DNA from: Bartonella bilalgolemi
Lineage (GTDB): Bacteria; Pseudomonadota; Alphaproteobacteria; Rhizobiales; Rhizobiaceae
Length of the DNA: 64,000 nucleotides
Direction of reading: 5' to 3'
Assembly (NCBI RefSeq): GCF_023500045.1
Contig: NZ_JAMCOF010000002.1
Span: 1-64,000, forward strand
How positions within the stretch are numbered: the stretch's first letter is position 1; the number at the start of each line of letters is the position of its first letter. Positions 1 to 64,000 of the stretch are shown here, piece after piece. A program made the position numbers and the translations under genes. The notes under the pieces were generated by a model. It made no database searches. It was not told the DNA's origin and saw nothing but the letters and a program-made list of their open reading frames with translations.

Positions 1-847
1 TTCCATAATCGGGATTTGTAACCCAACTGTACCATGTCCTTTGCCAATCCCGTTTGTTTGCATTTTTACTTGGATTTGCTAACCAGTAATTTGTGAACCG
101 CTCAAATTCTAACAGCGCCTCATCATGCGCTAAGCCTTTATCGATTGCATATTGCAAATTAGGTTTGAAATCCTCAGGCAATCGACAGCCTCGATCACTT
201 CTCGACCGTTTAGCTTTTTTGGAAATGTTCTCTTGCTCGTGAATGGGAGGTTGGTTTTCTAAATCCGTCGCAATTGGCTCTGGTTGGTTCTCAACAGCAT
301 CAACCTCTGTTGGCTCTTCAATCAAATCGATAGGTTCTAAACTTTCAGAACAAATTTCTTTTTTTGCTAATACGATAGTATTAGTTTTTTTATTATAACT
401 GTTATTGTTATTGTTAATGGCATCATTAAGCATTGCATATGCATTGCTTGTGCATTGCTCACGCATTGCACGTGCATCATTATTACTTTTATCTCTATTT
501 TTATCCCACCTAGCTTTTGCTGCTTTTGAAGCCTTTTCCGAAGCTTTATCTAAATTCTCATTACAGTTGTTAAGTTCTTCTTCAACTTTTAAACTCCATA
601 AACGACCATCTTCTAAACGTATGATCTTCTCATCACGTAACAAGATATCTAATGTATTTTTTAGAACTCTAACTGAACAACCAGCCCACCGTGCTAATTT
701 AGGAGCATCTTCAACAATAGGTCTGCGCTCTTCGCACATGTATAAGATAAGAGTCATATAAAGACCTTTTTCTACTATACTCATGCCACTAACATCTACA
801 ATCCATTGTGATGAAAACAGCCTCGTCCATGGCAACTTAGTTGACAT
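1..847 (-). CDS. DUF1376 family phage replication-type protein (partial)
   Basis: This gene runs off the left edge. The reading frame is open from an ATG at 847 to position 1. It starts MSTKLPWTRLF and continues with a winged-helix-like DUF1376 region (about residues 10-80) related to its upstream neighbour. A low-complexity Asn-rich and acidic linker follows. The C-terminal part contains FTNYWLANPS and RDWQRTWYSW, which resembles the DnaT/replication-protein C-terminal domain seen in phage primosome loaders. An AGGAG ribosome site lies about 8 bases before the ATG. The start overlaps the end of the upstream DUF1376 gene by 11 bases, so the two are translationally linked. The likely role is phage DNA replication initiation; this is inference from family. 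Confidence 0.8.
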   Translation of the reverse strand, partial: MSTKLPWTRLFSSQWIVDVSGMSIVEKGLYMTLILYMCEERRPIVEDAPKLARWAGCSVRVLKNTLDILLRDEKIIRLEDGRLWSLKVEEELNNCNENLDKASEKASKAAKARWDKNRDKSNNDARAMREQCTSNAYAMLNDAINNNNNSYNKKTNTIVLAKKEICSESLEPIDLIEEPTEVDAVENQPEPIATDLENQPPIHEQENISKKAKRSRSDRGCRLPEDFKPNLQYAIDKGLAHDEALLEFERFTNYWLANPSKNANKRDWQRTWYSWVTNPDYG

Positions 848-1202
848 GCATTTCTCCTCTTTTGTGCTTATGCCATCTTGCTATCGCTGCTTTTGAAGCT
901 CGCTCTGAAAATTTATTATACTCTTGATTAAATGCCGCTGATCCATGCCATAAATCGCTATTCTCTAAACGCGTGATATGACCCGTGCTTATTAAAACAT
1001 CTAATGCCTTTTGAAACTTTCTTACTGAACAGCCACACCAGCCTGCTAAATAAGCAGCATTATTTAAAAGAGGCGCTTGCTTTTCTGTCATAAGCAACAT
1101 TAATGTTGTGTAAATACCTTTCTCCGTTGCTTGCAAACCCATGAGCTCTTTTAAAAACTGAGTGGAATAAAATCTTACGCAAGGAACTCTACTAATGGAC
1201 AT
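837..1202 (-). CDS. DUF1376 family protein
   Basis: A 121-residue protein with the DUF1376 (YdaU-like) pattern: a VRFYSTQFLKELMGL opening, a KGIYTTLMLLM helix, AGWCGCSVRKFQKALDVLI as the recognition-helix region, and an ARWHKHKR basic end. It is related to the downstream neighbour but lacks that protein's long C-terminal part. The ATG at 1202 is chosen because GGGAG lies just upstream; a GTG directly before it is an alternative. It overlaps the resolvase gene by 11 bases and the next DUF1376 gene by 11 bases, forming a tight three-gene replication operon. The function is probably DNA binding in phage replication; no activity is proven for the family. Confidence 0.8.
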   Translation of the reverse strand: MSISRVPCVRFYSTQFLKELMGLQATEKGIYTTLMLLMTEKQAPLLNNAAYLAGWCGCSVRKFQKALDVLISTGHITRLENSDLWHGSAAFNQEYNKFSERASKAAIARWHKHKRGEMHVN

Positions 1203-1671
1203 CACTGATCTCCCTTTCTAGAACTAAATATACAATTGCCAAAGCATCTGCCTCATTATCATCACAAGGACAGTGCCCTTTGGAAAACATTGCCTCTATC
1301 ATCTCTTCTTTCGAAGCATTTCCTTTTCCTGTTGTTGCCTTCTTTATCGTACCAACAGGGATACCTTCATACGGGATCTGATGATGTTCACACCACGCTG
1401 TTAACGTTGCTAAAAAGCCGCCATAAACATGTGCTGCATCGGTACCTACATGACGCCTCACCTCTTCAAAGTACACCGCTTCAATTCCATCAACGGACCT
1501 ATTTAGTTCAGAAAGCCACTGCTTAAAACGCAAATAACGCATCCCACCGCCTTCAAAGCGGCGTGATGGAAAATATTCTGTATCACTTATTATATGACCA
1601 TCTGCACCGCATATTGCCCACCCAGTCTTGGTGCCTAAATCAAGGCATAAAATGGTTGCGTTAGTGATCAT
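1192..1671 (-). CDS. Phage RuvC-like Holliday junction resolvase
   Basis: This 159-residue protein has the RuvC/RNase H-like nuclease pattern. The first acidic residue is in LCLDLGTKTGWA (Asp11), the second in VYFEEV (about residue 69), and the final pair in DDNEADALAI (about residues 138-143). It would cut four-way DNA junctions made during phage replication and recombination. A G-run ribosome site lies immediately before the ATG. It is the first gene of the minus-strand run with the two DUF1376 genes. Length is close to cellular RuvC, but the sequence is the divergent phage type. Family confidence is good; strict substrate is inferred. Confidence 0.85.
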   Translation of the reverse strand: MITNATILCLDLGTKTGWAICGADGHIISDTEYFPSRRFEGGGMRYLRFKQWLSELNRSVDGIEAVYFEEVRRHVGTDAAHVYGGFLATLTAWCEHHQIPYEGIPVGTIKKATTGKGNASKEEMIEAMFSKGHCPCDDNEADALAIVYLVLEREISDVH

Positions 1672-1801
1672 AATCCCCCCCCTTAAGGCTCTACGTATTT
1701 ATATGTGTGCTATCACAGAGCGTGTTGTAATTGCTTGTCTTGCAAAAATGTTTTTGAAAAAGTAGCCTCTCGGTGATTCTAAAAAATTGGGGGGAGTTAT
1801 G

Positions 1802-2578
1802 ATGCAAGAATGGATAGTTGATAAGGTTGTATTCTTATTGCATCGGATAAATGATAGTGCTGTATTTTTGCTGCACTGGATAAGTGATAATCTTACGATT
1901 GCTCCTATCATTGCTACGATAGTTACTGGAATGGTGACACTTTTTGTGCAACAACGAAGCTTAAAAAAACAACTTAAAATCTTCCAACGACAAACTATAG
2001 CATCAGAAACCCAGACAGCTATTCTATTAGAAGATAAAAAAGCACGGGATTTGGGACCATATTTGGAATTGAAGGCAGTATTCTTCCCACAAAAATATGA
2101 AGGCACTTCACGCGTTACGGTGAAATTGTGCATTAAAAATCTTACTAGAGAAGATATAATGATAAGGAATATACGCATATCGAAAAAAAGTCCCTTTAAG
2201 TTTGTTAAAAATGCTTGCCCTTTCGTTGGATGGCCATCTAAAACTTCAGGTGAACACCTCGTCATTAAAAGAACAACTCCAAAACTCATTGCTTTAAGTC
2301 CCCAAAATATAAAATCAAATGCTTCATCAGAGTTCGCTTTGAACTTTTTTATTATACGTGCTAGACACTGCACTTTTTTAGATTTCATAATTAGCTGCCG
2401 TAAGCCTAATTCCCGTAACATTGCAAATTTTACACTTGACCACACTTCGATTGTTAACCCAGAGGAAACATTCACTGTTCATTTTTGGGCCTCATATCCA
2501 CGCTCAAAAGATACATATGATGAATTTGGCCCTGAATATTCCTTTTTGGCTGATAATCCTCATTTGTGGTTTTTTTGA
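1802..2578 (+). CDS. Membrane-anchored hypothetical protein in prophage
   Basis: A 258-residue protein of unknown function. An N-terminal stretch with tandem related segments (DKVVFLLHRIND, then SAVFLLHWISDN) leads into one clear membrane segment at about residues 30-50 (IAPIIATIVTGMVTLFV). A short basic coiled region follows (LKKQLKIFQRQ), then a soluble domain of about 180 residues. A GGGGGGAG ribosome site lies 5 bases before the ATG at 1802; ATG 1799 is equally possible. The gene is on the opposite strand to the flanking phage operons, so it is likely an independently expressed accessory gene carried by the prophage. A 258-codon open frame on the opposite strand (1699-2475) is judged a shadow because it has no such ribosome site. 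No homologous family is recognised. Confidence 0.65.
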   Translation: MQEWIVDKVVFLLHRINDSAVFLLHWISDNLTIAPIIATIVTGMVTLFVQQRSLKKQLKIFQRQTIASETQTAILLEDKKARDLGPYLELKAVFFPQKYEGTSRVTVKLCIKNLTREDIMIRNIRISKKSPFKFVKNACPFVGWPSKTSGEHLVIKRTTPKLIALSPQNIKSNASSEFALNFFIIRARHCTFLDFIISCRKPNSRNIANFTLDHTSIVNPEETFTVHFWASYPRSKDTYDEFGPEYSFLADNPHLWFF

Positions 2579-2586
2579 TGCCAAAA

Positions 2587-3039
2587 TTAAAAGCATTCTC
2601 CTGAAAAAACAAAATCGATCAATCTAGGTTCTTCTTTTTGGTTAATTAAATCATTGATTTGATTATTTAAATCATCAATAATTTTCATCTGTGAAGCCAA
2701 CTTTAATCTTTGTTCATACAGTGTCTTATTTTTTTGCTTAATTAAAGTGGATAGGTTTTCAAGTACTACTTGCTGTTGTTCAATTGACTTATCTCGCTCT
2801 GCAAGAGTGGCTTCATGCCATCTCATCCAACTATCAAATTTTGACTTATGCCATTCTTCTTGTTTTGCAAGAATTTTTGTATGAGTTGTATGTCGTTTCA
2901 TAAGATCTTCTATGCTGCGTTCACGATCTGGTATCCGCCTAAATTCTTCCATCCTTCTATCTCCATCCTCGATTTTCGTATTGCAGCCCATTAATCTACA
3001 AATCCGTGTGTAGAGTTTCTTCAATATCCCGTTTTTCAT
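2587..3039 (-). CDS. Hypothetical coiled-coil protein
   Basis: A 150-residue, highly charged protein with no membrane segment. From about residue 30 to 140 it is rich in Glu, Lys, Gln and Leu with heptad-like spacing (for example NKTLYEQRLKLASQMKIIDD), which predicts a long coiled coil. It lies 12 bases from the Cro-like gene, reads in the same direction, and is probably cotranscribed with it. The adjacent membrane-anchored gene converges on it, ending 9 bases away. No family is recognised. Confidence 0.6.
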   Translation of the reverse strand: MKNGILKKLYTRICRLMGCNTKIEDGDRRMEEFRRIPDRERSIEDLMKRHTTHTKILAKQEEWHKSKFDSWMRWHEATLAERDKSIEQQQVVLENLSTLIKQKNKTLYEQRLKLASQMKIIDDLNNQINDLINQKEEPRLIDFVFSGECF

Positions 3040-3051
3040 GATCTTTCTTCT

Positions 3052-3330
3052 TTAAGAGTGTGAATGCTCTATATCTTTTTTGGATTTTGTCATTGGATGA
3101 ATATCCCTATAGTATTTATTCCTATAATTATGGAGAAACCAATCTAATGTAACCCAAGATAGATCTTTGGATTTAGACAACTGGATAATTGTGTTCCAGT
3201 ATTTTGGAGAAATACTGTTGCGGTCGCGCATTTTACGAGCAGCTTCATAGCTACATCCAATTTCTTCTGCAAACTGGCGTATAGATTCCCAAGATTCAAT
3301 CAAATTTTTGACATAAAAATTATTAACCAT
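3052..3330 (-). CDS. Cro-like helix-turn-helix regulator
   Basis: A 92-residue protein with a helix-turn-helix in its first half: SIRQFAEEIGCSYEAARKMRD is the helix-turn-recognition pattern, followed by ISPKYWNTIIQLS. It is transcribed divergently from the CI-like repressor across a 56-base gap containing repressor half-sites, the layout of a lambdoid genetic switch. It probably represses the repressor promoter and is the first gene of the minus-strand early operon. I see no clear ribosome site. The role is inferred from size, fold and position. Confidence 0.7.
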   Translation of the reverse strand: MVNNFYVKNLIESWESIRQFAEEIGCSYEAARKMRDRNSISPKYWNTIIQLSKSKDLSWVTLDWFLHNYRNKYYRDIHPMTKSKKDIEHSHS

Positions 3331-3339
3331 GAAATAAAC

Positions 3340-3412
3340 AGTACATTACGTACAATTTTAAATCAAGATAAAATAGTACACAATGAATGAAAAAAATAGT
3401 GGATAATGTACG
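3340..3412. promoter_or_regulatory. Repressor operators in the cro/cI switch region
   Basis: An imperfect palindrome AGTACATTACGTACA (3340-3354) sits between the divergent regulator genes. Two further half-sites follow: AGTACAC (3375-3381) and ATAATGTACG (3403-3412), the last inside the first codons of the repressor if it starts at 3387. The same motif recurs as a full palindrome at 4174-4188, which supports a shared DNA-binding protein, most likely the CI-like repressor. Confidence 0.6.
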
Positions 3413-4031
3413 AATGACTTATTTGCCAAAAGATAGACTTAAAATAGCACGTAAAAACGCTGGGTACGCAACACCAAGTGAGGCGGCACGCGCTATACCA
3501 GCTCTTAATCAAAATACTCTCATTAGTCACGAAAATGGGAATCGTCCTGTTTCACGTCAAAAAGCCGAGCTCTATGGACAAGTATTTAATGTTGATCCGG
3601 GATGGATTTTATATGGTGAATCTCCTCAAGAGAATCCTAGCCTCAATATAAGTATTCCTCTTATTTCGTGGATTAGTGCTGGAGAATTAAGTGAGCAAGA
3701 TAGAATAATGGATTTTTCAGATTATCCTATGACAGAAGCTGTTAATCTTCCTGCTGGTGAATGGATTGCTTTGCGTGTGGATGGTGCATCTATGAATAAA
3801 ATTAGTCCTCCAGATTCTGTAATATTTGTAAATATGCGAGACAAAAAACTTGTACCTAATGCCTGTTATGTAATTGCAGATGAAACTGGGCAAGCAACAT
3901 ATAAACGATACAGACCTAATGATGATCCTCCTTTTCAGCCTGCTTCATACGACAAAACAATAACAGCTCCAAAACTTGAAGGCGCCATCTCTATAATAGG
4001 TCGTGTACGACGTACTATCCTTGACATGTAA
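3387..4031 (+). CDS. CI-like phage repressor, XRE-HTH plus S24 peptidase
   Basis: A 214-residue LexA/CI-type repressor. The N-terminal XRE helix-turn-helix spans about residues 15-70. The C-terminal S24 domain shows the self-cleavage site Ala98-Gly99 (ISAGE), the catalytic serine at about 135 (DGASM) and the lysine at about 173 (TYKRY). It should hold the prophage silent and inactivate itself under RecA-driven DNA damage. Matching palindromes lie on both sides of the gene (3340-3412 and 4174-4214). The start is uncertain: ATG 3387 has no ribosome site, and ATG 3414, before TYLPKDR, is an alternative that would move one half-site out of the coding region. Confidence 0.88.
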   Translation: MKKIVDNVRMTYLPKDRLKIARKNAGYATPSEAARAIPALNQNTLISHENGNRPVSRQKAELYGQVFNVDPGWILYGESPQENPSLNISIPLISWISAGELSEQDRIMDFSDYPMTEAVNLPAGEWIALRVDGASMNKISPPDSVIFVNMRDKKLVPNACYVIADETGQATYKRYRPNDDPPFQPASYDKTITAPKLEGAISIIGRVRRTILDM

Positions 4032-4173
4032 GCTCAATACAGTTTTCATTTAAATTATCAACTAGATGACATTAACAAATCATAGCGGATTCTTGATTCC
4101 TATCAAGAAACTGCATGCTTATTGATTCTCAAATTAGGCGATGATTCGTCATTTTTTATTTTTCTAAAAAAAT

Positions 4174-4216
4174 AGTACATTATGTACTTGACTATAATTC
4201 GCACATAATGTACTAA
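4174..4216 (+). promoter_or_regulatory. Early promoter with two repressor operators
   Basis: A perfect odd-centred palindrome, AGTACATTATGTACT, occupies 4174-4188. A TTGACT -35 box begins in its last base (4188-4193). After a 17-base spacer comes a TACTAA -10-like box (4211-4216). A second operator, GCACATAATGTACT (4201-4214), overlaps that -10. Repressor binding at both would block RNA polymerase. The promoter would drive the plus-strand run starting at 4271, including bet and exo. Confidence 0.7.
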
Positions 4217-4270
4217 TATGTTTATAAATCAACACAAACAATTGCCAAGAGGCGTTGGGGAGGGGAAATT

Positions 4271-4651
4271 ATGAAAAAGCCGATTTTTATTAATCCAAAT
4301 GAAATTCTTTTAGCAATGTGCAGTAATGAAAATGAAAACACTGCACATTCTGGACCTTTTTATGATGAAACAGAAGTATTGAACTTTTTATCTGACATCG
4401 ATGATGTGGAAAGAATTATTCGCATCGAGCTCTCAACAAATCGATGGGAAGATATTTCCGAAGAAATTGCTGAAGCATATTTAGATCAAAGTAGCTGGAT
4501 GCTTGATGAAGATAGCGATATTCCTCCTTTTGTAGAATACAGCGATGCCTATGAAGTTTTAAAAAAAGATCTCGAAGATCAAAAAATTGATGATGAGATC
4601 TATGGCACTTATGAAGAGCAGCACCGCCTCAGACTCTCTGATGTGATTTAA
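4271..4651 (+). CDS. Hypothetical acidic phage protein
   Basis: A 126-residue, strongly acidic protein of unknown function, dense in Asp and Glu (for example SDIDDVERIIRIELS) and with few basic residues. It is the first gene after the operator-controlled promoter and has a GGGGAGGGG ribosome site just before its ATG. bet follows 15 bases downstream, so the three genes form one early operon. Small acidic early phage proteins often bind host DNA-processing enzymes, but no family motif supports that here. Confidence 0.65.
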   Translation: MKKPIFINPNEILLAMCSNENENTAHSGPFYDETEVLNFLSDIDDVERIIRIELSTNRWEDISEEIAEAYLDQSSWMLDEDSDIPPFVEYSDAYEVLKKDLEDQKIDDEIYGTYEEQHRLRLSDVI

Positions 4652-4666
4652 AGAGGAATCTTTAAC

Positions 4667-5458
4667 ATGACACATTCTCCTTTAAGCCTTATTTCGCAAA
4701 AATATGGCTTCTCAGAACAAGAGTTTCGTAAAACCATTATTAAAACCTGTATCAGTCATAACTTCTCTGATGAAGAATTTGCTGCTTTTATTTCCGTCGC
4801 TAATACTTATGGACTCAATCCACTCACAAAAGAGATTTACGCTCTTCCTAAAAGAGGTGGCGGTATTATTCCTGTTGTCTCTATTGACGGATGGATCAAG
4901 ATTATCAAATCAAATCCTAAATTTGATGGGATGACCTTTCAAGATCAACTTGACAAGGACGGGAATCTGATAGCGATCAAATGTGCTATTCGTTTGAAAG
5001 AAATTAAAGATCCTATTGAAGTCACTGAATATCTTAACGAATGTAAACAAAAAACTGACCCGTGGCAGAAATATCCTGCACGCATGTTGCGTCATAAAGC
5101 CGTCATCCAATGTGCCCGTTATGCTTTCGGATTTTCCGGTATTTATGATGAAGATGAAGCGGAACGGATTAATCAGGGCGCCCGTTCACAAAGGCAGCCT
5201 GTCTCCGATGAAATGATCATGGAAATCCAAAGCCTCATGCATGAAACACAAACAGATGAAACAAAAGTTTTGAGCTTTGCAAATGTCAGAAATATAACAG
5301 ATCTTTCTCTTCAAGAAGGACAGACTGTTTTGCATCTCTTACAGAAAAAAAGAGAAAAACAAACTCCTCAAGAACAACAGCCGGTTGAAATTGTCTATGA
5401 CTATGATGAGACTTACAGACAAGACAGTGTTCATCACCAAGAACAAACGGCGGTTTGA
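4667..5458 (+). CDS. bet: Phage recombination protein Bet (RecT family)
   Basis: A 263-residue single-strand annealing protein. Family hallmarks are FAAFISVANTYGLNPLTKEIY near the N-terminus, the GGIIPVVSIDGWIKII motif, and the WQKYPARMLRHKA block ahead of CARYAFGFSGIYDEDEAERI. The variable C-terminal tail (from about residue 175) is Gln/Glu-rich. Bet anneals complementary strands after the partner exonuclease resects an end. A GAGGAA ribosome site precedes the ATG. The exonuclease gene begins one base after the stop, so the two are translationally coupled. Confidence 0.93.
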   Translation: MTHSPLSLISQKYGFSEQEFRKTIIKTCISHNFSDEEFAAFISVANTYGLNPLTKEIYALPKRGGGIIPVVSIDGWIKIIKSNPKFDGMTFQDQLDKDGNLIAIKCAIRLKEIKDPIEVTEYLNECKQKTDPWQKYPARMLRHKAVIQCARYAFGFSGIYDEDEAERINQGARSQRQPVSDEMIMEIQSLMHETQTDETKVLSFANVRNITDLSLQEGQTVLHLLQKKREKQTPQEQQPVEIVYDYDETYRQDSVHHQEQTAV

Positions 5459-5459
5459 A

Positions 5460-6083
5460 ATGAAGCAAAGAACTGCAGAATGGTTTCAAGCACGTTTAGG
5501 GAAGGTCACCTCTTCAAATATTTACAACGTCCTTAGTCGAACCACTAAAAACTTGCCCACAAGCAAATATGAAGAATACAAAATCAAACTCATGACAGAA
5601 CGTTTAGTCGGTGAAATAAGCCAATCTTATACAACAGCAGCGATGCAATGGGGGATTGAGCATGAAGAGAATGCATTGAAAGAATATGCCTTCATTTACG
5701 ATACAGAGGTCACCCAATGTGGTTTCATCCAACATCCTACAATTCAAATGGCCGGAGCAAGTCCTGATGGGCTCATTGGTGAGAATGGATTAGTTGAGAT
5801 TAAATGTCCCCAGTCTGCAAACCACCTTCGTTTCTGGATGACAGAAACAATCAAACCAGAATATTTAGCACAAATGCACTTTCAAATGGCTTGTACAGGA
5901 CGTCAGTGGTGTGATTTTGTGAGCTATGATCCGCGGTTTGCAGGACAATCCGCTCACTTGCGTCTTAAGGTTCAGCGTATTCATCGCAATGATGAACAGA
6001 TAGAATCCATCAATCAAGCGGTTGAAACCTTTTTAGAAGAAATCGAACAGGACATACAACAGATTACAGCTCAAGCTGCTTAA
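5460..6083 (+). CDS. YqaJ-family (lambda Exo-like) exonuclease
   Basis: The protein is 207 residues from the ATG at 5460. It begins MKQRTAEWFQARLGKVTSS, the classic YqaJ opening. Catalytic-core motifs follow: MQWGIEHEENALKEY, GASPDGLIGENGLVEIKCP (the Asp...Glu-X-Lys metal site) and YLAQMHFQMACTG. It is a 5'-3' double-strand exonuclease partner for Bet. An upstream in-frame extension to 5385 is rejected because it overlaps bet and the conserved sequence begins at 5460. Together with bet it forms a Red-like recombination pair. Confidence 0.92.
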   Translation: MKQRTAEWFQARLGKVTSSNIYNVLSRTTKNLPTSKYEEYKIKLMTERLVGEISQSYTTAAMQWGIEHEENALKEYAFIYDTEVTQCGFIQHPTIQMAGASPDGLIGENGLVEIKCPQSANHLRFWMTETIKPEYLAQMHFQMACTGRQWCDFVSYDPRFAGQSAHLRLKVQRIHRNDEQIESINQAVETFLEEIEQDIQQITAQAA

Positions 6084-6088
6084 AGTTA

Positions 6089-6124
6089 GGGGACGCTTCT
6101 GCCATCATCCCCCCTAGCGTCCCC
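6089..6124 (+). other. Strong hairpin after the recombination operon
   Basis: GGGGACGCT (6089-6097) pairs perfectly with AGCGTCCCC (6116-6124) across an 18-base C-rich loop, starting 5 bases after the exonuclease stop. There is no T-run, so it is not a textbook intrinsic terminator. It may act as an mRNA 3'-end stabiliser or weak terminator. Confidence 0.5.
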
Positions 6125-6162
6125 ACCCATTTAATTCATATAAAAAAGAGAAAGGGAATGAG

Positions 6163-6366
6163 ATGATATTTGATGATGGAGATAGATATGTAACGACACG
6201 TGAGTGTGCACAGCTTTTTAGTGTATCAACAACAACGATTCGCAATTGGGTGCTTCAGGGGTTGTTTCCGGAGCCCTATAAGTTAGGGAGAGCAGTGAGG
6301 TGGAGAAAAAAAGAGATTTTAGCATTCACTCCAAAGAAAAATAAGGAGCAAATAAGAACAAATTAG
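6163..6366 (+). CDS. AlpA/MerR-like DNA-binding protein
   Basis: A 67-residue protein with an excisionase/AlpA-type winged helix: YVTTRECAQLFSVSTTTIRNW is the helix-turn-helix and LGRAVRWRKKEILAF the wing. Proteins of this size beside an attachment site usually act as excisionase or as activators of integrase genes. It lies 99 bases from the tRNA-Leu 3' end, but no integrase gene is next to it, which is unusual. A ribosome site (AAAGGGAATG) precedes the ATG. Confidence 0.8.
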   Translation: MIFDDGDRYVTTRECAQLFSVSTTTIRNWVLQGLFPEPYKLGRAVRWRKKEILAFTPKKNKEQIRTN

Positions 6367-6389
6367 GTAAAATTGTACAAACTATAGAA

Positions 6390-6413
6390 GGTGGTCTAAA
6401 AGGTGGTCTAAAA
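6390..6413 (+). repeat. Two tandem 12-base repeats near the prophage end
   Basis: GGTGGTCTAAAA occurs twice head to tail (6390-6401, 6402-6413), about 50 bases from the tRNA-Leu 3' end. Such short direct repeats near attachment sites can be arm-type sites for integrase or excisionase, but there are only two copies. Confidence 0.5.
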
Positions 6414-6465
6414 ATTGTTGCTTTAAGAAAAAATCTATATATTTCAATGTATTAAAGACACAAAA

Positions 6466-6550
6466 TGGTGCCCAAAAGAGGATTCGAACCTCCACGCCTT
6501 ACGGCACAGGTACCTGAAACCTGCGCGTCTACCAATTCCGCCATTTGGGC
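6466..6550 (-). tRNA. tRNA-Leu (anticodon CAG)
   Basis: The minus strand reads GCCCAAA at the 5' end (6550) and pairs with TTTGGGC at the 3' end. It has a D-loop (GGTAGACGC), an anticodon arm CAGGT-TTCAGGT-ACCTG giving CAG, a long variable arm typical of leucine tRNAs, a T-loop GGTTCGAATCC and an encoded CCA (6466-6468). Its 3' end faces the prophage, consistent with it being the integration target. Confidence 0.95.
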
Positions 6551-7203
6551 AATAAAATTCATCTAAGGTTATGTAATACTTCTGTTAATGTAATGACACT
6601 TAAATTTTTGTCAAATCTTCAAAATAGTTTCATTTTCAGTCTCTTGATGTAACTTTATATATCTTTTGAGATATTTACATCTTGTATGTTCTTGTAAAAA
6701 TTAACTGAAAATAAGTATTTAACTAATTATAAATAGGGGTCCGTTTTTGTTGCAGAAATCAAATTGCTTAAGGGTAGCAGGGAGAATGAATCTGTGCAGA
6801 AGAATGATAGAAATGCCTTGTAATCACTACAAGATATTCTTCATATATCAGAAAATATTGATATAAAAATTTTAAGTTTTAATCCTTTGTTTTATAAACA
6901 CCTCCAAGATTTGTTATTTAAATAGAATTTATCTTTCACTAAGTAAGCCTAAAGCAATTAATGGTAATCATTATAGAGACTTACTCAAAATATGAGCATA
7001 TCATTAGATAAAGCAAAAGAAATTACGAAAATTATTAAGAAAGCCAAAGAAGTATACCAGAAGGAAAAAATACTCAGAGTTCATTATTCGAAAATGATGG
7101 CTATGATTTTTAAAAGTAAGGTTTTACATTTTTTATATTCATGGAGAGAGCCGTTATTGGACATATTCGTTTAAAATAATTGTTTCTATATTCATTTAGT
7201 AGT
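6551..7203. other. Intergenic stretch, no convincing gene
   Basis: AT-rich DNA between tRNA-Leu and gpmA. One 60-codon open frame (6992-7174, plus strand) begins MSISLDKAKEITKIIKK, but it has no ribosome site and no family I recognise. It may be a fragment or chance. Nothing else is seen. Confidence 0.5.
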
Positions 7204-7824
7204 TTAAGGCGCAATGATTTTTTTTGATTTAATTGTTGAATCAGTGTTGAATTCATAAATAATAGGAATTCCGGTTTCTATTTCTTGAGACATAATTTCT
7301 TCATTATTTAAACCTTCAAGTGCCATACTAAGAGCGCGAAGGGAATTACCATGCGCTACGACAAGAACAGTCTGAGAACGTAAAATATAAGGTTGAATAT
7401 GATAAAGATAATAGGGCCAAACACGCGCACCAGTATCGCGCAAGCTTTCTCCATTAGGGGGAGCAATTGCGTAAGAGCGACGCCAGATATGCACTTGTTT
7501 GTCTCCCCATTTTTGACGCGCTTCATCTTTATTTAAACCAGATAAATCACCGTAATCCCGTTCATTCAATGCTATATTTTTCACTAAGCGAAGATTTGAT
7601 TGCCCTAACTGTTCTAAAATGTGCTCTGCAGTTTTTTGAGCACGCTGTAAGACAGATGTATAAGCGATATCAAATTTAAATCCGGCTGCTTTTAAATTTT
7701 TCCCTGCTGTTATTGCTTCTTTATGACCTTTTTCTGTTAAAGCTGGATTTTTCCAGCCAGTGAAGCGATTAGCTAGGTTCCATTCACTTTGTCCATGACG
7801 AATTAATACAAGTGTGCGTCCCAC
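7204..7824 (-). CDS. gpmA: 2,3-bisphosphoglycerate-dependent phosphoglycerate mutase
   Basis: A 206-residue histidine-phosphatase-fold enzyme of glycolysis/gluconeogenesis interconverting 3- and 2-phosphoglycerate in the cytoplasm. The phospho-acceptor His10 is in [10 protein letters not shown], followed by [13 protein letters not shown]. The acid Glu88 is in [11 protein letters not shown] and the second histidine, His158, in VVAHGNS. It is shorter than the 250-residue enterobacterial GpmA, lacking insert and tail, as in the short alphaproteobacterial form. It lies 35 bases downstream of dapB on the same strand, so the two are probably cotranscribed. Confidence 0.95.
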
Positions 7825-7859
7825 GTTGAAATTCCTATGATCATTGTTGATTATGAAAG

Positions 7860-8666
7860 TTAATCTTTTAATCCTAGAACATCAAGCATCGAATAAAGGC
7901 CATTTTTTTGTTCTTTTGCCCATAATGCTGCTTTTAATGCACCATTAGCAAAAATAGAACGTTTTTGCGCTAAGTGTGAAAGAACGATGCGTTCATTTAA
8001 ACCTGCAAAAGTAACACTGTGATCGCCAATAACTGTTCCACCTCGTGAGCAGATAAAGCCAATGGTGCCTTTTTTACGTTTACCTGTGTAGCCATTGCGT
8101 TTGCTAATATTGATATCTTTAAGTGTAATATTGCGCCCTTTAGCTGCTGCATTGCCAAGAAGAATGGCTGTACCAGAAGGAGCATCAACTTTTCCAGCAT
8201 GATGCATTTCATAAATTTCAATATCAAAATCATCAGCCTCTAACGCTGTAGCTGCTTTCTTTACAAGATTAGCTAAAAGATTAATACCAAGACTCATATT
8301 TCCAGATTTGACAATAGTTGTGTATTTCGCAAAAGTAGCAATTTGCCTTTCTTCTTTTTTACTAAATCCAGTCGTTCCAATAATGTGGATAAGACCTTTT
8401 TGGGCTGCATAATCTGCATAAATGATACTAGCTTGGGGTTGAGAAAAATCTAAAATACATTCTGCCTTAGAAAAGGCATCTTCAAAATCATCAGTGATGC
8501 GAATTTTCAGTGGGTTTGAACCAATCAATATGCTAGCATCTTTTCCTACAAAAGATGAACCTTTACGTACAATTGCAGCACTCAGTTTTACGTCTTGCCT
8601 ATATTGGAGAGCTGTAATTAGTTCTCTTCCCATTTTCCCATTAGCACCAACGACTGCAAGGCGCAT
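7860..8666 (-). CDS. dapB: 4-hydroxy-tetrahydrodipicolinate reductase
   Basis: A 268-residue enzyme of the diaminopimelate/lysine pathway, reducing the DapA product with NAD(P)H in the cytoplasm. The N-terminal Rossmann fold carries VGANGKMGR. The catalytic block [15 protein letters not shown] holds His155/His156 and Lys159. It has normal length and an intact C-terminus. An AAGGAG ribosome site lies just before the ATG. It is the first gene of a two-gene unit with gpmA. Confidence 0.96.
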
Positions 8667-9235
8667 GTTTTTCTCCTTATGAAATTCTCTTTTTAATTAT
8701 AGGCAAATTTTCTTTTTTTTTCCAACTGTTCTTTAATTTATATAAGGATAAGGAAACAATCTTTAATGCATTGTTTTATTATAAATTACTGAGTTGTTTG
8801 TTCTCTTATTTCGTCATTTTAGTCGTTATAATGACGTCCTAAATTTGCTTTTGAAAGATTATCTCCTCCGTTGAAGAAGAGGAATCTGCATTTGATATTA
8901 AAGAGATAGAAGCGCTCAATCTTTCTAGAAAGAATGAGTGCGAAACAATGATTAGATTATCAGATATAAGCATTTGCATAAAAGGTATAGGATACTTTCA
9001 ATCGGGCAGAATATTTATGTATTCAAATTAATCTAAGCAGGAAAGTAATATCTAGTTTAATAATTAATATATATTTTTCAACTCTTTATTTGGTTCATAT
9101 TACTGCTTTCACAGCAGCTTTTATTGGGAGATTGAAGAAAAATTTTATTTATATGAAAGGCAGTTTTTAATCGTATTATGCAATTGTTAAATAGATATCG
9201 CTTTTAAAATAAAAGATTGAGCTATACGCTTCTAG
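8667..9235. other. Intergenic stretch, possible gene remnant
   Basis: No gene is supported. A run of about 58 codons stays open on the plus strand from about 8858 to 9031 (containing SAFDIKEIEALNLSRKNE) but has no usable start or ribosome site. It is preceded by a stop codon, and I do not recognise a family. The rest is AT-rich with scattered stops. Confidence 0.4.
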
Positions 9236-9928
9236 TTAGAAGTCGAGATCAGTATAGTGAGAACTAGGCGCAATTCCCCGAACGCGATCCATTAAAAGAG
9301 GCCGAAAAGAAGGACGAGATTTAATTCGCATATACCATTCACAGGCAGCAGGAAAAAGTTTCCATTCAATTTCTGCTAAAAAGTCAAGTACAGAAATAGA
9401 AGCTGCAGCTGCTAAATCAGCATAAGATAGTTCCGATCCAGCTAGCCAGTCGCGGGATGCACAAAGCCAATCTAGGTAATTCATATGTGGTGCAATATTA
9501 GCTCGAGCATTCCGTAAAATTTGCGAATTGGGTGCGCCACCACCAATAGCTAACGGCATTTCACGTTTATAGATTCGTTCTCGTACAATATGACGTGTAG
9601 CTTCATTTTCAAATTTATTTAAAAACCAATCAATAAGGCGGCGTACTTCGGCTCGCTCTAAAGAAGTTTCAGGAAAAAATCTCTTTTCTTGCCGTAAACT
9701 ACCACGTGTTTCGTCTAAATACTCGTAGATCACAATGGCACCTGATAATGGAACTTCACGTTCAGCAAGAAGGACGGGTAAATGTCCTGCTGGATTAAGC
9801 GTAAGAAACTCATTCCTCCTTGCCCACTCATGTTCTTCAATTAGTTGAGTAGCTACACAATATTCTTCAAGAATAATGCGTATAAAACGGGAAGCAGAAG
9901 AGAGAGGATAATGAAAAAGTGTTAGCAT
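9236..9928 (-). CDS. Glutathione S-transferase family protein
   Basis: A 230-residue protein with an N-terminal thioredoxin-like domain starting LTLFHYPLSSASRFIRI (Ser in the usual active-site position), then NPAGHLPVLL with the cis-proline and the GAIVIYEYLDE substrate-binding segment. The C-terminal all-helical domain has the SYADLAAAASISVLDFL motif (DLAAA, N-capping region). The fold is cytoplasmic. The substrate is unknown; detoxification or stringent-starvation-like roles are both possible. It stands alone, separated from engB by 134 bases. Confidence 0.85.
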   Translation of the reverse strand: MLTLFHYPLSSASRFIRIILEEYCVATQLIEEHEWARRNEFLTLNPAGHLPVLLAEREVPLSGAIVIYEYLDETRGSLRQEKRFFPETSLERAEVRRLIDWFLNKFENEATRHIVRERIYKREMPLAIGGGAPNSQILRNARANIAPHMNYLDWLCASRDWLAGSELSYADLAAAASISVLDFLAEIEWKLFPAACEWYMRIKSRPSFRPLLMDRVRGIAPSSHYTDLDF

Positions 9929-10062
9929 AATTTATACGATCAAATAAAGTCGATGGATTCTTTCAAACAATAAAACGCTTTTATAAAAGCGCTTTGCTAT
10001 AAGCACAAGACTATTAACAATTACTGGCTATGTTTATAACACATTAATTAAAGACGTATTTG

Positions 10063-10707
10063 TTATGTAATGGCTTGTATAATGGCTGTGCGTAATTCTT
10101 CTAAACCAGAAGCTTTTTCCGCGGAGGTAACTAGAATCTCGGGATAGGCTGCTGAATGTTTAAGAAGTTTGGTTTTTGTCATCATTATTAAAGCTTCAAG
10201 CGTATTTAATTTAATTTTATCACTTTTGGTTAAAACAATTTGATAAGAGACTGCTGCTTTGTCAAGAAGATTAAGGGTGTCAGTATCGTTCTTTTTAATT
10301 CCATGACGTGAATCAATCAAAACATAAACACGTTTGAGCGTTGTACGACCCCGTAAATAGTCAAAAATTAACTGTGTCCACGCATTAATCAAATTTTTTG
10401 GAGCTTCAGCAAAACCATAACCTGGCATATCTACAAGTGCTACAGGAGGAAGATTGTGTGTTTGTTCATTAAAACCATCGGGTATGAAATAATTTAATTC
10501 TTGGGTACGTCCTGGTGTATTAGAAGTACGTGCCAAATTTTTTTGTTGAACTAACGCATTGATAAGAGAAGATTTTCCAACATTAGAGCGTCCTGCAAAA
10601 GCAATTTCTGGTGGTCCTTCGGGTGGTAGAAATTGCATTGTAGGTACACTGCGAATGAAAATCCAATTGCGGACAAAAAGCCCAGAAAGCTTAGGATCTT
10701 GCATCAT
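10063..10707 (-). CDS. engB: Ribosome biogenesis GTPase EngB/YsxC
   Basis: A 214-residue TRAFAC GTPase needed for large-subunit ribosome assembly. G1 is GRSNVGKS (about residues 39-46), G2 region [11 protein letters not shown]3 [13 protein letters not shown]4 TKSDK and G5 SAEKASG. Its start overlaps the yidC stop by four bases (ATGA), so it is coupled to the rpmH-rnpA-yidC group. The length is typical. Confidence 0.96.
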
Positions 10708-12542
10708 TTGTGTATTTCTTTTTTAGATTTTTTTTGCACAATAGCTTTCAGATTATCAAAAAACTCAATTTTTACACCTTGACATTTCATTATAATGCTT
10801 TGCTGAATAATTGATAATATATTGTTCCATGCCCAATAGATTACAAGGCCAGCTGGGAAAGAGGCTAGCATAACGGTGAAGATAACCGGCATCCATCTAA
10901 AAACGATAACTTGTGTTGGATCTTGAGGAAGCGGATTCATCTGCATTTGTAGGAACATTGTTATCCCCATGATTAAAGGCCATACTCCTAGAATAAGAAA
11001 TGTTGGTACTGCATAAGGTAATAAGCCAAATAAATTAAAAATAGAAGTTGGGTCAGGTGCTGCTAAGTCTTGAATCCAACCAAAGAAAGGCGCATGTCGC
11101 ATTTCAATGGTAATATAAAGAACTTTATAGAGGGCAAAAAATATAGGGAATTGAACGAGTATCGGCCAGCAACCTGCAAAAGGATTAATTTTTTTTGTTT
11201 TATATAATTCTATGATTGCTTGTTGTTGTTTATTCCGATCATTTGCATACTTTTCTTTAATTTCTAGCATTATCGGTTGTATAAGTTTTATACGCGCCAT
11301 AGATTTATAAGATTTATGAGCAAGTGGAAATAAAAGTATTTTCAAGAGCACTGTGATAAGAAGGATAGCAATACCAAAATTTCCTGTATATTTATAAAGC
11401 ATGTCAATAAGAGCGAACATCGGCTTGGTAATAAAATCGAACCAACCCCAATCAATGAGAAGACTAAATTTATTAATTTTTAATTGATTTTGATAGTGAT
11501 TAATGATTTCAACTCGTTTTGCACCAGCAAAAAAACGGTTGACGATGGTTTTTGTTTCATGGGGTGGAACTGTTAAGAGCGCACTTTGCAGATCGGATTG
11601 ATAATGGGTATTCAATCGATCAAAATAAACAAAACGACTTGTATATTCTTTATCTTGTGGAGGAATAACTGCTACAGCCCAATATTTATCGGTTATACCA
11701 ACCCATCCTCCTGTAATGTTAGGAAAAATCACGCTTTTCTGACCATTTTTAGGATTAGGGCTAAGTTCTGCTAAGGTTGTGTATTTTTCAGTTTTAAGCG
11801 AATCACCTGCGATACCAATCATCCCTTCATGGAGTAAGTAGGTTGCATTTGTATCTTCTGGTGGAGCGGCGCGTGCAATTCGAGCATAAGACGAAAGATA
11901 TATAGGGCTACTACTTTCATTGCTAATAGAATCTTTAATGGTAAACATGTAATGGTCATCGACTGAAAAAGTACGGCGAAAAATTTGTCCCTGTCCATTA
12001 TTATAGACTAAGATGATGGGTGTTGAGGGTGTTAATGTTGTATTGTGACCTTCAAGTTGCCATTTTGTATTGGATTGTGGTAAGGCTTTTGCTGGTAAGG
12101 ATGAACTCGTAAAACCGAATTCGGCAAAATAGGCTGTTGGAAGTCCGTTAGGATTCAACAAAGTAATTTCTGGTGATTGCTTATCTACTTTTAGGCGATA
12201 TTTTTTGAGCAGAAGATCGTCAAATTTTCCACCAACAAGATTAATAGAACCCTCGAGTTCATTGGTTTTAATTAAAACACGGTCTGTTTTGGCTAATTCC
12301 GCTTGACGAATTTCAGGTGTTATAGGGAAATTAGCTACAGGCACTGTATCATCTGTCGTTGCATTATTAGAAAAATGCGTATCATTTGTAGGAAGTGCTA
12401 CATTATGGTTTGATAATTTTTGTGTGATTATTTTTGATTCTTGCAATTTTGCTTGTTGGGGAACAATGTACAAAAAGTGCCATGCAACGAAAACCACAAG
12501 AGATAGTCCAATGGCGATAAAAAAATTGCGGTTATATTCCAT
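10704..12542 (-). CDS. yidC: Membrane protein insertase YidC
   Basis: A 612-residue inner-membrane insertase/foldase working alone or with SecYEG. One N-terminal membrane helix (about residues 6-25) is followed by a large periplasmic beta domain (about 60-345). The conserved five-helix core follows, including [24 protein letters not shown] and the final [20 protein letters not shown]. The C-terminal basic tail is short. Lengths and motifs match the Gram-negative family. It lies 6 bases after rnpA, and engB overlaps its end. Confidence 0.97.
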
Positions 12543-12548
12543 TATATA

Positions 12549-12923
12549 TTATCCTACTACCGTTGTTTTTCTCGTTTTTGGCTTTATTCGTCGGCTTAAT
12601 TCGCTAATAAGAAGTTTAAAAGGCGCATGGAGAACATTACGGTGGGCAATAATAACGTAATCAGTTCCTGCTTCCATTTCATTTATTAGTCCAACCCGAA
12701 CAGCTTCACGCAAACGCCTTTTAATACGATTACGTTGAACAGCATTGCCATTTTTTCGTGTTACAGTAAAGCCTACACGTGCGGTAAGAGGATATTTGGT
12801 TTTTATTGTCTGTTCACGGCGCTTTATTTCAAGTAAAAAAAAAGGACCACGCCGCTTTTCTCCCGTGTGTACAGCCAAAAAATCCACTCTCTTGCGAATG
12901 CGACAAGGGTACTTTTGTTTCAT
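12549..12923 (-). CDS. rnpA: Ribonuclease P protein component
   Basis: A 124-residue basic protein that binds RNase P RNA for tRNA 5' maturation. The RNR signature is clear: [18 protein letters not shown]. The N-terminal substrate-binding part ([13 protein letters not shown]) and the later [14 protein letters not shown] segment are present. It sits between rpmH (102 bases upstream) and yidC (6 bases downstream), the near-universal order. No yidD is present between rnpA and yidC. Confidence 0.95.
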
Positions 12924-13025
12924 ATAAAAGATTCTTTGTAGTTTTGCTAAATGCTTATTCTATAATTTATATACCTAATCTTTATGGACAAAAGCAAATA
13001 TTTCAGTTTATTGTGAAATTTACAG

Positions 13026-13160
13026 TTAGGCAGATAACCGCTTGCGACCACGAGCGCGTCGAGCTGCAATAACTTTACGTCCACCAGCAGTTGCCATACG
13101 AGCACGGAAACCATGACGACGTTTACGAATAAGTTTAGAGGGTTGGTAAGTACGTTTCAT
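13026..13160 (-). CDS. rpmH: 50S ribosomal protein L34
   Basis: A 44-residue gene on the minus strand starting [20 protein letters not shown] and ending RGRKRLSA, the full-length L34 signature. It is extremely basic. It heads the rpmH-rnpA-yidC-engB run. A TATAAT-like -10 box lies on the minus strand at 13203-13198, about 40 bases before the ATG. Confidence 0.97.
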
Positions 13161-13664
13161 TTATTTAAAACCGCGGTGTACGGCCCTTCTTGGTTCTATT
13201 ATATGCTTGATAAAAAAATTTATTTATCAAAAATTTTTAAAGTGAACACTATTTTCAATAAAAGAAAACATGAAAAAAGTCAATTGTAGAGTATTTGTCA
13301 GCAATGTGAAAATAAATTGTTGTTAATGTACATTTAAGTCATTTAATATGCATTTAATTTGTCGCTTTATTGAGAAAAAATGATAATTTACTATATAGTT
13401 AATTTATTTTCGTTTTTTGTATTATAGTAAATATTCAAAAAATTGAGATGGAAGATAAATTCTGCATTGCTTTTACATAAGAGAGAGGCTTCCATTTTTT
13501 ATAGTTTTGTATTTTAAAATTGTTTTATTTCGAATTATCGGATTCATTGTGCTTTTGGATACAGTATCCTTGCTTTCACAGGAGAAAATTAGATAAGCGG
13601 TTGACTTGAATGTTTTTCATCCTTATTGCTGCATTATCTAGTATTTGTATAGAGAGGAAAGAGC
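13161..13664. other. Divergent promoter region rpmH / mrp
   Basis: About 500 AT-rich bases with no supported gene. It must hold the promoters for rpmH (minus) and mrp (plus). A TATAAT on the minus strand at 13203-13198 is the only box I would name. No DnaA-box cluster was recognised. Confidence 0.5.
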
Positions 13665-14765
13665 GTGGACTCTATTACACGCGAGGCTATCCGTAAAGAA
13701 TTACATAAAGTTAAAAGTCCTAGTTTTGAGAATGATATTGTATCACTAGGACTTCTTTCGGAAATATTTATTGCTGATGGAAAGGTTTTCTTTTCAATTA
13801 CTGTTCCTGATGGATGTATGCAGGAATTTGAACCATTGCGTTGTGCTGCTGAAGAAGTTGTGTCTGCCATAGAAGGAGTTAAAGCCGTTATGGTTACGCT
13901 TACGGCAGAAAAAAAATCGAGGGCATTTTCTTCTCAGCTAAATAAAAATGCAACTGTTTATACACCAAAACGTAAAGGAGGCGGTGCTTTACTCATGAAG
14001 ACACCAGTAGAAGGTGTGCGACATGTTCTTGCAGTTGCTTCTGGAAAAGGGGGCGTTGGTAAATCTATAATGGCGATCAATATTGCATTAGCTCTACAAG
14101 ACGCTGGTTTTAAAACGGGTTTAATGGATGCAGATATTTACGGTCCATCTCTGCCACGTTTGATAGGACTTATTAATCAAAAAACAAAAATAGTTAATGG
14201 TAAAAAGCTACAACCTATTGAAAAATTTGGTCTCAAATTAATGTCGATGGGTTTTTTGATTGAAGAGGAAAAACCAATAGTGTGGCGTGGTCCTATGGTA
14301 ATGGCTGCGGTAACTCAATTACTTAGAGATGTTTTATGGGGACCTCTTGATGTTTTGGTGGTTGATATGCCTCCAGGGACAGGAGATACGCAATTAACAC
14401 TTGTTCAGCAGGTTCAGTTAACAGGTGCATTGATTGTTTCGACACCACAAGATCTTGCTTTGGTTGATGCGCGCAAGGCAATAGAAATGTTTATGAAAGT
14501 TGAAGTTCCTATTTTGGGGCTTATTGAGAATATGAGTTATTTTATTGCTCCTGATACTGGAAGGCGCTATAATATTTTTGGTTATGGTGGAGCTCGATCA
14601 GAAGCAGAAAGTCGGGGAATTCCTTTCTTAGCAGAAATGCCACTTGATGCAATTTTACGGTCTTCTTCAGATGATGGTGTACCAATTTTTGTTGCTAATC
14701 CTGAAGGGGAGTATGCCAACCTTTATCGTACAATGATTCACAAGATGAAAAATAAACTTTCTTGA
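13665..14765 (+). CDS. mrp: Mrp/NBP35 family Fe-S cluster carrier ATPase
   Basis: A 366-residue protein. Residues 1-85 form an MIP18/DUF59-like domain. The deviant Walker A, ASGKGGVGKS (Gly127-Ser134), follows, then MDADIYGPSLPRL, VWRGPMVMAA and VDMPPGTGDTQLT. It carries or loads Fe-S clusters in the cytoplasm. The usual CxxC after ENMSYFI is replaced by APDTG, a variant I recall from other Rhizobiales. The start is GTG at 13665, with AGAGGAAAGAG just upstream. Confidence 0.92.
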   Translation: MDSITREAIRKELHKVKSPSFENDIVSLGLLSEIFIADGKVFFSITVPDGCMQEFEPLRCAAEEVVSAIEGVKAVMVTLTAEKKSRAFSSQLNKNATVYTPKRKGGGALLMKTPVEGVRHVLAVASGKGGVGKSIMAINIALALQDAGFKTGLMDADIYGPSLPRLIGLINQKTKIVNGKKLQPIEKFGLKLMSMGFLIEEEKPIVWRGPMVMAAVTQLLRDVLWGPLDVLVVDMPPGTGDTQLTLVQQVQLTGALIVSTPQDLALVDARKAIEMFMKVEVPILGLIENMSYFIAPDTGRRYNIFGYGGARSEAESRGIPFLAEMPLDAILRSSSDDGVPIFVANPEGEYANLYRTMIHKMKNKLS

Positions 14766-14829
14766 GTTTTTATTTTTCTCGTGTGGTTCATTGAGACCAA
14801 ATGATCATGAAATTTAAGGGAGTATTTTT

Positions 14830-15531
14830 ATGGGAGCGACAATGAGTGAACGTCTTATTGTTGGGTTAGATGTTCCAGATATAAAGCAAGCAGAAAAAAT
14901 AGTTACACAATTAGGTGATGATATCAGTTTTTATAAAATTGGTTATCAATTTGTTTTTTCTGGAGGAATGGAATTCATTAGAGATCTTATTCAAGCGCGA
15001 AAAAAAGTATTTTTTGATATGAAACTATTAGATATTGATCATACGATTGCGAGAGCTGTAGAGAATATTGCAAAATTGGGTGTTTCAATGCTCACGATCC
15101 ATGCTTATCCAACAGCTATGCAAGCAGCTGTTTCAGCTGCTCAAGGAAGCGACTTATGTTTGTTGGGGGTGACGGTATTGACATCAATGGATGAAGTTGA
15201 TCTGAAAAATGCCGGTTATAGAGAAAATTTAGCAGATTTAACAGTTAAAAGAGCTGAACAAGCTCGAGAAGCAGGAATGGGTGGAATTGTTGCATCAGCC
15301 CGTGAAGCAGCTAATTTGCGGAAGATTATTGGAACTGATATGGCCTTAGTAACGCCAGGGATTCGTCCTGCAGGAAGTGATAGAGGTGATCAAAAACGAG
15401 TGATGACTCCAAAGGAAGCATTAGATGCTGGTGCAAGCCATCTGGTAGTAGCGCGACCGATTATTCAAGCGATCAATTCCTTAGCTGCAGCAAAAGCGAT
15501 TTTGGCAGAAATGGCTGATCATCATCAGTGA
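14830..15531 (+). CDS. pyrF: Orotidine 5'-phosphate decarboxylase
   Basis: A 233-residue TIM-barrel enzyme giving UMP from OMP, the last step of de novo pyrimidine synthesis. The catalytic Asp/Lys array is visible in [12 protein letters not shown] (Asp63, Lys65, Asp68, Asp70). [14 protein letters not shown] is the phosphate-binding loop. GGGAG before ATG 14830 supports that start; MSERLI four codons later is an alternative. It lies 64 bases after mrp on the same strand. Confidence 0.96.
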
Positions 15532-15585
15532 AAATTATGGATGTAATTTTGTAGAAAAAGAGAACACCTCGGATAAAGGAAGAGC

Positions 15586-16494
15586 ATGAGTGAAAAAACG
15601 TATTTTATAGGTGCTCACGCTTATTCCGCACCTATTATAGAGCTAGGGCTTTATTTGGTAGCAACACCTATTGGCAATCTAGCAGATATAACCATTCGTG
15701 CTTTACAAGTGCTTGCAGGAGTTGATATTTTAGCTTGTGAGGACACGCGAGTAACGCGTGTTTTATTGGATCATTATGGTATTCGGAGAAAACTTTTTCT
15801 TTATCATGAGCATAATGCACAAAAAGCACGATTGATGTTGTTAGCAGCGTTGGCAGAAAATAAAACAGTGGCACTTGTATCAGATGCTGGAACTCCTCTC
15901 ATTTCTGATCCTGGGTTTAGATTGGTAGAAGAAGCACGGAAAGCAGGTCATAAAATTATCCCGATTCCTGGTGCATCAGCTTTTTTATCAGCTATTGTGA
16001 CAACAGGTCTTCCTACGGACAGTTTTTTCTTTGCAGGTTTCTTGAGCGCGAAAAAAACGCAACGTCAGAAGCAGTTAGAACAATTAAAAGCTGTTCCTGC
16101 AACTTTAGTTTTTTATGAATCTCCTCATCGTCTTGTAGAAGCTTTACAAGATATGGTTACTATTTTTACAGCTGATCGTCCAGCGGCAATATGTCGCGAA
16201 TTAACTAAAAAGTTTGAAACAGTGGATGTTTCTACTTTAGGAAGTTTAGTTGAAAATTATCAAAAAAAAGACCGTATTCGTGGGGAAATTGTTGTACTAG
16301 TCGGAGAAGAAACTAATTCTTTCGAGACAATAAGCACTCATGAGGTTGATAAGATATTGCTAGAGTTAGCAAGTATTTATCCTGCAGCTAAAGCAGCTGC
16401 TTTAGCTGCAAAGAGAACAGGGTGTAAAAAACAGGAACTTTTCCAGCGTTTAACTCTTTTAAAGGGAAGAAGAGATGAAGCAAAAAAAACGTAA
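15586..16494 (+). CDS. rsmI: 16S rRNA 2'-O-methyltransferase RsmI
   Basis: A 302-residue SAM-dependent enzyme that methylates C1402 of 16S rRNA in the decoding centre. The tetrapyrrole-methylase-fold signatures are present: LVATPIGNLADITIRAL, CEDTRVTRVLLDHY, SDAGTPLISDPGFRLV, PIPGASAFLSAI and FYESPHRLVEAL. It overlaps yraN by 20 bases, the usual alphaproteobacterial order. Confidence 0.96.
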   Translation: MSEKTYFIGAHAYSAPIIELGLYLVATPIGNLADITIRALQVLAGVDILACEDTRVTRVLLDHYGIRRKLFLYHEHNAQKARLMLLAALAENKTVALVSDAGTPLISDPGFRLVEEARKAGHKIIPIPGASAFLSAIVTTGLPTDSFFFAGFLSAKKTQRQKQLEQLKAVPATLVFYESPHRLVEALQDMVTIFTADRPAAICRELTKKFETVDVSTLGSLVENYQKKDRIRGEIVVLVGEETNSFETISTHEVDKILLELASIYPAAKAAALAAKRTGCKKQELFQRLTLLKGRRDEAKKT

Positions 16495-16846
16495 GCAAGT
16501 CTCTTTTTATCAGGGTATTCGTGCGGAAAAATGGGCAGCTTGGTGGTTGCGTTTGAAAGGATTTCGTATTGTTAAAAGGCGTTTTAAAACAAAATGTGGT
16601 GAAATTGATTTAATAGCAAGACGTGGAAATCTTGTTTTAATTGTTGAAGTAAAAGCGCGTTCAACATTGGCTGAAGCAATGACTGCTGTTTGTCGAACAA
16701 GTGAAAAACGTATTGAGGCAACAGCTGATATTTGGCTTGCTCAACAAAAGGATCGTTCCCTTTTATGTGTGCGGTTTGATTTGATTGCAATTTTGCCATG
16801 GTGTTGGCCTCAGCATATTCCAGCATTTTTTAAGCCTTATCAATAA
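16475..16846 (+). CDS. yraN: UPF0102 family protein YraN
   Basis: A 123-residue endonuclease-fold protein of the UPF0102 group. The pattern is present: GIRAEKWAAWWLRLKGFRIV, then KTKCGEIDLIARRGNLVLIVEVKAR, with the Glu-Asp...Glu-X-Lys residues of a restriction-like active site. The function is unproven. The start lies inside the rsmI end, showing translational coupling. Confidence 0.9.
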   Translation: MKQKKRKQVSFYQGIRAEKWAAWWLRLKGFRIVKRRFKTKCGEIDLIARRGNLVLIVEVKARSTLAEAMTAVCRTSEKRIEATADIWLAQQKDRSLLCVRFDLIAILPWCWPQHIPAFFKPYQ

Positions 16847-16939
16847 ACATATTGCACCCTAGTCGCTAAAGATATTCTGTCTTGTATGCGCATAGACTGA
16901 GAGAGAAGAAGAGATATTTCATCAAGATGAGGAAAAAAC

Positions 16940-17185
16940 ATGGATGATTATGAAAAGTTTGCAACAGGATTACTAATTGTTTTTGGAATGCTGATTATTA
17001 GTGGTTTAATGGCAGTGCATATTGTAACTATGAATAAACCCGGTTTTTTGTTTGCATTATTAGCTGCTATTATTGGTTGGTTTTCTGCTTTTTCAATTTT
17101 ATTAGATAAACCTAAAATTTATTTAGGAATGATTATTCTTGCCATTTTATCTGTCGCTGCTTCTATTAGCACTTATATTAAGTGA
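16940..17185 (+). CDS. Small membrane protein, unknown
   Basis: An 81-residue protein that is almost entirely hydrophobic, with three predicted membrane segments at about residues 8-29, 35-53 and 59-78. It begins MDDYEKFATGLLIVFG. A GAGGAAAAAAC stretch lies before the ATG. No family is recognised. A GC-rich stem (17218-17240, GCGTGCCTA with TAGGCGCGC) follows the stop but lacks a T-run. Confidence 0.65.
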   Translation: MDDYEKFATGLLIVFGMLIISGLMAVHIVTMNKPGFLFALLAAIIGWFSAFSILLDKPKIYLGMIILAILSVAASISTYIK

Positions 17186-17463
17186 AACAGAGTGAGTTAA
17201 AGTGTTTTTATTTATATGCGTGCCTATCTGATAGGCGCGCGCTATCCATATTGGACATGAAATTGTATATGAAGATAAAAGATTTTTAAAGATAAGGACA
17301 GAAAAAGGGTTTTATTACGCTATGGCTATAATGTTAGGATTAAGCTATAGAGGTTTTGACAGCACAAAGTTTGTTTTTAAAGAAATGATTTCTTTTTATT
17401 AGAAAGCACTTTGTGTTAATCTTTAGTCGTAATGAGCTTTATTTATGGGGATGAGAAATAGAA

Positions 17464-18258
17464 ATGAGAATTGGTTTTCTTGGGACAGGTAAAATTAGTG
17501 CTGCAATGGTGGATGGTTTAATGGCAAGCGCTTTTGATGTACAGTCAATTATCATTTCTCCACGTAATGCACAGAGAGCAGAGCATCTTGCGCGTGTATA
17601 TAAGAAGGTCACCATTGCGGAAAATAACCAAAAATTATTGGACGTAAGTGATTGTGTTTTTCTGTGTTTGCCCAATCAAATTGCAGAAGAGGTATTGTGT
17701 TCTCTTTCTTTTCGTTCGGATCAGCTTGTTGTTTCTGTTCTTGCAATGGCACCAACGGTAGAAATTGAGGGATGGATCAACCATAAAGTTTATCGCGCTG
17801 TTCCACTGCCTTTTATTGCAGAATGCAAAAATATAACACCAATCTATCCGGATCATCCATTTTTATGCACGATGTTTAATGCATTAGGGGGGGCACTCAT
17901 CCTTGATGAAGAAGATCAGTTTAATCTTTTCATGACGGCGGGTTCATTGATGGGGGTTTATTTTAATTTTATAGAAACAGCACATCAGTGGTTGGTAAAC
18001 AAGGGATTAGATCCTATTTATTCAAGAAATTTTCTTAGCGTGATGTTTGGTAATCTTTCTAATGAAATGTGCAAGGAGACAAAAGCCAGTCATTCAACAG
18101 CTGTTAATTTTTCCTCCTTTGAAAGGGAATTTTCAACGAAAGGAGGAACCAATGAGTTTTTATCAGATTGCTTTTCTCATCAAGGTGGGCAACGTGCTTT
18201 AACAATGGCTCTTGAGAAAACTTTGCAAAAAATAAAAGTTTATCCACAGACTGAATAA
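17464..18258 (+). CDS. proC: Pyrroline-5-carboxylate reductase family protein
   Basis: A 264-residue protein with an N-terminal NAD(P)-binding motif (RIGFLGTGKISAAMVDGL) and the ProC-like middle part (DCVFLCLPNQIAEEVL, VSVLAMAPTVEIEGWI). The C-terminal GGTNEFL resembles the substrate-binding GGTT block of ProC. Proline synthesis is the likely role. The sequence is divergent, so another imino-acid reductase is possible. GGGGATGAGA precedes the start. Confidence 0.8.
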   Translation: MRIGFLGTGKISAAMVDGLMASAFDVQSIIISPRNAQRAEHLARVYKKVTIAENNQKLLDVSDCVFLCLPNQIAEEVLCSLSFRSDQLVVSVLAMAPTVEIEGWINHKVYRAVPLPFIAECKNITPIYPDHPFLCTMFNALGGALILDEEDQFNLFMTAGSLMGVYFNFIETAHQWLVNKGLDPIYSRNFLSVMFGNLSNEMCKETKASHSTAVNFSSFEREFSTKGGTNEFLSDCFSHQGGQRALTMALEKTLQKIKVYPQTE

Positions 18259-18371
18259 AAACTTGATTAATCATTTTTTATTTGATACCGTGCACACAGT
18301 GATAGGTTGAATTCTATTTTATTATTCAATAGGCATGATGTCGCTCTATCACTCGCTGCGTAGAACAGCAT

Positions 18372-18401
18372 GTCCCTTTTTTTATTTTTCGTTATAGGGA
18401 C
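18372..18401 (+). promoter_or_regulatory. 5' leader hairpin covering the flagellin ribosome site
   Basis: GTCCCT (18372-18377) can pair perfectly with AGGGAC (18396-18401) over an 18-base U-rich loop. AGGGA is the only ribosome site for the flagellin ATG at 18408, so the stem would hide it. In related bacteria FlbT acts on flagellin mRNA leaders; a link here is inferred. Confidence 0.5.
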
Positions 18402-18407
18402 GATATT

Positions 18408-19607
18408 ATGGGTACAAGTTTACTTACAAATAAATCTGCAATGACTGCATTGCAAACTTTACGTAACATTGATGCTAATTTAGATCGGTCGAAAGATCGC
18501 GTTTCGACAGGTTTGCGTATTAATAATGCTTCTGAAAATACTGCATATTGGTCGATTTCATCAATGATGAGACATGACAGTAACACGATGAGTGCTATTG
18601 TAGATGCAATTAACTTGGGTAAAGAACAGGTTGGTATTGCTGATACGGCAATTGGTCTTACTAAAGAAGCTCTTGATGATATTCAGAAATCAATGGTTTC
18701 CGCTCGTGAAAAAGGAAGTGATGATATTGCCAAGATTCAGGATTCCATTTTAGGAAATATGAAAAATATTTCTAACGCAGTTCAATCAGCTTCTTTTGGT
18801 GGAAAAAATATTCTCTCCAATGGAGGTCAGACTGTTGGTATGGCAGCAGGGTATCGACGTGAAGGCACAGCTGTTTATGTTGATATGATTGATGTTGGTG
18901 GTGCAGAATTGAATTTTGGTGTTATTGGTCCTGATGGTACGATTGATATGTCTCAAGGTGTCTTGGGAGATATTTTTGGAACTAGTAAAGGAGAGGGTGG
19001 AGAAGATGTCGTTGCGAAGGGAGTTGAAGAATTCAGTGCTGCGCATGCTACGTATAAGGCATTAGAAGATACTGCAACGAAGGCAAAGGCTGATCTTGCT
19101 AAGGCAGAAGCTGCGCTTGCCGCCAATCCTGAGGATGAGGCTGCTAAAACAGCTGTAGAGACAGCTAAAAAGGCTGTAGAAGAGGCTGACAAGGCTGTAG
19201 AAGAAGGCAAAAAAGAGTACGATAAAGCAAAAGGTGAATTCCAAGGTGTGCTTAATGGTATGACTTTAACTGATTTTACTGAATTAAAAGGTGTTGGCGA
19301 GCTGCATACAGATATACAACGTATGATCGTGACAAGTGTTCAGAATACAGTACGTGATGCAGTTAATGTGACTTTGACTGCAGGTTCTAAAATTGGAGCT
19401 GCTGTTAACTTGGTAAATATTCAGCTAAACTTTGTTAAAAAGTTGCTAGATAATATTGAAGTGGGTATTGGTGCGCTTGTTGATGCTGATATGAATGCAG
19501 AATCTGCTAAGTTGGCTGCTCTGCAAGTTCAACAACAGCTTGGCATTCAGGCTCTTTCTATAGCTAATCAAGGAAGTCAGAATATTTTAGCTTTGTTTCG
19601 TAATTAA
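18408..19607 (+). CDS. fla: Flagellin with coiled-coil insert
   Basis: A 399-residue filament protein. The D0/D1 N-terminal part (residues 1-150; SLLTNKSAMTALQTLRNI, RVSTGLRINNASENTAYWSI) and the C-terminal D1/D0 part (305-399, ending NQGSQNILALFRN) are intact. The middle is unusual: residues about 203-288 are an Ala/Glu/Lys-rich, strongly helical stretch with three tandem heptads. It has no cysteine and one tryptophan (Trp48). No chaperone, cap or other flagellar gene is adjacent; proC is upstream and ETF-QO converges from downstream. A strong terminator follows. Expression of a flagellum depends on genes outside the window. Confidence 0.95.
   Translation: MGTSLLTNKSAMTALQTLRNIDANLDRSKDRVSTGLRINNASENTAYWSISSMMRHDSNTMSAIVDAINLGKEQVGIADTAIGLTKEALDDIQKSMVSAREKGSDDIAKIQDSILGNMKNISNAVQSASFGGKNILSNGGQTVGMAAGYRREGTAVYVDMIDVGGAELNFGVIGPDGTIDMSQGVLGDIFGTSKGEGGEDVVAKGVEEFSAAHATYKALEDTATKAKADLAKAEAALAANPEDEAAKTAVETAKKAVEEADKAVEEGKKEYDKAKGEFQGVLNGMTLTDFTELKGVGELHTDIQRMIVTSVQNTVRDAVNVTLTAGSKIGAAVNLVNIQLNFVKKLLDNIEVGIGALVDADMNAESAKLAALQVQQQLGIQALSIANQGSQNILALFRN
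19149..19211 (+). repeat. Three tandem 21-base units inside flagellin
   Basis: Units at 19149-19169, 19170-19190 and 19191-19211 encode TAVETAK, KAVEEAD and KAVEEGK. The last two share 14 identical bases (AAGGCTGTAGAAGA). The 21-base period adds or removes exactly one heptad without a frameshift, so slippage could vary filament surface length. Confidence 0.75.
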
Positions 19608-19647
19608 TTTGAGTATAGTTTTAGTAGTAGATTAGTAGTAGAGTAGA

Positions 19648-19677
19648 AAGGCTATGCACTGCATAGCCTTTTTTTTG
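19648..19677 (+). terminator. Intrinsic terminator after flagellin
   Basis: AAGGCTATGC (19648-19657) pairs perfectly with GCATAGCCTT (19661-19670) across a 3-base loop and runs into eight T residues. It lies about 40 bases after the flagellin stop. Confidence 0.95.
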
Positions 19678-19895
19678 GTGTTGCAAATAAAGTAAGTGAT
19701 GAAGTGAGTTAAATGGGAGATTTTACTGTAATTATCCAAAGCTTATGTTTGAAGATATAATGTACAATGCTGTTCTTTTTATTTTAGGCACTGATTACAT
19801 CAATTATGCAATATTAAAAATATTAAGAATTGTTTTGAATAAAATGCATTCTTGATTGAATTTGTAATATCCAATTTTGTAGTAAAGATACTTCG

Positions 19896-21557
19896 TTACA
19901 TATTTTGATAAACGGGTCCTTCATTTCCCTGTGGACAGATCCAATGAATGTTTTGATTAGGATCCTTTATATCACAAGTTTTGCAATGTATACAATTTGA
20001 AGCATTGATCATATAAGTTTCATGATCATCATGTTTTATCCATTCATAGACAGCGGCAGGACAGTAGCGTGTCGAAGGACCTCCATAGACTGCATATTCA
20101 GAGTTTTTTTGTTTTTCTATGGAAATTACTTTGAGATGGCAAGGTTGGTTCTTTTCGTGGTGTGTATTTGAAAGAGCTACACTAGAAAGACGATCAAAGG
20201 TTACAACACCATCTGGTTTAGGATAAGCAATGGGGTAAAATTTTTCCTCTGGTTCAAGACATGCATAGTCTTCTTTTTCATGAGGAAGTGTTCTAAACAA
20301 AGAGAAATGGAAAAATTGTTGCCACCATAAATCAAAACCCGCTAGCATGATACCGTATTTGGTACCGTATTTTGCCCAGAGTGGTTTAACATTTCGTACT
20401 GTATAAAGATCTTTGCCAATAGGACCTTTGCGCCAGTGGTCTTCAATTTCTGTAACTTCATCATGGGCACGACCTTGGGTAAGAGCTGTGGCGATTCTTT
20501 CAGCCGCTAATATGCCAGATAACATAGCATTATGTGAACCTTTGATACGAGGTACATTGACAAAACCGGCAGAACAGCCAATAAGCGCTCCACCAGGAAA
20601 AGTAAGTTTTGGAACAGATTGCCATCCTCCTTCACTGATGGTGCGTGCACCATAAGCAAGACGTTTTGCGCCTTTAAAGAGCTCGTAGAGTTTAGGATGC
20701 GTTTTAAAACGTTGAAACTCTTCAAAAGGAGAGAGATAAGGGTTTTTATAGTCTAAATGCACGACAAAACCAACGGAAATTAAATTTTCTGCTTGGTGAT
20801 AGAGAAAACCTCCACCACCAGTATAATTATCCAATGGCCAACCAACGAAATGTTGAATTAAACCGAGCTGGTGTTTTTTAGGATCAATTTCCCATAGTTC
20901 TTTAAGTCCGAGAGCAAATTTTTGTGGTTCCCTATCTTTGCTAAGATTAAATTTTTGTATGAGTTGTTTAGCAATGGAGCCACGTGCTCCTTCTGCAATC
21001 AGGGTATATTTAGCCAATAAAGCTGTTCCTGGTACATAATTTGTTCCGGGAGTTCCATCTTTTTTAACACCCATATCTCCTGTAAGGACACCAATAACAG
21101 CTCCGTGATCATTGCAGAGGATATCGGATACTGGAAAGCCAGGATAAATTGCAACACCCAATTCTTCAGCTTTTTTGCTTAGCCAACGACAGACGTTTCC
21201 AAGTGAAACAATATAGCAACCATTATTTGATAAAATTGAAGGGCGGAGAATATTAGGAAAAATTTGCTCATTGTGGGGTGTGAGCAGAAAAAGTTGATCG
21301 CTACTAACAGGCGTTGTAAAGGGGTGGTTTTGCTCATTTCTCCATTCTGGCAAAAGTGTATCGATACCAATAGGGTCAATGACTGCTCCTGACAGAATAT
21401 GAGCTCCAATTTCTATACTTTTTTCAAGCATTATAATAGAAAGTTCAGGATTGATCTGTTTTAAACGGATAGCAGCAGAAAGTCCTGCTGGCCCACCACC
21501 TACAATGACGATATCGCATTCTATAGTTTCATGCTGGGGATGTATCTCTGTACTCAT
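19896..21557 (-). CDS. Electron transfer flavoprotein-ubiquinone oxidoreductase
   Basis: A 553-residue membrane-associated enzyme passing electrons from ETF to ubiquinone. The FAD-binding VIVGGGPAGLSAAIRL is near the N-terminus, with the ubiquinone-binding/central domain including the GGWQSVPKLTFPGGALIGC segment. The C-terminal 4Fe-4S motif, CIHCKTCDIKDP...WICPQG, is intact. The ATG at 21557 is chosen because an upstream extension overlaps etfA and lacks homology. It is the third gene after etfB and etfA on the same strand. ETF-QO reduces ubiquinone, relevant to the decayed bc1 operon later in the window. Confidence 0.95.
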   Translation of the reverse strand: MSTEIHPQHETIECDIVIVGGGPAGLSAAIRLKQINPELSIIMLEKSIEIGAHILSGAVIDPIGIDTLLPEWRNEQNHPFTTPVSSDQLFLLTPHNEQIFPNILRPSILSNNGCYIVSLGNVCRWLSKKAEELGVAIYPGFPVSDILCNDHGAVIGVLTGDMGVKKDGTPGTNYVPGTALLAKYTLIAEGARGSIAKQLIQKFNLSKDREPQKFALGLKELWEIDPKKHQLGLIQHFVGWPLDNYTGGGGFLYHQAENLISVGFVVHLDYKNPYLSPFEEFQRFKTHPKLYELFKGAKRLAYGARTISEGGWQSVPKLTFPGGALIGCSAGFVNVPRIKGSHNAMLSGILAAERIATALTQGRAHDEVTEIEDHWRKGPIGKDLYTVRNVKPLWAKYGTKYGIMLAGFDLWWQQFFHFSLFRTLPHEKEDYACLEPEEKFYPIAYPKPDGVVTFDRLSSVALSNTHHEKNQPCHLKVISIEKQKNSEYAVYGGPSTRYCPAAVYEWIKHDDHETYMINASNCIHCKTCDIKDPNQNIHWICPQGNEGPVYQNM

Positions 21558-21561
21558 GTTT

Positions 21562-22491
21562 TTACAAGGCTTTTTCCAGTTCAGGAATAATATGATGAAG
21601 ATCACCTACGAGAGCGTAATCAGCAATATGCATAATGGGAGCCTCCTTGTCATTATTAATAGCAACGATGGTTTGTGCATCCATTATTCCAGCCAGATGT
21701 TGGATGGCTCCGGAGATTCCAATAGCAATATAAAGTTTAGGAGCAACGACTTTTCCTGTTTGTCCGATTTGCCAATCATTAGGGGCATAGCCTGCATCGA
21801 CTGCTGCTCGGCTTGCTCCTAAGGCAGCTCCGAGCTTGGTTGCAAGCGGCAAAAGTAGTGCTTTAAACTGCTCTTCCGAACCGAGACCTCGTCCACCTGA
21901 TACAATAATGTGTGCTGAAGTAAGATCTGGACGATCACTTTTGTTTATTTCTTCCTTGACGAAGAAAGAAAGATTTGGGTTAGGAGCTGGCGTTATTGTT
22001 TTAATAGGGGCAGCATTTCCTTTGGATGTTGGCGGGAAAGAAGCCGTACGTACTGTTATAATTTTTTGACGATCATTTGTGCGTACGGTTTCAATAGCAT
22101 TACCAGCATATATTGGTCGTTTGAAGGTATCAGAGGCGACAACAGCAATAATGTCTGAAATTTGCATGAGATCAAGAAGAGCAGCGACGCGTGGCATGAC
22201 ATTTTTTCCAGTTGTTGTTGAAGCTGCTATGATCACATCATAAGTGTTCGCTTGTTCAACAATTGTGGCTGCTATGGGCTCAGCTAATTGATGTGCTAAA
22301 TAATCAGCTTCGGCAACAAGTACCTGCCGAACGCCAATCAATTGAGCACAGTTTTCAGCAATAGCATGAACCTTCATTCCACAAACGAGAATGTCTATAT
22401 CGCTACCAATTAATTGAGCCGCAGTGAGAGCTTTCGCTGTTTCTTGTGCTAAGGAATGGTTATTGTGTTCAGCTAATAAAAGAATTGCCAT
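21562..22491 (-). CDS. etfA: Electron transfer flavoprotein alpha subunit
   Basis: A 309-residue FAD-binding subunit. The C-terminal FAD domain is clear: SGGRGLGSEEQF, GASRAAVDAGYAPNDWQIGQTGKVVAPKLYIAIGISG and GAIQHLAGI, then INNDKEAPIMHIADYALVGD. The partner etfB is upstream and ETF-QO begins 4 bases downstream. The set feeds electrons from acyl-CoA and amino-acid dehydrogenases into the quinone pool. Confidence 0.96.
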   Translation of the reverse strand: MAILLLAEHNNHSLAQETAKALTAAQLIGSDIDILVCGMKVHAIAENCAQLIGVRQVLVAEADYLAHQLAEPIAATIVEQANTYDVIIAASTTTGKNVMPRVAALLDLMQISDIIAVVASDTFKRPIYAGNAIETVRTNDRQKIITVRTASFPPTSKGNAAPIKTITPAPNPNLSFFVKEEINKSDRPDLTSAHIIVSGGRGLGSEEQFKALLLPLATKLGAALGASRAAVDAGYAPNDWQIGQTGKVVAPKLYIAIGISGAIQHLAGIMDAQTIVAINNDKEAPIMHIADYALVGDLHHIIPELEKAL

Positions 22492-22542
22492 AAGTTATTG
22501 CCCTTTTATGCGTTATTACTTTTGATTATTTGTTAGCATACT

Positions 22543-23289
22543 TTAAATGCAATTTATTTTTTTGAGTACATTAATAAGCTCAGTGACATTTGCTACTTTT
22601 GTACCAGTTTGACGGGGTTTGGGTTCTTCAATGCTAAGCATTGTGAGGCGTTTTTGCGTATCAACGCAAAGATTAGCAATATCCTTTTGCTCAATGGGTT
22701 TCTTTTTAGCTTTTATAATATTAGGAAGAGAGGTATATCGTGGTTCATTAAGCCGCAAATCAACAGTCATAATCATGGGAAGAGGAAGACAAATAGTTTG
22801 TGTGCCATTATCTACTTCTCGGGTGACTTGAGCTCGTCCATTTTCTATATTTAAACATGAAGCAAAAGTGGCTTGTCCCCAACCAAGAAGACCTGCGAGC
22901 ATTTGGCCAGTTTGATTGCATTCATCATCAATGGCTTGTTTCCCTAAAAAGACCATATCTGGTTTTTCTTCAAGAATAATAACTTTTAAGGTTTTAGCAA
23001 TTGCTAAGGGTTCGAGTATTTCATCAGTTTTTACAAGGATAGCGCGATCTGCTCCCATTGCAAGTCCTGTTCGTAAGGTTTCTTGTGCTGCTTCTGGCCC
23101 AATTGAGACAAGAATAACTTCTGAAATTTTTCCAGCTTCTTTTTGTCGAATTGCTTCTTCTACAGCGATTTCATCAAAAGGGTTCATAGACATTTTAACA
23201 TGGGATAAATCAACACCTGTGCTATCAGATTTAACACGTATTTTGATATTATGATCAATAACACGTTTGACAGCGACAATTATTTTCAT
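22543..23289 (-). CDS. etfB: Electron transfer flavoprotein beta subunit
   Basis: A 248-residue AMP-binding subunit. It begins [19 protein letters not shown] and holds [14 protein letters not shown], the [23 protein letters not shown] signature and [16 protein letters not shown]. It is the first gene of the etfB-etfA-ETF-QO unit, 51 bases before etfA. A GAGGATCG ribosome site precedes the ATG. Confidence 0.96.
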
Positions 23290-23615
23290 GACGATCCTCT
23301 TTGTTTATGTGTCTACGAGTTTATAGTAATAATTATGAGAAACCAAATCATTTAAAATTGAATTTTATCATAGTTATTTTTAGTTATATAAGCTTCTTTA
23401 TATTTATTTGTATTTTTCTCTTTTTATTTTTAACGCATAGTTTTTGTTTAATCTCAATTTTTATTATATTTGATTGTAAAAATACGTTTAGTCTCCTTAA
23501 TCTTATACAATTATTTTCAATTTTTTATTATTCTTAAAGCTCTATTTACTAAAATAGGTCACATTTTTCATTAATTAATGTGATTCATATTAGATATAAG
23601 TAAGAGGTAGAATCT
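23290..23615. other. AT-rich intergenic region, no gene
   Basis: Very T-rich DNA separating divergent etfB and the gene at 23616. A hydrophobic 78-codon frame here is Phe/Ile-rich by composition alone and lacks a ribosome site. Nothing else is seen. Confidence 0.5.
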
Positions 23616-24272
23616 GTGAATATTAAACATGATGTTCTGAAGCCAGTTCAACAAAAACATTCTTTTACTTCTACTGTTAATCAAATTCAGGAAATACAGG
23701 CACCTTCTGAAATAAGGATGTCAGATATTTCTGCTAAGTTACGTTATGTTTATGAAAAAATGCAGATAAAAAAAACGCATAATCAGTCGGCTAAGCAGCG
23801 CCCTGTAGATGATAGTATAAAATCTTATTTAAATGAAATTAGTCGGGCAATTTTGGCTGAGCATTACGCTCGGAATCAGAAAGAAAAAAAACTTTTTGAG
23901 AATTTAGAACAGATTAAAACACTGGTTCAGGCTCTTCTTTATGAAAAAGAAAGTTCACAAAAAACAATAATAAAAAAGTGCAAGCCTTCTTCAAAATCAA
24001 TTAATTCAGCTGTGCACTATCTTGCACATATGGTTTGTGAAGAAAATAAGAATTCTCAATCTTATGAAACATCCAATATTTTGAAAAAAGATAAGATGCA
24101 GCCAGTACAAACAAATAACAGGGGTACATTAGAACAAGAGAATATAAGCTCCTTATCAACGGATTTTGCGAAACCATTGAAAAATTCTCTAACAAATAAA
24201 AATTCACCCGACGTTCAATTCTTAAGTGGTTTCTTTACAGGAGTTCGGCGTGCATTTTCTTTCAAAGAATAG
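23616..24272 (+). CDS. Hypothetical hydrophilic protein
   Basis: A 218-residue protein of unknown function starting at a GTG with AGAGGTAG just upstream. It is Lys/Gln/Ser-rich with no signal or membrane segment. Residues 60-115 (KSYLNEISRAILAEHYARNQ and following) look helical. The C-terminal part ends in SGFFTGVRRAFSFKE, an amphipathic basic end. No family is recognised; it may be genus restricted. Confidence 0.55.
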   Translation: MNIKHDVLKPVQQKHSFTSTVNQIQEIQAPSEIRMSDISAKLRYVYEKMQIKKTHNQSAKQRPVDDSIKSYLNEISRAILAEHYARNQKEKKLFENLEQIKTLVQALLYEKESSQKTIIKKCKPSSKSINSAVHYLAHMVCEENKNSQSYETSNILKKDKMQPVQTNNRGTLEQENISSLSTDFAKPLKNSLTNKNSPDVQFLSGFFTGVRRAFSFKE

Positions 24273-24493
24273 TTTTTATAATATACTTTTACGTTATTAT
24301 GTAGTCTTATCTATTATTAGTTTTGGTATGTTGCTATTCAGTTATATAAAGGATATGAGAGGTGTGTTATGAATACTAATTCATAGCTTTACGGAAAGGA
24401 AATATGTACAATATTGATATTGTATTATAAAAATAAAGAATATTGAAAGAAGAAATTAAAAACAAATCTTAAATTTTTGAATATTTTGAATTA

Positions 24494-25414
24494 GTGAGCA
24501 TTTATTTACCAATTGCTGAATTGTCATTGAGTATGCTAATTTTAATTGGCATGGGGGCAGTCGTTGGTTTTTTTTCAGGCCTTTTTGGAATTGGTGGTGG
24601 TTTTTTAATTACGCCTTTATTGATTTTTTATAATATCCCTCCTACCATTGCTGTTGGAACAGGAGCTAATCAGGTAATCGCGTCATCTGTAACGGGAGCA
24701 ATTACGCATTTTAAAAAACGTACTCTTGATATTAAACTTGGTATTCTTTTGGTAATTGGAGGGGGAATTGGATCTTTTATCGGTATTCAAGTTTTTTCTC
24801 TTCTTAGGCAACTAGGGCAGTTAGACTTTATCATTTCACTTCTTTATGTCTTCCTTCTTGGAAGTATTGGGAGTTTGATGATGGTTGAAAGTCTATGTGC
24901 TCTGATGCGACAGCACAAAAAAAAAGAAATCACTCCTCACTCTCCTAGTTATTATAATTGGATCGATCGATTGCCGTTTAAAGTTTATTTTCAAGCATCG
25001 ATGATTTGTGTAAGTATTATTCCAGTTTTAGGAATTGGTTTTGTTGTGGGGCTATTATCTTCTATTATGGGCGTTGGTGGGGGATTTATTACAGTGCCAG
25101 CACTGATTTATCTTTTACGTGTTCCAACTACTGTGGTGGTTGGAACTTCACTTTTTCAGATGACATTCGTATCAGCTTTTACTACTGTTTTGCAAAGTGT
25201 AAGTAACCAGTCAGTTGATATTGTTTTAGCTTTTTTACTTACAATTGGAGGAGGGATTGGAGCTCAATACGGAGTAAGGGCTGGACAAAAGTTAAAAGCA
25301 GAACAATTACGTTTGGCACTTGCGTTTCTTGTCATAATTGTATGTATGCGTTTAGCTTTCCAATTATTTATACGTCCTGATAATCTTTTTTCTCTTGTTA
25401 TTCTTATGAGATGA
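24494..25414 (+). CDS. TauE/SafE family sulfite/anion exporter
   Basis: A 306-residue inner-membrane protein with the duplicated TauE/SafE repeat: GLFGIGGGFLITPLLIFYNIPPTIAVGT in the N-terminal half and GVGGGFITVPALIYLLRVPTTVVVGT in the C-terminal half. About eight membrane helices are expected. It exports or imports small sulfur or organic anions; the substrate is unknown. The start is GTG. The next gene starts inside its stop (ATGA-type overlap), which is the usual partner arrangement. Confidence 0.9.
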   Translation: MSIYLPIAELSLSMLILIGMGAVVGFFSGLFGIGGGFLITPLLIFYNIPPTIAVGTGANQVIASSVTGAITHFKKRTLDIKLGILLVIGGGIGSFIGIQVFSLLRQLGQLDFIISLLYVFLLGSIGSLMMVESLCALMRQHKKKEITPHSPSYYNWIDRLPFKVYFQASMICVSIIPVLGIGFVVGLLSSIMGVGGGFITVPALIYLLRVPTTVVVGTSLFQMTFVSAFTTVLQSVSNQSVDIVLAFLLTIGGGIGAQYGVRAGQKLKAEQLRLALAFLVIIVCMRLAFQLFIRPDNLFSLVILMR

Positions 25415-26217
25415 TAATGGATAAATTATTCCTCTTATTTATCATGGTAAGTTGGTTTTGTGTCGTTTCTTTTTCTATAAAGGCACAGGGCAGTGAAGGA
25501 ATTATATCAGGAGAGAAGGAAGTTGTTCAAATTATTGTTACAACAAATACGATCACAGTTGGTGCAAATTTTTCTGGTCATGATCTTTATATTGCTGGTG
25601 TTTTAGAAAATATGAATCCGTTATTTCGTCAACAAGATCGTTACGATGTCATTGTTAGTTTAGAAGGGCAAACTCGATCGATGATTGTGCGAAAAAAGAA
25701 ACGTAAGGCAGGAATATGGATTAATGCAGATTGCGTAACTTTTAAAAATGCTCCTCTATTTTACTCAGTGGTAACGACGCGTGAAATTGAGAATGTCACT
25801 GATACTGAGAGTTGTAAACGTTTAGGTTTAGGGTTATCTTATTTTTTTCTTTCAACTGATGAAAAAGATCAGGAAAAAATACAAAGTTTCCGTAATGAGT
25901 TGATAAATTTACAGAAAGCTAAAAATCTCTATCATGAAGAAGTGGGTGGTGTTTATTTTGGTTCTGGTTCATTATTTACGGCACATTTTCAATTACCTGC
26001 AAATATTCCTGTTGGACGTTATCATGTGAATGCTTACCTTTTCCGTGATGGGCAGTATATAAGTAGTGCGACAACTACTCTTGAAATCGTTAAAGCACAT
26101 ATTGTCTATACAATTTTTCATGAAGCGCGCAAACATAGTTTTTGGTATGGAATAGTTGCAGTGCTTGTTGCTATGGCTACAGGATTTTTATGCCGTTTTG
26201 CTTTTCGGAAAGACTAG
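25411..26217 (+). CDS. TIGR02186 family (Alph_Pro_TM) protein
   Basis: A 268-residue protein with an N-terminal signal segment (about 1-25) and one C-terminal membrane anchor (about 242-263), leaving a periplasmic beta-rich domain. The family mark VGANFSGHDLYIAGVLEN lies at about residues 51-68. This family is known mainly from alphaproteobacteria and sits beside TauE exporters, so it probably works with the exporter; its role is uncharacterised. It overlaps the upstream gene by four bases. Confidence 0.88.
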   Translation: MIMDKLFLLFIMVSWFCVVSFSIKAQGSEGIISGEKEVVQIIVTTNTITVGANFSGHDLYIAGVLENMNPLFRQQDRYDVIVSLEGQTRSMIVRKKKRKAGIWINADCVTFKNAPLFYSVVTTREIENVTDTESCKRLGLGLSYFFLSTDEKDQEKIQSFRNELINLQKAKNLYHEEVGGVYFGSGSLFTAHFQLPANIPVGRYHVNAYLFRDGQYISSATTTLEIVKAHIVYTIFHEARKHSFWYGIVAVLVAMATGFLCRFAFRKD

Positions 26218-26569
26218 AATAAAAAAACTCTAAGGTGTTTAATTTTTTTGTTGAACGATTATATAAAAAAGAGAAATAATATTGTTGTACTGCCTAAATA
26301 TAAACTTCTTTTTCTGAAAAATTATTCAATAAATAAATATTTATATGCGATAAGAGTGAATGCGATATTGATGCTAAAATAACATGGAAAAGATTTAAAA
26401 AGATTATAATTCCTGTTGTCGGTAAAGATTAAAAAGTTTATCTTATTCTAGAATAAGGTGAATAGGTTTATCTTCAAGAAGATGTGCTATATACAAAAAA
26501 TAATGACAACATAGTAATCTTATCACTGCACTTTAGTCTATCATCAATATAAGCGAATTGAATAATACG
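26218..26569. other. Intergenic region, no gene
   Basis: About 350 AT-rich bases. I see no open frame with a start, no tRNA and no convincing terminator. It must contain the xseA promoter. Confidence 0.5.
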
Positions 26570-27997
26570 ATGGATTTGTTTCTTGAAAAATCAGTAGCAA
26601 CAAATGTGGCAGAGTTTAGTGTTTCTGAAATAGCAGGAGCTTTAAAGCGTATTGTTGAAGAAAAGTTTGGTTATGTACGAGTGCGTGGGGAGATATCAGG
26701 TTATCGCGGTGTACACGCTTCAGGACATGCCTATTTTGCTTTAAAAGACGATAAAGCTCGATTAGAAGCTGTTATTTGGCGAGGTGTAATAGAAAAGCTC
26801 CAATTTCCTCCTGAGGAAGGAATGGAAGTGGTTGCTGTAGGTAAGTTAACAACTTATCAGGGATCATCAAAATATCAAATTATTATTGACACTCTTGAGC
26901 CAACAGGGGTTGGCGCTTTGATGACTCTTTTAGAAAATCGTAAGAAAAAATTTGCAGATGAAGGCTTATTTGATAATGCAAAAAAGAAAAAGTTGCCTTA
27001 TATGCCTCGAATTATAGGAGTCGTGACATCACCAACAGGAGCTGTTATCCGTGATATTATTCATCGTATATCAGATCGTTTTCCTTTACATATTTTGGTT
27101 TGGCCTGTACGAGTTCAGGGAGAGACCAGTGGTCAAGAGGTGGCTGCTGCTATTGCTGGGTTTAATGCGTTGCCTTTAGAGAGTGCTCTATCTAAACCTG
27201 ATCTTATTATTGTGGCGCGTGGTGGGGGGAGTTTAGAAGATTTATGGGGATTTAATGATGAAGCAGTTGTCCGTGCCGTTAGTGCATCTGCTATTCCAAT
27301 TATTTCTGCAGTTGGACATGAAACAGATTGGACACTCATTGATTATGTTGCAGATTGGCGAGCACCCACTCCTACAGGAGCAGCAGAAAGAGCTGTACCA
27401 GTTAAATTCGATCTTGAAACGCAATTAGCCTCACTTAGTTTACGCTTTCGTGTGGGATCAGCGCGTTATTTTAGTTTTTATAAACAAAAATTATCTATTG
27501 TTGTACGAGGCCTTCCTACTGTTGATCAGTTATTTGCTTTGCCGCGGCGTAGCTTTGATGAAATTTCAAGCCGGTTGCAACGTGCTCTTTGTGTTAACTA
27601 TGATAAAAAACGTTTTTGTTTTTATACACTTGTTATTCGGCTTTCTCCACGTTTGTTGAATACTAAAAAAGCCCAACAAAATACAAAAGAGTATACAGTA
27701 CGTCTTCATCACGCTTTTTTACGTAATGTTGAAAAACAACGTGTCCAAATAGAAATGGCATTTAGACTTTTAAAAAGTACATCTTATCAAAGTATTTTAG
27801 AGCGTGGTTTTGTTTTAGCTTTAGGGCAAGAAAATAAACCAATTAAACGATTAGTGCAGTTTCCTAGAACAGGACAGATAAGCTTACGATTTTTTGATGG
27901 TGAAGTTAATGTTTCAACCTGTAATTCTGTTTCTAAAAATTTTCCAAAGTCTAAGTGTTTAAAGCGGCAGAAAGATGATCAAGGAACGCTTTTTTGA
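26570..27997 (+). CDS. xseA: Exodeoxyribonuclease VII large subunit
   Basis: A 475-residue protein. The N-terminal OB fold (about 12-105: [27 protein letters not shown]) and the catalytic domain are typical: [55 protein letters not shown] and [10 protein letters not shown]. It degrades single-stranded DNA with XseB, which is not nearby. ATG 26570 is preferred over an upstream TTG at 26558. No clear ribosome site is seen. The C-terminal part is normal, so the gene is intact. Confidence 0.95.
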
Positions 27998-28005
27998 TAT
28001 GGTGA

Positions 28006-28602
28006 ATGTTCATGCTTGATGAAGGTCTTCTTATGGGGAAGGATGGAAAAATTCGTTGTTCATGGGCAGGGACTGATCCACTTTATTGCGCTTATCATGA
28101 TGATATATGGGGAAAACCTGTTTTTGATGATCATCGTTTGTTTGCACAAATATGTCTTGAAGGTTTTCAAGCAGGGCTTTCTTGGTTAACAGTTTTAAGA
28201 AAAATATCCAATTTTCATCATGCTTTTGATTATTTTGATTTTGAAAAGATTGCACAGTATGATGAAGAAAAGATAGAAATATTAATGCAAGATAAAGGGA
28301 TTATTCGCCATCCAGGTAAGATTAGATCGGTTGTCAATAATGCTCTTAAAGCCCAGGAAATTATAGCAGAATGGAGCAGTTTATCTCGTTATTTTTGGTC
28401 TTTTCAGTTACTACAGTCTGAAAGATATGAGAAGACAGATTTTCAGATATGGAAAACTAATTCTGTAACTCCTGCTTCTATTCGTCTTTCTAAAGATTTA
28501 AAAAAGCGTGGTTGGACATTTGTTGGTCCTATTACTTGTTACGCTTTTATGCAGGCAGTAGGGATCGTTAATGATCATCTGGAAGGATGTTTTTGTCGAT
28601 AA
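28006..28602 (+). CDS. tag: DNA-3-methyladenine glycosylase I
   Basis: A 198-residue base-excision enzyme removing 3-methyladenine. Signatures are RCSWAGTDPLYCAYHDDIWGKPV and FEGFQAGLSWLTVL-type (here LEGFQAGLSWLTVL). Conserved Zn ligands lie near the termini (Cys and His in the N-terminal block, His and Cys in NDHLEGCFC). It starts 8 bases after xseA and is probably cotranscribed with it. Confidence 0.94.
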   Translation: MFMLDEGLLMGKDGKIRCSWAGTDPLYCAYHDDIWGKPVFDDHRLFAQICLEGFQAGLSWLTVLRKISNFHHAFDYFDFEKIAQYDEEKIEILMQDKGIIRHPGKIRSVVNNALKAQEIIAEWSSLSRYFWSFQLLQSERYEKTDFQIWKTNSVTPASIRLSKDLKKRGWTFVGPITCYAFMQAVGIVNDHLEGCFCR

Positions 28603-28961
28603 ATTTGTAAAATATTTAAGCACTATTGTAAAATTTTTATAATACGAAATAATATGGAGAAACTAATATTTGGCTGTTTATGCAGGGTGTATTAGATCTT
28701 AATGATGGATCTATTTTAAAATGAATAAAATGCATTGAGTTGTATGTTATCTTTTGATTATATTAGTCTTCAACAGTGATTGGAGGGATTGGTATTCTGT
28801 ATTTTTATAGAGTTTTGAAAACTTTAAATGCAAAGAGGGCTTGCTTTTTTTAGTTTGGTCTTTAAAAGTTAAATAGCTTTTAATCGAAATTTTCTGATGT
28901 GAATTCACTGATTTACATGTAAGTAGCTGATCTATATAATGAAATTCTGGAAGGAAAGTCC
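28603..28961. other. Intergenic region before peptide transporter
   Basis: About 360 AT-rich bases with no supported gene. It should hold the promoter of the transporter operon; I could not pick a box with confidence. Confidence 0.45.
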
Positions 28962-30581
28962 ATGAATATGAAAAAGAGTGTGTTTAAAGCGAGCTGTTTT
29001 TTTATTTCTACTCTTATGTTTATGAACATGTTTTGGCAAAAAACACTAGCAAAAGCACCTGGTGATACGCTCGTAATGGCGTGGAATCTTGATGCAATCA
29101 AGACGTTTGATCCAGCACAAATAAATGATGTTTATAGTCATGAAATTATTCTCAATATTTGCTCTAGCTTGGTTGATTCTTCTCCCGATAATGCAACTAA
29201 AATTGTCCCTAGTTTAGCAAAGAGTTGGGATGTTTCTGGCAAGAATAATACAGTAATTACTTTTCATTTGCGCGATGATTTGAAGTTTGCTGATGGTCGA
29301 TCTGCTAATGCTAGTGATCTTGTTTGGAGTATGAAACGGATTGTTAAATTGGATATGGCAGGTGCAGCAGCATTTAAAGAGTATGGTATTACCGAAGAAA
29401 CAGTTGATGCTGCTATTCAAGCGCTAGATGAAAAAACTGTTGTGATGAAATTTGATAAGCCATATCCAGCAGAGCTCATTCTTAATAGTATTGCCGCTAA
29501 TCGTGTTGCTCTTTTACTTGATCGTGAAACAATTATAAAACACGAGAAGAATGGTGATATGGGAAGCCAATATCTAACGACTCATTCTGCTTGTGTTGGA
29601 CCCTATCAGTTAATAAAATGGCGTGCAGGGGAAGCAGTGTTGTTGGGTGTTAATCCTCATTATTGGGCAGAAAAACCGAAGCTCAAAAAAGTTCTGATCC
29701 GTCATGTTGCTGAGCCAAGTACACAACGTTTGTTACTAGAAAAAAAAGATATCGATGTAGCACGTGATTTGACAGTAGAGATTTTAGAAGATCTTGAAGA
29801 AAAAACAGATGTTAGGATTGAAAAAAAATTACAGCCAGGCATGTTTTATTGGGGATTTAATATGACACATCCTATTTTAGCCCATGAAAAAGTGCGTTTG
29901 GCTATGCGTTATCTCATCGATTATGAAGGGCTTGGCAAAACAGTGTTGAAGGGTGTTGGTATTCCTCGTGCTAGTTTTATGCCTATCGGAAGTTTAGGGG
30001 CTTTAAATGAAAAAGAAGGGTTGCCTTTTAAGCTTGATCTTAAGAAGGCTAAACAGCTTTTAACTGAAGCAGGTTATCCAAATGGATTTCAAATAAGTGT
30101 TCTTATAGGGGCTTCTAATTCTTTGCAGATTATTCAAGCCATTCAAGATAATGCAGCAAAGGTTGGTATCCATCTTAAAATTCAACGTCTTGCAGGAACA
30201 CAGCTTTTTTCAAAAGTTTCTGCACGTGCTTTTGAAACAGTTATACTGGGATGGAATAGCGAATCTCTAGATCCTCATACGACAGCTTCACGGATTATTT
30301 ATAATCCTGATAATCGGTTTGAAACTAAAAATACAGCTTATCCTAGTTGGCAACATGGATATTTTGATGAAGAGATGAATCAACAAGTTCAAGACGCTTT
30401 GTTTGAAAAAGATGAAGCAAAACGAATACAAAGATATGTTGATTTACAAAACGAATTTATGCAAAAAGGACCTTATGCTTTTCTATATCAGAAATATAAT
30501 GTAGTAGCCATCTCTCCCGTTATTAAAAAATGGGTTTGGAATGGTGCCCCGCGCGTTTTCTATCACGCAATTGAAAAGTAA
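28962..30581 (+). CDS. Peptide ABC transporter substrate-binding protein (first copy)
   Basis: A 539-residue periplasmic binding protein of family 5. It has a signal peptide (about residues 1-31, ending KTLAKAP). LVMAWNLDAIKTFDPAQ begins the mature domain; ITFHLRDDLKFADGR and HSACVGPYQLIKW are family blocks. The start has a GGAAGGAAAG ribosome site. It is related along its whole length to the next gene, and they differ in likely ligand-contact regions. It probably binds peptides for the downstream permease. Confidence 0.93.
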   Translation: MNMKKSVFKASCFFISTLMFMNMFWQKTLAKAPGDTLVMAWNLDAIKTFDPAQINDVYSHEIILNICSSLVDSSPDNATKIVPSLAKSWDVSGKNNTVITFHLRDDLKFADGRSANASDLVWSMKRIVKLDMAGAAAFKEYGITEETVDAAIQALDEKTVVMKFDKPYPAELILNSIAANRVALLLDRETIIKHEKNGDMGSQYLTTHSACVGPYQLIKWRAGEAVLLGVNPHYWAEKPKLKKVLIRHVAEPSTQRLLLEKKDIDVARDLTVEILEDLEEKTDVRIEKKLQPGMFYWGFNMTHPILAHEKVRLAMRYLIDYEGLGKTVLKGVGIPRASFMPIGSLGALNEKEGLPFKLDLKKAKQLLTEAGYPNGFQISVLIGASNSLQIIQAIQDNAAKVGIHLKIQRLAGTQLFSKVSARAFETVILGWNSESLDPHTTASRIIYNPDNRFETKNTAYPSWQHGYFDEEMNQQVQDALFEKDEAKRIQRYVDLQNEFMQKGPYAFLYQKYNVVAISPVIKKWVWNGAPRVFYHAIEK

Positions 30582-30738
30582 ATGCATATTGTAATTATGT
30601 GAAATATAAAGGACAAGTAATTAGGGAAATGGAGTAAAAGTATATTTCTCTATACACAGGATAATAAGAATAAGATGCTGTATTATATTGAAAAGTCATC
30701 ATTGAGTTTTGTTTGAAAGGGTGAAGTAAATATACAAA

Positions 30739-32388
30739 ATGGAAACAAAATGGTTGTATAGGAAAATTTTTCAAAGAATTTATGCTTTATTAGGATCAAT
30801 TGTTTTTTTTAGTGGATTAATGCCAATAGTGCTGCATGCGTCACTTAAAAACACATTAACAATGGCATGGAATATTGATTCAATTACCAGTTTTGATCCA
30901 GCGCAATCTGTGGAAGTAGTAACGAGTGAATTATTAACTAATATTTGCAGTGCGTTAGTACAGTATGATCCACATAACTTCACAGAAATTCAGCCTGCCA
31001 TGGCCAAATCTTGGGATGTTTCAGATGATGGGAGAAAAATCATTTTTCATCTTCGTGATGATTTAAAATTTGATGATGGAAGATTAGCTACTGCACAAGA
31101 TCTTGCTTGGTCAATGCAACGGGTTGTTAAATTAGGATTGGGTTATGCTCAATCTTTAAAAGATTATGGATTTACTAAAGATAATGTTGAAACAAATATT
31201 CAAGCTCTCGATGATAAAACTTTACAAATGCAATTTGATAAACTTTATCCTCTGCGTCTTATATTGACTGTAATTGGGCAATCTTATGCTTCTGCTTTGC
31301 TTGATCGGCAGAAACTTGAAATGCACGCTGTTAATGATGATATGGGAAATAAATACTTAGCTACTCATTCGGCTTGTGTTGGTCCCTATAAATTAGTGCG
31401 TTGGTCTCCTGGAGAGCGGGTTGTTTTACAGGCAACACAACATTATTGGGGAGAAAAGCCAAAAATTGAGCGGATTTTAATATTTCATGTAGCTGACTCA
31501 GCGAGTCAGAGATTTCTTTTGGAAAAGGGTGTTGTAGATATATCCCGTGATCTCTCTTCAGAGGATATATTGGATATTGAGAAACAAGAAGGGCCTCTTG
31601 CAATTCATCGTGTTTTGCGTCCACAGTCTGTTTACCTTTCATTGAATAACAAGAATGTAATTTTTGCCGATGAAAAAGTACGTTTGGCATTTCGTTATCT
31701 AGTCGATTATGATATTCTTGGTAAAACTGTTTTAAAAGGGATTGCTATCCCTCGTGCAAGTTATATGCCCTTAGGGGTACCAGGCGCTTTAGATAAAAAA
31801 GAGGGTGTGCCATTTAAGTTGGATTTGAAAAAAGCAAAACAGTTAATTAATGAGGCGGGCTATGTAAATGGCTTTAAGGCTAATCTCTTAATTGGCAGTT
31901 TGTCCTATATGTCATCTGTTGCGCAGATTATTCAAGAAAATGCAAATAAAATTGGTATTGAACTCACCATTGAAAAAATGTCACAGGCCCAATTATTAAG
32001 CCGCGTTCGTAGTGGAAATTATGATGTTGCTATTATGAGTTGGAATACAGCTGATCCTGATGGACATGCATCTTCATGGAATCATGTTTTTAACCCTGAT
32101 CCAACATTCACTAAACCGTATAATATGCATTTGGCTTGGCGGGTTGGATATTATGATGCAAAGGCAAATAAGATGACGATGGATGCTTTATTCGAAAAAG
32201 ATAAAAGTAAACGCTTTGAGCAGTATCGGGAACTACAAAATTATATTTTAAATCACGGTCCTATGGCTTATTTATTCCAGACATATTATACTATTGGAAT
32301 AGGACCTGCAGTGAAAAAATGGGTCTGGAATAGTTTCAGACTTTATTATAATAAAGCTGAAAAATATATGCAATCAAATGATGAATGA
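30739..32388 (+). CDS. Peptide ABC transporter substrate-binding protein (second copy)
   Basis: A 549-residue paralogue of the preceding protein with a signal segment (about 10-35). It shares LTMAWNIDSITSFDPAQ, IFHLRDDLKFDDGR, HSACVGPYKLVRWSPGE and the GIAIPRASYMPLG segment. The two genes lie in tandem, 157 bases apart, followed by a single permease set. This suggests two ligand specificities served by one channel. No frameshift is visible in either copy. Confidence 0.93.
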   Translation: METKWLYRKIFQRIYALLGSIVFFSGLMPIVLHASLKNTLTMAWNIDSITSFDPAQSVEVVTSELLTNICSALVQYDPHNFTEIQPAMAKSWDVSDDGRKIIFHLRDDLKFDDGRLATAQDLAWSMQRVVKLGLGYAQSLKDYGFTKDNVETNIQALDDKTLQMQFDKLYPLRLILTVIGQSYASALLDRQKLEMHAVNDDMGNKYLATHSACVGPYKLVRWSPGERVVLQATQHYWGEKPKIERILIFHVADSASQRFLLEKGVVDISRDLSSEDILDIEKQEGPLAIHRVLRPQSVYLSLNNKNVIFADEKVRLAFRYLVDYDILGKTVLKGIAIPRASYMPLGVPGALDKKEGVPFKLDLKKAKQLINEAGYVNGFKANLLIGSLSYMSSVAQIIQENANKIGIELTIEKMSQAQLLSRVRSGNYDVAIMSWNTADPDGHASSWNHVFNPDPTFTKPYNMHLAWRVGYYDAKANKMTMDALFEKDKSKRFEQYRELQNYILNHGPMAYLFQTYYTIGIGPAVKKWVWNSFRLYYNKAEKYMQSNDE

Positions 32389-32478
32389 AGTCATATGTGA
32401 TGTATGGTTAAAATTTGTTTGACTGTGTGGCGGGAAATATCACCAGACTTATGTCTCATAAGTGGGTAGGGAAATATT

Positions 32479-33555
32479 ATGATAACTTCATCATTGTCAA
32501 AAACCGATATAGCGGTATTATCAAATCAGAAAAATTTTTATATATGGGTTTTTTTTGTAAAAGTTTTTAAGCTTTTGATTTCGGTATTTATTACGTTAAT
32601 TGGTTTAATAACAATTACTTTTTTTATTGGTCGCATTCTTCCTTTAGATCCTGTTATTGCTATTCTTGGAGATAATATCAGTCAAGAAGCTTATGATAAA
32701 ATGTTCTATCGCTTGGGCCTTGATCAGCCATTGATTATCCAATATTGGACCTATCTTCAAAATATTTTTCTGTTTGATTTTGGAGATTCTTTGATTTCAG
32801 GGCGCCCTATTTTAGAAGATATCATGCATGTATTTCCTCCAACGCTGGAATTAGCAACAGTTGCTATTATTATTGGTACAAGCTTTGGTATTCCATTTGG
32901 TATTATTGCAGCAATGTATCGTAATTCACCCACTGATTATTTTGTCCGTCTTTTTACATTGTGTGTTTATTCAACGCCAACTTTTTGGCTTGGGTTGATG
33001 GCATTATTGGTATTTTATACTAAGCTCGATTGGATTGGTGGTCCAGGACGTATTGATTTTATTTATGAATACTCTTTTGAAGTTAAGACGGGATTTTTTC
33101 TTTTGGATACTGCAATACAAGGGCAATGGGAGGCTTTTGGCAACGTTTTCAGCCATATTATTATGCCTGCTTTAATTCTAGCTTTTGGTGCTATGGCTTA
33201 TATTAGTCGTATGACTCGTGGATTTATGATTGAACAACTAAATCAAGAATATATTATTACTGCACGTGTTAAAGGATTATCATGGCGACAAACAGTCTGG
33301 AAGCATGCTTTCCGCAACGCTGCTGTTCAAATTATTACTGTTGTTGGACTTTCTTATGCTTTTTTATTAGAAGGTGCTGTGTTAACAGAAACCGTTTTTG
33401 CTTGGCCTGGATTTGGACGTTATTTAACTAATGCCCTTTTAGCAGGTGATATGAATGCGGTTGTAGCCTGTACATTGCTTATAGGGAGCTTCTTTATTGT
33501 TATTAATTTACTTTCTGATTTATTTTACAATATCTTCGATCCAAGGACACGTTAA
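32479..33555 (+). CDS. Peptide ABC transporter permease (DppB type)
   Basis: A 358-residue inner-membrane permease with about six membrane helices and the EAA loop ITARVKGLSWRQTVWKHAFRN. The N-terminus carries an extra hydrophilic stretch of about 25 residues. The family ending ETVFAWPGFGRYLTNALLAGDMNAV is present. It forms the channel with the next permease. Confidence 0.94.
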   Translation: MITSSLSKTDIAVLSNQKNFYIWVFFVKVFKLLISVFITLIGLITITFFIGRILPLDPVIAILGDNISQEAYDKMFYRLGLDQPLIIQYWTYLQNIFLFDFGDSLISGRPILEDIMHVFPPTLELATVAIIIGTSFGIPFGIIAAMYRNSPTDYFVRLFTLCVYSTPTFWLGLMALLVFYTKLDWIGGPGRIDFIYEYSFEVKTGFFLLDTAIQGQWEAFGNVFSHIIMPALILAFGAMAYISRMTRGFMIEQLNQEYIITARVKGLSWRQTVWKHAFRNAAVQIITVVGLSYAFLLEGAVLTETVFAWPGFGRYLTNALLAGDMNAVVACTLLIGSFFIVINLLSDLFYNIFDPRTR

Positions 33556-33558
33556 ATT

Positions 33559-34476
33559 ATGGCAATATTGCACGAGAATAAATCACAATTAAGACATTGG
33601 TTAAATGCGCCTGCTCCACAGTCAGTTATTCAGGCGAATACACAGAAATTTTATCATTCGTTCATCAGATTTTTTCATAATATTTCTGCTTTATTGGGTT
33701 TTGTTATTATTTTTTTTGTTATTTTGTGTGCGATTTTTGCACCTTGGATTGCTACCCATGATATTGTAAGCAATGACCTTGCTCATCGACTTCTGCCACC
33801 ATCTACATCGCATTATTTAGGAACAGATGAGTTAGGACGTGATATTTTTAGTCGCTTAATTTTTGGTATGCGTATTACCCTTTATATTGTTTTTCTAACT
33901 ACGATTATTGTGGCACCTATAGGGCTTATTGTAGGGACGACAGCTGGATATGTAGGAGGATGGGTTGATACAATTTTGATGCGTATTGTTGATGTTTTTC
34001 TTGCTTTTCCAAGTTTGATTTTAGCACTTGCTTTTTCAGCTGCTTTAGGACCAGGTATTGAAAATGCTGCAATTGCGATTTCAATTGCAGCATGGCCACC
34101 AATTGCACGTTTAGCGCGTGCTGAAACTCTGACAATACGCTCATCTGATTATGTTTCTGCTGTTCGTCTACAAGGAGCATCTTCTTGTCGAATTATTCTA
34201 TTCCATATCGCACCGATGTGTATTCCCTCGGTAATTGTACGGTTAACATTGAATATGTCTGCGATTATTTTAACGGCTGCAGGTCTTGGTTTTTTAGGAT
34301 TAGGTGCTCAGCCACCCAGTCCTGAATGGGGGGCTATGCTTTCAACCGGTCGTGAATTTATGATGACAAGTTGGTGGTTGGCAGCAGTTCCCGGTTGTGC
34401 AATATTGCTTACAAGCCTTGCTTTTAATCTTTTAGGCGATGGACTTCGTGATATATTGGACCCGCGCAATGAATAA
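33559..34476 (+). CDS. Peptide ABC transporter permease (DppC type)
   Basis: A 305-residue permease, second half of the heterodimeric channel. Features are HYLGTDELGRDIFSRLIFG, an EAA loop YVSAVRLQGASSCRIILFHI, and the closing GDGLRDILDPR. It begins three bases after dppB-type stop; the ATPase gene starts 8 bases before its end. Confidence 0.94.
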   Translation: MAILHENKSQLRHWLNAPAPQSVIQANTQKFYHSFIRFFHNISALLGFVIIFFVILCAIFAPWIATHDIVSNDLAHRLLPPSTSHYLGTDELGRDIFSRLIFGMRITLYIVFLTTIIVAPIGLIVGTTAGYVGGWVDTILMRIVDVFLAFPSLILALAFSAALGPGIENAAIAISIAAWPPIARLARAETLTIRSSDYVSAVRLQGASSCRIILFHIAPMCIPSVIVRLTLNMSAIILTAAGLGFLGLGAQPPSPEWGAMLSTGREFMMTSWWLAAVPGCAILLTSLAFNLLGDGLRDILDPRNE

Positions 34477-35338
34477 AAAATTATTAGAGATAGAAGATTT
34501 ACGCATTTCATTTCCTATAACAGGTGGTATTTCAGATGTTGTGCGTGGTGTTAGCTTTTCTGCTGGGAAAGAAAAAATTGGAATTGTTGGAGAATCTGGA
34601 TCCGGAAAATCAATAACTGGACGTGCGATTTTAAAACTAAATCCGAAGTCAGCAATCGTTAAAGCTAAAAAAATGCGTTTTGATGATATAGACTTATTAT
34701 CTGCGAATGAATCTCAGATGCGTGCTATTCGCGGAAAACGTATTGCAATGATTTTACAAGATCCAAAATATTCACTTAATCCGTTAATACGAATTGGGGA
34801 TCAGATCATAGAAGCTTACCGCGTTCATTATCGTGTTTCAAAAATAGATGCATGGGAACAGACAATTTCTATGTTAGAATCTGTTCATATTCGTAATCCT
34901 GAACATGTTATGCGATTATTTCCTCATGAAATATCAGGTGGAATGGGACAGCGGGTTATGATTGCTATGATGCTTATTTCAAAGCCTGATTTAATCATTG
35001 CTGATGAGCCAACATCTGCACTTGATATAACAGTTAGATCTCAGGTTTTAACGGTGTTGGATGAGCTTGTGACAAAATCTGGAATGGGTCTTATTTTCAT
35101 TAGTCATGATTTGAATATGATTGCTAATTTTTGTGATCGTGTTTTGGTAATGTATGCTGGTCGTATATTGGAAGAATTGTCAGCATCTGATTTGTCTCGT
35201 GCATGCCATCCCTACACAAAAGCTTTGTTGGCAAGTTTGCCACGGCTTGATAATCCAGTTGATGTTTTAGCTGTTCCTGAGCGGGATCCTAGTTGGTTAA
35301 ATGGACCTACGATTGTTAATGGTGTTGAAAGAGGTTAG
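34469..35338 (+). CDS. Peptide ABC transporter ATPase (DppD type)
   Basis: A 289-residue ATPase. Walker A is GESGSGKS, the signature is HEISGGMGQRVMIAMML (SGGMGQR), Walker B is LIIADEPTSALD, and the H-loop is ISHDL. The C-terminal oligopeptide-specific extension (CHPYTKALLASLPRL) is typical. ATG 34469 is used because it overlaps the permease by 8 bases; an upstream extension would be entirely within the permease. Confidence 0.93.
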   Translation: MNKKLLEIEDLRISFPITGGISDVVRGVSFSAGKEKIGIVGESGSGKSITGRAILKLNPKSAIVKAKKMRFDDIDLLSANESQMRAIRGKRIAMILQDPKYSLNPLIRIGDQIIEAYRVHYRVSKIDAWEQTISMLESVHIRNPEHVMRLFPHEISGGMGQRVMIAMMLISKPDLIIADEPTSALDITVRSQVLTVLDELVTKSGMGLIFISHDLNMIANFCDRVLVMYAGRILEELSASDLSRACHPYTKALLASLPRLDNPVDVLAVPERDPSWLNGPTIVNGVERG

Positions 35339-35339
35339 T

Positions 35340-36125
35340 ATGACCAATTGTGAAAATATTGTTGACGTTTCTGATTTATCTGTGACTTTTGGACGTAGTT
35401 ATCGAGCAGAGCCGGTTGTAAAAAATGTCAATTTTTATATTAAGCGTGGTGAAGCTTATGGTTTGATTGGTGAATCAGGATGCGGTAAATCAACTATTTT
35501 GAATGCATTAGTTGGATTGGTTCCCTGTTCTAGTGGACGTTTCATTTTTGATGGAAAAGAAGTCTCACAGAAAAAAGACAAGGCTTTTCTACGTCGTATT
35601 CAAATGGTCTTTCAAGATCCTTATGCGTCACTTCATCCAAGAAAAATGATTTATACTGCTCTTTCTGAGGCTCTTTCGATCCATAACATGGACAATAAAA
35701 AAGAACGGATAAATGATGTTTTGAATTCTGTTGGTTTAGGCTCTTCATTTTTTTATCGTTATCCACACGAGTTATCTGGAGGTCAACGTCAGCGTGTTGC
35801 TCTTGCTCGTGCTTTGATTATTGAACCGGCAGTTTTGTTACTTGATGAACCAACATCTGCATTGGATGTATCAGTGCAGGCTGAAATTTTAAATTTATTA
35901 AAATCATTACGAAAAGAAAAACGCTTGACTTATTTAATGGTTTCTCATGATCTTGCTGTTATTGCACATATATGTGAACGTGCTGGGATTATGCACAAAG
36001 GTATGATTATTGAAGAGTTAAGCAACGACGATTTACGTCGTTTACATTCAAAAAATGACTATACAAAAATGTTTTTTAAATCCAGTATTGAGGCTATTGT
36101 TCATAAAGAAGAGAGAACATTATAA
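35340..36125 (+). CDS. Peptide ABC transporter ATPase (DppF type)
   Basis: A 261-residue ATPase. Walker A is GESGCGKS, signature LSGGQRQR, Walker B LLLDEPTSALD and H-loop VSHDL. The Q-loop is in MVFQDPYASLHPRK. AGAGG precedes the ATG at 35340, one base after the upstream stop. It completes the importer; no binding protein or regulator follows. The C-terminal part is shorter than in classical DppF. Confidence 0.93.
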   Translation: MTNCENIVDVSDLSVTFGRSYRAEPVVKNVNFYIKRGEAYGLIGESGCGKSTILNALVGLVPCSSGRFIFDGKEVSQKKDKAFLRRIQMVFQDPYASLHPRKMIYTALSEALSIHNMDNKKERINDVLNSVGLGSSFFYRYPHELSGGQRQRVALARALIIEPAVLLLDEPTSALDVSVQAEILNLLKSLRKEKRLTYLMVSHDLAVIAHICERAGIMHKGMIIEELSNDDLRRLHSKNDYTKMFFKSSIEAIVHKEERTL

Positions 36126-36612
36126 GTATTATGAGGAGGCCAACTTTCTTTTTTAGATAGCTCTTCCCAAAGCTTGGTATTTAAAAAATATAGGGTAAGA
36201 AGATAAAATTTTAATGATAGGGTTAGGTTCTGTATATAGGATTACACATGGCTTCATTATAAATTCAAACAATCAATTCTGAATAACTAGTATTATTGTT
36301 GTGGTGATACTGCTTTTAACAATTTTCTTATTAAAATTGAAAATAAAAAAATGCAAAAAATAATGATTTATTTTTCTATGATTGTGTTTTTGTCGTTATC
36401 TTTTCTCCAATATAATTATATTAAGTCCTTGAGTGATTAAAGGATAGTATTGCTATAGAATTTTTCTTAATAATTTTTTTTTGAGAAGAGTTTATATATT
36501 TTTTCTTGATTTCTATTCATCGATTATAAAAAGTTATTTATAATAATTCAGTAGAATTAATGGAATTATATAATGAAAAATTTTCTAAAAAATGTCATAA
36601 AATAAACATCGG
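36126..36612. other. AT-rich intergenic region, no gene
   Basis: About 490 very AT-rich bases between the importer operon and tRNA-Met. I see no open frame, repeat or terminator that I would support. Confidence 0.5.
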
Positions 36613-36686
36613 TAGCGGAGGAGGGATTCGAACCCCCGACACAAGGATTATGATTCCTCTGCTCTAACCTACTGAGCTACTCCGCC
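36613..36686 (-). tRNA. tRNA-Met, elongator type (anticodon CAT)
   Basis: The minus strand begins GGCGGAGTAGCTCAG at 36686. The anticodon arm GAGGA-ATCATAA-TCCTT gives CAT, the T-arm is GGGGGTTCGAATCCC. The acceptor closes as CTCCGCT, and the next bases are ACCG, so CCA is not fully encoded. The sequence is of the elongator class, not initiator or Ile2. Confidence 0.93.
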
Positions 36687-36855
36687 AAAATAGATAAATC
36701 TTATAAGTTATTTTATCTTTGGCGGATACTAGAAGGTAGAATAGTGAGATGTCAAGCATCGTTTTTAAGCTTTTCTCTTGTTATTCTGTTTCATCCCGGA
36801 TATGGAATGAGTGAAAGTATGAATTTTATATTATTGACAGAATAAGGCATAAAAA

Positions 36856-37812
36856 ATGGCGCCACGTGTAGCGGTTTTAGGGTGCGGTTATTGGGGTAAA
36901 AATCATATACAGACCCTTCAAAATCTTGGAGTTTTAGTAGCGGTTTCTGATGCTGATTCCAATCGCGCTGCGCATTTTGCAAGTACGTATGGTGTTGTAG
37001 CTATTACACCCGATAAGCTTTTTACTCATAAAGAGATTGATGCTCTTGTTTTAGCTTTACCCCCACAATTTCATACAGAAAATGCACTACGGGCTCTTAA
37101 GAATGGTAAAGATGTTTTGGTTGAAAAACCAATTGCTTTGAATGTAGCTGATGCCGAACTTCAAGTTCAGATTGCTAATGAATATGGGCGGATTTTTATG
37201 GTAGGTCATATTTTGTGTTTTCACCCTGCCTTTGAAAAATTATGTGAGTTAATAGAGCAAGAAGCATTAGGGGATATTCGTTATATTTATTCTCATCGGT
37301 TAGGTTTCGGTAAATTTCATACACAAAGTAGTGCTTTATGGGACCTTGCTCCCCATGATCTTTCAATGATTTTAACTTTAACAAAATGTGAACCTTCTCA
37401 GGTGCATGGAGAAGGATCTGCCATAATTAACCAGCTTTCTGATTTTGCGCATATTCATATGACATTTCCAAATGGTATACGCAGTCACCTTTTTACTTCA
37501 CGTCTTAGTCCTTATTGTGAAAGGCGCTTAACAGTTGTTGGTACAAAGGCTATGCTTGTATTTGATGATATGGAACCGTGGAATCGCAAATTAGCATTTC
37601 ACCGTTTTTCTGTTTGGCAGGAGAATAAAGAATGGATTTCTAAGGCTGATAAGATAAATTATATTGATATTTGTGAAGGTTTACCGCTTACCTACGAATT
37701 GCAGCATTTTCTAAATTGTATTGAGGCACGTCAATCGCCTCGTACAAATGGAAAAGATGCTATCGCTATTTTGAAAGTTTTAACTGCAGCTAGTATTGAT
37801 CATTATGAATAA
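36856..37812 (+). CDS. Gfo/Idh/MocA oxidoreductase, probable GnnA-type
   Basis: A 318-residue NAD(P)-dependent sugar dehydrogenase. The Rossmann GCGYWGKNH is at the N-terminus; the catalytic EKPIAL motif is at about residue 94. It lies 47 bases before an aminotransferase of the DegT family. In the lipid A 3-amino pathway, GnnA oxidises UDP-GlcNAc at C3 and GnnB transaminates it. Bartonella lipid A is reported to contain 2,3-diamino-glucose, so this pair fits. The exact substrate is inferred. Confidence 0.85.
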   Translation: MAPRVAVLGCGYWGKNHIQTLQNLGVLVAVSDADSNRAAHFASTYGVVAITPDKLFTHKEIDALVLALPPQFHTENALRALKNGKDVLVEKPIALNVADAELQVQIANEYGRIFMVGHILCFHPAFEKLCELIEQEALGDIRYIYSHRLGFGKFHTQSSALWDLAPHDLSMILTLTKCEPSQVHGEGSAIINQLSDFAHIHMTFPNGIRSHLFTSRLSPYCERRLTVVGTKAMLVFDDMEPWNRKLAFHRFSVWQENKEWISKADKINYIDICEGLPLTYELQHFLNCIEARQSPRTNGKDAIAILKVLTAASIDHYE

Positions 37813-37859
37813 AAAATAAAGTATACTTTCATATTATTGTGATTATCAATGGAGTTAAT

Positions 37860-38978
37860 ATGCAATTCATTGACCTTGGAGCGCAACGTGCGCGCATCAA
37901 AGATAAAATTAATGCTGCAATTGCGCATGTTATAGCTAGTGGTCAATATATTTTAGGACCAAAAGTAACAGAATTTGAAGAGAAGTTAGCAGACTATCTT
38001 GGCGTTAAACATGTTATTGCTTGTGCTAATGGAACAGATGCATTGATGATGCCTCTTATGGCTAAAAATATTGGTCCAGGTGATGCTGTCTTTTGTCCTA
38101 GCTTTACTTTTTCTGCAACTGCAGAGGTTGCGGCTTTGGTGGGAGCAGAGCCTGTGTTTGTTGATGTAAAATCTGATACATTCAATATTGATGTTGATAA
38201 ACTTTGTGAAACAATCGAAATGGTTAAGCAAGAGGGACGTCTTAAACCAAAGGCTATTATTGCTGTTGATTTATTTGGACTTCCTGCTGATTATGATCAA
38301 ATTTCTCTAGTAGCTAAAAAGGAAAATCTTTTTGTTATTGAAGATACTGCTCAATCGATAGGTGGTAAAAGTGGCGATGTTATGTGTGGGGCTTTTGGTG
38401 ACGTTGCAGCAACTAGTTTTTATCCAGCAAAACCTTTAGGTTGTTATGGCGACGGGGGCGCTATGATGACCAATGATGATGATATGGCAACCCTTTTACG
38501 TTCAATACTGTTTCATGGTAAAGGTAAAACGCAATATGATAATGTACGTATCGGTATAAATTCGCGATTAGATACAATTCAAGCCGCAATTTTGTTGGAA
38601 AAGCTTGTTATTTTTGAAGATGAGATAGAAAAACGTGCAGCAATTGCACAACGTTATTCTGAGAATTTAAAAGATATTGTGGCAGTTCCAGAAGTGAAAG
38701 AAGATGTTCGTTGTGCTTATGCACAATACACTATTAAGGTAAAAAATCGTGATCAGTTAAAAGCATATTTACAAAAAAATAGCGTTCCTACAATGATTTA
38801 TTATAATACTCCATTACATTTACAACCAGCTTATAAAAATTTCTCCTATGTAAAGGATTCTCTTTCTGTTTCTGAATATTTGGGAAGTTGTGTCTTAAGT
38901 TTACCTATGTATCCTTATTTATCTCAAAGCGATCAAGATAAAATTATTCAATGTATAAGGGATTTTTATAGTGCGTAA
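37860..38978 (+). CDS. DegT/DnrJ/EryC1 aminotransferase, probable GnnB-type
   Basis: A 372-residue PLP-dependent sugar aminotransferase. It begins MQFIDLGAQRARIKDKINAA. CANGTDALMM, DLFGLPADYD, IEDTAQSIGGK and TSFYPAKPLGCYGDGG are family blocks; Lys191 in the last is the PLP lysine. GGAG lies just before ATG 37860; an upstream TTG/ATG-type extension has no homology. Paired with the preceding oxidoreductase, it likely makes UDP-GlcNAc3N for lipid A; WbpE-like O-antigen roles are the alternative. Confidence 0.88.
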   Translation: MQFIDLGAQRARIKDKINAAIAHVIASGQYILGPKVTEFEEKLADYLGVKHVIACANGTDALMMPLMAKNIGPGDAVFCPSFTFSATAEVAALVGAEPVFVDVKSDTFNIDVDKLCETIEMVKQEGRLKPKAIIAVDLFGLPADYDQISLVAKKENLFVIEDTAQSIGGKSGDVMCGAFGDVAATSFYPAKPLGCYGDGGAMMTNDDDMATLLRSILFHGKGKTQYDNVRIGINSRLDTIQAAILLEKLVIFEDEIEKRAAIAQRYSENLKDIVAVPEVKEDVRCAYAQYTIKVKNRDQLKAYLQKNSVPTMIYYNTPLHLQPAYKNFSYVKDSLSVSEYLGSCVLSLPMYPYLSQSDQDKIIQCIRDFYSA

Positions 38979-39469
38979 AATTTGTAGGAGAATCGCTCTA
39001 TTTATATAATATGATATATTATGAGGTCTTAATTAATTTAGCCTATATCGTTTTTCATGTTTTATATATCTATTAATGATTTTATACATGCTTCCACTTA
39101 TGAGGCTGACATCAAGCGGGATTACGGAAGTGAGAGATTAGTACTATTCATAGAAAAAGAAACTGCAAATATCTATGTCAGTATGAAGAAAAACATAAAC
39201 ATCTTATTATTATTACTAATATTTTGATAAAATTGTATATTCTGAAGGGCTGAAAAAAATTTTAAAATAAGAAAAAATTATAAAAGAAATACACTGCTTT
39301 GCAGATAAAATTTGCATAATAAGAGTTTATCATTTGCAAATTGGCTATTGTTGATAGTGCGAGTTCATAATGACAAAGTTTTCATGGCATTTATATTAAT
39401 TAATTATGTTAGTCGTTGATCTTTCAGTCATCGGCTTATCAAGAATATCTTTTATTATTTAGCTGTGAT
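38979..39469. other. Intergenic region, no gene
   Basis: About 490 AT-rich bases between convergent genes. Every frame is broken by stops. No recognised remnant, tRNA or terminator is seen. Confidence 0.5.
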
Positions 39470-40132
39470 TTAATTTTCAGAGAGAGGAGTTTTTTCAGTA
39501 TTAGCGATTTTTTTGCGAATATAAGATGCAAGATCGTTTTTGTTTTTAGAATCTTTAGTTAACTTATTAATAGATGAGTGTTTACCTTCTTTCACGGCGA
39601 TATGAGCCGCTAAAGTGGCTGCTAATTCTTTTGTTTCTTCACATAATTCATGCAATAATTGATCTTTAGCAGAAATATCAAGCTCATCGATTTGAATATT
39701 TTTTAGACGTTGTTTATAATGTGCTATTTTTTCGTGCATAGCTTTAATTTCCTTTATAAAAGTATTTGTTGCAAGAATGTTGTTTTTTTTCTCTACTGAT
39801 TCTGTTTTAGTAGAGAGAAGGGGAGTACATTGCTCAGAAAAATATGAAGGGCAAAGCTGTTCTTGTTGGGGACTAAGTTGTATTTTTAGTTGAGCATATT
39901 TTTTTTGTAAAGAATCATATCTTTGTGTATGACGTGCTAATTCTACAGCATGCTGGGCACAAAGAAAGTTGTAATTTGCTTGTATTTCAATAAGTGATAA
40001 CGGAATTTTTGCAGAAACAGACTGGTATGCAAAATGAAGAATTTTACGCCAAATAAGAGGGGAAACAAGGATTAACAACCAAGAAATGGTTGCAATTCCG
40101 AGAATGAAAAAAAGAATTGATTGGATAAACAT
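39470..40132 (-). CDS. Membrane-anchored coiled-coil protein, unknown
   Basis: A 220-residue protein with one N-terminal membrane helix (about residues 3-27: IQSILFFILGIATISWLLIL) and a long helical, Gln/Lys/Glu-rich cytoplasmic part with heptad spacing (about 60-190). The ATG at 40132 is chosen because it places the membrane helix at the N-terminus; the upstream extension overlaps the EipA-type gene. It is immediately downstream of that gene and likely cotranscribed with it. The partner role is unknown. Confidence 0.65.
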   Translation of the reverse strand: MFIQSILFFILGIATISWLLILVSPLIWRKILHFAYQSVSAKIPLSLIEIQANYNFLCAQHAVELARHTQRYDSLQKKYAQLKIQLSPQQEQLCPSYFSEQCTPLLSTKTESVEKKNNILATNTFIKEIKAMHEKIAHYKQRLKNIQIDELDISAKDQLLHELCEETKELAATLAAHIAVKEGKHSSINKLTKDSKNKNDLASYIRKKIANTEKTPLSEN

Positions 40133-40155
40133 AATACCTCTTTTCAGTAAGAGTT

Positions 40156-40752
40156 TTAAAACGGGTTCCACGTTGGCGCGGGTGTTAATTTTAAATATCC
40201 CATATTGATGCCAAGGCGTGCTCCAACACCTGTGCGTATCGGAATTAACAGAGTATTGTTCCTTTTAAGAACATGAAAGCCAACTCCTGCAATTAAATAG
40301 GCCGAACCCGAAATACCTCCATAGCGTCCCCATAAATTATTTATCTTATCAAGATCATAAACTAAGATCATTAAACGGGATCCTTGACCGCCGAAATCCC
40401 ACCCTAAAGATGGACCTTGCCAAAAAATTTTATGTTGGCCATAATTTTTTGTGAAGATTTTTCCTTCACCATAAGTTAATCCAGCAAAAAAAGCTCCAGA
40501 TGCTTCTTCTCCTAGAATATAAGCATTTGGATGCCCATATCGTGAAAAAATATTTTCAATTGCAGTGGCTATGCTCCCTGCTGTTTTACCAAAAAAATTA
40601 TGACCAGAAGCAATAATTTCTTGTAACGAGAAATTTTGATCATTCTCTTCTATTGGTGTGAGCTGGGCATTTGCGATATTTGTTATTATGAATAAAAGGG
40701 ACGTAAAAAATACAATATTCATATACCAACGTGATAAGGAAGAGCGTGTCAT
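40156..40752 (-). CDS. eipA: DUF1134 periplasmic protein, EipA-like
   Basis: A 198-residue protein with a signal peptide (about residues 1-29, ending IANA). The mature part is the DUF1134 beta-barrel: GKTAGSIATAIENIFSRYGHPNAYILGEEASGAF, GLTYGEG, GPSLGWDFGGQGSR and ending GYLKLTPAPTWNPF. EipA of Brucella is needed for envelope integrity and virulence, and lies beside chpT and ctrA there as well. The neighbourhood here matches that arrangement. Confidence 0.9.
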   Translation of the reverse strand: MTRSSLSRWYMNIVFFTSLLFIITNIANAQLTPIEENDQNFSLQEIIASGHNFFGKTAGSIATAIENIFSRYGHPNAYILGEEASGAFFAGLTYGEGKIFTKNYGQHKIFWQGPSLGWDFGGQGSRLMILVYDLDKINNLWGRYGGISGSAYLIAGVGFHVLKRNNTLLIPIRTGVGARLGINMGYLKLTPAPTWNPF

Positions 40753-40964
40753 GGGATTTGTCTCTTTTAATTTTTATTAATTATACACAAGAGGATAGAA
40801 TTATAATACTTATCCAATAAATAGAAAATAAGGCATAAAATTATTTAAATTCTTAAATTTATTCCTAAAAAGAAGATTTTAATGTGATTGTTAAATTTCT
40901 ATACATGCGTTAGGTGTTAAAAGTTGTAGTTGAAAAAATTCAGAATTGAGGAGTTATAATAAAT

Positions 40965-41603
40965 ATGACGTTAGCTGTTTCTTTGAAGTCGACTGATCTG
41001 GCTGCTTTGCTTTGTAGTCGTATTTGTCACGATTTAATTTCTCCTATTAGTGTTATTCAAAATGCTATGGAACTTTATGATGAAGGAAATGCTGATGAAG
41101 ATGCTTTGCAATTAGTGCGTCTATCTGTTGCAAATGCTTCTGCTCGTTTACAATTTGCGCGGATGGCTTTTGGATCTGTAGGAGGGATAGAAGGAAAAAT
41201 AGATACGAGTTTTGCTGAACAGGTGTCTCAACAATATATGAAAGAAGAAAAAGCAGTTTTGAAATGGAAGGCCGCTTCTTTTCTTCTACCAAAAGATGAA
41301 GCTAAACTTTTGCTAAATTTATTATTGATTGCAAATGCAACGGTTGCTCAAGGTGGTGAAATAGGTGTTGTAATTTTAGAAAATACAGATCAACGTTTAT
41401 TTCGCTTCGAAATTTGTGGTAAAATATTACGTGTTCCTTCTCATTTTATTGAATTATATAACGGAACAATGCCGGAAGAGCTAATTGATGCACGTATTGC
41501 TCAGTTATATTATACGGTATTACTTGCTGAGATAACAGCTATGAAAATAAGCATACATGAAACCAATGACTGCATTATTTTAGAAAGTATAAAGAAATTC
41601 TGA
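40965..41603 (+). CDS. chpT: Histidine phosphotransferase ChpT
   Basis: A 212-residue dimeric phosphotransferase relaying phosphate from CckA to CtrA and CpdR. The phospho-histidine is His22 in LCSRICHDLISPISVI. The degenerate kinase-like C-terminal domain lacks ATP-binding motifs (no N/G boxes), as expected. It is transcribed towards ctrA (convergent), with a shared terminator between them. Length matches the family. Confidence 0.92.
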   Translation: MTLAVSLKSTDLAALLCSRICHDLISPISVIQNAMELYDEGNADEDALQLVRLSVANASARLQFARMAFGSVGGIEGKIDTSFAEQVSQQYMKEEKAVLKWKAASFLLPKDEAKLLLNLLLIANATVAQGGEIGVVILENTDQRLFRFEICGKILRVPSHFIELYNGTMPEELIDARIAQLYYTVLLAEITAMKISIHETNDCIILESIKKF

Positions 41604-41701
41604 ATAGAATGAAATTTTTCACTATACTAAAATTAGAATAAGACAGCTGAGATGCTGCTTGATGAATGATAATTATAGGATTTTTCTTGATAGACAACAA
41701 A

Positions 41702-41731
41702 AAAATCTCAGCATCTGATATCCGAGATTTT
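41702..41731. terminator. Bidirectional hairpin between chpT and ctrA
   Basis: AAAATCTC (41702-41709) pairs with GAGATTTT (41724-41731) around a 14-base loop. A-rich and T-rich flanks on either side make it usable in both directions. It sits between two convergent genes. Confidence 0.6.
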
Positions 41732-41753
41732 AATAGTTATAAGTCTTAGTCAC

Positions 41754-42455
41754 TTAAGCAGTTTTTCGTATGTTTTCTTTAATTGGATCACGTAATACGT
41801 AGCCACGTCCCCAAACTGTATCGATATAATTAACGCCAGAAGATACTGCATCTAGTTTTTTCCGCAGTTTGCAGATAAAGACATCAATAATTTTGAGTTC
41901 AGGTTCGTCCATGCCACCGTAGAGATGATTGAGAAACATTTCTTTGGTTAGTGTAGTTCCTTTGCGTAGAGATAGAAGTTCTAGCATTTGGTATTCTTTC
42001 CCTGTTAGATGGACAGGACGACCTGCAACTTCAACTGTTTTAGCATCAAGATTAACAGTAAGATCGCCAGTAGTGATAACTGATTGTGCATGACCTTTAG
42101 AGCGGCGTACAACAGCATGAATACGTGCAATTAATTCATCTTTATGGAAAGGTTTAGTCATGTAATCATCAGCACCAAAGCCAAAACCACGAACTTTATC
42201 TTTAATATCCCCCATACCAGAAAGAATGAGCACGGGAGTCTTTATTTTTTCTAGTCTTAAGGTTCGTAAGACATCATAGCCTGATATATCAGGAAGATTC
42301 AGATCAAGCAAAATGATATCGTAATCATAAAGTTTACCTAGATCGATACCTTCTTCACCTAGATCAGTAATGTAAACATTAAAGTTTTCTGATTTTAGCA
42401 TCAATTCGATGCTTTTAGTGGTTGTTTTATCATCTTCAATTAATAATACGCGCAT
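41754..42455 (-). CDS. ctrA: Cell-cycle master response regulator CtrA
   Basis: A 233-residue OmpR-type response regulator. The receiver domain has the acidic pocket IEDD, phospho-acceptor Asp51 (ILLDLNLPD) and Lys in [11 protein letters not shown]. The winged-helix DNA-binding domain includes [17 protein letters not shown] and [13 protein letters not shown]-type sequence ([14 protein letters not shown]). CtrA controls replication, division and motility genes. chpT, sciP and a FliJ-like gene are its neighbours. It ends in a basic NIRKTA tail, unlike the AA degron of Caulobacter CtrA only in the preceding residue (…TA rather than …AA). Confidence 0.97.
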
Positions 42456-42920
42456 TTCATTCCCTCATCTAGCTCCTCCCGAATCAAGTGGAGCTTTTCT
42501 TACTTCATAACAGTTAGTAAAATTACTGTTCATAAAAAAAATAATTCATAAAATCAGATACCTAATACTGAAGTCCTGATGAATAATTCAGCAGTACGCG
42601 TAACAATTGCCGCTGTTTCCCCCACTATCCTAGATAGTGGTTAACAAAATATTTTTATTTTTGAAAGAGGTTAATGAAATTATTTTAAAATTTTTATATT
42701 TATTTACCGAGATTTAAGTCTCTTTGATTTAGGAAGAGCATAATGTGAAAGAATAGTTAGTGTTTTTAAAATAAGGCTCTGTTCCGAGTATTTTAAAAAT
42801 GCTAAAGAAATTTAAATTAAAAACTACTTTTTGTTTTCAATGAAAATAATGAAAATGAGAGTATAGAGGGTATATGTGAGCGCTAATTTGAGTTTTGGTA
42901 TAGTTAAGGAGTATTTAGGC
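42456..42920. promoter_or_regulatory. ctrA / fliJ-like divergent regulatory region
   Basis: About 465 AT-rich bases between the divergent ctrA and fliJ-like genes. A GANTC site (GAATC, 42481-42485) lies 26 bases upstream of the ctrA start, the kind of site methylated by CcrM. GTTAAC at about 42639 contains TTAAC, a CtrA half-site, but I find no full TTAA-N7-TTAA. Promoter boxes are not assigned. Confidence 0.45.
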
Positions 42921-43307
42921 ATGAAATCGCGGCAGAATATGGTGCAATTAAAGATGTTTCAAGTGCGAGAGAAGCGCCGTGAAATTGCACAGCTTGAGAT
43001 GATGATCACAGAATTTGAACGAATAGTATTAGAACTTGAAGAGCAAATTGTTAGTGAAGAGCGTAGATCTGGAAATGATGACGTTCATCATTTCGCTTAT
43101 TCAGCTTTTGCTCGTGCAGCACGGCAGAGGCGTGATAATCTCACAGATTCGATTCGTGATTTAAAGTTGCAGAAAACAAATGCTAAAATTACCTTAAAAG
43201 AAATTGATCTAGAGCTTCAACGTGCGCAAATGATTGAAAAGAATGGTGATAGGATAGTAACAGATGATCATCACACTTTTCCTCAACTCCACTCGATGGT
43301 TGGATAG
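42921..43307 (+). CDS. fliJ: FliJ-like flagellar export protein
   Basis: A 128-residue helical coiled-coil protein from ATG 42921, which has AAGGAG 9 bases upstream. It begins MKSRQNMVQLKMFQVREKRREIAQLEMMI, typical of the alphaproteobacterial FliJ-like gene next to ctrA; a GTG at 42876 is a weaker start. FliJ works with the flagellar type III export ATPase. The role is inferred from sequence and location. Confidence 0.75.
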   Translation: MKSRQNMVQLKMFQVREKRREIAQLEMMITEFERIVLELEEQIVSEERRSGNDDVHHFAYSAFARAARQRRDNLTDSIRDLKLQKTNAKITLKEIDLELQRAQMIEKNGDRIVTDDHHTFPQLHSMVG

Positions 43308-43355
43308 TTAAAACTAAAGATTCTATGTAGATCTTTAAATTTTATATGCTGAAAA

Positions 43356-43391
43356 AAAATAAGCCAAGCTTAAAAAAGCTTGGCTTATTTT
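43356..43391. terminator. Bidirectional terminator between fliJ-like and sciP
   Basis: AAAATAAGCCAAGCTT (43356-43371) pairs perfectly with AAGCTTGGCTTATTTT (43376-43391) over a 4-base loop, flanked by A-runs and T-runs. It serves the convergent fliJ-like and sciP genes. Confidence 0.92.
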
Positions 43392-43420
43392 GAAATAAAA
43401 TTTTGAACCGACATCATTAT

Positions 43421-43696
43421 TTAATATCTATATTGTTGGGTTTTAGTTGTCCGTAATCCAGCTAAACCGTGTTCATCAATCGAACTTTGCCATGAAAGAA
43501 ATTCTTCTACGGTTAAAGTATAACGTTGACATGCTTCATCCAGACTTAATAATCCACCTCTCACAGCTGCAACAACTTCAGCTTTGCGACGGATAACCCA
43601 ACGCTTTGTTGTTGTGGGTGGTAAGTCAGTGATTGTTAGTGGATTTCCATCTGGGCCAATAACATATTTTATTCGTGGTTTTATTAAATCAGTCAT
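43421..43696 (-). CDS. sciP: SciP, CtrA inhibitory protein (DUF1153)
   Basis: A 91-residue DUF1153 protein. Features are YVIGPDGNPLTITDLPP, then the helix-turn-helix RWVIRRKAEVVAAVRGGLLSLDEACQRYTLTVEEFLSW. In Caulobacter SciP blocks CtrA-activated transcription early in the cycle. ATG 43696 is preferred over an upstream TTG. Found near ctrA, as in relatives. Confidence 0.93.
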   Translation of the reverse strand: MTDLIKPRIKYVIGPDGNPLTITDLPPTTTKRWVIRRKAEVVAAVRGGLLSLDEACQRYTLTVEEFLSWQSSIDEHGLAGLRTTKTQQYRY

Positions 43697-44007
43697 TATA
43701 TTTTCTACTGTAATATTCAAGATTTAGATGCTTTAATATAATACATGAGTTTTAAAAAAGAACTAAACTTGTTAAAAAAGAAAATTAATAAAATCAATTG
43801 TAGATATTATAAATAAAACAATATGCTATAATCTTTATAGTCATTTTTGATGAAAGAATCTTTATTCTAATTGATTGCTTTTTAATTTAAACTCCTTCTG
43901 TGACAATCTGATATCACTCGTTAGTTGTAGGAAAGACAAAAAAATAATATAAATAAAGCGTAATGCATAATATTGAGCAGGCATTTTAAAAAATAGAGAG
44001 TAAATGT
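43697..44007. other. Divergent promoter region sciP / mnmA
   Basis: About 310 AT-rich bases with no open frame I would support. Promoters for sciP (minus) and mnmA (plus) must lie here. Confidence 0.45.
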
Positions 44008-45243
44008 ATGTGTTTAAATAGTCTTGATTTGCCAGGGCATCCTGAAAATTCTCGTATTGTTGTTGCGATGTCTGGAGGGGTTGATTCGTCAGTTGTTGCA
44101 GGCCTCTTAAAAAAAGAAGGTTATGATGTAGTGGGGATCACGTTGCAGTTGTATGATCACGGTGCTGCAACCCATCGTGTAGGTGCTTGCTGTGCAGGAC
44201 AAGATATTGAAGATGCGCGTCGTGTAGCAGAAACTTTGGGTGTGCCTCATTATATTCTTGATTATGAAGAACGGTTTCGCGAGGCTGTGATTAATCCGTT
44301 TGCAGAAAGTTATGCGCATGGAGAAACACCTATTCCATGTGTCTCTTGCAATCAAACTGTTAAATTTGCTGATTTGTTAACAACTGCGTATGAGTTAGGT
44401 GCAGATGCTTTAGCGACAGGTCATTATATTCGAAGTCGTCCTCATGGGGCACATCGGGCGTTATTTCGTTCTCTTGATACTGATCGTGATCAGAGTTATT
44501 TTTTATTTGCTACGACGCAAGAGCAAATCGATTATTTACGCTTTCCATTAGGTGATCTTTCAAAAGAGCATGTGCGTGAAATAGCAACCGAAATGGGTTT
44601 AGTTGTTGCCAATAAACATGATAGTCAGGATATTTGTTTCGTTCCACAAGGAAAATATTCTGACGTTATTACAAAGTTACGCCCAGAGGCTGCAAATCCT
44701 GGAGTTATTGTGCATATTGATGGACAGATTTTGGGAGAACATTCAGGAATTGTTAATTATACTATTGGCCAGCGTCGTGGAATTGGTGTTGCAACTGGTG
44801 AAGCACTTTACGTAATTTATCTTGATGTAGAAAATGCTTGCGTTATTGTTGGTCCGCGTGAGATGTTGGAAACACGTAAACTTTTTTTACGTGATGTGAA
44901 TTGGCTTGGTGATGAACAGTTAGATAATTTTCCTCTTGATGGTATTGATGTCGCAGTAAAGGTTCGTTCGACGTGTCCTCCACGCTCAGCGCGTTTACAT
45001 TATAAACAAGGATTATTTTTTGTGGATTTATTGGAAAGTGAGAGTGGTGTAGCACCGGGTCAAGCTTGCGTTCTTTATAATGATAATAGTCATGCAGCAC
45101 GTGTTCTTGGAGGTGGATTTATTACATGTGCAGAACGTGCAGCTGACACTGAAAAAATGTTGAAAAAAATTTTATGCAATTTGAAAAGGAAAACTTCTCC
45201 CTTTTTCAAAGATGAAACGGCCTTTTTACATAAATATACGTAA
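44008..45243 (+). CDS. mnmA: tRNA-specific 2-thiouridylase MnmA
   Basis: A 411-residue enzyme making the 2-thio group at wobble uridine 34 of tRNA-Lys, -Glu and -Gln. The PP-loop SGGVDSSV, the catalytic cysteine in [10 protein letters not shown] (Cys114, with Cys111) and the second in [11 protein letters not shown] (Cys210) are intact. [11 protein letters not shown] and [10 protein letters not shown] are also family blocks. The C-terminus is a few dozen residues longer than in E. coli MnmA. It reads convergently with the SpoU methyltransferase. Confidence 0.96.
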
Positions 45244-45296
45244 GTAAATGTATAAGATAAACAGAATATCATTTGATAATTTGAAATGTTAACGTC

Positions 45297-46112
45297 TTAA
45301 TTCAGTTTATCAAAATCAGCAAAATGTGCCAGGGCAAGACCTGATGCTGTGGCAACGTTGAGGCTATCAAATCCATAAGCCATAGGAATCCGCAAAGTCT
45401 CTGATTTTTGTAGAATATGTGCTGGCAAACCATTACCTTCTGTTCCAAAAATAAGTGCTGTGTGTTTTGTTGCTTTTGCATCTTTAAGATAGCGGGGAGC
45501 AGAAGGGGAAAGCGCGTAAAGATGAAAATTCGCATTACTTAAAGCTGTTACAATGCTATCAATATCATCTCCTTGTGTATAGGGTACGTTTAGAGTTGCG
45601 CCAGCAGAAACTCTGATTGATTTTCTATAAAGAGGATCACATGAAGTTTTATCAATGATAATACCGGTACTAGCAAAAGCAGCTGCATTACGAAAAATAG
45701 CTCCCATATTATCATGATTAGAGATGCCACATAAAACTGAAATTAGAGCTTTTTCTGGAAGATTTTGTAAAAACTCTTTTAATAATGGCAATTTTTTACG
45801 TTGCCCAATGCCAAGCATACCACGATGAACATGAAAACCAGCAATATCATCCATGATTTTTTGCGGAACGCAATAAATAGGGCATGTTGGTTTTGTTTCT
45901 TTTAAAATGGGCATAATACTTAGAAGGCGTGCTGCAACAACAAGCAATGATAAAGTAGAAAACTCTTTTGAACGCAGCAATGATAATAATATCACTTTTC
46001 CTTCAGCAACAAATTGATGCTGTCTTCCAACGAGATCTTTTTCACGAATATTACGGTAAGCTTCCAAACATGGATCATCGGCTTCATGAATTGTAGTGAT
46101 ATTCAGAGTCAT
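45297..46112 (-). CDS. TrmH/SpoU family RNA 2'-O-methyltransferase
   Basis: A 271-residue SPOUT-fold SAM enzyme. The knot motifs are LISVLCGISNHDNMGAIFRNAAAF, LIFGTEGNGLPAHI and IPMAYGFDSLNVATASGLALAH. An N-terminal domain of about 110 residues precedes it. It methylates a ribose in tRNA or rRNA; the exact position is not determinable. Its start is at 46112, divergent from the small RNA promoter beginning at 46194. Confidence 0.9.
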   Translation of the reverse strand: MTLNITTIHEADDPCLEAYRNIREKDLVGRQHQFVAEGKVILLSLLRSKEFSTLSLLVVAARLLSIMPILKETKPTCPIYCVPQKIMDDIAGFHVHRGMLGIGQRKKLPLLKEFLQNLPEKALISVLCGISNHDNMGAIFRNAAAFASTGIIIDKTSCDPLYRKSIRVSAGATLNVPYTQGDDIDSIVTALSNANFHLYALSPSAPRYLKDAKATKHTALIFGTEGNGLPAHILQKSETLRIPMAYGFDSLNVATASGLALAHFADFDKLN

Positions 46113-46193
46113 ATAGGATCTTTAACATTATTTTTTTTAAATCACCAGATGAAGATAAAAACATTATTTCTAAACTTTAAAGTAGAATTTTTA

Positions 46194-46222
46194 TTGACAA
46201 AATACAACCAAAAATATATATA
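46194..46222 (+). promoter_or_regulatory. Strong sigma-70 type promoter
   Basis: TTGACA (46194-46199), a 17-base spacer and TATATA (46217-46222) form a near-consensus promoter, with an expected transcription start at about 46229. No coding frame follows it; it points at the small RNA below. Confidence 0.8.
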
Positions 46223-46228
46223 GCCCAT

Positions 46229-46357
46229 ACCGAATGCGGCAAATATATTGTTTTCATATCGGGTACAGGATCTTAGGTCCCCGCTATTTCCTAAGCCTGT
46301 AAATCCTTATTTAAAAGGAAAAAGAACCTGGGTTCCCAATACCCAGGTTCTTTTTTT
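46229..46357 (+). ncRNA. Probable small RNA with three stem-loops
   Basis: A transcript of about 125 bases is bounded by the near-consensus promoter and a strong intrinsic terminator. A first weak stem (TACC at 46228 with GGTA at 46262) is followed by a strong one: ACAGG/CTTAGG (46265-46277) pairs with CCTAAG/CCTGT (46290-46300) around a C-rich 12-base loop (TCCCCGCTATTT). The terminator stem is the third. No open frame of useful length is present. The C-rich loop could pair with ribosome sites, as in alphaproteobacterial trans-acting sRNAs (AbcR type is comparable in size and layout), but I cannot assign a family. Confidence 0.7.
46321..46357 (+). terminator. Intrinsic terminator of the small RNA
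   Basis: AAAGAACCTGGGT (46321-46333) pairs perfectly with ACCCAGGTTCTTT (46341-46353) over a 7-base loop, ending in a run of ten T residues. Confidence 0.95.
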
Positions 46358-46853
46358 ATATTAGGAGATGTTTATAGAACTTATTTTCTTTTATTTCAGA
46401 GATGGTTTTGGTGATTATTTTTTCTGTGAAATTGTTTATAGTGGTTGTTGTTTTTAAAATATAAGAGAAAAGTTGTAGCGAAACTCTTAGTTGTTTTATG
46501 TATTTTGGTTTTTATGTCTATTCATATCATAAGAGTAGTAGGCGATCCGTCAGGATAGCGTATTTAAGTATAAAAGTTGTTAGTTTCAGTCAAAGATAAT
46601 AGAGAAGAAGCTGTGTAGAAGCTATTAATAGTTAGGGTAATTGTATTTGATATCTGTAGGAAATCAACTTTTGTTGAGTAAATATCTGAATCATTCTTTT
46701 ATAAGACAATATATACCAGGATTGTGGTAAGAGGTTATGACCAATTATAAAAATTGGTTTTGTTTTTTCTTATATTTCTTCTTGTTTTCAGAGAGTTTTG
46801 GAAGATATATTGAAAATATTGTCGCTGATTATAATCAAAAAGATCATTGAGTT
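46358..46853. other. Intergenic region, no gene
   Basis: About 500 AT-rich bases between the small RNA terminator and the CDF transporter. I see no supported frame or structure; the transporter promoter is probably within it. Confidence 0.45.
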
Positions 46854-47762
46854 ATGGATAAAAAAATACAGATACAGAGATTGACTATATTATCTATTTG
46901 GGCGGCTTGTATTGTATTTTTTTTGAAATATTGGGCTTATTATATCACTAGCTCAGTCGCTCTTTATTCTGATGTACTAGAATCTATTGTAAATATTCTT
47001 GCGGCCTTAGCGGCTTGGTGGGCGGTTAAAATAAGTATGAAGCCAGCTGATCAAGATCACCCCTTTGGACATCATAAGGTAGAGTATTTTTCTGCTCTTC
47101 TTGAAGGTGTGTTTATTATTATTGCGGCAATTTTGATTTTAAGAGAAGCATGGCTAGCATTCATAACAGTTGAAGCACCCAAAAAACCTGGGATATGGCT
47201 TGGTCCTTATTTAGTAGCATCTATTATAAATTTTTTTTGGGGATGGCTTCTTATTCGGCAAGGAAAAGTTCATCGTTCTCCTGCTCTTAAAGCTGATGGA
47301 GTACATTTAATGACAGATGTTTTAACTTCATTTGGCATTTTAATTGGGCTGGTTTCTGCGTTTATAATTGAGTGGGCTGTTTTAGATCCAATTTTGGCAA
47401 TAATTGTCGCTATTAATATTCTTTTGCAGGGAGGCAAGGTGATTTATAATGCTATTCAGGGGCTCATGGATGTTGGAGTTGAATTAAATGAAACTGTTCG
47501 GATTCGTGATCTTATTTCAGTTAGTGCACGCGGTGCAATTGAAGTCCATGATTTAAGAACGCGTGTTGCTGGTAGGGTTACTTTTATAGAGTTTCATTTA
47601 GTTGTACCAACTGTAATGCAAGTAGGAGAGGCGCACCAGATTTGCAACAATATTGAGAGTGCACTTGAAGCGGAATTTAAGAATGCGCGTGTTACTATTC
47701 ATGTAGAACCTGAAAATGAGGCTAAATTGCCTCTTGGCACAGCGGTTGTTCCTTTTGTGTAA
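46854..47762 (+). CDS. Cation diffusion facilitator metal transporter
   Basis: A 302-residue inner-membrane transporter with about six helices. The CDF signature region (SSVALYSDVLESIVNI) and the metal-binding HPFGHHKVEYFSALLEG are clear, plus ADGVHLMTDVLTSFGI in helix 5. The C-terminal cytoplasmic domain (about residues 205-290) ends with HVEPENEA. It exports Zn, Fe or Mn (FieF-like) using the proton gradient. The specific metal is unknown. No regulator is adjacent. Confidence 0.92.
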   Translation: MDKKIQIQRLTILSIWAACIVFFLKYWAYYITSSVALYSDVLESIVNILAALAAWWAVKISMKPADQDHPFGHHKVEYFSALLEGVFIIIAAILILREAWLAFITVEAPKKPGIWLGPYLVASIINFFWGWLLIRQGKVHRSPALKADGVHLMTDVLTSFGILIGLVSAFIIEWAVLDPILAIIVAINILLQGGKVIYNAIQGLMDVGVELNETVRIRDLISVSARGAIEVHDLRTRVAGRVTFIEFHLVVPTVMQVGEAHQICNNIESALEAEFKNARVTIHVEPENEAKLPLGTAVVPFV

Positions 47763-48297
47763 AAATTTTTTTGTTTTATAAACAGAGCAGTTCTCAAAGA
47801 TAAGGTAAATATATGCTATGTTTGTTGATATTGTTTTTTTGTGATTTTAAGAGTGAGTTGCAGAAACACATAAAAGAAAATTATTACTGATGTTTTTATA
47901 ATGATACTAAACTTCAGATTTATTATTATTCGGCATCAATAACAGTTTGTACTAAAGAGAGTATGAATTTTTTCTTTTAGAAAGGAAATATTTTAAATTG
48001 TTATTAATAATTCCAAGCAAGATAGGCAGAAAAATGCCGATTTTAAATTGCCTTTTTGTTCGTATATAGATATATTGTTTTTGATATTTCTTCATCCAGG
48101 TAAACAGTATCACTGATCATAACCTATATCAATTAGTAGATTAAGCTAGGTATGTTTATGTGTTTCTATTGCTTAATGTTTAGTTATATTTTTTATTATT
48201 CTCTTTATCCATAATTTGCTCAAGAGGAATTTTAATACAATAACTAATTATTATAAAATAGCACATTTGAGTAGAAAACATTTTATTTTTCGAAATA
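47763..48297. other. Intergenic region between convergent genes, no gene
   Basis: About 535 very AT-rich bases. All frames are closed by frequent stops, and no remnant is recognised. It is one of several long non-coding gaps that mark this genome as eroding. Confidence 0.45.
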
Positions 48298-49182
48298 TTA
48301 AAGATCAATTTTTTCAATACATGCTATTTCATTATTGTGATTAATAATACCATAACGTTGCAATTGGCAGTGCCATTGATGATGCAAATATTCAATAGCA
48401 AATAAGTTAAAACTTGCAGGGGGCTTTTTGCTTCCGAAAGATTGTGATGCCGAAGAAACGCCAACAATAGGAATCTTACTCGTTTCTCCTTCAATGATAT
48501 TCAACGTAGGTAAATGAGTATGACCATGGAGAATAAGTTCGCAACCATGGTGCTTAACTACTTTTAGAAAATGCTCTATACCCCATAACTTTTTATGCCA
48601 AGAAGTGGCATGGTGAAAAGGAGGATGATGAATTATCACAACACGGAACAAACCACGTGTTTCTGCTTTAGTTAAGAATTGTGATAAAATTTTTGCTTGT
48701 TGTTTATCAAAGTAGCCAGAAGCTTGAAAAAGTGGTGTGGCAATAGCTGAAGATGCGCCTATAATCGCTATATTATCGCGAATACGCATATAGGGAAAAG
48801 GATTTTTTTGTGGGAAATCACTTTTAATCCAAGGTTGGAAGTAAGTACAGGCTTTTTGGAATGCTCCGCGCACATAAGCATCGTGATTTCCAAATGTTAG
48901 GGAAATATTTTGAGGATTATTTTGAGCAATTAACCAGTTGCGAGCTTGCGTAAATTCTTTTTCCAAAGCAAGATTAACGAGGTCACCAGAAATAACAATA
49001 TGGTCAGGCTTTTTTTGTTTCAATGTGTGCATTAACGTTTCTAAAGCATCTGGTTTCATTTGATTATTGCGTTTTTTTTTCCAATTGAGATACCCAGTTA
49101 GACGTTTCCCACAAAGTTCAAATAAAGAAGGTTGTGGCAGGGGTGAGAGATGTACATCTGATATATGAGCAAGATAAAACAT
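48298..49182 (-). CDS. Calcineurin-like metallophosphoesterase
   Basis: A 294-residue phosphoesterase. The metal and catalytic motifs are HISDVHL, SGDLVN, FGNHDAY, IIHHPP and HGHTHLP, all intact. Two divalent metals would be bound. ATG 49182 is used since the family begins there with MFYLAHISDVHL; four extra upstream codons are possible. The substrate is unknown (the nucleotide-processing and cAMP phosphodiesterase classes are both possible). Confidence 0.9.
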   Translation of the reverse strand: MFYLAHISDVHLSPLPQPSLFELCGKRLTGYLNWKKKRNNQMKPDALETLMHTLKQKKPDHIVISGDLVNLALEKEFTQARNWLIAQNNPQNISLTFGNHDAYVRGAFQKACTYFQPWIKSDFPQKNPFPYMRIRDNIAIIGASSAIATPLFQASGYFDKQQAKILSQFLTKAETRGLFRVVIIHHPPFHHATSWHKKLWGIEHFLKVVKHHGCELILHGHTHLPTLNIIEGETSKIPIVGVSSASQSFGSKKPPASFNLFAIEYLHHQWHCQLQRYGIINHNNEIACIEKIDL

Positions 49183-49544
49183 GAATGCTAGCATAGCGTT
49201 GAAAATAATTTAGGCAATAAAAATGAGCAAGGCAAGCCAGTTGATTGTTACAGATAATGGAAAATTGTAAAATGCAAAACAGTTTGCTAAAGATATTAGA
49301 TAGGTTTTTTGATATTGATTTTGATAGAACAAAATATGCAAAATAAATTGTTGCAAGGGGGCAATGTTTTATGAAGAACAAGTGATAGCAAATCAAAGCA
49401 TTTAAAATGAAACCATTTGGTATTTTTGTTACATATGCATTTTTCTCACTATTCTTCATGATGGATACATCATTTGTTTCTCAATCTTTTTTCTTTTTCT
49501 GCAACTGGTGATATAATTAGTTATTGGTCTGCAACAATGAAGCA

Positions 49545-50000
49545 TGAGGTTCAGATTGAAAAAATTAGTCAGACGTTTTGAGACCGGATTGTTTTATGCG
49601 TGCAAGTTATTTGCTAAGAGAAGGTGGAAAGCATGATTATCGACTTTCTTTCTTATTTGCATTGGAGATTATGTTATTGATTCAGTAAGGATGACGCCTA
49701 TAAAAATACATCAACAAATTGCTTATTTGTTGGGCTTCCTGTTGCACTCTGATTATACAAATATTGGCGTGGGAAATAGCTTAATACATTTAATATTAAA
49801 AACAGCGGAAAATTGTGCTGTTGTTTTGGTGATTTTGATTGGAGATGAAAAATATTATAGTCGTTTTGAATTTCAACAGATAAAATTCAATAGATAAAGC
49901 ATGGGTCAATACAAATGCTTGCATCCATAAACAAAAGCGATTGTCAGCTTTGGAGTTACAAGAAGGTGTATTAGAAAGATATAGGGTAAACTATATTATT
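49545..50000 (+). pseudogene. GNAT N-acetyltransferase (YhbS-like), decayed
   Basis: Fragments in different plus-strand frames read as one GNAT protein: RPDCFMRASYLLREGGKHDYRLSF (about 49578-49653), then DYVIDSVRMTPIKI joined with GVGNSLIHLIL and LVILIGDEKYYSRFEFQ (49667-49895), then LSALELQEGVLERY (49941 on). At least two frameshifts separate them. The GxGxxL acetyl-CoA loop survives partly. No intact copy is in the window. Confidence 0.8.
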
Positions 50001-50057
50001 ATACGCGTTTAATAAATATAAATTACGTTCAAGTAGTTATAAAGTCGCTCAGAATTT

Positions 50058-52154
50058 TTAATGATTTTCACGATACCATACACTGCTCAACAATAAAACA
50101 CAGGTAAGTAATGCTAAAAATCCAGAAAAAATAGGAAAGTGAGAGATATTAATCAAACGAGTTTCTGTTGCTTCTTTCAGAACAATTGAATGAGGAGAAG
50201 ATGATACTTTTCCTGTTTGCGATTGAATTAGTTTAATGGGAGGAAGATGAATATCATTTTTTTCTCTATTCCATAAACGCACAACATGACCGCCAGTTTG
50301 TTTACTGATAGGAGTCAATTTTTCTTCTGTTGAAATTAAATCAGATAATTCAGGATTATTGACTGATCCTACAGTAGAAAGCACTGTTTGATCACCATTG
50401 CGAATAGTAAAAATTCCTGTTTCATCGGTCTGAATATTTCCTGTGAATACACCTTCTTGTTCTTTAGTGAGAGTGATATTCTTTTTTTTGCCAGAGGGAA
50501 AAATTACTTCGACTGATTCTGGATGATTTTGGAGCGTTTGTCGACGAATTGTTAAATGATGATGATCACTCAAAGCACTTAATTTTTCTTCTTCAAGTTC
50601 TGGCTCTTTCATAAGCCAATGAGCAATTCTACGATAAAGAGCTGCATAGGGACCTCCACCTTCAAAACCTCGCGCCCAAAGCCAGCTTTCATCGGAAAGT
50701 AACATTCCTACACGACCTTTATCAACATGGGAAAGAAGCAAAAGTGGTTGTTCATCAGCTCCTTTCATGATAGTAATAGCTTTTCCTGTATTTTGGACTA
50801 CAATTTGTCGTAACCATCGTCCCCATTGCTGAGCGGGATTGGTGGGTGTTGCGAGACCTCGCGTAACGGGATGACGTTCACCTTCTTTAGTCAGGGTAGG
50901 GCGAAAAGGTTTTTGAATAATAGTACCATTTGGCAGTGCTGGTAGAACGCTTATTAGAGGTGTTTTAGCTAGTGAAAATTCTGTAGTAAATTCAGGCCCT
51001 GTTACTATCAGCAATGCTCCACCTTTTTGTACATATTGGGCAATATAATCGTAGTAAATCAATGGAAGAACGTTAGAATATTGGTAGCCATCAAGAATAA
51101 CAAGATCAAAATTATTGATTTCTTCAACAAATAATTTTGTAGTAGGGAAGACTACAAGTGATAATTGATTGATAGGTGTATTGTCTGCTTTTTCAGGGGG
51201 ACGCAAAATAGTGAAATGAACAAGATCAATATTAGAATCACTTTTTAAAAGGTCACGCCATGCACGTTCGCCATTATAGGGTGCACCTGAAATCAGAAGA
51301 ACTCGCAGGTTTTCTCTAATGCCTTCAATAACAGTTATGGCACGATTATTATCAAGACTTAGTTCACCTTCATGTGTGTCAGTTGTAACTTGAATGATAT
51401 TTTTTTCTGCATGAGATAAGGTGACTTCAGTTTGAAAGATAACACCAGGTGTTATAGAATGATGACTGACTTCTTGACCGTTAATGCTTACGGTAATATT
51501 TGCTTGTGCTGGTATGGGTTTTTTAGGTTGTCCTTTATCTTCTACTAAAATGGAGAGCATAAGTGGCTTGTTGACAAGAGCAAAACGGGGTGGAGCAATA
51601 AATTTAATTTGGCGGTCAAATTCATCTGCTTTACCCGTTATCAAAGCATTAATTGGTGCATCATGGTTCAGTTTTGATAGCTGTGGGATATCATGCACTT
51701 GTCCATCCGTGATCAAAATCGTTCCTGCATAGCGAGAGGGTGGTATACTGGATATAGCCTGTGTTAAAGCGTGAAACAAATTCGTTGATGGTGCATAATG
51801 ATTGTCAGAAAGCTTTCCAGCTTCAATAAAGCGTGGTTCGAATTGTGGGTAACGTGCTAGCGCATTTATTAGTTGCGTATGTGCTTTATTGCTATCTTCT
51901 TCACGTGTTCCAAATGTTTGGCTTTCGCTATGGTCAAGAACAATACCTACAATACTTTTAACAGGTTCACGTTGTTCTTTTGTGATCATTGGATTAAGTA
52001 GTGCAAGGATAAGAGAGATTAATGCGAGAAAGCGTAAAAAAGCTCCGCGACGTCTTGTAATAAGGCCAATGATTATAAAAAAAGCGGGAAGACCTCCTAA
52101 AAAAAGAAGCCAAATGCTAGGTAAAAAAGGCTGAAAGGTGAGAGATTGTATCAT
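50058..52154 (-). CDS. Membrane protein with VWA/GATase-like domain (BatA operon)
   Basis: A 698-residue membrane protein. Two N-terminal helices (about 12-58), a VWA-like region (GIVLDHSESQT ... TILITDGQVHD) and a middle glutamine-amidotransferase-like segment (DLVILDGYQYSN, GGALLIVTGPEF) are followed by one C-terminal membrane helix (about 672-690). It overlaps the 932-residue gene by four bases. It probably belongs to the MoxR/Bat complex; its own function is unknown. Confidence 0.8.
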   Translation of the reverse strand: MIQSLTFQPFLPSIWLLFLGGLPAFFIIIGLITRRRGAFLRFLALISLILALLNPMITKEQREPVKSIVGIVLDHSESQTFGTREEDSNKAHTQLINALARYPQFEPRFIEAGKLSDNHYAPSTNLFHALTQAISSIPPSRYAGTILITDGQVHDIPQLSKLNHDAPINALITGKADEFDRQIKFIAPPRFALVNKPLMLSILVEDKGQPKKPIPAQANITVSINGQEVSHHSITPGVIFQTEVTLSHAEKNIIQVTTDTHEGELSLDNNRAITVIEGIRENLRVLLISGAPYNGERAWRDLLKSDSNIDLVHFTILRPPEKADNTPINQLSLVVFPTTKLFVEEINNFDLVILDGYQYSNVLPLIYYDYIAQYVQKGGALLIVTGPEFTTEFSLAKTPLISVLPALPNGTIIQKPFRPTLTKEGERHPVTRGLATPTNPAQQWGRWLRQIVVQNTGKAITIMKGADEQPLLLLSHVDKGRVGMLLSDESWLWARGFEGGGPYAALYRRIAHWLMKEPELEEEKLSALSDHHHLTIRRQTLQNHPESVEVIFPSGKKKNITLTKEQEGVFTGNIQTDETGIFTIRNGDQTVLSTVGSVNNPELSDLISTEEKLTPISKQTGGHVVRLWNREKNDIHLPPIKLIQSQTGKVSSSPHSIVLKEATETRLINISHFPIFSGFLALLTCVLLLSSVWYRENH

Positions 52155-54949
52155 TGCCTTCTTTCTCTATTAAAAAGCTCTAATAACGCAGGAACATGAA
52201 TCTGGTCGGCTTTATAGTTTCCCGTAAGTATATAGATAACAATATTCAGTCCTGCGCGAAATGCCCACAGACGTTGCATAGGATCATTAGGAATAAGAGG
52301 ATATTTCCACGTCCCTTTTTCGTTTAGCGCCCAAGCAGCAGCAAAGTTATTTGCGGTAATGAAAAGAGAGCTAACATTATCACCTGCAGTGATAGAGTTT
52401 TTGTTTTTTTTGTTTGTTGAGGATGATTCAACCCATAAAGGGGAACCACGATAGAGTCCTGGAAAATCAGGCATAATATAAAAAGAGCGGGCAATAACAT
52501 GCTCAGTTGATACTGGTTCCATTGTTGGAATATTTAATCCGCTTAATATAGTACGCAATCTTTGTATGGCTGGGGTAGCTGTTTCTTCAAGGGTAAGATT
52601 AGCATTTATTTGATCACGAGTGTCAAATAAAACTGCACCACCATTTTTCATGAAGGCATTGATTTTTTCAAGACTTTTTTGTGTTGGCATAGGGCTGTTC
52701 GTATCAATTGGCCAGTAAATAAGAGGATAGAAAGCGAGCTCATCCTTATCAAGGTCAAGTCCTACAACAGGACCAGGTGAAAGCATTGTACGTTCTGCTA
52801 TAAATTGGCTGAGTGCTTCTAGTCCGCTTTTACTTGTTGCATCGATTTCATGATTGTTGGTCACGACATAAGCGAGATGAGTAGCTCCTGCTGCTTGTAT
52901 GATAGTGTTATCATAGTTTTCTACAATTTGTGCCTGTACAGTTGATGGATACGGAAAAGAATCAAGAAAAACTGTTATGAACGGGAGGAGAAGTAGCATA
53001 TTGCTTTGTCTCTTAAAAAGGAAAGCTCTGCCCGTCCATAGAACTAAAAAACTATCGAGGGCTAATAATAAACTAGTTATTCCTAACAGAAATCCAGTGA
53101 AATGTTTTTCTTGTGTATTATAAGGTAGAGATTTATCACCCAAGAAGTAAGGCGATGGTGATTGTGTCGTTAAGCGTGATGCATGATTGAGTAAATTAAG
53201 AGCATAGAAATTGTTTTGAGCACCATAGAGTCCAGGTGGGGTATGGTATGATGGAAGAGGAGCTTTTTGTTCATCAGTAATGAGTGGAATAACATGAGAG
53301 GGAGCTGTTTGTAATTGACCGTTAGCATTGAGTGTTTGCCAAGGATTGTGTATTTTTTTTATTTGCGTTTGAGTTTCTTTTGCCTGTGTACTAAGCGTAA
53401 TAAGTTTTTGTAACATTTGTGTAAAAAAACCAGAAAGAGGAAGATTTGACCATGTAGGATCAGGTGCGGTATGAATAAGAATGAGCATACCTTTATCTTG
53501 GTTGGCAGCAGTAATAAGAGGAGTTCCGTCTTCAAGACTAAGCCATGTTTTTTCAAAAAGATCTGAATTTGGTTCTGCGAGAATTTGGCGCGAGACAGTG
53601 ATATTTTCTGGAAAAGGAAGGTCAAAAAAGAAGCTATTTTTTGCAAAAGGTGCTAATTTTTGCGGTTTTGTCCACGACATAATACTGCCAAGTGACCGTT
53701 CACCAGAACGTAATGATACAGGTAATAAGCTATCATAATGTTTTGTAGCACTCAGATTCTCTCCAGCAAAACGGATAAGTATCCCTCCTTTATTTACAAA
53801 ATGAGATAGCTTTTTTTCTGCTTCTTTTGATATATTAACTATGTCACCCATAATGAAAACAGATGGATTTTGGGTAAGTAAACGATCAATATCACTTGAA
53901 AGCTCTCCTCCTCCACTCGTTATAAGTTGTGTGTGACCTTGTAATGCTTTGATAACGTAGTACATTGGAGAAAGTAAAGGCTGCACCATTTCATTGATGT
54001 TGGGTGATAAAAGGGCAACGCGGTTTATTCGGCTACGGTTATCGATTAAAAAGGTCGCAGCAGCTTGGTCCTGGTCATCAATTTTAATCCAAGCGATGTG
54101 ATTACGTAATTCAAGTGGTAGATTAAAAGGAACAAGTGCTGTCGTTTCTCCTTCATGAAAGTTTGTCGTAAAACGAGCAAGGAGTTGATTTTTTAAATCA
54201 TAAAGGCTGAGTGTTATTGGAGTCTTGCCATAAGTAGTTGTGCGAATGACACGTGCTGCCATATTTCCATTATTATTTTCTATGTTTGTTATACCAGTTA
54301 TGTTGGAAACATCATTCGCATACCATAAGAATGCTTTAAGCTTTAACTGTTTCATAAGGGTAAAAGCCTGACTATCTTCGTTTGTTTGCAAACCATCACT
54401 TAAGTATGCAATATCAAGAGGTTGTTCACCAATCTGTTCTATGAGTTTTTGAAAGGATTGGACGCGGTTAACAGGCCAGGGACGAGCACGCAAATGCAGT
54501 AAATGTCGTTTTATGGTTTCTGCAGAAAAAGGGCCGATATCGTGAGTATTGTTTTCAGCTGTTGCGAGAAAATAAATAATTTTTTGTTGTTTTTCCGCTT
54601 GTGTAATTAAAGATTTGGCAACTGCAATGCGTTTTTCCCATTCTTTAGCGGATGCCCATCCATTATCAATGATAAGTGCAAGAGGATGGGAATCAGAAAA
54701 TACAATTGGTTTTTGAATCCAAGTAGGACGTGCTAATGCTATTATGATCAGTGCGGCTATGGTTAGTCGTAACAATAATAACCACCAGGGTGTATGATTG
54801 ATAGTTTCCTGTTGATTAGTTTTTTTAAGCAGAAGGCGCAAAGGGGGGAAAAGTTCTTTATGAGGGCTTGGAGGTGTCGTTCTTAACAACCACCAAATAA
54901 CTGGTAAGGCCAAAAGTCCAAGCAAAAGTAAAGGAGCATCAAAACTCAA
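52151..54949 (-). CDS. BatA-type/DUF4159 membrane protein
   Basis: A 932-residue protein. The N-terminal BatA (aerotolerance) segment with two helices (about 1-80: LLLLGLLALPVIWWLLRT) leads into a long VWA-like region (LALIIDNGWASAKEWEK). A membrane helix pair (about 630-685) precedes a C-terminal DUF4159 domain (YPLIYWPIDT...AFMKNGGAVLFDTRDQ). It overlaps both neighbours by four bases. The link to envelope integrity or chaperone activity is by family only. Confidence 0.85.
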   Translation of the reverse strand: MSFDAPLLLLGLLALPVIWWLLRTTPPSPHKELFPPLRLLLKKTNQQETINHTPWWLLLLRLTIAALIIIALARPTWIQKPIVFSDSHPLALIIDNGWASAKEWEKRIAVAKSLITQAEKQQKIIYFLATAENNTHDIGPFSAETIKRHLLHLRARPWPVNRVQSFQKLIEQIGEQPLDIAYLSDGLQTNEDSQAFTLMKQLKLKAFLWYANDVSNITGITNIENNNGNMAARVIRTTTYGKTPITLSLYDLKNQLLARFTTNFHEGETTALVPFNLPLELRNHIAWIKIDDQDQAAATFLIDNRSRINRVALLSPNINEMVQPLLSPMYYVIKALQGHTQLITSGGGELSSDIDRLLTQNPSVFIMGDIVNISKEAEKKLSHFVNKGGILIRFAGENLSATKHYDSLLPVSLRSGERSLGSIMSWTKPQKLAPFAKNSFFFDLPFPENITVSRQILAEPNSDLFEKTWLSLEDGTPLITAANQDKGMLILIHTAPDPTWSNLPLSGFFTQMLQKLITLSTQAKETQTQIKKIHNPWQTLNANGQLQTAPSHVIPLITDEQKAPLPSYHTPPGLYGAQNNFYALNLLNHASRLTTQSPSPYFLGDKSLPYNTQEKHFTGFLLGITSLLLALDSFLVLWTGRAFLFKRQSNMLLLLPFITVFLDSFPYPSTVQAQIVENYDNTIIQAAGATHLAYVVTNNHEIDATSKSGLEALSQFIAERTMLSPGPVVGLDLDKDELAFYPLIYWPIDTNSPMPTQKSLEKINAFMKNGGAVLFDTRDQINANLTLEETATPAIQRLRTILSGLNIPTMEPVSTEHVIARSFYIMPDFPGLYRGSPLWVESSSTNKKNKNSITAGDNVSSLFITANNFAAAWALNEKGTWKYPLIPNDPMQRLWAFRAGLNIVIYILTGNYKADQIHVPALLELFNRERRQ

Positions 54950-55857
54950 AGTGATCTCCTTAGGTAAGATTTAGAAGATTTCATTTTGTTTGCGAGGTGT
55001 ACAATAACTTCTGTCAGGGGACGATCCGTTAAGCTAACCTGGTAAGTCCATCCTTGATGTAAGCAAAATTCTATTAATTTTTGTCGTCTTTCTTGGTAGA
55101 GCTGGTGATAATTCTTACGCAAGTTTTCTGCTTTTTTCACTAGGAGTTTTTCTCTTGTTTCAGGATCAAAAAATTCTGTATGGCCTGTGTAAGGGAAATG
55201 TTCTTCTGCTGGATCGGTAACTTCAATGAGATATGCATTGACTTGTTTTGTCATTAACACTTTCAGTTGATCAATAATTTTTTCGGGGTGATCAAGAAAG
55301 TCACTCATTATTATGGCTTGTGAAAAACGAGTTACAGTTGAGAAATTTGGAAATGAATTTTCAACTTGATGATTCGTTAGAGCTAAAGCCATACGCTCCA
55401 TTACATTAGAGGCCATAGTTGGAGCCATCAAGCCAGGAATAGCAATATGTTCGCCACTTTTTGCAAGAAACTTTGCCAATGCAAGGGAGAGAATGATAGC
55501 ATGATTGCCTTTAGAGATTTTTGAAAAGCATGAACAATATTGCATAGAAGCACTTTGATCAGGCCAAATCCAAACGGTTTGCATCCTTTCTAATTCACGT
55601 TCACGTAGGTAGGTATGTTCATCACGTGCTGAACGACGCCAGTCAATATGTGTAATGGATTCGCCTTGCACATAAGGACGAAATTGCCAGAAATTTTCTC
55701 CATTGCCGCGTTTACGTTGACCATGTCTTCCGGTTATTAATGTATTGGCAAGACGGTTTGCTTGTAAAAGGAAATACGGCATATTAGCTGCACCTTTCTG
55801 TAGTGTTGCAGCAAGTGATTGTGGGTTTTCTTTAAAAGTTTTTGTGCCAATAGCCAT
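54946..55857 (-). CDS. DUF58 domain protein
   Basis: A 303-residue cytoplasmic protein. The DUF58 hallmark is present: HGQRKRGNGENFWQFRPYVQGESITHIDWRRSARDE. A VWA-like fold follows (WIWPDQSASMQY). It is the usual MoxR partner. It shares one base with the MoxR stop (TAATG) and four bases with the next gene, so translation is coupled through the operon. Confidence 0.9.
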   Translation of the reverse strand: MAIGTKTFKENPQSLAATLQKGAANMPYFLLQANRLANTLITGRHGQRKRGNGENFWQFRPYVQGESITHIDWRRSARDEHTYLRERELERMQTVWIWPDQSASMQYCSCFSKISKGNHAIILSLALAKFLAKSGEHIAIPGLMAPTMASNVMERMALALTNHQVENSFPNFSTVTRFSQAIIMSDFLDHPEKIIDQLKVLMTKQVNAYLIEVTDPAEEHFPYTGHTEFFDPETREKLLVKKAENLRKNYHQLYQERRQKLIEFCLHQGWTYQVSLTDRPLTEVIVHLANKMKSSKSYLRRSL

Positions 55858-56888
55858 TAGAGAGAATCTTTCACGAGATTAGCAACAATTTCTTTTATAG
55901 TTATATTTTCAGCATGTGCAGAAAAATTAAGTGCCATACGGTGTTGTAAAACAGGTTGGGCGAGTGCTTGAACATCATCAAGTGAAGGGGATAAACGTCC
56001 GTAGTAAAGGGCACGAGCACGAACGCACAGTGAAAGTGCTTGTGATGCCCGGGGACCAGGACCCCAAGAAATATAAGTGTTTGCAAGGGAATTGTCTTTA
56101 TGAGGACGAGCTGAACGCACTAACTTCAAAATAGCTTCGACAACACTTTCAGAAATTGGCATTTGGCGGACAATTTTTTGGATTTTTTGTAATTTTCTGA
56201 TGGATAAAACAGGTTTTGCAATTTGGCTTTTTTTACCTGTTGTTTCTAAGATAATGCGTCGTTCTGTCGCTAGATCGGGATAGTCAATGTCAATTTGCAT
56301 CAAAAAGCGGTCGAGTTGAGCTTCAGGAAGAGGGTAAGTACCTTCTTGTTCAACAGGATTTTGAGTTGCAAGCACATGAAAGGGCTGTGGTAGATCGTAA
56401 CGTGTTCCAGCAATAGTGACATGGTATTCTTGCATGGCTTGTAAAAGGGCTGATTGAGTGCGAGGCGAAGCGCGGTTAATTTCGTCGGCCATGAGAAGTT
56501 GAGTAAAGATAGGACCTTGAATATAACGGAAAGAACGTTGACCATTTTTATCTGAATCCATTATCTCAGAACCAATAATATCTGATGGCATTAAATCTGG
56601 TGTAAATTGAATGCGTTTTGCATCAAGTCCCAAGACGATTCCGAGTGTTTCAACAAGACGCGTCTTAGCAAGTCCTGGAACACCAACGAGAAGAGCGTGT
56701 CCACTTGCTAAAATAGCTGTTAAGGTGTGTTCAATTACATGGCTTTGTCCAAAAATAACTTTGTCAATTGCTTTTTGTAGAATATCGAGTTCTTTGTGTG
56801 CTTCATCAATATCTTTAATAATTAATGAGGCATCGTTATTGATACTCGCCTTTTCAGTAGAATGGGATAATGTATCATGTTGACTCAT
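55857..56888 (-). CDS. MoxR-family AAA+ ATPase
   Basis: A 343-residue AAA+ ATPase. Walker A lies in LVGVPGLAKTRLVETL, Walker B in LLMADEINRASPRTQSALLQAMQE, sensor 1 in FHVLATQNPVEQEGTYPLPEAQLDRF. It is the first gene of the four-gene minus-strand operon and is separated by 248 bases from the divergent cca gene. It is thought to act as a chaperone with VWA-domain partners, here the following three genes. Confidence 0.93.
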   Translation of the reverse strand: MSQHDTLSHSTEKASINNDASLIIKDIDEAHKELDILQKAIDKVIFGQSHVIEHTLTAILASGHALLVGVPGLAKTRLVETLGIVLGLDAKRIQFTPDLMPSDIIGSEIMDSDKNGQRSFRYIQGPIFTQLLMADEINRASPRTQSALLQAMQEYHVTIAGTRYDLPQPFHVLATQNPVEQEGTYPLPEAQLDRFLMQIDIDYPDLATERRIILETTGKKSQIAKPVLSIRKLQKIQKIVRQMPISESVVEAILKLVRSARPHKDNSLANTYISWGPGPRASQALSLCVRARALYYGRLSPSLDDVQALAQPVLQHRMALNFSAHAENITIKEIVANLVKDSL

Positions 56889-57136
56889 ATTTTTTCCTTA
56901 AAATCATGTGTCATAAAATAATAATTTCTTCTTTATGATTATAAATCTTTTTATGGTTTGTAACAGAAAATAACAAGAAAAGAAGTGTAATAAGCTGTTT
57001 TTTGTATTCTTCGCGCAAATTAAGAATATTTTTACGGAGAAAGATTGTGGTTTATAAGAAATATATTATGCGTTGTATTTATTGAAATTTACAAGTTTGG
57101 AGGCAAATAATAAAAATTTGTTTGAAAGGTTAAAGG

Positions 57137-58390
57137 GTGAGTATAAAATACAATTTCAAACAGGTTGCATGGTTGCAGTCTAGCAATATTCAAACACTTC
57201 TTCGTGTTTTGTCGCTGGATGGTGAGGAAGCTCGTATTGTTGGTGGTGCTGTGCGTAATCAGCTTTTGCAACAGCCTATTAGTGATATTGATATTGCAAC
57301 AACCTGTTTGCCACAACAGATTATAAAGCGTGTAGAAGAAGTAGGATTTAAAACTATTCCTACAGGGATTAATTTTGGTACAGTAACAGTAGTTGGTAAA
57401 TCGTGTTCTTATGAGGTTACAACCCTTCGCTCTGATATTGAGACGGATGGCCGTCATGCGAAAGTTATTTTCAGTCGCGATTGGAAAAAAGATGCTGAAC
57501 GTCGAGATTTTACTATCAATGCACTCTATTGTAATGCAGCTGGTGAAATTTATGATGAAGTAGGAGGTTTAAACGATATTGCAACCCGGACGGTTCGTTT
57601 TATTGGTGTTGCAGAACAGCGTATTTGTGAAGATTATTTACGTATTTTGCGTTTTTTTCGCTTTTTTGCTTGGTATGGAATAGGGCGTCCTGATGCAGAA
57701 GGGTTGAAAGCATGTACTCGTTTAAAACATGGTTTACAAAAACTTTCACCAGAGCGTGTTTGGGGAGAAATGAAAAAACTTCTCACTGCTTTAGATCCAA
57801 CACGTGCTCTTTTATGGATGCGTCAAAGTGGAATTTTGACGCTCATTTTACCTGAGACAGAAAGATGGGGTATTGATGCAATCCACTCACTTATTAAAAC
57901 AGAGCAGGCTTTTGGTTGGAAGGTTGATCCGTTTTTGCGGTTAGAAAGTCTTATTCCTCCTGATGTTACGCGTCTTCACGATATGGCTCATCGTTTACGT
58001 TTATCGAATAAAGAGAAAATACGGTTAAAGGAATGGGCGGAATTAGAACTGATTAATCATGACTGTTCAGATATTTTTATGCAAAGACTGATTTATTTTT
58101 ATGGTCGGCAACCAGTTTTAGATCAATTAGCTTTGTCTTTAGCAGCCGCACGTGACCAGACTTTAAAGGATAGTAAAGTGGTTAAAAAAGAAGAATGTTA
58201 TATCAGGCTTTATCAACTTGCTCGAAAATGGCAAATTCCAACTTTTCCTATTAGTGGCAAGGATTTATTGGAAAGAGGTTTGGTAAAAGGGATGTTTTTA
58301 GGAAAAAAACTCAAAGAGTTGGAAACATTATGGATTGAAAGCGGCTTTTTGATTGACCGTAATAAATTATTAGAAAAAATTGAGCAGTAA
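57137..58390 (+). CDS. cca: CCA tRNA nucleotidyltransferase / poly(A) polymerase family
   Basis: A 417-residue nucleotidyltransferase. The GGAVRNQLLQQPISDIDIAT motif carries the catalytic DxD pair. EVTTLRSDIETDGRHAKVIF and DAERRDFTINALYCN are family blocks, and DYLRILRFFRFFAWYG begins the RNA-binding part. It would add CCA ends to tRNA, which matters because the tRNA-Met in this window lacks an encoded CCA. The start is GTG, with GGGTGAGT context; no stronger start is visible. Convergent spacing to trmL is about 470 bases. Confidence 0.93.
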   Translation: MSIKYNFKQVAWLQSSNIQTLLRVLSLDGEEARIVGGAVRNQLLQQPISDIDIATTCLPQQIIKRVEEVGFKTIPTGINFGTVTVVGKSCSYEVTTLRSDIETDGRHAKVIFSRDWKKDAERRDFTINALYCNAAGEIYDEVGGLNDIATRTVRFIGVAEQRICEDYLRILRFFRFFAWYGIGRPDAEGLKACTRLKHGLQKLSPERVWGEMKKLLTALDPTRALLWMRQSGILTLILPETERWGIDAIHSLIKTEQAFGWKVDPFLRLESLIPPDVTRLHDMAHRLRLSNKEKIRLKEWAELELINHDCSDIFMQRLIYFYGRQPVLDQLALSLAAARDQTLKDSKVVKKEECYIRLYQLARKWQIPTFPISGKDLLERGLVKGMFLGKKLKELETLWIESGFLIDRNKLLEKIEQ

Positions 58391-58864
58391 TATTATTTTT
58401 TTTGTTAGGAGTTCTTTGAAATTTTCTTTTAAAGATTGTCTTACTTATAGATTTTTTTATTTGGTGTGTGATTATGCAATTTTATTGTTCTGTAATTATT
58501 TGCGGTGTAAAAATATGTTTTTGCTAATTCGCAATTTTCATATTCAGCTCAAATTATATAACTCTTGGGCGGATCTTTTCGATAGAGTTCATATGCTCAC
58601 CATTTAATTTGATAGCTACCTTCAAGCAATAATTGAGTAAAAATTCAAGCGTACTGTAAAATGTATTCGCATTAAAAATATGATGCTTTCCCTCACGCTA
58701 TTTGTTACTAAAATCATTTTATAAAGTTGTTGTAACAAATAGGACAATCAAACTTAATAATTTTCATTTTTCCAATGCAATTTCTAGCACCTATTAAAAA
58801 CTTTATCGTTTGATAAAATAGCTTCTGTGATGAAGATTGGCAGGGCTATGAAGTTTAGTTTTTA
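58391..58864. other. Intergenic region, no gene
   Basis: About 470 AT-rich bases between convergent cca and trmL. A 75-codon frame at 58380-58607 overlaps cca, has no ribosome site and resembles nothing. No terminator is supported. Confidence 0.45.
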
Positions 58865-59341
58865 TTATAAGGTTTGTCTTATTTCATTATAACCAATTTG
58901 ACGAAGTGCTTCCCCTGTTGTCATAGCAACACTTATTGCAAGATTTAAAGAGCGTGCGTTTGGCAGCATAGGAATTGTTAAGGCATAATCAGCTGCTTTA
59001 TAAACATAATCAGGGACACCTGCTGATTCACGGCCAAAAAGTAAAACATCGTTTTTCTGATAACATATTTCTGTATAATACGTTTTTGCTTTTGTACTTA
59101 AGAGCAAAAGACGACGGTTAAAGCGCTGCATGGTATCAATAAAATTCTGCCAATCAAGATGGCGTTCTAAGGAGGCTCGTTCAAGATAATCCATACCTGC
59201 ACGTTTAAGATTGCGATCGGATAGATCAAAGCCTGCAGGTTCAATAATGTGTACATGCAGACCAAAACAAGCACTAAGACGTAAGATTGTTCCTGTGTTA
59301 CCAGCAATATCAGGTTGAAAAAGAGCTATGTGAAGTGTCAT
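58865..59341 (-). CDS. trmL: tRNA (cytidine(34)-2'-O)-methyltransferase TrmL
   Basis: A 158-residue minimal SPOUT methyltransferase acting on the wobble base of tRNA-Leu isoacceptors. QPDIAGNTGTILRLSACFGLHVHIIEPAGFDLSDRNLKRAGMDY is the family start; LLFGRESAGVPDYV and IPMLPNARSLNLAISVAM are knot motifs. In rhizobia this gene stands beside petABC, which here are pseudogenes. Confidence 0.94.
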   Translation of the reverse strand: MTLHIALFQPDIAGNTGTILRLSACFGLHVHIIEPAGFDLSDRNLKRAGMDYLERASLERHLDWQNFIDTMQRFNRRLLLLSTKAKTYYTEICYQKNDVLLFGRESAGVPDYVYKAADYALTIPMLPNARSLNLAISVAMTTGEALRQIGYNEIRQTL

Positions 59342-59533
59342 ATTTAGTATTTGTAGATTGATTTATAAAGAAGTTATTTATAGCGATAGTGATATCAAAG
59401 AGATAGTTTTTATTTAGCTATACAATAGAACACAATTAGAATATGCGAAAATATTTTTTTGAAGGTCACTTTTATGGTGCAAAAAGATAGGAAATAAAGA
59501 ATTGAAATCAGTAAGATGTATGTGAGATGAAAA

Positions 59534-60075
59534 TAAAATGATTCATAGATTTTTTTATTTTTAGCAACAGGTGTTGCTGGTATGGTGAAGGTTGGTGCAG
59601 TTACATGTCTTTTATTAGTCAATTGCATCCTGATCAAGCTGTTTAATCTACTGATTCTATTGAAGTTTGATCTATCGAGTATTGAAGAAGGCATGTCAGT
59701 GACGGTAAAATGACGTGGATAGAGCGTGTGGTCATTCGTAATCGTACTGCAAAAGAAATAGCTGAATCTCAAGTGATTAAATTGAGTGATCTTAAAGCCT
59801 GTCAAGTACGCAATCTTGACCTTAATAATAAAAAAACAACGGATTTTGCGTGTTCAGCAGGAAAGAGACGTGGAAATTGGTTGATTATAATCAATTTATG
59901 TACTTATCTGAGCTGTGTAACACTTGACCGATCAGGTCAATTTTATGAATGGTTGTGTCCTTGTCATTGATCTGTTTATGATACATCTGGAAGGATATGA
60001 GCAAAATCAGCTAATTACAATTTAGCCATTTCACTTATCAATTTCTTTCTGGTGCTTTACTGAGAATAGGATAAT
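59534..60075 (+). pseudogene. petA: petA, Rieske iron-sulfur subunit of bc1 (decayed)
   Basis: Rieske protein fragments are readable in several frames. FLFLATGVAGMV (about 59552) matches the signal-anchor region, and SFISQLHPDQA and DLSSIEEGMSVTVK follow. The longest open part (59710-59970) holds the cluster-binding CTYLSC and CPCH. TGA stops replace the expected residues in the K-W-R-G segment, after CPCH and after DTSGRI. Sequence up to NYNLAIS is recognisable, so only point changes and small indels have occurred. The intact gene would be about 180 residues. Confidence 0.9.
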
Positions 60076-60078
60076 GTA

Positions 60079-60876
60079 ATGAGGAAATTTTTTCCTTATC
60101 TTCCTGAAAGCGCTCTTGCTCGTTGGTTTTATAAGCGTTTGCCTCTTTCTCATTTTTTATAAAATATGTTTATAGTTTTTCCTGTTCCATATAACCTTAA
60201 TTATTTTGATACATTTGGTGCTATTTAAACCATTATAGCTTTTGACAGGTATTGTATTAGCTATGCACTATGTATCAAATGTTTATTTAGTCCTTGAAAT
60301 AGGTGAATGATAGAGGCGTGAAGGGCAGTTTGGTTAGCTTTTTAGTCCTAGGTATTCTATGGTATCTTCTTTTTTTATTGCTGTCTACATCCATTTAGCA
60401 CGAAGGCTTTATTATGGTTCTTATACAAATATGCGAGAAATGATTTGGATGATAGGTATCTTCGTTTATATCATTATGATGATGGTTGCATTTTGGGTTA
60501 TGTGTTGATGAGGGCGGTGATGTCCACTTTTCCAGCATTGGTAATTACTGGTTTTTTTAAAGTTATTCCTTTCTTTGAAACATAGTGCTATGAAACTCTT
60601 CTTGGTGGTAGTATGGGGCAGCCGACGCTTAACCATTTTTATGTTTTTCATTATGTGCTGTCGTTTTTTATTTTTTCTTATAGACCTTCATATTTGGGCA
60701 ATTTACCAAGTTGGACAGAGCAATCTAACAGGAATTGAAGTGCAATCGATGAGGAAAGTGTTCCTTTTTCTCCTTATGCACTTATCAAAGATATTTTTTT
60801 GATTATTCTACCAATTATACTCTCTGTTGAAAAGAGAAGCTCTATGCCTGCTTCAATTATGGAAGATCTAAAATAG
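60079..60876 (+). pseudogene. petB: petB, cytochrome b of bc1 (decayed)
   Basis: Begins at the ATG of MRKFFPYLPESALARWFYKRLPLS, then broken. Later blocks in other frames are typical of cytochrome b: GIVLAMHYVSNVYL, FFIAVYIHLARRLYYGSY (the haem-ligand histidine region), MIWMIGIFVYIIMMMVAFW, LHIWA and PFSPYALIKDIF. About half of the normal 400-430 residues can still be traced; the rest is deleted or scrambled by stops such as TAA in the first 25 codons. It lies between petA and petC remnants in normal order. Confidence 0.9.
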
Positions 60877-60890
60877 AGAACAAATCGACT

Positions 60891-61686
60891 ATGATAAGGG
60901 CCTTTGTTGGATTGATCTTCATAGGAGTTATGACGTTTTCTTTTCAAAGCATTGCCAAAAATATTGTTGATAAGAGAGGATATGTTTTTTCCTTGTATGT
61001 GCCTCAAAGACAAGATTGGAATTTTTCGGGACCATTCGGTATTTATGATAAAGCGCAATTACGACGTAGGTTGAAGGTTTATAAAAAAATGTGCTAGTTG
61101 TCATAGGTTAAAATATGTATCTTTTCGTGATTTAAAGGTACTGGGTGATAACCAGGAACAAATTAAAGCTTTTGCTGTGCAATATGAAGTAAGCGATAGT
61201 CCTAATCGGGAAGAAAAGTTTTTAAAGAGATTTGGTTCTGGTATTGTATTAGATTATTTTCCTTTCTCTTTTGCTAATATTGAAGAAGCCAAATTTATAC
61301 ATAATGGTGCTGAACCTCCTGATTTATCGTTAATGGAATGTATGCGTTCTATTTCTTTACTATTCCCTGCTTTTGATTATTGATGTTTTGACCAATGATA
61401 ACACTGCTAGTCTTGATTATATTACAGCTCTTTTAACAGGACATCAGAGGGCTCCAAAGGATAAAGAATTGCTGAAGGTTACTGGTATGATCCTTATTTT
61501 ATTGTAGGTGATGTTTTGTCTATTTTAATGTGTATAGTTAATCCTCATATGGATTTTAGTAAGAGGACTGGCTTTTGTGTTATCTTATTTTTAATTATTT
61601 TGGGAGTGCTTGTTTATAGTATGAAAAGAAGAATTTGGTATAATTTAGATAAAGAAAAACAAAAAATGAAAAAAATAAACACATAG
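60891..61686 (+). pseudogene. petC: petC, cytochrome c1 of bc1 (decayed)
   Basis: A signal-peptide start (MIRAFVGLIFIGVMTFSFQS) is followed by QDWNFSGPFGIYDKAQLRRRLKVYKK. A frameshift falls in a run of seven A residues (61083-61089) directly before the haem motif CASCH; the next frame then reads RLKYVSFRDL and NGAEPPDLSLM to a stop at 61383. Further frames give SLDYITALLTG, WYDPYFIVGDV and the C-terminal anchor FLIILGVLVYSMKRRIW. Roughly 30 residues appear deleted after WYDPYFIVGDVLSI. Confidence 0.9.
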
Positions 61687-61770
61687 AATAAGCTATCTTA
61701 AAAGCGTGTAGGGAACAAATTTTATAATGATGCATTGAGAGTTTATAAAGTAAAAACGGAGAATTATAAA

Positions 61771-62217
61771 ATGAAAAAAATTGTTTGCACTGCTTTCGTG
61801 TCAATTTTTATGGTTTCTGGTGCGTATGCTCAGTCTTTTACAACGACAACACCTTTTGAAACTGAGGTGATTTCATCAACAGGTATTGTACGGGTTGGTT
61901 CAGATATGGCCGCGCGTTATATTACGCCTTCAGCAGCTGATTTTGTTGCTTCAAGCCTTATTGGTGCTAATGTATACAATATGGAAGATGAAAGTATTGG
62001 TGAAGTAAAAGATATTATTTTACGTGAAAATAGTGTCGAAGGAATTGTCATTGGTATTGGCGGTTTTCTTGGTATAGGAGAACGTTATATAGTTGTTTCT
62101 CCTGATACAATTCAGAAAACAAATGATTATGGTAAATGGAAATTTATTATCAATGCAACAAAGGATTCCTTAAAAAGCGCTCCAGAATTTAAATATGAAG
62201 GTCACTGGAATCGTTAA
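61771..62217 (+). CDS. PRC-barrel domain protein, secreted
   Basis: A 148-residue protein with a signal peptide (about residues 1-21, ending AYAQS). A PRC-barrel spans about 65-140: LIGANVYNMEDESIGEVKDIIL, ENSVEGIVIGIGGFLGIGERYIVV. GGAG lies before ATG 61771; the upstream extension to 61735 is inside the petC remnant region and lacks a signal. The protein is intact although its left neighbour is a pseudogene. It likely acts in the periplasm; role unknown. Confidence 0.88.
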   Translation: MKKIVCTAFVSIFMVSGAYAQSFTTTTPFETEVISSTGIVRVGSDMAARYITPSAADFVASSLIGANVYNMEDESIGEVKDIILRENSVEGIVIGIGGFLGIGERYIVVSPDTIQKTNDYGKWKFIINATKDSLKSAPEFKYEGHWNR

Positions 62218-62235
62218 TTTTGTCTTATCAAAAAT

Positions 62236-62264
62236 AAAATAGCCGTTTATAATGCGGCTATTTT
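62236..62264. terminator. Bidirectional terminator between PRC-barrel gene and ychF
   Basis: AAAATAGCCG (62236-62245) pairs perfectly with CGGCTATTTT (62255-62264) over a 9-base loop, with A-rich and T-rich flanks serving both convergent genes. Confidence 0.9.
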
Positions 62265-62355
62265 ATTTGAAAGTTTTTTTAAGAACACAGAAGTATTCGA
62301 TATAAAGAAGAATTTTAAAGGGTTAAGAGATTTAAGACTTTAAAAGAAATGCATA

Positions 62356-63459
62356 TTAAGTATTGTGTTTAAACAATATGATGTCACCATCTTGCACAAT
62401 ATATTCTTTACCTTCATCGCGAGCTTTTCCTGCTTCTTTTGCTCCATTTTCTCCACCCAAAGCAATATAATCTTCATAGCTAATAGTTTGTGCACGAATA
62501 AAGCCACGTTCAAAATCTGAATGAATAACACCTGCAGCTTGCGGTGCTTTTACTCCACGCACAATTGTCCATGCGCGCGTTTCTTTAGGGCCACAAGTAA
62601 AGTAAGTAATTAGGTTAAGTAAATCATAACCAGTGCGAATGAGTCGATTGAGGCCAGGTTCAAAAAGCCCTAAAGCCTTAAGATATTCTAAAGCTTCTTC
62701 GTCAGTAAGTTGGGCAATTTCAGCTTCGATAGAAGCGGCAATGATAATAGTTTGTGCATTCTGTTCTGTTGCCATTTTCTCAACTGCTTGAGTAAAGTTA
62801 TTACCATGAGCGGCTTCATTTTCACTTACATTGCAAACGTAGAGCACGGGTTTTGATGTTAAAAGATTCAAAGCATTAAGAATGCATCGTTCATCTGCAG
62901 AAATATCTTTGAGCATTAACCGTACAGGGTATCCTTTTTGCAACAATTTTAATGCAGATTCCATGATAGGGAGAATAGCAAGGGCTTCTTTATCTTTTCC
63001 GGTTGCACGTTTACGAATTTGTATGATTCGTCGTTCAAGACTTTCAAGATCTGAGAGCATGAGTTCTGTTTCAACGGTTGTGGCGTCAGAAATAGGATCA
63101 ATTCGTCCTTCTACATGTGTAATATTTTCATCTTGAAAACACCGTAAAACATGGATAATGGCATCAACTTCACGAATATTCGCTAAAAATTTATTTCCTA
63201 AACCTTCACCTTTTGAAGCACCACGTACAAGTCCTGCAATATCAACAAAACTAATACGTGTAGGAATTATTTCTTTTGATCCGGCAATAGAGGCGATTTT
63301 TTTCATCCGTAGATCTGGGACAGCAACTTCACCGGTATTAGGCTCAATTGTGCAAAAAGGATAGTTGGCAGCTTGTGCTGTAGCTGTTTTTGTTAATGCA
63401 TTAAAGAGAGTGGATTTACCAACATTGGGTAATCCGACAATACCGCATTTAAAGCCCAT
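62356..63459 (-). CDS. ychF: Redox-regulated ATPase YchF (OLA1 family)
   Basis: A 367-residue Obg-superfamily P-loop protein that hydrolyses ATP rather than GTP. Walker A is GLPNVGKSTLFNALT, G3 is FVDIAGLVRGASKGEGLGNKFL, the altered specificity loop is NVSE, and the C-terminal TGS domain holds TYFTCGPKETRAWTI and HSDFERGFIRAQTI. An AGAGAATC stretch precedes the ATG. It is full-length. Confidence 0.96.
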   Translation of the reverse strand: MGFKCGIVGLPNVGKSTLFNALTKTATAQAANYPFCTIEPNTGEVAVPDLRMKKIASIAGSKEIIPTRISFVDIAGLVRGASKGEGLGNKFLANIREVDAIIHVLRCFQDENITHVEGRIDPISDATTVETELMLSDLESLERRIIQIRKRATGKDKEALAILPIMESALKLLQKGYPVRLMLKDISADERCILNALNLLTSKPVLYVCNVSENEAAHGNNFTQAVEKMATEQNAQTIIIAASIEAEIAQLTDEEALEYLKALGLFEPGLNRLIRTGYDLLNLITYFTCGPKETRAWTIVRGVKAPQAAGVIHSDFERGFIRAQTISYEDYIALGGENGAKEAGKARDEGKEYIVQDGDIILFKHNT

Positions 63460-63711
63460 AGATTCTCTTTCTTTGTTGATTGTAATTTATTTCTTGTGGT
63501 CAAAATAAAGCTTTATTGGTATTTCTATAGCATGTTTTGAAAAGAGTTCTAGTCTGTAGTTATTGTGATAGTGTGAAAAATATAATGAATAATTACTATA
63601 ATTTTTTTATTATTACATTACTTTAAATAATGATTTTACTAATAAATATTAATAGTGCAGTAAGTTTTTCGTAGTATGCAAAATTTTCGAAAATAAATAA
63701 TCGGAGAAAAT

Positions 63712-64000
63712 ATGAGATTGTTATCTCGTCGAGCTTTTTTAATCGCAACGCCTTTAGCTTTGGCTGGATGTCTTACACGTCAATCAAATATACCTATTTT
63801 TTCTCAACAGGGCCAGTATGTTCCACCCGAAATACAGGACTTATATGGGCCTGTAACAAATGAACCTTATTTTTTACCTGCGGTTAATCTTTCAACAATT
63901 GACCCAAAATTTTGGCGTCAACAAGTCAATTATCAGACAGATTATTCTGCTGGTACATTAGTTGTAGATACTCAAGCATGTTTTCTTTATCTTGTTGGTG
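63712..64000 (+). CDS. L,D-transpeptidase (YkuD) lipoprotein, partial
   Basis: Starts at 63712 with a CGGAGAAAAT ribosome site and runs off the right end. The N-terminus MRLLSRRAFLIATPLALAGC has a Tat-like RR and a lipobox (LAGC). The mature start reads YVPPEIQDLYGPVTNEP..., then VDTQACFLYLVG, which matches the opening of the YkuD domain in alphaproteobacterial L,D-transpeptidases. It would crosslink peptidoglycan in the periplasm. The catalytic Cys lies beyond the window, so activity cannot be judged. Confidence 0.75.
   Translation, partial: MRLLSRRAFLIATPLALAGCLTRQSNIPIFSQQGQYVPPEIQDLYGPVTNEPYFLPAVNLSTIDPKFWRQQVNYQTDYSAGTLVVDTQACFLYLVG

Follow-up and report, generated by a model that had tools for sequence, protein, structure and literature searches.

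A broken cytochrome bc1 operon in Bartonella bilalgolemi raises the question of where the ubiquinol of this organism is oxidized and what has become of the cytochrome c that the bc1 complex would otherwise reduce, both in this species and in the genus as a whole. In the standard respiratory branch of Alphaproteobacteria, electrons pass from the bc1 complex to CycM and from CycM to an aa3 oxidase. Here, we have analyzed a window of 64,000 nucleotides from B. bilalgolemi (contig NZ_JAMCOF010000002.1), whose genome (G000 among the 71 Bartonella genomes compared) is a 36-contig draft of 1.607 Mb (1,606,969 bases) with a listed completeness of 100%. A first-pass annotation of the window had described petA, petB and petC as a complete set of pseudogenes lying in the normal order beside trmL at 59534-61686.

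This description was borne out, and the coordinates were right to within tens of bases. Using the intact PetA, PetB and PetC of genome G012 as tblastn queries, we located the three remnants at 59552-61674, in the normal order between trmL and a PRC-barrel gene, with stops and frameshifts in all three genes. The frameshifted petA remnant (Rieske protein; 59552-60048, forward strand) was matched in two pieces (E values of 8e-39 and 1e-5) with six in-frame stops, and in its first Rieske cluster box CTHLGC has become CTYLSC, a change of the ligand histidine. The petB remnant (cytochrome b; 60079-60876, forward strand) was covered from 60079 to 60799 by two overlapping pieces (best E value of 1e-36; 16 stops), its end at 60876 being the position of a stop, and still matched PF00033 with 31 bits and eight stops in a profile search. 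About 417 bp are missing from it, with the junction at 60794/60795 (forward strand) in an alignment with G015, G041, G036, G014 and G042; residues from about 246 to 384 are gone, including the site of PEWY, the motif of the quinol oxidation site. The petC remnant (cytochrome c1; 60891-61674, forward strand) carries frameshifts and an 87-bp deletion and was matched in two pieces (best E value of 1e-55; seven stops), and by PF02167 with 74 bits and seven stops. As the annotation had stated, the motifs CPCH (petA), YIHLAR and CASCH (petC) are readable amid the stops in three-frame translations of 59530-61700. Comparison of the region from trmL to the PRC-barrel gene with that of the intact G015 revealed 28 indels, some of them upstream of petA, and 18 were not a multiple of three. 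A profile search of the whole G000 genome identified no cytochrome b or cytochrome c1 elsewhere, and hence not the second petABC set that the annotation had wished to see looked for. All three frames that a functional bc1 complex requires are thus broken in G000, one of the two Rieske boxes is altered and the PEWY site is deleted, and what is left keeps the gene order and flanks of an intact operon, as petABC pseudogenes should. In themselves, such pseudogenes are ordinary reductive evolution.

The flanks allowed the same place to be recognized in other genomes. On the left, trmL (58865-59341, reverse strand) is intact and has a match in all 71 genomes; on the right, the PRC-barrel gene (61771-62217, forward strand) is an intact open reading frame for which 32 of 33 loci were Bartonella, and its protein is 97% identical to that of Bartonella sp. 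AR 15-3 (G041) and 93% identical to those of both B. clarridgeiae (G014) and B. rochalimae (G036). We checked the corresponding stretches of the 23 genomes with a broken or undetected cytochrome b and of three intact ones: trmL adjoined the pet locus in 25 of the 26, the PRC-barrel gene lay on the opposite side in 23, and both flanks were present in 20 of the 23 decayed or empty stretches and in all three intact ones (within the stretches taken, there was no PRC match in G002 and G018 and no trmL match in G032). The distance from trmL to the PRC-barrel gene was 3373-3680 bp in the three intact copies, 2830 bp in G042, 2430 bp in G000, 2217 bp in G041, 1664 bp in G014 and 1083 bp in G036, and the pet locus was almost erased in G007 (which we take to be B. 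bacilliformis KC583; 454 bp) and G008 (475 bp). A few genomes with lesions were near full length at this locus (for example, 3780 bp in G034). The decay sits at the ancestral place of petABC.

The annotation had also proposed reading this locus in related strains, and doing so showed that B. bilalgolemi is far from alone. Cytochrome b was open in 48 of the 71 genomes, broken in 10 (G000, G001, G009, G014, G023, G032, G034, G035, G041 and G042) and not found in 13, that is, broken or undetected in 23. A quick tree of 58 genomes, built from cyoABC, ccmBC and acnA and rooted with G063 as outgroup, divided the remainder into a group of 15, all without bc1 (support of 85, drawn open), and a group of 42, which we take as 'lineage 4' and in which eight genomes were without bc1. 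At least seven changes in bc1 were needed on this tree, a count that by itself does not distinguish gain from loss; that the operon returned to exactly its former position is not plausible. It should be noted that G034 has a single TGA in petB and that G009 is a 390-contig draft; leaving out both, the tree count was six. We conclude that bc1 was dropped about seven times in Bartonella, or six to eight times depending on G034, G009 and a separate loss in the lineage of the window, which would make the number eight, or seven without G034 and G009. The median genome size was 1.6 Mb for the 23 genomes without bc1 and about 2.15 Mb for the 34 intact genomes discussed below (rounded sizes, kinship ignored). 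Among the matches listed, open-access titles and abstract openings reported neither bc1 loss nor an absent cytochrome c oxidase in Bartonella; in the portion of PMC4013037 consulted, supplementary figure S1 is described as including this genus.

The lesions themselves provided information on the age and number of losses. In the alignment, one petB stretch was absent from all five genomes of the lineage of the window (G000, G014, G036, G041 and G042; little of petB remains for alignment in G036), which suggests that cytochrome b had already been inactivated in their common ancestor. The annotation had called the loss fairly recent; this holds only in comparison with genomes in which the locus is almost erased. 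A 2-bp petB deletion found in G042, G000 and G041 was rejected as a marker of the loss, as it falls within a run of T and is absent from G014, the sister of G042. In G042, petC is still open (a frame of 295 residues) next to a broken petB, which suggests that the loss of bc1 in this lineage was independent of that in the other members of the group of 15. Elsewhere, G022 (presumably B. henselae Houston-1) and G023, as aligned, have no lesion in common within the pet genes, though each has one petB deletion that ends at a shared position, and the sister genomes G018 and G034 share no coding lesion, petAB being heavily decayed in the former and petB interrupted by one in-frame TGA in the latter. 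Both pairs may represent separate losses. The deletions also bear on whether the stops and frameshifts could be sequencing or assembly errors, a concern raised by the draft state of G000 and a possible one for G034 and G009. In G000, G041 and G036, the large petB deletion has an identical right end and left ends no more than 4 bp apart as aligned, and such agreement among three separate assemblies makes an assembly error unlikely. As many genomes also show decay at this locus, 8 of the 23 being listed as single-contig, we consider this explanation extremely improbable.

How quinol is oxidized in G000 could be answered directly. The annotation had pointed to an intact electron-transferring-flavoprotein:ubiquinone oxidoreductase (ETF-QO) and had reasoned that a quinol oxidase would be needed, and both points were upheld. 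ETF-QO is open (19896-21605, reverse strand) and has its ubiquinone-binding and Fe-S domains (PF05187 and PF21162; 19899-21557 scanned). All of cyoABCD is open, CyoB and CyoA scored above their NCBIfam cut-offs (1058 versus 1020 bits and 286 versus 266 bits, respectively), and CyoA lacks the CuA cysteines, as expected of a bo3 ubiquinol oxidase. Therefore, quinol can be oxidized directly. A profile search found no cydA in this genome, which excludes a bd oxidase as its outlet. Across the genus, cydA was present in 10 of the 71 genomes, with an open frame of 525 aa in nine and of 471 aa in G063, whereas the survey of bd oxidases in PMC5322542, in the part consulted, names B. tamiae as the only member of the Bartonellaceae with such an oxidase.

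The fate of the cytochrome c branch was less simple. A CyoB-type protein (open frame of 646-681 aa) was present in 70 of the 71 genomes and was the only standard heme-copper oxidase found; it was not found in G057, which is 86% complete. The COX2 profile matched in 68 genomes, and these matches were taken as CyoA by their place beside cyoB (on another contig than cyoB in G058, and duplicated in G051 and G052); among the three negative genomes (G021, G035 and G057), tblastn recovered cyoA in G021 and G035. No CuA-type subunit CtaC was found in any of the 71 genomes with this profile, which is barely sensitive for CyoA (matches of 20-28 bits, and none in three genomes) and with which CtaC would presumably score far above CyoA. 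The CCP/MauG profile for cytochrome c peroxidases had no match in the 71 genomes (its control was positive in 2 of 14 named genomes), and the PF13442 matches listed for the 57 genomes without a CtaD-like COX1 all lay within the cytochrome c1 gene. We also surveyed CxxCH motifs in 668,553 bases of G000 (41.6%; 81 of 134 DNA matches, open reading frames of at least 60 aa), in which CycM was the sole credible cytochrome c. The other longer matches, which were scanned, proved to be LptD, RlmN and a protein that combines an intracellular-delivery domain with a Fic match slightly below the cut-off; a further one was DnaJ, named by its N-terminus, and four short ones lay beneath longer open reading frames.

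The remaining candidate was a CtaD-like COX1 of 496-523 aa in 14 of the 71 genomes. It could be read in 12, namely G003, G013, G043, G044, G045, G056, G057, G058, G059, G060, G062 and G063 (the proteins of G004 and G061 failed the motif filter); the carriers are bee-gut-type and G063-type genomes. Thus, a cytochrome c oxidase might be present but unrecognized, either as this protein or as an undescribed enzyme common to all genomes. CtaD was indeed the best NCBIfam model for the two CtaD-like proteins scanned, the next gene in the four loci with genes listed is one that we take to be heme O synthase, and all 14 carriers have an open cytochrome b, with a stop-free cytochrome c1 in 13 of them (none was found in G062, whose cytochrome b match lies near a contig end). 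However, the two proteins scanned reached only 274 and 328 bits against the CtaD cut-off of 671, and in alignment with CyoB the histidine pair of CuB was replaced by N-D, S-D or Q-D in all 12 that were read. There was no COX2 besides the presumed CyoA in the 71 genomes, and the CtaD-like protein is absent from 57 genomes, 34 of which have petABC. The oxidase and peroxidase families were searched by profile, and undescribed kinds would escape such a search; on balance, we regard an overlooked oxidase as quite unlikely. Neither a CuB-bearing COX1 other than CyoB nor a CuA-bearing subunit II, as expected of an aa3 or cbb3 cytochrome c oxidase, was found in the genus, and for the families searched the cytochrome c branch has no recognizable terminal oxidase in all 71 genomes. 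The view of this locus as a case of respiratory chain reduction was therefore incomplete, as even an intact bc1 has no known outlet in this genus.

A bc1 complex without a recognizable electron outlet explains why its loss is tolerated, but it leaves unexplained the purifying selection on petABC in the 34 genomes that keep the operon open and have no CtaD-like protein as a second COX1. In these genomes, omega was 0.079 for petA, 0.102 for petB and 0.136 for petC, values similar to those of cyoA (0.112) and cyoC (0.082), cyoB being at 0.042. In bee-type genomes it was 0.068 for petA and 0.055 for petB (13 genomes) and 0.081 for petC (12 genomes, G056 being dropped for the stops inside its aligned region); neither these sets nor the motif alignment included G062. 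Thus, petB and petC are under somewhat looser constraint in lineage 4 than in bee-type genomes. As a control, the decayed pet copies of the lineage of the window gave 0.35 for petA, 0.56 for petB and 0.54 for petC. These values are below 1 since the copies were still intact along part of their branches and stop codons were excluded, and omega was thus used as a contrast and not as an absolute test. We also observed that petB of G015 (L174) encodes an uninterrupted cytochrome b of full length in which PAWY replaces PEWY, petABC being otherwise kept.

What the annotation had not foreseen was the persistence of cytochrome c and of most genes for its maturation. The matched domain of CycM was free of stops in all 71 genomes, and both CxxCH and PGTxM were present in all 54 in which they were read. 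It has a PF00034 match above the cut-off and, in G000, a hydrophobic N-terminus, as expected of a class I cytochrome c, and its best solved relative is cytochrome c 4dy9 (E value of 1e-24); it is of mitochondrial type. The portions of CcmF and CcmC that matched likewise contained no stop in any of the 71 (the CcmF frame of G045 is shorter, at 413 aa). A 505-aa open frame with CcmC was rejected as a fusion, as it seems to read through a TGA. In G000, ccmABC, ccmEFHI and cycM are open and ccmD is fully covered in the comparison without a stop, so that its decay was ruled out. The exception is ccmG (L088:2086-2690 of G000), which encodes the thiol-disulfide protein of cytochrome c maturation and is decayed in G000, G041 and G036, but not in G014 and G042; a complete Ccm system (system I) is thus no longer present in G000. 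In addition, ccmG of G017 has one stop in the aligned stretch, and that of G048 has 76% coverage.

Selection on CycM was measured in the same way. Its omega was 0.159 in the 15 genomes of the group without bc1 and 0.156 in the three without ccmG (G000, G041 and G036), in which part of the branches may predate the ccmG loss; it was 0.185 in intact lineage 4 (30 of the 34 genomes) and 0.223 in the eight genomes of lineage 4 that lost bc1. For comparison, CcmG and CcmC had values of 0.234 and 0.188, respectively, in intact lineage 4. These results bear on the main rival explanation, a staged dismantling in which the cytochrome c oxidase went first, then bc1 and then ccmG, with cycM and the other ccm genes to follow, so that CycM would be functionless and simply not yet decayed. 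Such an order is consistent with the uneven decay of ccmG among the five genomes, the open petC beside a broken petB in G042 and the smaller genomes of species without bc1. On the other hand, CycM and CcmF are free of stops in every genome, even those in which the pet locus is almost erased (G007 and G008), and an omega of 0.159 for CycM stands against 0.35-0.56 in the decayed pet copies. It appears that a functionless CycM is possible but unlikely. For the lineage of the window, either CcmG is bypassed or the cytochrome c branch is now failing. If CcmG is needed for heme attachment, CycM of G000, G041 and G036 may remain immature, and selection in the past may account for its low omega.

Our preferred explanation, which we consider probable, joins a dispensable bc1 side branch, quinol oxidation by Cyo and a CycM with a further donor and acceptor. 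Dehydrogenases and ETF-QO would reduce ubiquinone, and the bo3 oxidase CyoABCD would oxidize the quinol; the ETF-QO and cyo genes were identified here, and the flux through them is deduced from their presence. The terminal oxidase for cytochrome c would have been lost before the genus radiated, leaving bc1 as a side route to CycM that could be dropped. CycM and most of its maturation genes outlive bc1, under purifying selection as judged from omega. CycM would pass electrons to an acceptor beyond the recognized ones and, in species without bc1, would also receive them from such a donor, and in lineage 4 bc1 probably feeds this further route too. In G000, with ccmG also decayed, the cytochrome c branch may be fading further. 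The cytochrome c kept in Bartonella without bc1 thus probably has a further job. To a more specific proposal we give an even chance: that CycM is a hub, with bc1 as a dispensable, repeatedly lost member of a set of at least two donors and with an acceptor outside both the heme-copper cytochrome c oxidases and the CCP/MauG peroxidases.

Several known systems resemble parts of this arrangement. Compared with the alphaproteobacterial branch from bc1 through CycM to aa3, Bartonella has the same petABC order and a mitochondrial-type, membrane-anchored cytochrome c, but no CtaC, no CuB-bearing CtaD-like protein among the 12 read and no CCP/MauG. Host-restricted bacteria show reductive pseudogene decay with stops, frameshifts and deletions, a shrinking locus and small genomes. 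The lesion types are the same here, and Bartonella differs in that the partner cytochrome c and most maturation genes are kept. The closest precedent is Zymomonas mobilis, for which PMC4148688, in the part consulted, describes bc1 and c-type cytochromes with a quinol oxidase and no recognizable cytochrome c oxidase gene, and whose authors consider the route from bc1 to oxygen still to be elucidated. The likeness lies in bc1 and cytochrome c without a cytochrome c oxidase but with a quinol oxidase; the differences are the bd oxidase and cytochrome c peroxidase of Zymomonas and, in Bartonella, bo3, a lack of CCP/MauG matches in the 71 genomes and natural bc1 losses with cytochrome c kept.

The surprising part is therefore not the pseudogenes but a cytochrome c under selection without a recognized reductase or oxidase. 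The lesson of this pseudogene set is that, here, losing complex III need not take the cytochrome c branch with it. If selection acts on bc1 and cytochrome c in a genus without a recognizable oxidase or peroxidase for cytochrome c, the current catalogue misses an acceptor of cytochrome c. About seven natural losses of bc1 with cytochrome c kept turn the isolated puzzle of Zymomonas into a comparative test, and the mix of Bartonella species with and without bc1 makes the hidden acceptor searchable by comparative genomics.
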